A model generated the notes under the pieces. It ran no database searches and was not told where the DNA came from. It saw only the letters and a program-made list of their open reading frames with translations. From positions 1-33,187 of the forward strand of contig PHEC01000068.1 of the NCBI GenBank assembly GCA_002841115.1: 33,187 bases of DNA, given 5' to 3'. The position numbers and the translations under genes were made by a program. Shown piece after piece: positions 1 through 33,187 of the stretch; positions within the stretch are counted from its first letter, which is position 1; the number at the start of each line of letters is the position of its first letter. This DNA is from Alphaproteobacteria bacterium HGW-Alphaproteobacteria-6. Its GTDB lineage: Bacteria; Pseudomonadota; Alphaproteobacteria; Rhodobacterales; Rhodobacteraceae.

Positions 1-1292
1 CCTGGCTGATCCTCGACGATCAGGTCGGCGACGCCATCGCCACCCTGCGCCGGGCGCTGGACAACAACCCGCGCGATGCCGCGGCGATGACGCTGATGGC
101 CCAGGCCTACGAGCGTGACGGCAACCGCGAGCTCTTGCGCGAAATGCTGTCCCAGGCGGTGGTTGCCTCGAACCGCGGACCGGCCGAGTCGCTGCGCTAT
201 GCCCAGCTTCTGATCTCCGAAGGCAAGACCCTGACGGCGGAATCGGTCCTGATCGACAGCCTGCGAATTGCCCCGGGCAATCCGATGATCCTGGTGCCGC
301 TCGGCGAGCTTTACCTGACATTGCAGGACTGGCCCCGCGCCGAAACCGTCGCAGCCGCGCTCGAGGCGCTCGACGATCCGGCCGCGACCGCCGCGGCCAC
401 CGGCCTGCGCGCGGCGATCTTCGGCGGCCGCCAGCAGACCGACGAGGCGATCGGCTATCTGCAGGCGCTGGTCGACCGGGGCGAAGGCGGGCTGAACGCC
501 AAGGTTGCCATCATCCGCTCGCATCTGGCCAATGGCCAGAATGACAAGGCGCTGAGCTATGCGGCGGCCCTGCGTGCCGAAGACCCCGAAAACCCCGATA
601 TCCGCTTCATCGAGGCGTCGGTTCGCGCGCTGACCGGCGACGCCGCGACCGCCGAGGCCGATTACCGGACCCTGGTCGAGGTCGATCCGGGCCGGGTCGC
701 GGTCTGGATGGCGCTGTTCCGGCTGGTCGCCGCCGATCCGTCCCGCACCGCCGAGGCGATGTCGCTGATCGACGCGGCCCTTGCCGCCAATCCGGCCGCC
801 GGTGAATTGCGCTGGGCCAGGGCCGGGCTTTTGGAACGCGCCGGCGACTTCGATGGCGCGATCGCGGTCTACGAGGTGCTCTATCGCGAGAACAGTGCCA
901 ATCCGATCGTTGCCAACAACCTTGCCAGCCTCTTGTCGAGCCATCGCAGCGACGACGAGAGTCTGGCGCGGGCCGAGATCATCGCCCGGCGACTGCGTGG
1001 CAGCACCGTCCCCGCCTATCAGGATACCTATGGCTGGATCGCGCATCTGCGCGGTCGCCATGCCGATGCGCTGGCCGAACTTGAAAAGGCCGCGGCCGGT
1101 CTTCCCGACGATCCGACGGTGCAATATCACCTTGGCATGGCGTTGCTGGCATCGGGTCGCGAGGACGAGGCGCTGGCCCGGCTGCGCCCGCTGGCCGAGC
1201 GGGGCGGGTCGGACAGCGGGCATCCTTCGGTCAAGGCGGCACGCGACGAGATTGCCCGGATCGAATCCGCTGCGGCCGGCGCCGGCAACTGA
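1..1292 (+). CDS. TPR-repeat protein, C-terminal part (PrsT-like)
   Basis: The reading frame is open from the left window edge (first full codon at 3) to the TGA at 1290-1292, so the N-terminus lies outside. The visible ~430 residues are stacked helix-turn-helix units with the Ala/Gly/Leu/Tyr spacing of tetratricopeptide repeats, for example around 'AEADYRTLVEVDPGRVAVW' and 'HADALAELEKAAAGLPDDP'. No catalytic motif is present. TPR proteins are protein-interaction scaffolds. Exosortase and EPS loci often carry a long TPR protein called PrsT, and the export protein, barrel protein and exosortase downstream fit that assignment. It probably helps assemble the export machinery in the periplasm or at the inner membrane, but localisation cannot be judged without the N-terminus. 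TPR identity is sure; the PrsT label rests on context. Confidence 0.8.
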   Translation, partial: WLILDDQVGDAIATLRRALDNNPRDAAAMTLMAQAYERDGNRELLREMLSQAVVASNRGPAESLRYAQLLISEGKTLTAESVLIDSLRIAPGNPMILVPLGELYLTLQDWPRAETVAAALEALDDPAATAAATGLRAAIFGGRQQTDEAIGYLQALVDRGEGGLNAKVAIIRSHLANGQNDKALSYAAALRAEDPENPDIRFIEASVRALTGDAATAEADYRTLVEVDPGRVAVWMALFRLVAADPSRTAEAMSLIDAALAANPAAGELRWARAGLLERAGDFDGAIAVYEVLYRENSANPIVANNLASLLSSHRSDDESLARAEIIARRLRGSTVPAYQDTYGWIAHLRGRHADALAELEKAAAGLPDDPTVQYHLGMALLASGREDEALARLRPLAERGGSDSGHPSVKAARDEIARIESAAAGAGN

Positions 1293-1383
1293 GGGTTGTT
1301 TCGCGCGCGGCATCAGTGTTGCCGCCGGGGCACTCAGTGGGGCGTGAATGCCTTAATCTGACCGGGCAAGCGCAGTTAAGGTT

Positions 1384-1411
1384 TTGAAAAAGCGCGGCTT
1401 GGCCGTAATGT
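1384..1411 (+). promoter_or_regulatory. Candidate sigma70-type promoter
   Basis: TTGAAA at 1384-1389 and TAATGT at 1406-1411 are separated by 16 bp, in the 150 bp gap between the TPR gene and the export protein gene, about 30 bp before the ATG at 1443. The local AT content is higher than in the surrounding coding DNA. It would drive the export protein, barrel and exosortase genes. This is motif matching only. Confidence 0.35.
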
Positions 1412-1442
1412 CAGTTCGATTCGTATTCAATCGGGTGTCCAG

Positions 1443-2075
1443 ATGTTCAGAACCCTGCTCGGCCTTTTTCTGGCCGTGATCCTTGCCCCGGCGGCTTTTG
1501 CGCAAAGCTCCTATCGCATCCAGGCCGGCGATGTCCTGCAGATGGAGGTTCTGGAAGACCCGAGCCTGAACCGCAGCCTTCTGGTCCTGCCCGACGGCAG
1601 CGTCAGCCTGCCGCTGGTCGGCACGGTCAGCGCGACCGGGAAAAGCGTCGATGGCCTGCGCAGCGCGATCTCGACGGCTCTGGCGCCGAACTTCGCCTCG
1701 CCGCCGACCGTGTTCCTGTCGATCAACCAGCTCAACCCGGTCACCACCGCGGTGACCAGCGCCCAGGCCGCGGCGGCCGCCGCCGGCGGGTCGACCGATC
1801 TGGTCGCGGTCTACGCCCTCGGCCAGGTCGCCAACCAGGGGCGCATCGATGTCGAGCGCGGCACGACGCTTTTGCAGTTTCTCGCACAATCGGGCGGCAT
1901 GACCCAGTTCGCCGCGACCAAGCGCGTGCAACTGCGCCGCACCGATCGCAAGACCGGCACCGAGACGGTGTTCCACTACAACTACAAGGCCGTGCAGAAC
2001 GGGGCGAAGGCCCCGGTGATCACGTTGCGCGAAGGTGATGTCATCGTTGTGCCGGAGCGCCGACTTTTCGAATAA
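1443..2075 (+). CDS. Polysaccharide export protein (Wza/BexD family, short form)
   Basis: This 210-residue protein has a Sec signal peptide (hydrophobic 'LLGLFLAVILAPAAFA', residues ~5-20, cleavage before Gln) and no lipobox Cys. A Poly_export domain follows (residues ~22-100: 'YRIQAGDVLQMEVLEDPSL', 'LPDGSVSLPLVGTVSATGKS'), then one SLBB-like domain (~118-205: 'VYALGQVANQGRIDVERGT', ending 'LREGDVIVVPERRLFE'). Family members form the outer-membrane or periplasmic channel through which capsule or EPS leaves the cell. It is much shorter than Wza (~380 residues) and lacks the C-terminal helix that spans the membrane in Wza, a size typical of exosortase-linked loci. The barrel protein begins 18 bp downstream, so the two are probably co-transcribed, and the barrel may supply the outer-membrane pore. 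Start: ATG at 1443, directly before the signal peptide. Confidence 0.9.
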   Translation: MFRTLLGLFLAVILAPAAFAQSSYRIQAGDVLQMEVLEDPSLNRSLLVLPDGSVSLPLVGTVSATGKSVDGLRSAISTALAPNFASPPTVFLSINQLNPVTTAVTSAQAAAAAAGGSTDLVAVYALGQVANQGRIDVERGTTLLQFLAQSGGMTQFAATKRVQLRRTDRKTGTETVFHYNYKAVQNGAKAPVITLREGDVIVVPERRLFE

Positions 2076-2093
2076 CAACAAGGCGGAACGAGC

Positions 2094-3545
2094 GTGGTGG
2101 GGACGAGCAAGACAAAGATCGCGGCAATCGCGGCACTATCGGTGATCCTTCCTGAAAGCGCCCTGACACAGAGCGTTCAGCAGGGGGTGTCGCAGCGGCT
2201 GACCACCGGGGTCACGCCGACCCGGGCGGCGCGCAGCACGCGCAACACCGGCGGCACCCAGGTCGATATCGGTGTCGGCTCGACGCTGCGGTTCGATGAC
2301 AACTTCGAGCTGGTGCCGAATGACGGTGGCAACACCTCGATCTTCGACACCAACCTGTCGGTCGGGCTGAGCAGCATCACCTCGGTGCACAACTTCAACC
2401 TGACCGGCACCGGGGTCTTTCGCTATGCCAATATCCCCGGCCGCACCGAAACCGGGTTCGAGGATCCGACGGTCCGCCTGAACTATTCGACGTCGAGCCT
2501 GAACAGCCGGCTGACGGTGACCGGCCGCTACCGCGATGTCGACCGCGACTTTCTCGATCCCTTCGAGGTCGAGCGCGAGGAGCAGGCAAGCTCGGGTCTC
2601 TTTGCCAACGGCGGTTCGGTCCGCTCGCGCAATATCGGCGCGACCTGGCAGACCGGCATGGCCAGCCCGATCGGCTTTACCCTGGCCGGGCAGCACAGCA
2701 ACACCAACTACATCGACACCTTCATTCCGCGGCTTTTCGACGTCGAGACCAACAGCGGCATCGCCACGCTGACCGGGCGGATATCGCCGGTGACGCAGCT
2801 TCGCACCTCGTTCGGACTGACCGATTACGAGGCCGAGGACATCCCGCAGACCGAGCGTCTGACCACCGACTACGCTGTCGGGGTGGTGCAGAACATCAAC
2901 CCGACCCTCGTTCTCGATGCCCAGATCGGCTACACCGAGGTCGAGACCGACACCACCGGCGGCACCCAGAACCGCAGCGGCGGCACCGGCGCCTTCACCC
3001 TGACCCAGACCCTGCCGACCGGCAGCCTGTTCGCCAATGGCGTGCTTACCCGCAACGAGAACGGATCGCGCGCGACCTTCCGTCTCGGCCGCAGCCTGGC
3101 CCTGCCCAACGGCAGCCTTTCGGGCAGCATCGGCTTCACCGACGGCTCGGGCGGCAGCAGCAAGCCGATCGTCTCGCTGAACTATCTGCGTCAGATCGGC
3201 ACCGATGACTTCTCGATCTCGGTCGACCGGATCCCCTCGACCAACAACACCAGCCAGGACATCATCGATACCCGCATCGCGCTGGGTTACGGCCATGTCA
3301 TCGACAGCCTGTCGCGCTTTGATGTGATCGCCAACCTCGGCCGGTCGGAAAGCTCGGGCACCGGTGGCGCGCCGACCATCGACCGGGCGAACCTGTCGGC
3401 GACCTATACCCGCACGCTGACCTCGGACTGGGACATGACCGGCGGCATTCTCCTGCGCTATCAGGACGACCCGACCGCGGGCGGCGAGGCCAATTCCAAC
3501 GCGGTCTTCGTGACCCTGGGGCGCAACTTCAGTTTCCGTCCCTGA
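2094..3545 (+). CDS. Outer-membrane beta-barrel protein of the exosortase/EPS locus
   Basis: The 483-residue product starts with a short export signal ('KIAAIAALSVILPESALTQ', residues ~8-26), followed by ~440 residues of alternating polar/apolar strands rich in Thr, Ser, Asn and Gly with almost no Cys or Lys. It ends in a strand with a C-terminal aromatic signature ('AVFVTLGRNFSFRP', Phe at the third-last residue), as recognised by the Bam machinery. Beta-barrel proteins of this sort recur in exosortase/EPS gene clusters without a proven function. Here it sits 18 bp after the export protein and ahead of the exosortase, so a role in passing or anchoring the polymer at the outer membrane is a reasonable inference. 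Start: GTG at 2094 behind a modest AAGGCGG; GTG at 2097 is equally possible. No enzyme motif is visible. Confidence 0.8.
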   Translation: MVGTSKTKIAAIAALSVILPESALTQSVQQGVSQRLTTGVTPTRAARSTRNTGGTQVDIGVGSTLRFDDNFELVPNDGGNTSIFDTNLSVGLSSITSVHNFNLTGTGVFRYANIPGRTETGFEDPTVRLNYSTSSLNSRLTVTGRYRDVDRDFLDPFEVEREEQASSGLFANGGSVRSRNIGATWQTGMASPIGFTLAGQHSNTNYIDTFIPRLFDVETNSGIATLTGRISPVTQLRTSFGLTDYEAEDIPQTERLTTDYAVGVVQNINPTLVLDAQIGYTEVETDTTGGTQNRSGGTGAFTLTQTLPTGSLFANGVLTRNENGSRATFRLGRSLALPNGSLSGSIGFTDGSGGSSKPIVSLNYLRQIGTDDFSISVDRIPSTNNTSQDIIDTRIALGYGHVIDSLSRFDVIANLGRSESSGTGGAPTIDRANLSATYTRTLTSDWDMTGGILLRYQDDPTAGGEANSNAVFVTLGRNFSFRP

Positions 3546-3704
3546 CCCGGTTGCCCGCGACGGTGCCGACCGTTTCCAAAGCCGCACCAATCGCGGCGCA
3601 ATCCCGGTGCCGAATGGCGCCCCGTGCCGGGAAACCAGTCGCCAAATGCCGCGAATTCACCTAGTGTCCCCGGGCAGAACGATACTGTGCGGAACAGGAC
3701 CGGC

Positions 3705-5306
3705 ATGACCCTTTCAACCAGCCCGGAACGGCCCATCGGTCCGCTTCGCCTCGGGATCAACCCGCTGGGGCTTGGGCTGTTCGTGCTGGTGCTGCTTGGT
3801 TCGCTGCCGGTGTTCTGGATCGGTTTCGTCTCGCTGGCCCAGGCCTGGTCGACCGCGGAATACAGCCATGGCCCGCTGATCCCGGTGATCTCGCTTTATC
3901 TTTTCCTGCGCGAACAGCGCCGCTGGCCGCCGACCACGGCCGAGGCCGGGGCGCGCTGGCCCGGGATTTTGGTCATCGCCGCGGCCCTCGGCATCGCGGT
4001 CCTCGGCAACCTGATGCGGGTCGCCGATATCGTCACCTATGCCTTCATCCTCTGGGTCGGCGGCGTGGTGCTGACGATCTTCGGCTGGCAGCGTGGCCGG
4101 CATCATCAACTGCCGGTGCTGCATCTGGTCTTCATGCTGCCGTTGCCGCAGATCCTTTACTGGAAGCTGACGATCTTCCTGCAATACCTCTCGTCGGCGA
4201 TCGGGGTCTGGTTCGTCAGCCTCGCCGGCGTCGCGGTCTATCTCGAAGGCAACGTGATCGACCTCGGGGTCTACAAGCTTCAGGTCGCCGAGGCCTGCTC
4301 GGGGCTGCGCTATCTCTTCCCGATCCTCAGCTTTTCCTATCTCTTTGCCATCCTCTACCGCGGCCCGTTCTGGCACAAGGCGGTGCTGCTGCTGGCGGCC
4401 GCCCCGATCACCGTCCTGATGAACTCCTTCCGGATCGGCATCATCGGGGTTCTGGTGGACCGCTACGGCATCGATCAGGCCGAGGGGTTCCTGCATTTCT
4501 TCGAAGGCTGGGTGATCTTTCTGATCTGTGTCGCGGTGCTGTTCGTGATGGCGATCGCGCTGCAACGGCTGACGCCGCGGCCGATGCCGCTGGCCGAGGC
4601 GATCGACCTTGATTTCGAGGGCTTCGGCGGCATTCTCGGGCGCGTCCTGGCGATCCGCGCCAGTGTCGCGCTGGCGCTGGCGCTGGCGCTGACCGGCGGC
4701 GTGTCGCTGGCCTGGCTGGCCCTGCCGACGCCGCAGGCCGTGGCGGTCGCGCGCGATCCGCTGGTGCTGTTCCCGCGCGATATTGCCGGCTGGCGCGGCT
4801 ATACCGCGGCGCTGGAGCCCGATGTCGAGCGGGTGCTGGGTGCCGACGACTATCTGAACGCCTTCTACCGGTCGCCCGAAACCGGCGATTATGTCAGCTT
4901 CTTCGTGGCCTGGTATGCCAAGCAGACCGAGGGTCAGGGCATTCATTCGCCCGAGGTCTGCCTGCCGACCGGCGGCTGGGAGGTGTTCAGCCTTGAAGAG
5001 GTGCCGCTTGATCTGCAGGCCGAGGGCTATGGCCGCTTCAACGCCAATCGGGCGGTGATCCAGAAGGGGCTGTCGCGGCAGATCGTCTATTACTGGTTCG
5101 AGGGCCGCGGCAAGCGCGTCGCCAACGATTTCCGCGCCAAGCTGTCGGTGCTGTCCGACAGCCTGACCATCGGCCGCACTGACGGCGCGCTGGTGCGCTT
5201 TGTCACCCCGATCGGCCCGGACGAGACCGATGCCGAAGCCGAGGCGCGGCTGGTCGCCTTCATGCGGCTCAGCCTGGCGCCGTTGCCGCGCTTCGTGCCA
5301 TTCTGA
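3705..5306 (+). CDS. xrtD: Exosortase-EpsI fusion, XrtD type
   Basis: This 533-residue inner-membrane protein has two parts. The N-terminal ~300 residues are a polytopic exosortase with the entry motif '[20 protein letters not shown]' and the three catalytic residues: Cys198 in '[12 protein letters not shown]', Arg243 in 'NSFRIGIIG' and His264 in 'GFLHFFEGW'. After a further membrane segment (~320-345), the C-terminal ~180 residues are an EpsI-type periplasmic domain with '[12 protein letters not shown]' near residue 415. Exosortases cut C-terminal sorting signals (PEP-CTERM-like; VPLPA-CTERM for XrtD) and release or anchor secreted proteins. The one-chain fusion to EpsI is what I know of XrtD in Rhodobacterales. 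I see no VPLPA-CTERM substrate in the window. ATG at 3705 is preferred; an upstream GTG at 3624 would add 27 polar residues. The XrtD subtype is likely, the exosortase call near certain. Confidence 0.9.
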
Positions 5307-5358
5307 GCGCCCGCGGCTTTCGCTTGAACGGCGCCATGCTTCGGGCAGTATCGCGGCC

Positions 5359-6024
5359 ATGATCGACAGGTTTCGCGATGACAGCAGTGGGCGACTGCCC
5401 GGCCGGCGCCTGGGTGTTCACGCGGCGGTTCTGGCGATCATCCTTGCCTCGGCCCTGCCGGAGGTCATCCTCTGGGGGGCGGATACCGGGCTTTGGGGGT
5501 CGGTGCGCTGGCGGCTGATCGCCTATGAATACGGCGCCTTCTGGGGTGGCCTGCTGGCCAACTGGCAGCCGAACTACCGGCTTCAACCCCTTGCGATGTT
5601 TTTCAGCTACGGCTTTCTGCATGCCGGTCCGGTGCATTTCACCGTCAACATGATCACCCTGCTGTCGCTGGCCCCGCCGATCATCGCGCGGGTTGGCGCA
5701 AGGCGTCTGGTGCTGCTCTACGCGCTGTCGCTGCCGGGCGGGGCGGCGGTGTTTGCCGCCCTCGGGCCGGTCGCCGCACCGATGGTCGGCGCGTCAGGGG
5801 CGCTTTTCGGGCTGGCGGGCGGCTATCTCGGCTGGGAATGGTCGGACCGTCGCGCCGCCCGCCGCCCGCTCTGGCCGGTGCTGCGGGTGCTGGCCTTGCT
5901 GGCGGCGCTGAACCTCGTGCTGTGGTGGGCGATGTCCGGCGCGTTGGCCTGGCAGACCCATCTTGGCGGCTTTGTCGCCGGATGGGCGATGGCGACCGGA
6001 CCCTGGCGCCGCCGCCGGGGCTGA
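5359..6024 (+). CDS. Rhomboid-family intramembrane serine protease
   Basis: A 221-residue protein with about six membrane segments. The catalytic Ser146 lies in 'GASGALFGL', the catalytic His201 in 'QTHLGGFVAGW', and a conserved Asn in 'HFTVNMITLL' of the earlier helix would help form the oxyanion site. Rhomboids cut membrane-anchored substrates within or next to their transmembrane helix. The start is the ATG at 5359, 52 bp after the exosortase; a longer frame from 5200 overlaps the exosortase and reads as out-of-frame, Arg-rich sequence. The position directly behind an exosortase gene suggests it may act on sorted surface proteins, much as rhombosortases do for GlyGly-CTERM proteins, but I cannot assign it to the rhombosortase subfamily. 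It converges on manC with a 7 bp gap. Confidence 0.85.
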   Translation: MIDRFRDDSSGRLPGRRLGVHAAVLAIILASALPEVILWGADTGLWGSVRWRLIAYEYGAFWGGLLANWQPNYRLQPLAMFFSYGFLHAGPVHFTVNMITLLSLAPPIIARVGARRLVLLYALSLPGGAAVFAALGPVAAPMVGASGALFGLAGGYLGWEWSDRRAARRPLWPVLRVLALLAALNLVLWWAMSGALAWQTHLGGFVAGWAMATGPWRRRRG

Positions 6025-6031
6025 GTCCGGA

Positions 6032-7474
6032 TCAGCCCTTGGCGCCTTCGCCCCGCGCATAGATATCGTCGTAGCGGATGATGTCATCCTCGCCAAGATA
6101 GGTGCCGGTCTGGACCTCGATCAGGACCATCGGCACCTTGCCGGGGTTTTCCATGCGGTGGCGGGCGCCGAGCGGGATATAGACCGACTGGTTCTCGGTC
6201 AGAAGCTGCACCGTGTCATCCACCGTCACCCGGGCGGTGCCGCTGACCACAATCCAGTGTTCGGAACGGTGGTGATGGCTTTGCAGGCTGAGCGCGGCCC
6301 CCGGATGCACGACGATCCGCTTGACCTGAAAGCGGTCGGCCAGGATCAGCGTCTCGAACCAGCCCCAGGGCCGGTGGTCGCGCGGAAAGGTCTCGGCCTG
6401 CAGCGCGCCCTCGGCCTTCATCGCGGCAACGGCGATCTTGACCTCCTGCGCGCGGTCCTTGGGGGCGACGATGACCGCATCGGCCATCGCCACCGCGACC
6501 ATGTCGCGAAGCCCGATGCCGACCAGTTTCAGGCCCTCGGACTCCGAGCGCAGCAGGCTGCCCTCGCAGTCGATCGCGGTGACATTGCCGGCGGTCGCAT
6601 TGCCATCCGCGGCCGGCGGCGTCTCGCGCCAGACCGCGGCCCAGTCGCCCAGATCCGACCAGCCGCCGCCATAGGGCATGACCGACAGGTTGGCCGCCCG
6701 CTCCATCACCGCGTAATCGATCGAGATCGCCTCGGCACCCGACCAGGGGCCGGAGGCGAGCCGCAGGAAGCCGAGATCGGCCCGGGCCTCGGCCAGAGCG
6801 GCCCGCACCGGGGCCAGCATCGCCGGCACATGCGCCTCGAAGGCGGCCAGGATCGCGCGGGCCGAGAACAGGAAGATGCCGGCGTTCCACAGGTAATTGC
6901 CCGCCGCCAGCATCTGCGCGGCGGTTTCGGCATCGGGCTTCTCGACGAACCGGGCCAGGCCGATCGGCTCGGCACTGTCGCCCCGCGCGCCGGGCACCAG
7001 TTCAAGCCAGCCATAGCCGGTCTCGGCCCGGTCCGGACGGATGCCGAAGGTCACCAGCCGCCCGGCCTCGGCCGCCGGACGGGCCGCCGCAACGGCGGCG
7101 CGGAAGGCGGCCGCATCGGGCACGACATGGTCCGAAGGCGCCACCAGCATCAGCGCATCATCATCGCCGGCGGCCAGATGCAGCGCCGCCGCCAGGATCG
7201 CCGGCGCGGTGTTGCGCCCCTCCGGCTCGATTAGGATCGCGCCGGGGTCGATCCCGGCGCCGGCCAGCTGTTCGGTGACGATGAAGCGGAAATCCGAATT
7301 GGTGATCACCACCGGGGCGGCGAAATCCGGCCCCGACAGGCGCCGCGCCGCGGCCTGAAACAACGAGCCGTCGCCGGTCAGCGCGGCGAACTGCTTGGGA
7401 AAGCTTTTGCGCGACAGCGGCCAGAGCCGGGTGCCTGAGCCGCCACAAAGCAGAACGGGAACAATGGGTTTCAT
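6032..7474 (-). CDS. manC: Mannose-1-phosphate guanylyltransferase / mannose-6-phosphate isomerase
   Basis: This 480-residue bifunctional enzyme makes GDP-mannose: it isomerises fructose-6-P to mannose-6-P and joins mannose-1-P to GTP. The N-terminal nucleotidyltransferase domain has the signature 'GGSGTRLWPLSRKSFPKQF' (residues ~11-29), 'FVEKPD' and 'PYGGGWSDLGDW'. The C-terminal cupin holds the type II isomerase motif 'QSHHHRSEHWIVVSGTA' with its metal-binding histidines. Length and domain order equal AlgA, CpsB and XanB. The start is the ATG at 7474; the preceding GTG (7477) is a weaker choice. The phosphomannomutase lies 34 bp upstream on the same strand, so both steps from mannose-6-P to GDP-mannose are co-transcribed. 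Confidence 0.95.
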   Translation of the reverse strand: MKPIVPVLLCGGSGTRLWPLSRKSFPKQFAALTGDGSLFQAAARRLSGPDFAAPVVITNSDFRFIVTEQLAGAGIDPGAILIEPEGRNTAPAILAAALHLAAGDDDALMLVAPSDHVVPDAAAFRAAVAAARPAAEAGRLVTFGIRPDRAETGYGWLELVPGARGDSAEPIGLARFVEKPDAETAAQMLAAGNYLWNAGIFLFSARAILAAFEAHVPAMLAPVRAALAEARADLGFLRLASGPWSGAEAISIDYAVMERAANLSVMPYGGGWSDLGDWAAVWRETPPAADGNATAGNVTAIDCEGSLLRSESEGLKLVGIGLRDMVAVAMADAVIVAPKDRAQEVKIAVAAMKAEGALQAETFPRDHRPWGWFETLILADRFQVKRIVVHPGAALSLQSHHHRSEHWIVVSGTARVTVDDTVQLLTENQSVYIPLGARHRMENPGKVPMVLIEVQTGTYLGEDDIIRYDDIYARGEGAKG

Positions 7475-7508
7475 CACTGGCTATTCATCCGCTGGCTGCC
7501 GGCACGGG

Positions 7509-8945
7509 TCACGACCGGGCCTGACCAGACAGTAGATCACTGGCCGTAATTGGCAAGTCGCCGAAGTGATCCAGCGCGCGCCGAAGCTCTGCCAGACCCG
7601 CCGCCAGCAGCGCCGCCGCCGCCGCCGGGCTTTCGGCCTCGGCGTAAAGCCTGAGTTCGGGCGCGTTGCCCGAGGGGCGGACATGGACGACGCGCCCGCC
7701 TTGCGCGGTGATCCGCAGGCCGTCGGTCTGATCGGCCGCGGCCTCGGCCAGGCCAAGCCTGCCAAGAAAGCCGCGCCGCGCCGCCGGCCCATCTGCCATC
7801 GCGGCGACCAGCGCGCCGGCCCGGTCGGTCGGCACATCCTGCAGCCGGTCGGCCGCGGTAAAGCGCGCCGGTTCGGCCGCGACCAGGTCGGCCAGGCCGC
7901 GGCCCCGCGCCTGCCACAGCGTGGCGATGATCGGCAGCAGGCAGTCACGCGTCATCAGCGGGGCAAGCCCGCCCGCCGGCCCCTCGGCGGCGAAACCCAG
8001 AAGAAAGCCGCCGTTGGCCTCGTATCCCGCGACCCGGCCGCCCGCCTCTTCCATCGCCGCGATGACATGGGGCGATCCGATCCGGGTGCGCAGGACCCGC
8101 GCGAAACGGCCGCCAAGCTCGGCCCCGCCGTTCGACGACACCGGCGTCACCACGATGTCGGCGCCGAGCGCCGCGGCGGTGATCTGGCCCAGGATGTCGC
8201 CCGCGATCACCGCGCCGGTGGCATCGGTCAGAAGCGGGCGGTCGGCATCGCCATCGGCCGAGGCGATGGCGTCAAGCTGCCCGGCCCTGGCCCAGTCGCA
8301 AAGCATGGCCCGGGTTGCCGCGTCCACCGCCTCGGTATCGACCGGGATGAAGGCCTCGGACCATCCAAGCGTGACGACCTCGGCGCCCAGCACCGCCAGC
8401 GCCTCGGCCATCGCCCCGCGGCCGACCGAACTATGGGCATAAAGCCCGATCCGCAGCCCCGCCAGCGCCCCCGCGCCAAAGGCATCCCGGTAACGCGCGA
8501 CATAGGCCGCCGCCGCACCGGGTGCTTTGCGAGGCGCCGGGCCGGGCATTGCGGCATCTGGCCTCCGGCCAAGGACTGCAAGGATCGCCTGCTCTTGCGC
8601 CTTGGTGATCTCGCCCGCGGGGGTGTAGAACTTCAGCCCGTTGCGGTCGGCGGGAATGTGGCTGCCGGTCACCATCACCGCCGCCGCCCCCGCCGTCATC
8701 GCCGCCAGCGCCAGCGCCGGCGTCGGCAAGGCGCCGCAATCGGTCACCGCAAGGCCCGCATCCCGTGCGGCGCGCATCACCGCGTCGGCGATGGCCGGCG
8801 ACGAGGGGCGCAGGTCGCGCCCGAGGTAAAGCCCGGCCCCGGTCGGGCAGGCCGCCACGAAGGCCGCGACATGATCGCCGACCAGTGCCGGCGTCAGGTC
8901 GGTGACAAGGCCACGCAGGCCGCTGGTGCCGAATTTCGGGGCCAT
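7509..8945 (-). CDS. Phosphomannomutase (CpsG/ManB type)
   Basis: This 478-residue alpha-D-phosphohexomutase should convert mannose-6-P to mannose-1-P. All four family motifs are visible: 'FGTSGLRG' at the N-terminus, the phosphoserine loop 'VTGSHIPADRNGLKFY' with Ser95, the Mg-binding 'DGDADRP' (231-237) and the phosphate-binding 'RPSGNAPELRLY' near the C-terminus. The serine loop reads TGSHIP where most family members have TASHNP. The sugar loop reads 'GYEANGGFLLG' in place of the GEMSGH of many bacterial enzymes, so sugar specificity is likely but not proven by motif. It is the first gene of the unit with manC, divergent from the GT4 gene. The TGSHIP variant belongs, as I recall, to a CpsG subgroup common in EPS loci. 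Confidence 0.9.
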   Translation of the reverse strand: MAPKFGTSGLRGLVTDLTPALVGDHVAAFVAACPTGAGLYLGRDLRPSSPAIADAVMRAARDAGLAVTDCGALPTPALALAAMTAGAAAVMVTGSHIPADRNGLKFYTPAGEITKAQEQAILAVLGRRPDAAMPGPAPRKAPGAAAAYVARYRDAFGAGALAGLRIGLYAHSSVGRGAMAEALAVLGAEVVTLGWSEAFIPVDTEAVDAATRAMLCDWARAGQLDAIASADGDADRPLLTDATGAVIAGDILGQITAAALGADIVVTPVSSNGGAELGGRFARVLRTRIGSPHVIAAMEEAGGRVAGYEANGGFLLGFAAEGPAGGLAPLMTRDCLLPIIATLWQARGRGLADLVAAEPARFTAADRLQDVPTDRAGALVAAMADGPAARRGFLGRLGLAEAAADQTDGLRITAQGGRVVHVRPSGNAPELRLYAEAESPAAAAALLAAGLAELRRALDHFGDLPITASDLLSGQARS

Positions 8946-9099
8946 GGATCATCCCTTGCGCCATGATCGTCGCGCCACAGGGTATTGCCTGGGCGCGCCC
9001 GGCTTCAAGCGTCTTCGCGCGCAGGCCGCACCCGGACGGCGATGCCACTTGCCTCACCGGCCCTGATCGCTAAGGTGCGCGCGACCCTTGGGGGAGGGC

Positions 9100-10407
9100 A
9101 TGTGCAAACCGGTAGCGGAAATACGAGAGATGGCGGACGGTACCGCAGACAGTCTGACCTCCCCGATCGGGGCCGGCCATTCCGGCGCCCTGGCAGGCCG
9201 CAAGATCCTGATCATCGTCGAGAACCTGCCGGTTCCCTTCGACCGCCGGGTCTGGCTTGAGGCGCGCACCCTGAAGGCCGCCGGCGCCGAGGTTGCGGTG
9301 ATCTGCCCGACCGGCAAGGGCTTTGACGCCCGCTACGAGGTGCTCGAGGGCATCCACATCTATCGCCATCCGCTGCCGCTCGATGCCAGCGGCGCGCTGG
9401 GATACCTCGCCGAATACGGCGCGGCGCTGCTTTGGGAAAGCTGGCTGGCGTGGAAGGTGTTCTTCCGCCACGGCTTCGACGTGATCCACGGCTGCAATCC
9501 GCCCGACCTGATCTTTCTGGTGGCGCTGCAATTCCGCCTTCTGGGCCGGCGCTTCATCTTCGACCACCACGACATCAACCCCGAACTTTACGAGGCCAAG
9601 TTCGGCAAGCGCGGCTTTTTCTGGCGGCTGATGGTGCTGTTCGAACGGCTGACCTTCGCCAGTGCCTCGGTCTCGATCGCGACCAACGAAAGCTACCGGC
9701 GGATCGCGCTGGAGCGCGGGCGGATGCCCGAGGCCGATGTCTTCGTCGTCCGCTCCGGCCCCGACCTGTCGCGGGTCAGGCCGGTGGCGCCGGCCGAACA
9801 CTGGAAGAACGGCCGGCGCTTTCTGGTCGGCTACGTCGGGGTGATGGGCGATCAGGAAGGCATCGACCTGCTTCTGGCCGCGGTCGCCGATCTGGTCCAT
9901 CGGCGCGGGCGCCAGGATATCCAGTTCGTTCTGGTCGGCGGCGGCCCGTCGCTGGACAGCCTGCGTGGGCTGGCCGATGACCTCGATCTCTCCGATCACG
10001 TCACCTTCACCGGACGGGCGCCCGACCAGACCCTGTTCGAGGTTCTGTCGACCGCGGATCTGTGCGTCAACCCCGACCGGGTCAACCCGATGAACGACAA
10101 GTCGACGATGAACAAGATCCTGGAATACATGGCGTTTTCCAAGCCGATCGTGCAGTTCGAGGTGACCGAGGGGCGGTTTTCGGCGGCCGGCGCATCGCTT
10201 TATGCCCGCGCCGACGACACCGCGGATTTCGCCGACCGCATCGCCGAGCTGCTGGCCGATCCGCAACGCCGCGCCGCGATGGGCGCCGAGGGCTATGACC
10301 GCGTGGTCAGGCTTTTTGCCTGGCCGCATCAGGTCGGCGCGCTGATCGGTGCCTATGAGCGCGCCTTCGCCCGGTCGCGCCGCGGCCGCCGGGGTGCGCG
10401 GTCCTGA
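9100..10407 (+). CDS. Family 4 glycosyltransferase (GT-B fold)
   Basis: A retaining GT4 glycosyltransferase of about 435 residues with a GT-B layout. The N-terminal Rossmann half holds 'ILIIVENLPVPFDRRVWLEA' and 'DVIHGCNPPDLIFLVAL'. The C-terminal half holds 'GYVGVMGDQEGIDLLLAAV', 'HVTFTGRAPDQTLFEVLS' and 'MNKILEYMAFSKPIVQFE', where the glutamate of the E-x7-E type donor-sugar site lies. It would add a sugar to the undecaprenyl-linked repeat unit on the cytoplasmic face. Three starts are possible: TTG 9088, ATG 9100 (GGGGAGGG immediately before) and ATG 9130. I chose 9100, although its spacer to the purine run is very short. It is the only plus-strand gene between the manC unit and the dehydrogenase unit. 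Acceptor and donor cannot be read from the sequence. Confidence 0.88.
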   Translation: MCKPVAEIREMADGTADSLTSPIGAGHSGALAGRKILIIVENLPVPFDRRVWLEARTLKAAGAEVAVICPTGKGFDARYEVLEGIHIYRHPLPLDASGALGYLAEYGAALLWESWLAWKVFFRHGFDVIHGCNPPDLIFLVALQFRLLGRRFIFDHHDINPELYEAKFGKRGFFWRLMVLFERLTFASASVSIATNESYRRIALERGRMPEADVFVVRSGPDLSRVRPVAPAEHWKNGRRFLVGYVGVMGDQEGIDLLLAAVADLVHRRGRQDIQFVLVGGGPSLDSLRGLADDLDLSDHVTFTGRAPDQTLFEVLSTADLCVNPDRVNPMNDKSTMNKILEYMAFSKPIVQFEVTEGRFSAAGASLYARADDTADFADRIAELLADPQRRAAMGAEGYDRVVRLFAWPHQVGALIGAYERAFARSRRGRRGARS

Positions 10408-10419
10408 CGGTCGCAGCCT

Positions 10420-10523
10420 GGAGTGGGTCGCCTGCATCCGCAGTCACGCGACCCGCTCCAACCTTTTGATTTTGCATGTCCTGGACGCGCAAAACCGGTT
10501 CCCACTTTTGCGCAACATGCTCT
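10420..10523. repeat. Dispersed palindromic repeat, copy 1
   Basis: This ~104 bp extragenic unit has a left arm (10420-10459) that folds into a hairpin: GGAGTGGGTCGC pairs with GCGACCCGCTCC with one mismatch, and a small CTGC/GCAG stem sits inside. The right part holds CAACCTTTTGATTTTGCATG, then AAAACCGGTTCCCACTTTTG and a terminal ATGCTCT. The reverse complement of 14279-14384 matches it almost base for base, and 18745-18802 matches its right part. Its place directly after the GT4 stop could also make it a transcript end. Confidence 0.85.
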
Positions 10524-10524
10524 G

Positions 10525-10841
10525 ACAGGCTGCTGAAAAAGTCACGCACCCAGCCGTTTTCAACCTTGAGACCGGAAAACAGTTCCTCGCCACGCTCCCC
10601 ACAAGCACTGGCCCGGGCGACCAGCCCGGGCCGCGCCCGACCCTCCCGGCGGGAGGGCGCCTTGCAACGTCGCAAATTGCTCGACGGCTGGAATGATCTG
10701 GCTGCCATAAAGCGCCGCAACCCCAGCGTGGCAAAGCGCCCACCCAGGGTCGGGCGCGGCCCTCCGTTCCAGGATCAGATGGCGGAACAGGAAAGGTTTC
10801 CCCGCCAGACACTGCCCGAAGCCCCTTTTCAGCAGCCTGCT
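10525..10841. mobile_element. MITE-like non-coding element with terminal inverted repeats
   Basis: About 317 bp bounded by perfect 14 bp inverted ends, CAGGCTGCTGAAAA at 10526-10539 and its complement at 10826-10839. Inside, a second perfect inverted pair of 17 bp lies at 10628-10644 and 10746-10762, and a CCCTCCC-GGC-GGGAGGG hairpin at 10641-10657, so one strand can fold into a long nested stem. There is no transposase frame; the short frames here are low-complexity Arg/Pro/Gly. I find no clear target-site duplication. The ends resemble those of some bacterial insertion sequences, so a larger IS may mobilise it. The left end abuts repeat copy 1; the right end touches the stop codon of the dehydrogenase gene. 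Confidence 0.7.
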
Positions 10842-12111
10842 AGCGGATCGTGTGGGTCTCGATCACCCGCCGGCCGGTCAGGTCCAGAAGCCGCGCGGTG
10901 GCGTTCGAGGCCACGACCAGATCCCAGGGACCGGCCTGCGCGACCGCCTGATCGACCAGAAGCGTGTCGATCGACGGCAGGTGGGTATAGGCATAGCCAA
11001 GGTTCTGGCCGCGCAGCTTGGCCGGTTGCAGCCCCGGATCGAAGATCGACACCGCAAAGCCCGCCTCGATCAGCTTGCGCGCGATGTCGACATTGGGGCT
11101 TTCGCGCAGATCGTCGGTGCCGGCCTTGAACGCCAGGCCGGCGATCAGAACCCGCGCGCCGGGGGCAAGGCCGGCGACGATCTGCTGGAACTGGTGGTTC
11201 TTGTGCGCCTCGTTCGAGCGCAGGAGGCTGTCGATCAGATGGGCATTGGCGCCGGCATCGGTGGCGATATGCTGCAATGCGCGCACATCCTTGGGCAGGC
11301 AGGATCCGCCGAAGGCGCCGCCCGGCCGGGTGTAATAGGGCGAGATGTTCAGCTTGGTATCGGCGACGAAGATCTGGTGGATCATCCGCGCCGAGACATC
11401 CAGCCTTTCGCAGACCCGACCGATCTCGTTGGCGAAGGCGACCTTGACCGCGTGCCAGGAATTGTCGACGAACTTGGTCAGTTCGGCCTCTTCATAGCCG
11501 GTGACGAAGACCGGCGCCTCGATCCCCTCGTGCAGCGCCTCCATCGCGGCGCAGGGCTGGCCATCGACGGTGCCGACGACAATCTTCGAGGGCTGGAAAT
11601 AATCCTGGATCGCCTGCGCCTCGCGCAGGAACTCGGGGTTGTAGACCAGCTCGGCCCGCGCCTGCCAGCCCTCGCCGATCTGCGCCCGGAAGATCGGCGC
11701 GATCAGCTTGCGGATCGATCCGGGCCGCATCGTCGAGCGGTAGGCCACCGTCAGCCGCGGCCCCGCAGCCCCCCCGCCGGCCAGCGCCGAGGCGATCTGG
11801 CGCGAGACATCGACGATGTAGCGCATGTCATGGGCGCCGTCGATGCCGCTGGGCGTGCCGACACAGACCACCGCGACGGTGGCGCCGGCGATCGCATCGG
11901 CAACGGAACTGGTTGCCGACAACCGGCCGGCGGCCAGTTGCGCGGCCATCATCTCGGCCAGTCCGGGTTCCTCGAAGGGCGGCCTTCCGGCATTGACATC
12001 GGCGATCTTGGCGTCGCTGACATCGACGCCGACGACCTCGTGGCCCTGGCTGGCGATGCAGCAGGCGGCGGTGAAGCCGACATAGCCCAGCCCGAAAATG
12101 GCAACCTTCAT
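10840..12111 (-). CDS. GDP-mannose 6-dehydrogenase (AlgD-like; UDP-glucose/GDP-mannose dehydrogenase family)
   Basis: This 423-residue enzyme would oxidise GDP-mannose twice to GDP-mannuronic acid with NAD. It has the N-terminal NAD fold 'MKVAIFGLGYVG', 'CVGTPSG', 'YNPEFLRE', 'DNSWHAVKVAFANEIG' and the catalytic Cys271 in 'GGAFGGSCLPKDVRAL', followed by 'GLAFKAGTDDLRESPNVD'. The strings 'KLNISPYYTRPGGAFGGSC' and 'LLRSN' are closer to AlgD than to Ugd as I remember them, and manC and phosphomannomutase nearby provide GDP-mannose. The start is the ATG at 12111, with GGAGTGAGAG before it; the upstream extension is not protein-like. The TAG stop (10840-10842) overlaps the end of the MITE-like element, and the C-terminus is about a dozen residues shorter than AlgD. 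UDP-glucose as substrate remains possible. Confidence 0.85.
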   Translation of the reverse strand: MKVAIFGLGYVGFTAACCIASQGHEVVGVDVSDAKIADVNAGRPPFEEPGLAEMMAAQLAAGRLSATSSVADAIAGATVAVVCVGTPSGIDGAHDMRYIVDVSRQIASALAGGGAAGPRLTVAYRSTMRPGSIRKLIAPIFRAQIGEGWQARAELVYNPEFLREAQAIQDYFQPSKIVVGTVDGQPCAAMEALHEGIEAPVFVTGYEEAELTKFVDNSWHAVKVAFANEIGRVCERLDVSARMIHQIFVADTKLNISPYYTRPGGAFGGSCLPKDVRALQHIATDAGANAHLIDSLLRSNEAHKNHQFQQIVAGLAPGARVLIAGLAFKAGTDDLRESPNVDIARKLIEAGFAVSIFDPGLQPAKLRGQNLGYAYTHLPSIDTLLVDQAVAQAGPWDLVVASNATARLLDLTGRRVIETHTIR

Positions 12112-12237
12112 ACTCTCACTCCGGCCAATGCGCCTTGCCGCGGGCAAGCTGCCCGGTGCGCGCGGAAAATGCCCCAGCCACCGGGCATGCACAAGTCTCT
12201 TTGCCGGCGCTCGCCGGGCAGGGCGCCCCGGCGCGGC

Positions 12238-13131
12238 TCATTCCCGCAACGCATAGTCGATGATCAGTGTTTTCTGAAACGCGCGAAAGTTATCGTCGGC
12301 GATCAGCGTGACCATCGGTTGACCATCGGGATCGGTCCACAGGCTGATCCCTTCCATGTTGTCCAACTCACCGGGCGCGGTCAGCAGCAGCGTCTCGGAC
12401 GCGCCAAACCTGCCGGCGGCGAAGGCAATGCGCCTGACCCGGGTGGCAAACCCGGACAGAAAGCTGTGGCGGCGCTCCAGTAGATAAAGCCGTCCGGCGC
12501 CGTCGAAGGTGGCATCGACCGCGGCGAAGCCGCCGGTGCCGGCCGGGACCGGCGGGCCGGGCCGCCACAGCATGTCGCCGTCCCCGGCGCCGGTCAGCGT
12601 CGCATAGCTGCCGTCCGGGCCGGCGACCTCGAGGATCGCCAGAAGGCCGCCCGTCGGGCTGAACGCCAGCGCCTCGATCGCCTCGTTGCCCCAGAGGTCG
12701 CGAAACCGGTCCCAGTCGCTGAGATGCTCCGGCATCGGGTCGGGCGGGCGAAAGCGGGCGATGCGCACATAGCCCTCGAAGCCAATGGTGATGCTGCCAT
12801 CGGGCGCCAGCGCCATCGCCTCGGCATCAGCGGTGAAGCCGCTGACCGGCTTGCCGTGATTGTCCTTCAGATGCAGTTGCGAGAGGGTCTCGATCGCGGT
12901 GATCCGTCCGTTGCCGTCGCGGGCCACGGCGGCCCGAAAAAGCACGCCGCGATCACTGAGCGCCCAGAGGCCGGCACCGGAACCGGTCACCGCCAGTGCC
13001 GAAAACCCGCCGAAATCGGTGCCCGGTCCGGTCCAGACATGGCGGCTACGCTCGATCAGTTCGGCGCCGGTCGCGGCGGCGCAAGACAGAAGCCATCCGA
13101 CCAGCGCCAGCCAGGCTGCCTGCCGCGCCAT
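12238..13131 (-). CDS. Secreted phytase-like / esterase-like domain protein (first paralog)
   Basis: A 297-residue protein with a signal peptide ('AAWLALVGWLLSCAAATGA', residues ~5-23) and a beta-propeller-like body of the phytase-like esterase family (PF13449 type). Features are 'FGGFSALAV', 'LWALSDRG', 'DAEAMALAPDGSITIGFEGY', 'NEAIEALAFSPTGG', 'LYLLERR', 'ELDNMEGISLWTD' and the C-terminal '[18 protein letters not shown]'. Family members are exported; their activity is mostly unproven. The start is the ATG at 13131, 10 bp from the GT2 stop, so it is probably co-transcribed with the glycosyltransferases; the longer frame overlaps GT2 and is out-of-frame noise. A role in trimming or modifying the EPS is conceivable but unsupported. 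A second copy lies at 19785-20657. Confidence 0.85.
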   Translation of the reverse strand: MARQAAWLALVGWLLSCAAATGAELIERSRHVWTGPGTDFGGFSALAVTGSGAGLWALSDRGVLFRAAVARDGNGRITAIETLSQLHLKDNHGKPVSGFTADAEAMALAPDGSITIGFEGYVRIARFRPPDPMPEHLSDWDRFRDLWGNEAIEALAFSPTGGLLAILEVAGPDGSYATLTGAGDGDMLWRPGPPVPAGTGGFAAVDATFDGAGRLYLLERRHSFLSGFATRVRRIAFAAGRFGASETLLLTAPGELDNMEGISLWTDPDGQPMVTLIADDNFRAFQKTLIIDYALRE

Positions 13132-13141
13132 GGGGCGGCGG

Positions 13142-14173
13142 TTATCGGCGCGGGCGGGCAAAGGCAATCCGCGCCGCTTCGGGCGACAGCCGCTCGCGCA
13201 CCGATCGCGGTGCCGGCAGGCCCCAGACCGCCCGCAGGATCGTCGTCGCCTGCGGCCAGGCCCCGGCCAGCGCCAGTTGCAGCGCCTTCGCGGTGGCATA
13301 AAGCATCGCCACCGGCAGCCCGGCCGGGTTGAAGCGGCGCATGAACAGCATCCGGCCGCGATACTTGAACCAGAAGGAAAACGGCGAGGCGAGCCGCTCG
13401 AGCGTCGGCGAGCCGATCGCGGTGCCGGCATGGTGAAAGACCACCAGGCCCGGCGCCACGACCAGCGGCAGATCGCCGCGACGAAGCGCCCAGTCGGCCT
13501 CTTCGTAGTAAAGGAAGTAATCCTCGCGCATCGGCCCGACGGCCTCGTAGAACCGCCGCGACGCGATCATGTTGGCGCCGGTGACGAAATCGATCCCGGC
13601 ACCGTCGGGCAGAGGCGCGGCATCGGCCTCGCGACCGAGATTGACATTGCCGGTCACCCCGGTCCAGCGGTTGATCCGCCCGCCGTCGATCTGCACCCGC
13701 TGCGGCGGTTCGGCATAGCGCACCCGCCCGCCCATCAGCCCATAGCCGGGCACCTGCGCCGCCATCGCCAGAATCGCCCGGCCCGCACCCGGATCGGCAT
13801 AGGCATCGGGGTTCAGCACCCAGAAATGCGCGATCGCGGGCAGGCCGGCCAGCGCCGCCAGGCCGATATTGACCCCGCCGGCAAAGCCGCGGTTCACCGC
13901 CGAACGGATCAGCACGACATCGGCCCCGGCCCGACCCAGCGGCGCCCCTTCGGCGACCTCGACCAGATCCACGCCCCCGGCCCGTGCCCAATCCCTCAGC
14001 ACGGTCACCGTGTCGTCGGCCGAGGCATTGTCGATGACCACGATACCCGGTGCCCCGCCGTCAAGCGCCATCAGGCTGTCGAGGCAGCCAAGGATGACAT
14101 CGGCGGAATTGAAGGCGACGATGACGGCGCCGATCGGGCTATCGGTTCGGAACTGGTGCATCTTTCGCGACAT
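13142..14173 (-). CDS. Family 2 glycosyltransferase (rhamnosyltransferase-like)
   Basis: This 343-residue GT-A enzyme has the opening 'GAVIVAFNSADVILGCLDSL', the nucleotide-binding 'IVVIDNASADDT', 'NRGFAGGVNIGLAAL', the metal-binding region 'FWVLNPDAYADPGAG' and the acceptor-side 'DYFLYYEEADWALR', with the acidic pair usual in WbbL-like inverting transferases. It should transfer one sugar to the growing lipid-linked unit at the inner membrane. Donor specificity cannot be read; WbbL-like enzymes often use dTDP-rhamnose, but no rml genes are in the window. ATG at 14173 ('MSRKMHQF') is chosen; an internal ATG four codons on is possible. Repeat copy 2 separates it from the flippase gene upstream. 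Confidence 0.9.
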   Translation of the reverse strand: MSRKMHQFRTDSPIGAVIVAFNSADVILGCLDSLMALDGGAPGIVVIDNASADDTVTVLRDWARAGGVDLVEVAEGAPLGRAGADVVLIRSAVNRGFAGGVNIGLAALAGLPAIAHFWVLNPDAYADPGAGRAILAMAAQVPGYGLMGGRVRYAEPPQRVQIDGGRINRWTGVTGNVNLGREADAAPLPDGAGIDFVTGANMIASRRFYEAVGPMREDYFLYYEEADWALRRGDLPLVVAPGLVVFHHAGTAIGSPTLERLASPFSFWFKYRGRMLFMRRFNPAGLPVAMLYATAKALQLALAGAWPQATTILRAVWGLPAPRSVRERLSPEAARIAFARPRR

Positions 14174-14278
14174 GGGGATTGAAGCTCGTTCAAGCGGTAA
14201 TGGGGAAAGGTGTTAGCAATTGGGCGGGATGGGCACCACAATCGACATGTGGCGGTTACGTCCCTGAAACTCTGGGCT

Positions 14279-14384
14279 AGAGCATGTCGCGCAAAAGTGG
14301 GAACCGGTTTTGCGCTACTCGGACATGCGAAATCAAAAGGTTGGAGTGGGTCGCGTGAATGCGAATGAACGCGATCCACTCTAA
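14279..14384. repeat. Dispersed palindromic repeat, copy 2 (inverted relative to copy 1)
   Basis: The reverse complement of this ~106 bp segment matches copy 1 along its whole length with few changes, including the CGCAAAACCGGTTCCCACTT core and the flanking hairpin. Its own hairpin arm (14343-14384) pairs GGAGTGGGTCGC with GCGATCCACTCT with two mismatches. It fills most of the spacer between the flippase stop (14388) and the GT2 start (14173), so it would be transcribed in that mRNA and could fold there. Confidence 0.85.
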
Positions 14385-14387
14385 AGC

Positions 14388-15791
14388 TCATGACAGTCGC
14401 CGCCAGAGATACCCGCGCAGCCCCCCCATCGCCGCAAGGGCGGCCAGAACACTCAGCCCGACGATCCAGTGCAGCGGGTGCAGATGCGCCGCCAGTCCGG
14501 GCTGCGGCGGATGAAGGCCGGCATCGATCACCACGACCACACAGGCCAGCGCCGACAGCACCGCGGGAAGCATCAGCGGAGCAAGTCGCATCCCGACCCG
14601 GCCGCGGGTCAGCCAGAGACCGGCCAGGAAGCCCATGACCTCGGCCGCCGTGGCGATCCAGATGATCGCCAGCATGTCGCCGGTGCGGATCGCCACCAGC
14701 CAGGACAGCGGCAGCGAGGCGATGCGGAACAGATTGGCAATGACGGCATTGCCCGATCGTTCCCGCGCCAGGGCGACGAGCGAGCCGCCGGTCTTGGCCA
14801 CGCGCACCGCCTGCAAGACAGCGATCGGCACCAGGATCGGCAGGATGCCGTCGAACTTGGCGCCCAGAAGCAGATGCACGACCGGACCGCCCAGAAGCGA
14901 GGCGCCGAGGATCAGCATGAGGCCGATCACCAGTCCCGCCTCGATCGCCGCGATGCCAAGCCGCTGGAAGGCCTCGGCCCGGTCGCGCAGTGCGCTCAGC
15001 TGCGGCAGGAAGAACGACTGGCACGAGCCTGCCAGAACCAGCGTCGGCGTCAATGTCAGCGTCATCGCCATCGAGAAGACCGCCAGTTGCGCCATCCCCA
15101 TCTCGCGCCCGACGATCAGCCGCTCGCCGTTGAAGACCCCGAAAAGAAGTGCTCCGTTCAACAGAAGCGGCCAGCCGAACACCGTCGCCCGCCGCATCAG
15201 CGCGAAATCCAGCCGCAAGCGGTAGCGCCGCTCGGCGGTCCAGTGCGACAGCACCACCATCGCCGCAGCCTGGATCATCAGCGCCACCAGCATGATCCGG
15301 TAATCGCCGTAAAGCACCGCCAGCGGCCAGACCGCCAGCACCGACACCAGCGCCGGCACCACATTGGCAATGACCGAGGGGGCAAAGCGCATGTGCCGCT
15401 TCAGCCGGTGCATGTCGAAATGCTGCAAGCCGTTGATCAGCGGGATCGCGGCAATCACCTGATAGGCCCAGGCGACCTGCTCGATGCCGAGGAACCGCGC
15501 ATAGGGATGGGCGATCGCAAAAAGGACCAGGCTGGAAAACAGCCCGCGCAGCACCTGAAAGCCCTGCATCGCCGCCTGGAAATCCGGCTCGTCACCGTCG
15601 CGGTCGACGACGATCATCTGGTTCAGCCCGAAATAGGACAGCATCTCGACCACCGACATGGCGATGGCGAAGGTCGCGGCGATGCCGTAGTCCTCGGGGC
15701 TGATCAGCCGCGCCACGATCAGGTTGCGCAAAAGCAGCAGGGCCGAGCCAAGCGCATTTCCCGAAACCAGCAGAATGGCTTTCTTCAGCAT
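14388..15791 (-). CDS. Oligosaccharide flippase (Wzx/MATE-like polysaccharide biosynthesis protein)
   Basis: A 467-residue integral membrane protein with roughly 12-14 hydrophobic helices. It opens with 'ILLVSGNALGSALLLLRNLI' and 'LISPEDYGIAATFAI', the pattern of the polysaccharide-biosynthesis/Wzx group of the MOP superfamily. Such proteins flip undecaprenyl-linked repeat units across the inner membrane before polymerisation. With the GT2 and GT4 enzymes it points to a Wzx/Wzy-type route, yet no Wzy polymerase or chain-length regulator is in view, so those probably lie beyond the left edge. The start is the ATG at 15791 ('MLKKAILL'), directly ahead of the first helix; a longer frame to 15851 adds 20 polar residues. 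It is the first gene of the minus-strand EPS unit. Confidence 0.88.
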   Translation of the reverse strand: MLKKAILLVSGNALGSALLLLRNLIVARLISPEDYGIAATFAIAMSVVEMLSYFGLNQMIVVDRDGDEPDFQAAMQGFQVLRGLFSSLVLFAIAHPYARFLGIEQVAWAYQVIAAIPLINGLQHFDMHRLKRHMRFAPSVIANVVPALVSVLAVWPLAVLYGDYRIMLVALMIQAAAMVVLSHWTAERRYRLRLDFALMRRATVFGWPLLLNGALLFGVFNGERLIVGREMGMAQLAVFSMAMTLTLTPTLVLAGSCQSFFLPQLSALRDRAEAFQRLGIAAIEAGLVIGLMLILGASLLGGPVVHLLLGAKFDGILPILVPIAVLQAVRVAKTGGSLVALARERSGNAVIANLFRIASLPLSWLVAIRTGDMLAIIWIATAAEVMGFLAGLWLTRGRVGMRLAPLMLPAVLSALACVVVVIDAGLHPPQPGLAAHLHPLHWIVGLSVLAALAAMGGLRGYLWRRLS

Positions 15792-16054
15792 GATCCCGGT
15801 TCTGTGCCTGCCGCCCGCATCCTGGGCCATGTCTTGCGTGCAAATGACCATCGTCGCAAGCCCCGCTCACCGCATAGCATGGCGGATCCGCCGGCCCGGG
15901 TGGGAAATACCTCGAACCTTTCCCGATTGCCGCTTCGGCGGATCATCGCCGACAAGGCGAACTTTCCGGTTCTGGCGCGCGCATTGTCCCCGATTTCGAA
16001 CCAGTGGTGATCTGGACGCGGATTGATCCGTGCGGCCGGGAATCGCCGGCGGCT

Positions 16055-17047
16055 TCACCCCGCCCCATGCCAGGGCGCGTCACCCTTCAGGACGGTCCGC
16101 GCCATCCAAACCGCACGGTCGGCAAAGGCGCGCTGGCGCGGGTCATCGGCGCCCGCCCGCGTCATGATCCACCCCGCCGAGGCGAAGGCGCGCAGCATCA
16201 CGAAAAGCGCCAGATCCCGTGCAGCCTCGGCCGGCAGCGACCGCACCGCCCGGTAGCCGGCCAGAAGTGCCGGCACGATCCGCGCCAGATGCGGCTCGTC
16301 GAGGCTCTGCACCAAAGCCGTCGCCAGATCGTAAAGCCGGTAGCCATGGCCGCAGTCGTCAAAGTCGATCAGCGCCAGCCCGGAACCGCCGCACAGCACA
16401 TTCTCACGGTAGACATCGGCATGGATCAGCCCGTAATCAGGGGCCGCGCGGCGGATCCGGCCAAGCCGGCCCCGCGCCAGCGCGGCGGCATCCTGCACAA
16501 GGTCGCTATCCTGCCGCGACAGCGCCGGGTTCTCCCAGAACCGCCCCCAGTGCGGTGCCTCTCCCAATAGCCCCGCCGCGTCCCAGTGCCGGCGCGCCAG
16601 CCCGGCCGCCCCGGCCCAGCCATCGGCCGCGTCATGAAGCCGCGCCAGAAGCCCGCCGATCGCGGCGAACAGCGCCTCCTGCTCTGCCACCCCGCCCGCC
16701 AGCGGCACCCCGGCCGCGCCGATCGCCCGGCCCCCGATCCAGGTGACGCAACTGGCAAGCCGCCCGCCGGCCTCGCCGATCAGCCCGCCATCCGCCATCG
16801 GCCAGGGCTGCGGCACCGGCAACCCGGCGCTCGCCAGCGCGCGCATGAAGTCAAGTTCGGCCAGGATCGCCCGGCGCCCCTGATAGCCCGGCCGATGCAG
16901 CCTGAGCGCCACCCGCACACCTTTCGCCAGCACCACCTCGAACACCGCATTCTCGCGGATCTGCACCAGCCGCGGCGGCATCATGGCCCCGCCCCAACCC
17001 GCCAGCGCGACCCGCGCCAGGGCCCCCGCCTCGGCCCGCCCGGTCAT
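16055..17047 (-). CDS. APH-family phosphotransferase (hydroxylysine/homoserine kinase-like)
   Basis: A 330-residue aminoglycoside-phosphotransferase-fold kinase. The catalytic loop is 'LIHADVYRENVL' (His209, Asp211, Asn216) and the metal-binding segment 'LIDFDDCGHGYRLYDLATAL' (Asp228, Asp230). The ATG at 17047 overlaps the original TGA of the aminotransferase (ATGA at 17044-17047), so the genes were translationally coupled. Family relatives phosphorylate hydroxyl groups of small amines or amino acids. In vertebrates hydroxylysine kinase works with a phospho-lyase of the same family as the neighbouring gene. Now the upstream frame runs straight into this one, so the protein may be made alone or as the C-terminal half of a 717-residue fusion. 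The substrate is inferred from the neighbour only. Confidence 0.85.
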   Translation of the reverse strand: MTGRAEAGALARVALAGWGGAMMPPRLVQIRENAVFEVVLAKGVRVALRLHRPGYQGRRAILAELDFMRALASAGLPVPQPWPMADGGLIGEAGGRLASCVTWIGGRAIGAAGVPLAGGVAEQEALFAAIGGLLARLHDAADGWAGAAGLARRHWDAAGLLGEAPHWGRFWENPALSRQDSDLVQDAAALARGRLGRIRRAAPDYGLIHADVYRENVLCGGSGLALIDFDDCGHGYRLYDLATALVQSLDEPHLARIVPALLAGYRAVRSLPAEAARDLALFVMLRAFASAGWIMTRAGADDPRQRAFADRAVWMARTVLKGDAPWHGAG

Positions 17048-18208
17048 GCCCCGATCCGGTCCAGCGCCTCGGCCAGAACGCTGGCGGCCAGATCGCCGTT
17101 CTCGCGCGAAAACGGCATCGGCGGGCGCAGCTTCCGCCGCATCCGGCGCCGGCCGGCCCTCGCGCATCAGTTCCACCGCAAGGAACAGCCCGCGCCCGGT
17201 GACCCGGGCGATCAGCGGATGATCCAGCGACCGCAGGAGGCCCAGCATATGCGCGCCACTGTCCAGGGCCCGCGCCATCAGACCCTCCTGCTCGATCACC
17301 TCCAGAACCGCCATCGCCGCGGCACAGGACACCGGATTGCCGCCGAAGGTGTTGAAATAGCCGAACGATCCGCGAAAGGCCGCCATCACCTCGGGCCGCG
17401 CCACCACCGCGGCGACCGGATGACCATCGCCCATCGGCTTGCCGAGGCTCACCACATCGGGCGCGAAACCCAGCCAGTCATGGCCCCACCAATGGCTGCC
17501 CAGCCGCCCGAACCCCGGCTGCACCTCGTCGCACAGGATCAGCCCGCCGGCCCGGCGCACCAGCGCGACCGTGGCATCGAGAAACCCCGGCGCCACCTCC
17601 GGCAACCCCTCGTTGGCAAAGACCGGACACAGCATCAGCCCGGCAAACCCGTGCCCCGCCGCCTCCAGCTCGGCAATCGCCCGCGCGACATGGGCGGCAA
17701 AGGCCGCGCCGTCCGGCCGGTCCGGCGCCGGCACCAGCCGGACATGACCGGGATAGCCGCCGATCGGCGGACGGCGGGTCGACAGCCGCGCCACCGCGGC
17801 GGTATTGCCGTGATAGGTGTTGTCGGTGGCGATGATCCCGGTCCGCCCGGTCGCCGCCTCGGCCATGCGCAACGCGATGTCATTGGCCTCCGACCCGGTG
17901 CAGACCATGATCACCTGGCGCAGCCCGTGGCCGAAGCGCGCCACCAGCCGCTCGGCATAATCGAGAATCCCGCGGTGCAGATAGCGGCTATGGGTGTTCA
18001 GGACCCCGGCCTGCGCCGCGATCGCCTCCACCACCTTCGGGTGGCAATGCCCGACATGGGCGACGTTGTTGTAGCAATCAAGATAACGCCGCCCCGCCGC
18101 ATCCCAAAGCCAGACCCCCTCGCCGCGCACGATCTCGACCGGCTCGCCGTAGAAGGTCGGCACCCCGGGCCCCAGCAGCCGCACCCGGCGCGCGATCAGG
18201 TCACTCAT
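17044..18208 (-). pseudogene. Class-III aminotransferase of phospho-lyase type, with internal deletion and frameshift near the 3' end
   Basis: The first ~358 residues are a well-conserved PLP enzyme: 'YNNVAHVGHCHPKV', 'NTHSRYLH', 'CTGSEANDIALRMAE', 'LCDEVQPGFGR', PLP lysine 257 in 'SLGKPMGDGHP', 'GYFNTFGGNPVSCAAAMAV' and 'VTGRGLFLAVELMREG'. This matches ethanolamine-phosphate / phosphohydroxylysine phospho-lyases. After 'PAPDAAE' (about 17130-17140) the frame is lost. The proper C-terminus ('KLRPPMPFSRENGDLAAS...LDRIGA' and TGA at 17044-17046) is intact but in another frame, and roughly 25 residues usually found between ('helix plus ...NVL') are missing. As it stands, translation from 18208 runs on in the kinase frame to 16055, giving 717 residues. 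The domain missing residues and its native C-terminus may well be inactive. The start overlaps arfB by 8 bp. Confidence 0.8.
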
Positions 18209-18620
18209 CCTCCACCGGCCCCCGCAGCGCCTTGATCACGCCACGCCCGGCCTTGGCCGCCAGCCGGCGCCGCTGGCTGCCCAGGGTGGGGCGCGTCGCC
18301 ACCCGGCGCTTCGGCGCCACCAGCGCCGCGCGCACCAGTTCGGCCAGCCGCTCGCGCGCCATCTCGCGGTTGCGCGCCTGGCTGCGGGTCTCCTCGGCAC
18401 GGATCACGATCGCCCCGTCCTGGGTCCAGCGCCGCCCCGCCAGCCGCTTCAGCCGCGCCTTGACCGCCTCGCCCAGATGCGGGCTGCGCGCCGCCTCGAA
18501 GCGCAATTCGACCGCGGTCTCGACCTTGTTGACATTCTGCCCGCCCGGTCCCTGCGACCGGCTGAAACTCTCGCTCAACTCCCAGTCGGCAAGCACGATG
18601 GTATCGCTGATCCGCAACAT
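18201..18620 (-). CDS. arfB: Alternative ribosome-rescue factor / peptidyl-tRNA hydrolase ArfB
   Basis: A 139-residue protein with the class I release-factor motif 'SRSQGPGGQNVNKVETAV' (GGQ at 26-28), 'RFEAARSPHL', 'EETRSQARNREMARERL' and a basic tail 'KRRVATRPTLGSQRRRLAAK'. That is the size and layout of E. coli ArfB/YaeJ (140 residues). It frees ribosomes stalled on mRNAs without a stop codon: the tail enters the empty mRNA channel and GGQ hydrolyses peptidyl-tRNA. It lacks the codon-recognition domain of RF1/RF2. Its end overlaps the aminotransferase start by 8 bp. The start is the ATG at 18620. Confidence 0.95.
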   Translation of the reverse strand: MLRISDTIVLADWELSESFSRSQGPGGQNVNKVETAVELRFEAARSPHLGEAVKARLKRLAGRRWTQDGAIVIRAEETRSQARNREMARERLAELVRAALVAPKRRVATRPTLGSQRRRLAAKAGRGVIKALRGPVEDE

Positions 18621-18744
18621 GCCCCGACCATAGCCCCTCGCAGGGAAATCCGAAATCCGTCACCGTCTTCTGTTCGGAAATACCTCACGGGGGTTCGGGG
18701 GTGTGAAACCCCCGGCGCGGCCATCGCCGCCCCGCCCCGGGGCA

Positions 18745-18802
18745 TTGATTTCGCATCTTCGAGAAGCTCGAAACCGGTTCCGACTTTTGCGCGACCTGCT
18801 CT
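18745..18802. repeat. Dispersed palindromic repeat, copy 3 (partial)
   Basis: A 58 bp segment that matches the right part of copy 1 in the same orientation: TTGATTTCGCAT, then GAAACCGGTTCCGACTTTTG and GCGCGACCTGCTCT. The middle has diverged into its own short hairpin (CTTCGAGAAGCTCGAA) and the GGAGTGGGTCGC arm is missing. It lies just downstream of the candidate small-RNA terminator. Confidence 0.7.
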
Positions 18803-18807
18803 AACGG

Positions 18808-18834
18808 AAAGGGCCGCCCGATCCGGGGCGGCCC
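18808..18834 (-). terminator. Rho-independent terminator candidate
   Basis: Read on the minus strand, GGGCCGCCC and GGGCGGCCC form a perfect 9 bp stem around the six-base loop CGGATC, followed by TTTCC. It would end transcripts from the transporter gene or the small ORF upstream. The U-run is short, which is usual in GC-rich alphaproteobacteria. Confidence 0.65.
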
Positions 18835-18916
18835 TCCGAGTTCTTCGGAGATGGGCCAGTTAGGGTGCTGTTGCCAGCAAGGCCCAGTCAGGGTCCTGAA
18901 ACCTTCGGGTCTGCCC

Positions 18917-18973
18917 TCAGGCCGCATCCCTCCCGACTGTCCCGACACCTCTCTCCAACATCACTCTCGACAC
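18917..18973 (-). CDS. Candidate 18-residue small protein or leader peptide
   Basis: GTG at 18973 lies six bases after AAAGGAGGT, an almost ideal complement to the 16S 3' end and stronger than the Shine-Dalgarno of the genes around it. The frame reads 'MSRVMLERGVGTVGRDAA' to TGA (18917-18919). An alternative GTG at 18991 in the same frame gives 24 residues but would precede the Shine-Dalgarno. After the TGA the frame stays open for another 18 codons. Too short to judge by composition; supported only by the ribosome site and the terminator. Confidence 0.4.
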   Translation of the reverse strand: MSRVMLERGVGTVGRDAA

Positions 18974-19035
18974 TGGACCACCTCCTTTCACTGCGTTGCC
19001 GTTGATCAAAGGCTGCCACATATTTTGTGTTTGTC

Positions 19036-19057
19036 AAAAGGTTTTACGCAACCTTTT
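19036..19057 (-). terminator. Inverted repeat across the stop codon of the transporter gene
   Basis: AAAAGGTT and AACCTTTT form a perfect 8 bp inverted repeat around six bases that include the TAA stop of the gene (19044-19046). On the minus strand the stem ends in a TTTT run. It is AT-rich, so a weak terminator or 3'-end protecting hairpin is possible. The TTGACA at 19032-19037 overlaps it. Confidence 0.4.
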
Positions 19058-19682
19058 CTGTCAATCTTGAAACAATCATCCGGAATGGCACCAGCGCCAC
19101 CAGCGCCAGCGCCAGTTTCACCGCCCAGTCGGCCAGCGCCAGCGACTGCCACAAGGGCGCCACCGGCCCGACGCCCAGCACCGGCAGCGCCTCGTTCGCC
19201 CAGGCCACGTCGACCCCCGGCGCGATCATGCTCAGCCCGGCGGAAAAGGCGATGGTGAAGAAGATCGCGGTGTCCAGCGTCGCCCCGACCAGGGTCGAGA
19301 CCAGCGGCGCGCGCCACCAACGCGCGCGCCGCAGCCGGTCGAAGATCTGCACATCGACCATCTGCGCCACCAGAAAGGCGGTGCCCGAGCCGAGTGCTAT
19401 GCGCCAGCTTACCAGCAGGCCGAATTCGCCCTCGATCTGCGTGCCGAGAGCCGAGGCCGCGACCCCGACGACAAAGCCGGCCATGACCACGCGGCGCGCC
19501 GCGGCGGGGCCGTGGATCCGGTTGGTCAGATCGGTGACGAGGAAGGCGAAGGGATAGGTGAAGGCCCCCCAGGTCAGCCATTGGCCGAACAGGAACTGCA
19601 CCAGGATGTTCGAGGCCAGCACCACGGCGGCCATCGCAAGAATAGCCGGCACCAGCCGGGCGAATGTCGGGTTCGGGGTCAT
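19044..19682 (-). CDS. yhhQ: Queuosine precursor transporter (YhhQ/VUT family)
   Basis: A 212-residue inner-membrane protein with about six helices and the family signatures 'WGAFTYPFAFLVTDLTNRIHG', 'SWRIALGSGTAFLVAQMVDV' and 'RAPLVSTLVGATLDTAIFFTIAF', where the conserved Asp and Asn residues of YhhQ proteins sit. YhhQ of E. coli takes up the queuosine precursors preQ0 and preQ1 for tRNA modification. The start is the ATG at 19682 ('MTPNPTFARL'); the longer frame to 19784 is Pro/Arg-rich and not protein-like. It stands alone at the 3' end of the minus-strand series. I looked for a preQ1 aptamer in the 100 bp leader and saw none. Confidence 0.88.
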   Translation of the reverse strand: MTPNPTFARLVPAILAMAAVVLASNILVQFLFGQWLTWGAFTYPFAFLVTDLTNRIHGPAAARRVVMAGFVVGVAASALGTQIEGEFGLLVSWRIALGSGTAFLVAQMVDVQIFDRLRRARWWRAPLVSTLVGATLDTAIFFTIAFSAGLSMIAPGVDVAWANEALPVLGVGPVAPLWQSLALADWAVKLALALVALVPFRMIVSRLTEKVA

Positions 19683-19716
19683 GTCATGTCCGTTTTGACA
19701 AGGTGGCGGAGACTTG

Positions 19717-19739
19717 GCCCGCGGAGGATGTCCGCGGGC
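19717..19739. other. Perfect GC-rich hairpin between two minus-strand genes
   Basis: GCCCGCGGA and TCCGCGGGC form a perfect 9 bp stem with a five-base loop, in the spacer after the phytase-like gene (ends 19785) and before the transporter start (19682). There is no T-run on either side, so it is a poor intrinsic terminator; a processing or leader structure is as likely. Confidence 0.45.
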
Positions 19740-19784
19740 AGGCGCCGCATAGCCTGGCCCGACCGACCGGTCAAGCCGCAGCAC

Positions 19785-20657
19785 TCAATCCTCCACCCGG
19801 TATTCGACGATCTCGCTGCGCTGCAACGCCCGGAAATTGTCGTCGGCGATCATCGTCAGGCGAATCGCCCCGGCCGCGTCGCGCCAGACCGCGATCCCTT
19901 CAAGGTTGTCATGCCGCCCGGCGCGGGTCGCCAGCAGCACCTCGTCGGCCACCACCCGCTCGCCCGCCAGGGTGATGCGCCGCACCCGGCTCCTGAAGCC
20001 GATGAGGCCCCAGAAATCGCGCTCCAGCAGGTAAAGCCGCCCGTCGGGGCCAAAATCGGCACCGACCGGCCGCCAGACCCGGTCGCGGCCGAGATCGAAG
20101 GGCCGATCCCAGGCCCCGCCCCGATAGCGGTGGACCGCGATCACGCCGGCCCCCACCTCGGGAAAGGCCAGAAGTGCGCCATCCGGCGCCAGCGCCAGCG
20201 CCTCGATGCCGCCGTTCGGGGCAAGGTCGCGGAACGCGCGCGGCGCGACCAGGCCCCGGGCGGCAGCATCGCGCGACGGGTAGAAGGCGATCCGGTGCTC
20301 CAGTTCGAAGGACACGAAGAAGCCGCCGCCCGGCGCCCAGGTCAGCCCTTCGGCATCGTCGAGCGGGTCGCGCACCACCCGCCCGGCCGAATCGTGCAGC
20401 ATCACCGGCCGATCCGCCTCGATCGCGACGATCCGCCCGGCGCCGTCGCGCACCAGACGCCCGGCCAGGGTCGCCCCCGAATCCGACAGCGCCAGAAATC
20501 CGGCCCCGTCCGGCGTCACCTCAAGCCCGGAAAAGCCGCCGAAAATGGCGCCCTCGCCCTGCCAGTCGAACCGCCCGAGAAACTGCACCTCGCCCGCCGC
20601 CGCCGGCACCGCCAGCACCGCGGCGAGGGTCAGTCCGAGGCCAGGACCGCGGCGCAT
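19785..20657 (-). CDS. Secreted phytase-like / esterase-like domain protein (second paralog)
   Basis: A 290-residue exported protein: signal peptide '[17 protein letters not shown]' (residues ~5-21), then '[20 protein letters not shown]', '[20 protein letters not shown]', '[20 protein letters not shown]', '[10 protein letters not shown]', '[12 protein letters not shown]' and '[18 protein letters not shown]'. Every block has a counterpart in the gene at 12238-13131, so both belong to one phytase-like esterase family (PF13449 type). ATG at 20657 is chosen because the signal peptide follows; it overlaps the mepA end by 28 bp. It sits in a wall-metabolism and housekeeping series, not in the EPS unit, so the paralogs may have different substrates. 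Confidence 0.85.
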
Positions 20658-21523
20658 CGGGCAGGCAGGTCGGCCATGGTGTAGTCGCGCGGCCCCCTCG
20701 GGCGGGGCTGTGCCGGGCGGTCCTTTGGCGGGTTGCGCAACTCGTCCAGATAGGTCGTCACCCACCAGTTGAGCGTCTCGTCGCAGCCGTCCCCGCCCTT
20801 CGACAACTCGGCCACGGTCGGGGTCTGGGTCTGACAATGGCGCGACCCTCTGGGGCATTTCAGCCGGACATGGAAATGGGTGTTGTGGCCGTAAAGTGGG
20901 CGGATCTTCTGCAACCAGCGCTTGTCGGCGCGCCGCGCGCCCTGACACATCGCGACCTTGACCGCGGCGGCGACAAAGATCCGCTCGACCCGCGGATCGG
21001 ACGCCGCCGCCTGCATCAGCCGCTGATGCGCCGGGGTCCAGTTGCCGTTGATTCTGGTCTGGTCCTCGGTGCGGACCGAGACCGAACTGATCGCCTCGCG
21101 CTCGGCCCGGTTCAGGGTCAGGCGCCTCGGCGGCAGCATCCAGATATCGGCATCCAGCCCGATCTGGTGGCTGGCATGGCCGCTGGTCATCGGCCCGCCG
21201 CGCGGCTGGCTCATGTCGCCGACATAGATCCCGGCCCAGCCGAGCCTTTGCGCCGCCGCCCCGAGATCGGCGATGAAGGCGATCAGCTCCGGCTGGCCCC
21301 AGTTGCGGTTGCGCGAGAGCCGCATCGCCTGCCAGCCCGGCCCGGTCTCGGGCAGTTGCACCATCCCGGCACCGCAGCCTTTCGCATAGCTGCCGATCGC
21401 CTCGGGCGGCTGGGCCGAGGCCTGCCGCCTGGCCCCGAAGAGCTGGTTGGCCAGGGGCTCTGCCGCCACCGGGGCGGCCAGCGCCAGGCACAGCCCGAAA
21501 AGTCCGGTGATGCGAATGATCAT
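20630..21523 (-). CDS. mepA: Penicillin-insensitive murein endopeptidase
   Basis: This 297-residue periplasmic LAS-type metallopeptidase cuts D-Ala-meso-DAP (and DAP-DAP) cross-links in peptidoglycan. It has a signal peptide ('[16 protein letters not shown]'), '[15 protein letters not shown]', the metal motif '[14 protein letters not shown]' (His119 and Asp126 probable ligands) and '[12 protein letters not shown]' with the further histidine ligand. Cysteines conserved in the family are present ('KGCGAG', 'AMCQGA', 'LKCPRG'). The start is the ATG at 21523, overlapping the stop of the MFS gene by 4 bp (ATGA), so coupled translation is likely. The frame beyond it runs into MFS coding DNA in another frame. 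Confidence 0.95.
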
Positions 21524-22887
21524 CCTTCCCGCTCTCCTTCCGCCCTGACCCGGATCATCAGCACCAGCCCGATGCCGAAAAGCACGATCAGGGGTGATAC
21601 CCCCCAGCGCTGGTTGCCGGTCAGCGCCGTCACCAGCGCGATCATCGCCGGCGCCAGAAAGGCGGTGGCCTTGCCCGACAGCGCGTAAAGCCCGAAGGCC
21701 TCGGTCGCGCGATCGGGCGAGGTATGGCGCACCATCATCGTCCGGCTCGATGCCTGAAGCGAGCCACCGGCGCCGCCGATCAGCGCACCGCAGAGATAGA
21801 AGATCCGGTCGGGCAGCGCCGAGCCTTCGGCAAAGCCGATGCCCCAGAGGCCGCCACGGGTCAGCCCGACGATGATCACGCAAACCGCGATCAGCACCAG
21901 GATCGAGACGACGATCACCGGCTTCGGCCCATAGGCCCGGTCGGCCCGCCCGCCGATCCAGCTTGCCACCATCGCCGCCACCGCGCCGATGATGCCGAAG
22001 ACGCCGATCTGCAGGATGCTCCAGCCCAGCACCCCGCCGGCATAGATGCCGCCAAAGCCGAACAGCCCGTTCAACGCGTCGCGGTATAGCATCGCCGAGC
22101 CGAGGTAGGCGGCAAGGCTTGGCCGGTGCAGCAGGCTGCGCAAAAGCCGCCTCAGATCACCCAGCGCCGCGCCGATATCAAGCCGCCGTCGCGCGACCTT
22201 CGGCTCGCGCACCCACAAAAAGAACGGCACCATGAAGACCGCATACCAGATCGCACTGAAGGGGCCGACCGCCCGCGTCCCCTCGCGCAACACCGGGTCA
22301 AGCCCGAAAAGCGGCGCGATCCCGATCAGCGTCCGCCCGCCCGCCCCGCTTTCGGCCAAGAGCGTCAGCATCAGGACCAGCGCCACCACCCCGCCAAGAT
22401 AGCCGAAGGCAAAGCCCGACCCCGATATGCCGCCGATCTCGTCATGGTTGCCGAGCGCGGGCAGCAGCGCATTGGTGAAGATCGTCGCGAATTCCATGCC
22501 GATCAGGCCGAGCCCGAAGAAGGCAACCGGCCAGAACAGCCCGCCCGCCTCCGGCAGCAGGAACCACAGCCCCCAGGCGCCGGCGACATAGCAGGCCGAG
22601 AAGAACCAGATCCAGACCATGCGCCGCCCGCTCTGGTCGGCGATCGCGCCGAGGATCGGGGCGAGGACGGCGATGAGGACGCCGGCGATGGTCAGCCCGG
22701 TGCCCCAATAGGCCTGCGCCGCCGCCCCGGCGGCCTCGGCGCCCATGCCGAGTGCTGCAAAATGCGCCCGCGCGACCTCGCCGAAATAGGGGGCGAAGAT
22801 GAAGGTCAGCAGCAGGGTGTTGTAAGGCTGGCTGGCCCAGTCGAAGAAATACCAGCCCCAGATCCGCTTGCGCGCCGATACCGCCAT
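21520..22887 (-). CDS. MFS transporter, UMF1 / Atg22-like family
   Basis: A 455-residue protein with about 12 transmembrane helices. It starts with '[20 protein letters not shown]', a hallmark of the UMF1 group of the major facilitator superfamily (related to yeast vacuolar amino-acid exporter Atg22). '[19 protein letters not shown]' is the helix 2-3 loop motif and '[20 protein letters not shown]' the later conserved segment. Substrates of bacterial UMF1 proteins are unknown; amino-acid efflux is a guess from Atg22. It is coupled to mepA by an ATGA overlap and begins 64 bp after truB. A link to recovery of wall fragments is possible from that coupling only. Confidence 0.9.
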
Positions 22888-22951
22888 GCCCCGCCTTTCG
22901 CCTTTCGGGCGATCAAGCCCGAAAAGCCACCCGCGTGCAAGACATGGCCGC

Positions 22952-23872
22952 TCAGCGTGCCGCCGGCGCGGGCAGGTTGAAGACCCGGGCCGGGTGCAAT
23001 TCCCCGGCGCGGTAGATGCCGACCGCCACCGCCCGGCCCTTGTCGCTGGCCCAGGCCGGTTCGCCGTATTCGACGCCTTCGGCGATCACCATGCCGGGGT
23101 TGCCGTTGCGCAGCCGTGCCGCGCCCTCGGGTGTCGCGCGGACCTCGGGCAGATCGGCCAGCCCGACCTCCAGCGGCAGCAGCAGTGCGTCGATCTCGGG
23201 GCTGCGCGCCAGTTCCTCGATCCGCGCCAGACTGACGCCATCCTTCGCCTCGAACGGCCCCGACCATTCGCGGCGCAGGACCGTGACATGGGCCAGACAG
23301 CCCAGTGCCCGGCCAAGGTCGCGGGCGATGGCGCGGACATAGCCGCCCTTGCCGCAGACCATCTCCAGTTCGGCGTGATCGGCGTCGGGCCGGCCGGTCA
23401 GATCAAGGCTCTCGACCCAGAGCGGGCGCGCGGCGAGATCCATCACCTCGCCCTCGCGGGCCAGGGCATAGGCGCGCTCGCCCTCGACCTTGACCGCCGA
23501 GAACTGCGGCGGCACCTGCATGATCTGGCCGCTGAGGGCCGGCAGCGCGGCGCGGATCGCATCGTCCGAGGGGCGCAGGTCCGAGGTGGCGATGACCGTG
23601 CCCTCGGCGTCGTCGGTATCGGTCGCGGCGCCGAAGCGGATGGTGAAGCGGTAGCATTTCAGCGCGTCGGTGATATAGGGCACGGTCTTGGTCGCCTCGC
23701 CCAGCGCCACCGCCAGAACCCCGGTCGCCTGCGGATCAAGCGTGCCGGCATGGCCGGCCTTCTTCGCATCGAAGGCCCAGCGCAGCTTGTTCACCACCGC
23801 GGTCGAGGTGATGCCCGCCGGCTTGTCGACCACCACCCAGCCCGACAGGTCGCGGCCCTTCTTGCGTGCCAT
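22952..23872 (-). CDS. truB: tRNA pseudouridine-55 synthase
   Basis: This 306-residue enzyme makes pseudouridine 55 in the T-loop of tRNAs. Signatures are '[17 protein letters not shown]', the catalytic Asp46 in '[14 protein letters not shown]', '[20 protein letters not shown]', '[21 protein letters not shown]' and '[16 protein letters not shown]', with a C-terminal PUA-like region ending '[16 protein letters not shown]'. Length is normal. In many bacteria truB follows rbfA directly; here a 768 bp glycosidase-domain gene lies between them. Start: ATG at 23872 ('[12 protein letters not shown]'). Confidence 0.97.
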
Positions 23873-23961
23873 TTTCCCGTGTCCTTCCCGACGAAAGCCC
23901 GTCAGCTATCCAATGCGCCCGGCCGCGTCAATGCGCGCCGCCGCCGGGGCGCTCAGTCGGT

Positions 23962-24729
23962 TCAGTCGGGGCGCGCCACCAACCCGACCATCGGCCCCAT
24001 CGGAAAGCCGAAATCGTCGCGCCCGAGGTCCGGCGCGTAAAGCCGCGAGATCCGGCCATCGAGGTAAAGCGCATCGGGCGTGCCGAGCCGGTCGCGAAAC
24101 AGCCGGGCGAATTCGTGGAAGGTGACCGGCGCATCCGAGATCGCGAAGAACGCCCGTTGCCCATCGGCGCTGACCCCGACACCGTTGCGGATATGGCGCG
24201 AGGTGGCATCGGCCAGAAAGCGCGGATGCAGCGCCCCGCCGATCACCAGCATCGGCCCCGATTGGCTGGCATCACGGCAGGCCGGGGGGCTCGCGTCGAA
24301 TTCCAGGGTCTCGGTCACTGAAAAGCCGTCCTCGCGGATGCAGAAGACCCCGTTCGGGCGCATCCCGAAATTGCCCGGCCCGGCGGCGCGGACCAGGGGT
24401 GCGACCTCCCGCCCCGCTTCCAGATAAAGCCCGACCGGGCGGCGGTCGGGGTGATACATCCCGGCATTCATCGCGAAGAGAAGTGTCAGGCCCTGATCCG
24501 CGACCATGCCGCGCAGCCGATCGAAGGTGCCGAGCGGCGCGCCGTCCCTTGCTGTCAGGAAAAGCCGCAGGTCATCGCCGGCCGCGACCTCGCAGACGAC
24601 ATGGCCGCGCCCTTCGAAATCGAGCGCCCGGCAGGGCCCCCCGGCTGCCGCCGCCGGGGCGCCGCAGGCCAGCGCCAGTGCGAGGGCCAGCGCCCTAGGA
24701 CGGATCCCGGCCAAGGTCGTCATCCCCAT
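23962..24729 (-). CDS. Phosphodiester glycosidase (NAGPA/DUF2233) domain protein, exported
   Basis: A 255-residue protein with a signal peptide ('[18 protein letters not shown]') and a phosphodiester-glycosidase domain (PF09992 type): 'LLFAMNAGMYHPDRRPVGLY', 'GNFGMRPNGVFCIREDG', 'ASQSGPMLVIGGALHP', 'HIRNGVGVSADGQRAFFAIS', 'PDALYLDGRISRLYAPDLG'. The family contains the human uncovering enzyme that removes GlcNAc from mannose-6-phosphate; bacterial members are thought to cleave sugar phosphodiesters in envelope polymers. The start (ATG 24729 or 24723) overlaps the end of rbfA by about 30 bp, so translation is probably coupled. The target in this organism is unknown. Confidence 0.85.
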   Translation of the reverse strand: MGMTTLAGIRPRALALALALACGAPAAAAGGPCRALDFEGRGHVVCEVAAGDDLRLFLTARDGAPLGTFDRLRGMVADQGLTLLFAMNAGMYHPDRRPVGLYLEAGREVAPLVRAAGPGNFGMRPNGVFCIREDGFSVTETLEFDASPPACRDASQSGPMLVIGGALHPRFLADATSRHIRNGVGVSADGQRAFFAISDAPVTFHEFARLFRDRLGTPDALYLDGRISRLYAPDLGRDDFGFPMGPMVGLVARPD

Positions 24730-25144
24730 CCCCGTCCTCGCTGTCGTCGCGCCGGGCGATGTCGCGCTGCACCGTCTCGTCGGCGAACATCCGCCGCGTC
24801 TGGTCCAGCCGGTCAAAGGTCTGGTCGACGGCAAAGCGCAGCTCCGGCGCGAATTTCAGCGTCAGCACCTTGGCCACCAGATGGCGCAACTCGCCGCGGT
24901 GGCGGCGCAGCGCGGCCAGCGCCACCTCGGCATCCTGCCCGCCGAGCGGCAGCACATAGGCGGTGGCGACCTTGAGATCGGGCGAGGTGCTGACCTCGCC
25001 GACGGTGATCGACATCCGCGCCAGATCGGGGTCATGCACATCGCCGCGCGCCAGCACATCCGACAGCGTGCGCCGGATCAGCTCGCCGACGCGAAGCTGG
25101 CGTTGCGACGGGCCGCGCCCGGAGGAAAAGCGTTTCTGTGCCAT
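24695..25144 (-). CDS. rbfA: 30S ribosome-binding factor A
   Basis: A 149-residue KH-fold protein that binds the maturing 30S subunit and helps process the 5' end of 16S rRNA, important in the cold. It shows 'RQLRVGELIRRTLSDVLARG', 'ARMSITVGEVSTSPDLKVAT', 'LRHLVAKVLTLKFAPELRF' and 'DQTFDRLDQTRRMF'. The C-terminal tail is acidic ('DDSEDGDGDDDLGRDPS'), longer than the core fold needs. The start is the ATG at 25144. It heads the minus-strand series and diverges from dapB across 100 bp. Confidence 0.96.
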   Translation of the reverse strand: MAQKRFSSGRGPSQRQLRVGELIRRTLSDVLARGDVHDPDLARMSITVGEVSTSPDLKVATAYVLPLGGQDAEVALAALRRHRGELRHLVAKVLTLKFAPELRFAVDQTFDRLDQTRRMFADETVQRDIARRDDSEDGDGDDDLGRDPS

Positions 25145-25244
25145 GATGCCGATGTAGGCCATGCCGGCCCGCCCCGCAACGGGGCTTTGCCAAGACGCCG
25201 GCCAGCGGCTAAAGCAGGGCCGGCAAGGCGGCGGGAGAGATGCG

Positions 25245-26063
25245 ATGAGTGAAGCGGTTGAGGCCCCCGGGATCGTCGTCACCGGCGTCTCGGGCCGGAT
25301 GGGCCGGATGCTGGTGGCGACGGTCCTTGCGTCGGGACGCGTCCGGCTGGCTGGGGCGCTGGAGCGCGAAGGTCACGACTGGATCGGCCGCGACCTTGGC
25401 GAGGCGATGGGGGGTGCGGCCAACGGCATCACAGTCAGCGATGATCCGGTCGCGGCCTTTGCCCGGGCGCAGGCGGTGATCGACTTCACCCGGCCCGAGG
25501 CCTCGGTCGGCTTCGCCGGCCTCGCCGCACAGGCCCGCGCCGTCCATGTCATCGGCACCACCGGGTTCGAGCCTGCGCATCTCGCGCGCATCAAGGCGGC
25601 CGCGCGCCACGCGGTGATCATCCGTGCCGGCAACATGAGCCTTGGCGTCAACCTGCTGGTCGGGCTGGTCGGCAAGGTCGCGGCGGCGCTTGACGCCGAC
25701 TGGGACATCGAGGTGGTCGAGGCCCATCACCGCATGAAGGTCGATGCGCCCTCGGGCACCGCGCTGATGCTGGGCGAGGCGGCGGCGGAGGGGCGCGGCA
25801 TCGGCCTTGGCCAGGCGCGCGTCGCGGCCCGCGACGGCATCACCGGCGCGCGGCCGGCCGGCGCCATCGGCTTTTCGTCGATCCGCGGCGGCGACATCGT
25901 CGGCGAGCACGAGGTGATCTTCGCCGCGCCCGGCGAGCGGATCGTGCTGCGCCATGTCGCGACCGACCGGGCGATCTATGCCCGCGGCGCGCTGAAGGCG
26001 GCGCTTTGGGGGCTCGACCGCAAGCCCGGCGAATACGACATGGCCGATGTGCTGGGCCTCTGA
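25245..26063 (+). CDS. dapB: 4-hydroxy-tetrahydrodipicolinate reductase
   Basis: This 272-residue enzyme carries out the second committed step of lysine and meso-DAP synthesis, reducing hydroxy-tetrahydrodipicolinate with NAD(P)H. It has the Rossmann motif '[10 protein letters not shown]', '[13 protein letters not shown]', 'VIGTTGFEP' and the active site '[16 protein letters not shown]' (His161/His162, Lys165). The start is the ATG at 25245 with GGGAGAG upstream; the longer frame to 25161 is not conserved-looking. It ends 9 bp from the convergent M20 gene. DapB supplies meso-DAP, which the MepA nearby cleaves in the wall; that is a thematic, not an operon, link. Confidence 0.97.
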
Positions 26064-26072
26064 CCGCGCCGC

Positions 26073-27485
26073 TCAGGCCCGCGGCGGGATCGGCGGCATG
26101 ACCTCGGGCGGCATCGGGCAGCGGTAGGGTTCGCGCGCCAGATGGGCGGCATGTTCGGCCCTGGCCGCGGCCAGCAGGTCGGGCCGCGTGATCAGGTCGC
26201 GCCCGGTCATCGCCATCGCCTTGGCGGCATGGATCATGCCCTTGTGCGCGGCCGGCGCCTTGCCCTGTGCGGTCAGTTGCCAGGAATGAAACGGCGTGCC
26301 GATCGCGCAGGTCGCAACCCAGGCCTGCACCGTCGGCACCGCCCAGCTGACATCGCCGACATCGGTCGAGCCCATCGCCACCCCCGACGACACCCCGAGG
26401 GGGGCGATGAAATCGCACAGCGCCAGATCCCGGTCGACCGGCCTTGCGGCGCGGCGGAAGGTGTCGGCGATGTGCTCGGGCGTCAGCGTGGCGCGGATCG
26501 CCTGCGCGAAGGGCAGGTCGGCGGCATCGAAATCGGGCGGGCCGAGCCGTTCGAGATTGGCCTGCATGGCTTCGTCCAGCACCCGGTTGCCGAGAAGGTC
26601 CGACACCGCCGAGACCACCGCCGAGACGACCCGCGTCCCGGTCATCAGCGCCGCGCCGTCGGCGATGGCGCGGACCCGCTCGACCAGGCCGTTCAGGTCG
26701 GCCAGCCGGCGGGTGCGGATCAGTTGCCGCACCGTCGCCCTGGCCGGCACCACGTTGGGCGCGCTGCCGCCGGCGTCGAGATAGGCGTAATGCACCCGCG
26801 CATCGTCGGGCATGTGTTCGCGCAGGTAGTTGACGCCGACATTCATCAGCTCGACCGCATCGAGCGCCGAGCGGCCCAGTTCGGGCGATCCGGCGGCATG
26901 GGCGGCGCGGCCGTGGAAGGTGAAGTCGATCCGGGTGTTGGCCAGCGAATTGGCCTCGAACACGCCGGTATAATCGGCCGGATGCCAGCTGATCGCGGCA
27001 TCGACATCGGCGAAAAGCCCGGCCCGGACCATGAAGGTCTTGGCCGCCCCCCCCTCTTCGGCCGGGCAGCCGTAATAGCGCACCCGCCCCGGGGTTCCGG
27101 TCGCGGCCAGCCAGTCGCGCAAGGCCACCGCCGCCAGCATCGCCGCCGAGCCGAGCAGGTTGTGGCCGCAGCCGTGGCCGGCCTTGCCGAGCGGGCGCTC
27201 CTCGGCCAGCCCCGGTTCCTGGCCCAGTTCCGGCAGCGCGTCATATTCGCCGAGGATGGCGATCACCGGCCCGCCCGCGCCCCATTCGCCCTTCACCGCG
27301 GTCGGGATGCCGGCAAGGTCGCGGCTGATCCGTGCGCCCTCGGCGGCAAGCTGATCGAGATGCGCCGCGGCCGAGCGGGTTTCGGTATAGGCGACCTCGG
27401 GCGTGTCAAAGACCCGGTCGGCAAGGGCCACGTAATCCGCGCGCCGCGCCTCGACCATGTCCCACAAGGTATCGGTATTCTTCAT
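26073..27485 (-). CDS. M20-family amidohydrolase (AbgB-like)
   Basis: A 470-residue zinc hydrolase of the M20D/AbgB type: 'ILGEYDALPELGQEPG', the metal site 'GKAGHGCGHNLLGSAA', 'YGCPAEEGGAAKTFMVRAG', the dimerisation domain from 'IDFTFHGRAAHAAGSPELG', 'PNVVPARATVRQLIR' and 'STDVGDVSWAVPTVQAW', then 'PFHSWQLTAQGKAPAAHKG'. AbgB cleaves p-aminobenzoyl-glutamate; relatives split N-acyl or N-amide amino acids in the cytoplasm. It is the last gene after a polar amino-acid ABC transporter (25 bp from the permease), suggesting that an N-substituted amino acid is imported and opened here. The start is the ATG at 27485 behind GGGGGA; the ATG at 27497 is an alternative. Confidence 0.9.
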   Translation of the reverse strand: MKNTDTLWDMVEARRADYVALADRVFDTPEVAYTETRSAAAHLDQLAAEGARISRDLAGIPTAVKGEWGAGGPVIAILGEYDALPELGQEPGLAEERPLGKAGHGCGHNLLGSAAMLAAVALRDWLAATGTPGRVRYYGCPAEEGGAAKTFMVRAGLFADVDAAISWHPADYTGVFEANSLANTRIDFTFHGRAAHAAGSPELGRSALDAVELMNVGVNYLREHMPDDARVHYAYLDAGGSAPNVVPARATVRQLIRTRRLADLNGLVERVRAIADGAALMTGTRVVSAVVSAVSDLLGNRVLDEAMQANLERLGPPDFDAADLPFAQAIRATLTPEHIADTFRRAARPVDRDLALCDFIAPLGVSSGVAMGSTDVGDVSWAVPTVQAWVATCAIGTPFHSWQLTAQGKAPAAHKGMIHAAKAMAMTGRDLITRPDLLAAARAEHAAHLAREPYRCPMPPEVMPPIPPRA

Positions 27486-27510
27486 CGCATCCCCCATTCT
27501 GCGCGCCGCC

Positions 27511-28290
27511 TCAGCCGCGCCGCTGCGGCACCCGCGCCTCGAACCGGCGAAACACCAGCGCGATCACCCCGGCGATCGCCATGTAGACCAGCGCCAAAAG
27601 CAGGAGCGGTTCATAGACGATGAAGGTATCCTGCCGGACCCGGGTCGCCACCGCATAGATATCGACGATGGTGATCGTCGCCACAAGCGGCGTCGCCTTC
27701 AGTTGCAGGATCGTCTCGCCGCCCAGCGTCGGCAGCACGTTGCGCACCGCCTGCGGCAGCCAGATGCGGCGGAACAGGGTGAGGCGCGGCATGCCGAAGG
27801 CGGTCGCCGCCTCGATCTGGCCGCGCGCCACCCCGGCGAAGGCGCCGCGCATCACCTCGCCCTCGTAGCCCGCGTATGACAGCGTCAGCGCCAGCACCGC
27901 ATAGGGCCAGGCCTGGCGCAGATAGGGCCAGAGCTCGCTGTTGCGGATCGCCGGGAACTGCGGAAAAAGCGAGCCGAGCCCGTAGTAGAGCAGCCAGATC
28001 TGCAGCAGAAGCGGCGTGCCGCGGATCACCGTGCAGAAGGCATGGGCCGGGGCGGCCAGATACCAGGGCCCCACCGCCTGCGCGAGGCCAAGCGGCACCG
28101 CCAGCAGGAAGCCCAGGACCGAGGTGACGGCGAGGATCCACAGGGTGCGCCAGATCCCCTCGACCGCCAGCGGGGCATATTTCGGCAGCCAGCTCCAGCG
28201 CAGGGATGCCGCGCTCCAGGCGACGAAGGCGGCCAGCGCCAGGATCATCACGATCCGGTGCGGCGCCAGCCATGCCGGACGGCCGGTCAT
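27511..28290 (-). CDS. Polar amino-acid ABC transporter permease (HisM/ArtM type)
   Basis: A 259-residue inner-membrane permease with about five or six helices. 'PLAVEGIWRTLWILAVTSVL' is the usual N-terminal segment of the His/Glu/Gln/Arg/opine permease family. 'TVIRGTPLLLQIWLLYYGL' and 'YEGEVMRGAFAGVARGQIEAATAFGM' follow; the last holds the EAA loop that docks to the ATPase. The ATG at 28290 overlaps the stop of the partner permease (ATGA), so they are made together as a heterodimer. A long frame to 28512 overlaps the partner gene and is not used. Fits uptake of basic or polar amino acids. Confidence 0.92.
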   Translation of the reverse strand: MTGRPAWLAPHRIVMILALAAFVAWSAASLRWSWLPKYAPLAVEGIWRTLWILAVTSVLGFLLAVPLGLAQAVGPWYLAAPAHAFCTVIRGTPLLLQIWLLYYGLGSLFPQFPAIRNSELWPYLRQAWPYAVLALTLSYAGYEGEVMRGAFAGVARGQIEAATAFGMPRLTLFRRIWLPQAVRNVLPTLGGETILQLKATPLVATITIVDIYAVATRVRQDTFIVYEPLLLLALVYMAIAGVIALVFRRFEARVPQRRG

Positions 28291-29039
28291 GACGCGGTCC
28301 CGCGCAGCGACGGCTGGCCGCGCCGCGCCCAGCCTTCCAGCCGCCGGAAAAGCGTGCCCGAGATCAGCGTGACCATCAGGTAAAGTGCACCGGCCGCAAG
28401 GTAGAAGGTGAAATAGGCCTTGGTGGTGCCCGCCGCCTGCCGGGTTTCCTGGGTCAGTTCGCCAAAGCCGACGATCGCCAGAAGGGCGGTATCCTTGGTG
28501 GCGATCAGCCACAGGTTGGCCAGCCCCGGAATGGCGAAGGGCAGCATCGCCGGCAGGGTGACGCGGCGCGCCAGCATCACCGGCGGCATGCCATAGGCGC
28601 GCGCCGCCTCGATCTGGCCGGGCGGCACCGCCTGTATCGCGCCGCGCAGCACCTCGGTCGCATAGGCGCCCTGCACCACGCCGAGAACCGCGATCCCCGC
28701 CACCAGCCCGGAAAGCTGGATGCGGGGCTGGCCGAGGGCGACCAGCAACTGGTTCACCGCATCGGTGACGGCAAAGTAAAGGATCAGGATCAGCACCAGT
28801 TCCGGCACCGCCCGGACCACCGTGGTATAGACCGCCAGGAGGTCGCGCAGCACCGGCCCGCCGTAAAGCTTGCCGTAGGCGCCGGCGATCCCGATCAAAA
28901 GGCCAAGCCCGAAGGCGCCGAAGGCGATCTTCAGCGAATTGGCCAGCCCGCGCAAAAGGTTCGCCCCCCAGCCGGGGGGCGAATAGGCCAGAAGATCAAG
29001 CGACGTGGCCAGATCGAGCGCGAAGGCCAGCGCCGGCAC
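28287..29039 (-). CDS. Polar amino-acid ABC transporter permease (HisQ/ArtQ type)
   Basis: A 250-residue permease partner with 'GWGANLLRGLANSLKIAFGA' (N-terminal helix region), 'TTVVRAVPELVLILILYFAV' and the EAA-type loop 'EVLRGAIQAVPPGQIEAARAYGM', which contacts the ATPase. It starts at GTG 29039, 10 bp after the binding-protein gene; I see no ATG that keeps the first helix. With the other permease and the ATPase it forms one importer. Confidence 0.92.
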   Translation of the reverse strand: MPALAFALDLATSLDLLAYSPPGWGANLLRGLANSLKIAFGAFGLGLLIGIAGAYGKLYGGPVLRDLLAVYTTVVRAVPELVLILILYFAVTDAVNQLLVALGQPRIQLSGLVAGIAVLGVVQGAYATEVLRGAIQAVPPGQIEAARAYGMPPVMLARRVTLPAMLPFAIPGLANLWLIATKDTALLAIVGFGELTQETRQAAGTTKAYFTFYLAAGALYLMVTLISGTLFRRLEGWARRGQPSLRGTAS

Positions 29040-29049
29040 GGCCCGCCCC

Positions 29050-29820
29050 TCAGTTGCCGTAGATCGACGATGCGAAATAGGGTTCCGAGATCTTGTCGTA
29101 GGTGCCGTCGGCGATCACCTTGGCGATGCCTTCGTTGAACTTCGCCTTCAGCGCGTCCTCACCCTTGCGCAGGCCGACCCCGACGCCAAGCCCGAGGATC
29201 GCCGGATCGTCGGCCACCGCCCCCTTGCTTTCGCAACAGGCGGCACCGGCATCAGTCAGCAGGAAGGAATCCATGGCGATGCTGTCGGCCTGGGTCGCGT
29301 CGATCCGGCCGGCCGCAAGGTCCTGGTTGGCCTCGTCCTGGGTCTGGTAAAGCTTGATCTCGGCGGCGGCCTCGGCGAAATGCGCGTTGACGTAGTTCTC
29401 GTGCACGGTCGAGACCTGCACCCCGATGATCTTGCCCTTCAGCCCTTCGGCATCCGGCGTCATCGCCATGCCCTTCGGCCCGATGATCACGGTCGGGGTG
29501 TTGTAATACTTGTCGGAAAAGTCGATCGCCTGCATCCGCTCCTCGGTGATCGACATCGAGGCCATGATCGCGTCGATCTGGCCACCGGTCAGCGACGGGA
29601 TGATGCCGTCCCAGGCGACCGGGGTGATCGCGCAGTCGAGTTCGGCGGCGGCGCAGACCGCGTTGATCAGGTCGATCTCCCAGCCCAGCCACTTGCCGTA
29701 GGAATTGGGCGTGGCGAAGGGCGGATAGGGTTCGGCGGCGATGCCGACCTTGACGGTCTCGGCCAGCGCCGGCGTGGCGAGGGCGATTGCGGCGGCGAGG
29801 CTCAGGATGGTCTTCTTCAT
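29050..29820 (-). CDS. Periplasmic amino-acid-binding protein (LAO/HisJ-like)
   Basis: A 256-residue solute-binding protein of family 3. The signal peptide is 'KKTILSLAAAIALATPALA', with cleavage before 'ETVKVG'. The mature part has 'EPYPPFATPNSYGKWLGWE', 'ITPVAWDGIIPSLTGGQIDA' and 'SMSITEERMQAIDFSDKYYN', the typical LAO/HisJ/ArtJ body; Asp in 'WEIDLINAV' and the 'SMSIT-ER' loop form the ligand pocket in relatives. Basic amino acids are therefore the first guess. A Cys pair ('ACCES') lies late in the protein. The start is the ATG at 29820 with GAGAGGAAG before it. Confidence 0.93.
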   Translation of the reverse strand: MKKTILSLAAAIALATPALAETVKVGIAAEPYPPFATPNSYGKWLGWEIDLINAVCAAAELDCAITPVAWDGIIPSLTGGQIDAIMASMSITEERMQAIDFSDKYYNTPTVIIGPKGMAMTPDAEGLKGKIIGVQVSTVHENYVNAHFAEAAAEIKLYQTQDEANQDLAAGRIDATQADSIAMDSFLLTDAGAACCESKGAVADDPAILGLGVGVGLRKGEDALKAKFNEGIAKVIADGTYDKISEPYFASSIYGN

Positions 29821-29870
29821 GGGTCTTCCTCTCTGCTGTTGGCGGTTTCTTGGTTGTTGGCGGGTGCCGG

Positions 29871-30668
29871 TCATCCGACCGACTTCAGGAATTGCCGCAG
29901 CCGGTCAGAGCGTGGTGCCCCGAACAATGCCTCTGGCGGGCCCTCTTCCTCGATCAGGCCGTTGTGCAGGTAGATGACATGGTCGGCGACCTCGCGGGCG
30001 AATTTCATCTCATGCGTCACCAGGATCATCGTGCGCCCCTCGGACGCCAGGTCGCGGATCACGCCCAGCACCTCGCCCACCAGTTCGGGATCAAGCGCGC
30101 TGGTCGGTTCGTCAAACAGCATCGCGCTCGGCTCGATCGCCAGCGCCCGGGCGATGGCGGCGCGCTGCTGCTGGCCGCCGGACAGGAAGGCGGGATAGGT
30201 ATCGGCCTTTTCCGACAGGCCGACCCGGGCCAGAAGCCCGCGCGCGCGATCCACCGCCTCGGCGCGCGGCACGCCAAGGACATGGACCGGCACCTCGATG
30301 ACGTTTTCCAGAAGCGTGCGGTGGGTCCAGAGATTGAAGGCCTGGAACACCATCCCGAGACGCGAGCGCAGCCGCTCGATCTGGCGGCGGCTGGCGGGGG
30401 TGCCGTCGGGGCGCAGCGCCACCTCCTCGCCGGCGATGACGATGCGGCCCGAGGTCGGGGTTTCAAGAAAGTTGATGCAGCGCAGGCAGGTCGACTTGCC
30501 CGAGCCGCTGCCGCCGATGATCGCCACCACGTCGCCCTTGTGGGCGGTCAGCGACACGCCCTTCAGCACTTCGAGCGCACCGAAGCTCTTGTGCAGGGTC
30601 TCGACGCGAATCGCCTCATCCGTTGCGGCGCCGGGCCGTCGGGCAGGGTGTTCCGCGATCTCTGTCAT
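29871..30668 (-). CDS. Amino-acid ABC transporter ATPase
   Basis: A 265-residue nucleotide-binding protein with Walker A 'GGSGSGKST' (52-60), Q-loop 'MVFQAFNLW', signature 'LSGGQQQRAAIARALA', Walker B 'AMLFDEPTSALD' and H-loop 'LVTHEM'. It powers import by the two permeases. It is the first gene of the minus-strand unit and diverges from the TetR gene. The start is the ATG at 30668 ('MTEIAEHPAR'); the longer frame to 30917 reads through the promoter region and into the TetR gene antisense. The 50 bp gap before the binding-protein gene may allow a separate expression level. Confidence 0.94.
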   Translation of the reverse strand: MTEIAEHPARRPGAATDEAIRVETLHKSFGALEVLKGVSLTAHKGDVVAIIGGSGSGKSTCLRCINFLETPTSGRIVIAGEEVALRPDGTPASRRQIERLRSRLGMVFQAFNLWTHRTLLENVIEVPVHVLGVPRAEAVDRARGLLARVGLSEKADTYPAFLSGGQQQRAAIARALAIEPSAMLFDEPTSALDPELVGEVLGVIRDLASEGRTMILVTHEMKFAREVADHVIYLHNGLIEEEGPPEALFGAPRSDRLRQFLKSVG

Positions 30669-30765
30669 CCGTGATCGTCTCCGGGATTGTGGTTGTAGTA
30701 ACCCCCAGACTGCGCAATCATGCAAGCGTATAATTTCTGCTGCAACCGGCTGGATCCGAATCGTG
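30669..30765. promoter_or_regulatory. Divergent promoter region between the transporter and TetR units
   Basis: These 97 bp control two divergent units. A TATAAT at 30729-30734 is placed for the plus-strand TetR gene (ATG 30766), with a weak -35. A short inverted repeat, GGTT-GTAGT-AACC (30691-30703), is a candidate operator half-way to the minus-strand start. A minus-strand promoter is likely but I cannot place it. Confidence 0.45.
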
Positions 30766-31431
30766 ATGACCGAAACCCGCAAGACCTTCACCCGCGCCCC
30801 GGCCGGTGAGCGCCGCGAGGCGCTGATCCGGGCAACGCTGGCGCTGATGGCCGAGGTCGGCCCGGCGGCGGCGACGGTGCGTGCCATCGCCGAGCGGGCG
30901 GGCATCTCGCAAGGCATGATCCGCCACTATTTCCAGACCAAGGAAGACCTGATCGGCGCCGCCTATGAATGGCACATGCGCGGATTGACCGGGGCGACCG
31001 ACGCCGCCGCCGGGCCGGTCGGGGGCAGCGCCCGGCAACAGCTGGCGCGCTTTGTCGCCGCGGCGCTGACCCCTCCGGTGATCGACGCGCAGGCGATGTC
31101 GCTCTGGGCCGGGTTCATCCACATGGTGCTGCGCGACCCGCGGATGCGGGCGGTGCACGAGCGCACCTACCGCCATTTCCGCGACCGCTTGCAGGACCTG
31201 ATCGACGCGGCGCTGCGCGAGGCCGGCCGCCCGGCGCCGCCCGCCCTGGCCCGGCGCCACGCGATCGCCTGCAACGCGGTCCTCGACGGGCTCTGGCTGG
31301 AGGGTTGCGCGCTGCCCGAGGCCTTCGGCCCGGGCGAGTTGACCGGGATCGGCCTGACTGCGGTCGCGGCGATCCTCGACCTTGACCTGGCCGCCGCAGG
31401 CGCGCCTTCAACCAAAGCAGGCACCGCATGA
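30766..31431 (+). CDS. TetR-family regulator (BetI-like)
   Basis: A 221-residue repressor with an N-terminal TetR helix-turn-helix, 'ALIRATLALMAEVGPAAATV' and 'IAERAGISQGMIRHYFQTKE', where the last helix binds DNA. The C-terminal half ('LWAGFIHMVLRDPRMRAVHE', 'RHAIACNAVLDGLWLEG') resembles the BetI-type ligand domain. The gene overlaps the aminotransferase by 4 bp (ATGA at 31428-31431) and faces the transporter unit, so it likely represses both until the substrate or a derivative binds. The start is the ATG at 30766. Its ligand is probably the imported compound, not choline, as no betaine genes are present. Confidence 0.9.
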   Translation: MTETRKTFTRAPAGERREALIRATLALMAEVGPAAATVRAIAERAGISQGMIRHYFQTKEDLIGAAYEWHMRGLTGATDAAAGPVGGSARQQLARFVAAALTPPVIDAQAMSLWAGFIHMVLRDPRMRAVHERTYRHFRDRLQDLIDAALREAGRPAPPALARRHAIACNAVLDGLWLEGCALPEAFGPGELTGIGLTAVAAILDLDLAAAGAPSTKAGTA

Positions 31432-32615
31432 GATACGCATCCGTCACCGACCGCCTTGCCGGCCTTGGCAGCGCCAAATGGGATGTCCACCTGCGCGCCC
31501 TTGCCCTGCGCGAGGCGGGCCGCGACATCATCGCGCTGACGATCGGCAACCCCGACGTGCCGACCCCGCCCGACCTGATCGAAACTGCAACCGCGGCGAT
31601 GGCGCGCGGGCGCACCCAGTATTCCAACGGAAGGGGCGAGGAAAACCTGGTCGCCGCGCTGGCGCGGCGCTATTCGGCCAGCAGCGGCCGGCCGGTCACC
31701 GCCGCCAACGTGCTGTGCTTTCCCGGCACCCAGACAGCACTTTACGCGGTGATCATGGGGCTGGCCGAGCCCGGCTGCGAAGTGCTGGCGGGCGATCCGA
31801 TGTATGCGACCTACGAGGGCATCGTCGCGGCCAGCGGCGCGGCGCTGGTGCCGGTGCCCTTGCGCCCCGAGGCCGGCTTTCGCATCCGCGCCGAGGATAT
31901 CGCGACAAGGATCACCCCCCGATCGCGGGTGATCCTGCTCAACAGCCCGCACAACCCGACCGGCGCGGTGCTGCGCGCCGGGGATATCGCCGCGATCGGC
32001 GCGCTGGCGCGGGCGCATGAGCTGTGGCTTGTCGTCGACGAGGTCTATGAGGAACTGGTCTTCGACGGCACCTTGTTCACCTCGGCGTTGTCCTTCGCCG
32101 ATCTCGCCGACCGGGTGGTGGTGGTCTCGTCGATCTCGAAATCCCATGCCGCACCCGGCTTTCGCAGCGGCTGGTGCATCGGTCCGGCCGGGTTCACCGA
32201 CCGGGTGCAGGATCTCAGCGAGACCATGCTGTTCGGCAACCAGCCCTTCATCGCCGACATGACGGCGGCGGCGGTCGCCAAACCCTCGGCGGTCGCGGCC
32301 GGGATGCGGACCCGTTTTGCGCGGCGGGCGGATTACCTTGCCGGCCGGCTGAAAGGGTCGGTGCTTGGCGTTCACCGCCCCGAGGCCGGGATGTTCGCGA
32401 TGATCGATGTCGCGGCGACCGGGCTGGACGGGCTGGGCTATGCGCTGGACCTGCTCGAGCGCGAGGGGGTGGCGGTGATGCCGGGGGCGTCCTTCGGTGC
32501 GACGCTGGAGGGCTGGGTGCGGGTCGCGCTGACGGTCGATGACGCCACGCTGGCGCGGGCCTGCGACCGGATCATCGCCCATGCCGGCGCGATTGCGGCG
32601 CGGGGTGCCGCGTGA
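31428..32615 (+). CDS. Aminotransferase class I/II, arginine:pyruvate transaminase (AruH)-like
   Basis: A 395-residue fold-type I PLP enzyme with 'LTIGNPDVPTPPDLIETA', 'YSNGRGEENLVAALARRYS', 'NSPHNPTGAVL', 'DEVYEELVFDG' and the PLP Lys238 in 'SSISKSHAAPGFRSGWCIG'. From memory of Pseudomonas aeruginosa AruH, the N-terminus 'MRY..T.R.AG.G...WD.H.RAL' and several later blocks agree, so transfer of the amino group from arginine (or a similar amino acid) to pyruvate is the leading idea. It overlaps the TetR gene by 4 bp and the next gene by 1 bp (TGATG). It also resembles general aspartate-type aminotransferases, so the substrate stays open. Confidence 0.85.
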   Translation: MRYASVTDRLAGLGSAKWDVHLRALALREAGRDIIALTIGNPDVPTPPDLIETATAAMARGRTQYSNGRGEENLVAALARRYSASSGRPVTAANVLCFPGTQTALYAVIMGLAEPGCEVLAGDPMYATYEGIVAASGAALVPVPLRPEAGFRIRAEDIATRITPRSRVILLNSPHNPTGAVLRAGDIAAIGALARAHELWLVVDEVYEELVFDGTLFTSALSFADLADRVVVVSSISKSHAAPGFRSGWCIGPAGFTDRVQDLSETMLFGNQPFIADMTAAAVAKPSAVAAGMRTRFARRADYLAGRLKGSVLGVHRPEAGMFAMIDVAATGLDGLGYALDLLEREGVAVMPGASFGATLEGWVRVALTVDDATLARACDRIIAHAGAIAARGAA

Positions 32616-33187
32616 TGACAACGCTGGGCGAGCATCTGGGCGAGCATCTGGTCAGGGCGCTGGTGCGGCGCGGGGTCGATACCGTCTTCGGCATCCCCGG
32701 CGTCCATACGGTCGAGCTTTACCGCGGGCTGGCGGGATCGGGCATCCGCCATGTGACGCCGCGCCACGAACAGGGTGCGGGCTTCATGGCCGACGGCTAT
32801 GCCCGGGTCTCGGGGCGGCCGGGTGTCGCCTTCGTCATCACCGGGCCGGGGCTGACCAATATTCTGACGCCGATGGCCCAGGCGCGGGCCGACAGCGTGC
32901 CGATGCTGGTGATCTCGGGCGCCGGTGCGCGCGCCGGCCTTGGCCGCGGCCTCGGGTATCTGCATGAGCTGCCCGACCAGCAGGCGCTGGCGGCGGGGGT
33001 GGCGCTGTCGTCGGATCATGTGACCTCGGCCGCCGGGCTGGATGCGGCGCTGGCGCGGATCGACGCGGCGCTGGCCGGGGCGCGGCCCGGTCCGGCCCAT
33101 ATCGAGATCCCGATCGATGCGATGGGCCCCGCCGCGGAGGCGGCATCTGATGCCCCGGTGGAGGAGTTGGCGCCAGAGGCGCCGGCC
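32615..33187 (+). CDS. ThDP-dependent enzyme, 2-ketoarginine decarboxylase (AruI)-like, N-terminal part
   Basis: 191 codons are visible before the right edge; the gene continues beyond it. The N-terminal pyrimidine-binding domain has the catalytic Glu52 in 'RHEQGAGFMADGYARVSG', 'DTVFGIPGVHTVELYRGL' before it and 'VAFVITGPGLTNILTPMAQA' after, the pattern of the acetolactate synthase/decarboxylase superfamily. The 'GIPGVHTVELYRGLAGSGI' block recalls AruI, 5-guanidino-2-oxopentanoate decarboxylase. The start is the ATG at 32615, sharing a base with the aminotransferase stop. Paired with the AruH-like gene it would decarboxylate the 2-keto acid to an aldehyde. The central and ThDP-binding domains are out of view. 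Confidence 0.85.
   Translation, partial: MTTLGEHLGEHLVRALVRRGVDTVFGIPGVHTVELYRGLAGSGIRHVTPRHEQGAGFMADGYARVSGRPGVAFVITGPGLTNILTPMAQARADSVPMLVISGAGARAGLGRGLGYLHELPDQQALAAGVALSSDHVTSAAGLDAALARIDAALAGARPGPAHIEIPIDAMGPAAEAASDAPVEELAPEAPA

What the first reader, a model, noticed from the sequence alone, without database searches (positions are those of the whole stretch)
16055..18208. Deletion that fuses a phospho-lyase to a kinase across an ATGA overlap
The sequence shows a class-III aminotransferase and an APH kinase that once overlapped as ATGA (17044-17047). Near 17130-17140 a stretch of about 75-85 bp, not a multiple of three, appears lost: the true C-terminal coding sequence still stands in another frame down to its own TGA. 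The shift opens the upstream frame into the kinase, giving one 717-residue ORF. Kinase plus phospho-lyase is the pair used for hydroxylysine or phosphoethanolamine-type substrates, so a bifunctional fusion would be of real interest; loss of the end of the aminotransferase fold instead suggests decay.
Basis: partly seen in the sequence, partly recalled or inferred. Interest (0 to 1): 0.7.

Follow-up and report, generated by a model that had tools for sequence, protein, structure and literature searches.

The report
Phospho-lyase gene broken by small deletion
In this draft bacterial genome a deletion of about 71 bases has cut off the end of a phospho-lyase gene and, by shifting the reading frame, joined it to the neighbouring kinase gene; the most likely outcome is one broken enzyme beside a still intact kinase, not a new two-function enzyme.

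Summary
ORF 16055-18208(-), 717 aa, is a class-III aminotransferase-fold protein (phospho-lyase-like) run into an APH-fold kinase. Relatives size the loss at 71 nt (33 of 93) or 74-80 nt (57 of 93), at about 17133/17134. The true C-terminus, KLRPPMPFSREN...RIGA, survives in another frame down to the TGA that overlaps the kinase ATG. None of 93 distinct adjacent pairs is fused, nor are the 11 other listed kinase frames of 650 aa or more from a 394-genome search. The kinase frame is open past KxRPP in 56 of 93 unfused relatives, so the open fusion frame is an ordinary by-product. The ORF lacks about 53 C-terminal residues; the kinase keeps its motifs. The same genome holds a paralogous pair with both frames complete. 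In 18 of 21 congeners arfB sits directly beside the flippase, without the pair. Best reading: a recent frameshifting deletion inactivated a dispensable phospho-lyase and turned translational coupling into covalent run-on. A draft-assembly error cannot be excluded without reads. A working bifunctional enzyme is unlikely. Interest is low.

The parts
16055..18208 (-). 717-aa run-on ORF: truncated class-III phospho-lyase + 29 out-of-frame residues + APH-fold kinase
17135..18208 (-). Phospho-lyase body still in its own frame (residues 1-358); GSEA (105), DEVQPG (227) and GKP (256-258, holding the presumed PLP lysine) present
   Evidence: catalytic meaning of the motifs is recalled
17133..17134 (-). 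Deletion junction; about 71 nt missing against relatives (range 62-80)
17044..17133 (-). Orphaned native C-terminus (KLRPPMPFSREN...RIGA, stop TGA at 17046-17044), no longer in the frame of the phospho-lyase body
16055..17047 (-). APH-fold kinase, 330 aa, own ATG at 17047-17045; HADVYREN and IDFD motifs present
18201..18620 (-). arfB (alternative ribosome rescue hydrolase), whose end overlaps the phospho-lyase start; within 900 nt upstream on the same strand in 72 of 85 orthologs
14388..15851 (-). Flippase-like gene downstream; directly beside arfB in 18 of 21 congeners

Best explanation
An ordinary arfB / phospho-lyase / kinase gene row, in which kinase translation was probably coupled to the phospho-lyase by an ATGA overlap, suffered one deletion of about 71 bp near the 3' end of the phospho-lyase gene. 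Shown (for this assembly): about 24 codons are missing against relatives, the remaining C-terminal codons are out of frame, and the shift puts the upstream frame in register with the kinase, so the predicted product is a 717-aa run-on. Inferred: the phospho-lyase half is inactive because it lacks the last helices and strands of its C-terminal domain; the kinase may still fold, as a fusion or from its own ATG; the loss is tolerated because a paralogous pair with complete frames exists elsewhere in the genome and the locus seems dispensable in this genus; the deletion is recent, because the rest of both genes looks largely conserved.
For: 0 of 93 distinct adjacent pairs are fused; the kinase lies in relative frame 2 in 76 of 93, and 62 of 93 have ATGA at the lyase stop. 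Missing length 71-80 nt in 90 of 93. The kinase frame is open back past KxRPP in 56 of 93 unfused relatives and past the missing segment in 47 of 93, so an open run-on needs no selection. Of 137 near-invariant phospho-lyase columns (residues 5-350) the window departs at 4 (85 orthologs: mean 1.3, range 0-7); of 38 near-invariant kinase columns at 1 (83 orthologs: mean 0.4, range 0-4). Paralogous pair at G000:C6:94705-96842: lyase frame of 425 aa with KxRPP, kinase frame of 331 aa without stop. In 18 of 21 congeners arfB and the flippase lie about 16-217 nt apart, against 2350 in the window; the 1.5 kb downstream of arfB holds no lyase or kinase match in 21 of 21. AlphaFold2 predicts the intact relative L030 well to its C-terminus (ten-residue blocks from 361: 85-97), while the run-on's residues 364-445 fall under pLDDT 50 and so does nearly all of 18-53.
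Against: 4 departures in the phospho-lyase body is towards the high end (9 of 85 orthologs have 4 or more), one of them beside the presumed PLP lysine (GNG to GDG), so decay or drift may have begun before the deletion. The kinase shows no clear decay, which would be odd if the whole pair were useless. The run-on model is poor overall (mean pLDDT 68.4, pTM 0.49) and the low stretches include the kinase's first residues (388-445) and 464-502, so it does not isolate the effect of the truncation. No reads were seen.
Confidence: 0.83

Rival explanations
1. Assembly or consensus artefact: the bases are present in the organism and were lost in the draft assembly.
For: The genome is a draft of 288 contigs, 87% complete, perhaps a metagenome bin; no reads are available; the rest of both genes looks largely conserved.
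Against: 71 bp is not a typical base-calling error (general knowledge). In the 33 relatives of the 71-nt class the longest word shared within 30 nt of both breakpoints is 4-10 nt, which I judge too short for a repeat collapse. The local single-strand fold is not unusual (z -0.30). All of this is indirect.
Confidence: 0.12
2. A functional bifunctional (or scaffolded) phospho-lyase-kinase fusion that passes the phosphorylated intermediate between domains.
For: Both domains are in one frame without a stop; kinase and aminotransferase do occur in one chain in nature, in the opposite order; catalytic motifs of both halves are present.
Against: The ORF lacks about 53 C-terminal residues that hold 9 invariant columns among 14 relatives; it is found in 0 of 93 relatives; the 29 residues before the kinase are the shifted reading of the native C-terminal codons; residues 364-445 are predicted with pLDDT under 50 (a poor model).
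Confidence: 0.04
3. The deletion removed the lyase but the kinase is kept for a separate role, made alone from its own ATG. (Not exclusive of the best explanation; its odds overlap with it.)
For: The kinase keeps its motifs, has a GGGG-containing stretch just before its ATG and departs at only 1 of 38 near-invariant columns.
Against: No expression data; a kinase without its lyase would be expected to build up a phosphorylated intermediate unless the C6 paralog acts on it (inference).
Confidence: 0.25

Closest known systems
Phospholyase of PDB 5g4i/5g4j (from Arthrobacter aurescens, recalled) and ethanolamine-phosphate phospho-lyase of PDB 6tor (human, recalled)
   Same: Closest solved relatives of the intact ortholog L030 (354.6 and 285 bits); same class-III fold family
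   Different: The window copy leaves register before the C-terminal LKxRPP segment and lacks about the last 53 residues
Kinase-aminotransferase fusions PRK06148/PRK06149 and the two-domain APH-aminotransferase proteins of two congeners (L120, L122) and one more distant genome (L020)
   Same: The same two enzyme families in one chain; NF004799 and NF004800 are the best NCBIfam matches of the window ORF, through its aminotransferase part
   Different: There the kinase is N-terminal and the aminotransferase complete (in L003 with a peptidase M23 domain between); here the order is reversed and the aminotransferase truncated; scores (394.4, 329.6) lie far below the curated cut-offs (1128, 973)
Hydroxylysine kinase and phospho-lyases acting on 5-phosphohydroxylysine and phosphoethanolamine (Veiga-da-Cunha et al. 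2012; seen only as a reference entry in PMC8154272)
   Same: Kinase plus PLP phospho-lyase logic
   Different: Substrate of the Rhodobacteraceae pair is not known from any call

Membership tests
Class-III PLP phospho-lyase | Sequence closer to solved phospho-lyases than to other class-III enzymes | tested here: met
   Met by the intact ortholog L030, used in place of the window gene: 5g4i 354.6 and 6tor 285 bits against GABA aminotransferase 157.6; the window copy itself was not put to this test
Class-III PLP phospho-lyase | Complete C-terminal domain with the LKxRPP segment | tested here: not met
   KLRPP is in another frame; of 96 distinct sequences only the window's lacks KxRPP in frame
Class-III PLP phospho-lyase | Beta-elimination of phosphate | not testable with these tools
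   needs an enzyme assay
APH-fold kinase | APH profile and HxDxxxxN / D-F motifs | tested here: met
   PF01636 3e-26; HADVYREN and IDFD (meaning of the motifs recalled); solved relatives 6ef6, 2ppq
Kinase-aminotransferase fusion (PRK06148/06149) | Score above curated cut-off; kinase N-terminal, complete aminotransferase | tested here: not met
   394.4 vs 1128 and 329.6 vs 973 bits; order reversed and truncated

The most novel reading that the evidence does not exclude
A single deletion of about 71 bp turned a translationally coupled enzyme pair into a covalently linked one in a single step, and the run-on protein is made: the kinase works while the PLP-fold half, lacking its C-terminal domain, serves as an inert or regulatory appendage. 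This would be a natural snapshot of how an ATGA overlap gives birth to a gene fusion.
Probability: 0.08. Interest if true: 0.4.

Novelty: new member of a known kind. Interest (0 to 1): 0.17.

Why it matters
It is a clean, sized example of how a small deletion near an ATGA overlap gives an apparent bifunctional enzyme that automated annotation could call a fusion. With the arfB-flippase site lacking the pair in most congeners and a paralogous pair elsewhere in the genome, it fits a gene pair caught in the course of loss. Beyond that it is ordinary genome decay.

Tried and rejected
Conserved fusion: rejected; 0 of 93. One search (394 family genomes, kinase query, E up to 1e-35, 149 genomes with a match) listed, besides the window, 11 kinase frames of 650 aa or more; these suggested real fusions, so they were fetched together with 7 shorter ones (18 regions). 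In 14 of the 18, all 11 long ones included, a related phospho-lyase (53-76% identity) lies upstream in another frame, with its own stop and KxRPP; none is fused. In 3 no lyase match was found, and in 1 the only match was a 31% one in another position. One search did not list all its matches, so unlisted ones were not checked. Some of the 14 appear to be sequences already counted.

Repeat-mediated deletion: no support; microhomology at the breakpoints in the 33 relatives of the 71-nt class is 0-2 nt in 32 and 5 nt in 1. The window reads GAAGC at the junction, but the ancestral bases are unknown. Hairpin: z -0.30.

Foreign contig: not supported; the best listed matches of the region 20630-23872 (truB and neighbours) are congeners, and the arfB/flippase neighbourhood is shared. 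The arfB tree (91 rows) is poorly resolved: the window pairs with one congener (90/95), but its highest plain identity is to a non-congener (81%, L033), and the congener label needs 8 changes, so the tree does not decide vertical descent against gain.

Literature: eight searches listed no paper on this pair or on a lyase-first fusion; one search found nothing and one search returned mostly unrelated papers; only open-licence PMC papers are held. One paper was seen, in passages only (PMC8154272).

Full report
What is there. ORF 16055-18208(-) is 717 aa. Pfam matches are Aminotran_3 (residues 24-360) and APH (419-656). The window is contig C43 of a draft genome of 3.77 Mb in 288 contigs, 87% complete; the named relatives are nearly all Rhodobacteraceae/Paracoccaceae.

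The deletion. On the minus strand the phospho-lyase frame runs VELMREGRPAPDAA and then leaves register; from 17133 another frame reads KLRPPMPFSRENGDLAASVLAEALDRIGA and stops at the TGA that overlaps the kinase ATG. Residues 1-358 are native, 359-387 are out of frame, and the kinase begins at M388. I used the 80 named loci that one search kept (of 333 stretches that encode a relative) and the loci of the best matches from whole-genome searches. With phospho-lyase identity of 57% or more there were 111 rows, 96 distinct; of these one is the window, two have no kinase match in the held DNA, and 93 have a same-strand kinase within 120 nt. The distance from the conserved GLF to the K of KxRPP gives a loss of 71 nt in 33 of 93, 74 in 36, 77 in 14, 80 in 7 and 62-65 in 3. 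The near relatives L030, L034, L046 and L125 are in the 71-nt class.

Is the fusion more than chance? None of the 93 pairs is fused; the kinase sits in relative frame 2 in 76, frame 1 in 16 and frame 0 in 1 (with a stop between); 62 have ATGA and 8 TGATG at the lyase stop. In 56 of 93 unfused relatives the kinase frame is open back past KxRPP, and in 47 past the whole missing segment. So a deletion of this remainder would give an open run-on about half the time with no selection. In a search of 394 family genomes (149 with a kinase match at E up to 1e-35; not all matches listed) the 11 other listed kinase frames of 650 aa or more all proved to be out-of-frame openness: the lyase has its own frame and stop.

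What the lyase lost. In intact relative L030 (417 aa) the lost part corresponds to about residues 365-417, with 9 invariant columns of a 14-sequence alignment (E369, L377, G382, L388, K389, R391, P392, P393, F396) and most of a helix, two strands and the last helix (361-373, 379-381, 387-390, 398-413). Its model has block pLDDT 85-97 there. In the model of the 717-aa ORF, residues 364-445 are below 50, and so is nearly all of 18-53, whose counterpart is mostly 76-89 in the intact protein. Against reading much into this: the two models used different, shallow alignments (27 and 14 rows), the run-on model is poor overall (mean 68.4, pTM 0.49), and its low stretches include the start of the kinase and 464-502, away from the junction. 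Identity as phospho-lyase rests on the intact ortholog: 5g4i 354.6 bits, 6tor 285, next 157.6.

State of the rest. Near-invariant columns (97% or more in the orthologs): lyase 4 departures of 137 (85 orthologs: mean 1.3, range 0-7, 9 of 85 with 4 or more); kinase 1 of 38 (83 orthologs: mean 0.4, range 0-4). Kinase motifs HADVYREN and IDFD are present. This points to a recent event or to continued use of the kinase, though the lyase body is on the high side.

Setting. arfB lies within 900 nt upstream on the same strand in 72 of 85 orthologs of 64% or more; in 3 of the 13 others the held DNA begins within 600 nt of the lyase, so its absence there is untested. Of the 21 congeners searched none has a match above 65%. 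Their arfB is present in 21 of 21, the 1.5 kb downstream of it shows no lyase or kinase match in 21 of 21, and in 18 of 21 the flippase starts about 16-217 nt after arfB, against 2350 nt in the window; in 3 no flippase was found. Since the arfB-lyase-kinase order is widespread in the family, loss in congeners is the simpler reading, but gain in this species is not excluded (the arfB tree, does not decide). The same genome has a second adjacent pair at C6:94705-96842: lyase 60% identical, 425 aa, with KxRPP; kinase 42% identical in an open frame of 331 aa. One search counted one TGA inside a longer alignment of that kinase region (query from 356); the kinase-only match has none, so I take it for the stop ahead of the kinase.

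How it works now. Before: ribosomes ending the lyase at TGA could restart at the overlapping ATG. Now those reading the lyase frame pass into the kinase frame and make a 717-aa chain; a separate kinase would need its own initiation at 17047 (a GGGG stretch precedes the ATG). The frames are shown; translation, folding and activity are inferred.

Verdict. A real feature of the assembly, correctly seen; most likely recent inactivation of a dispensable phospho-lyase, with an artefact of the draft as the main rival. Low interest.

Noticed in passing
window 16055-18620; orthologs among L009-L142: arfB, phospho-lyase and kinase stand in one row in much of the family (arfB upstream in 72 of 85 orthologs), overlapping in the window; why a ribosome-rescue gene goes with this pair is unexplained.
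   Followed up: partly
L120:1324-3642(-), L122:1348-3666(-), L020:391-2745(+), L003:10-2784(+): Natural fusions in the opposite order: APH kinase N-terminal and aminotransferase C-terminal, in L003 (own genome, held DNA begins inside the frame) with a peptidase M23 domain between.
   Followed up: partly
L188-L198: In 11 relatives the kinase frame stays open, out of frame, far into or through the lyase gene (frames of 653-972 aa), a trap for fusion calls by ORF length alone.
   Followed up: yes
window 12238-13431(-) and 19785-21491(-): Two ORFs on either side of this region share similar C-terminal halves (GRLYLLER...RVRRI...DNxEGI...[10 protein letters not shown]); seen by eye, family not named.
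   Followed up: no
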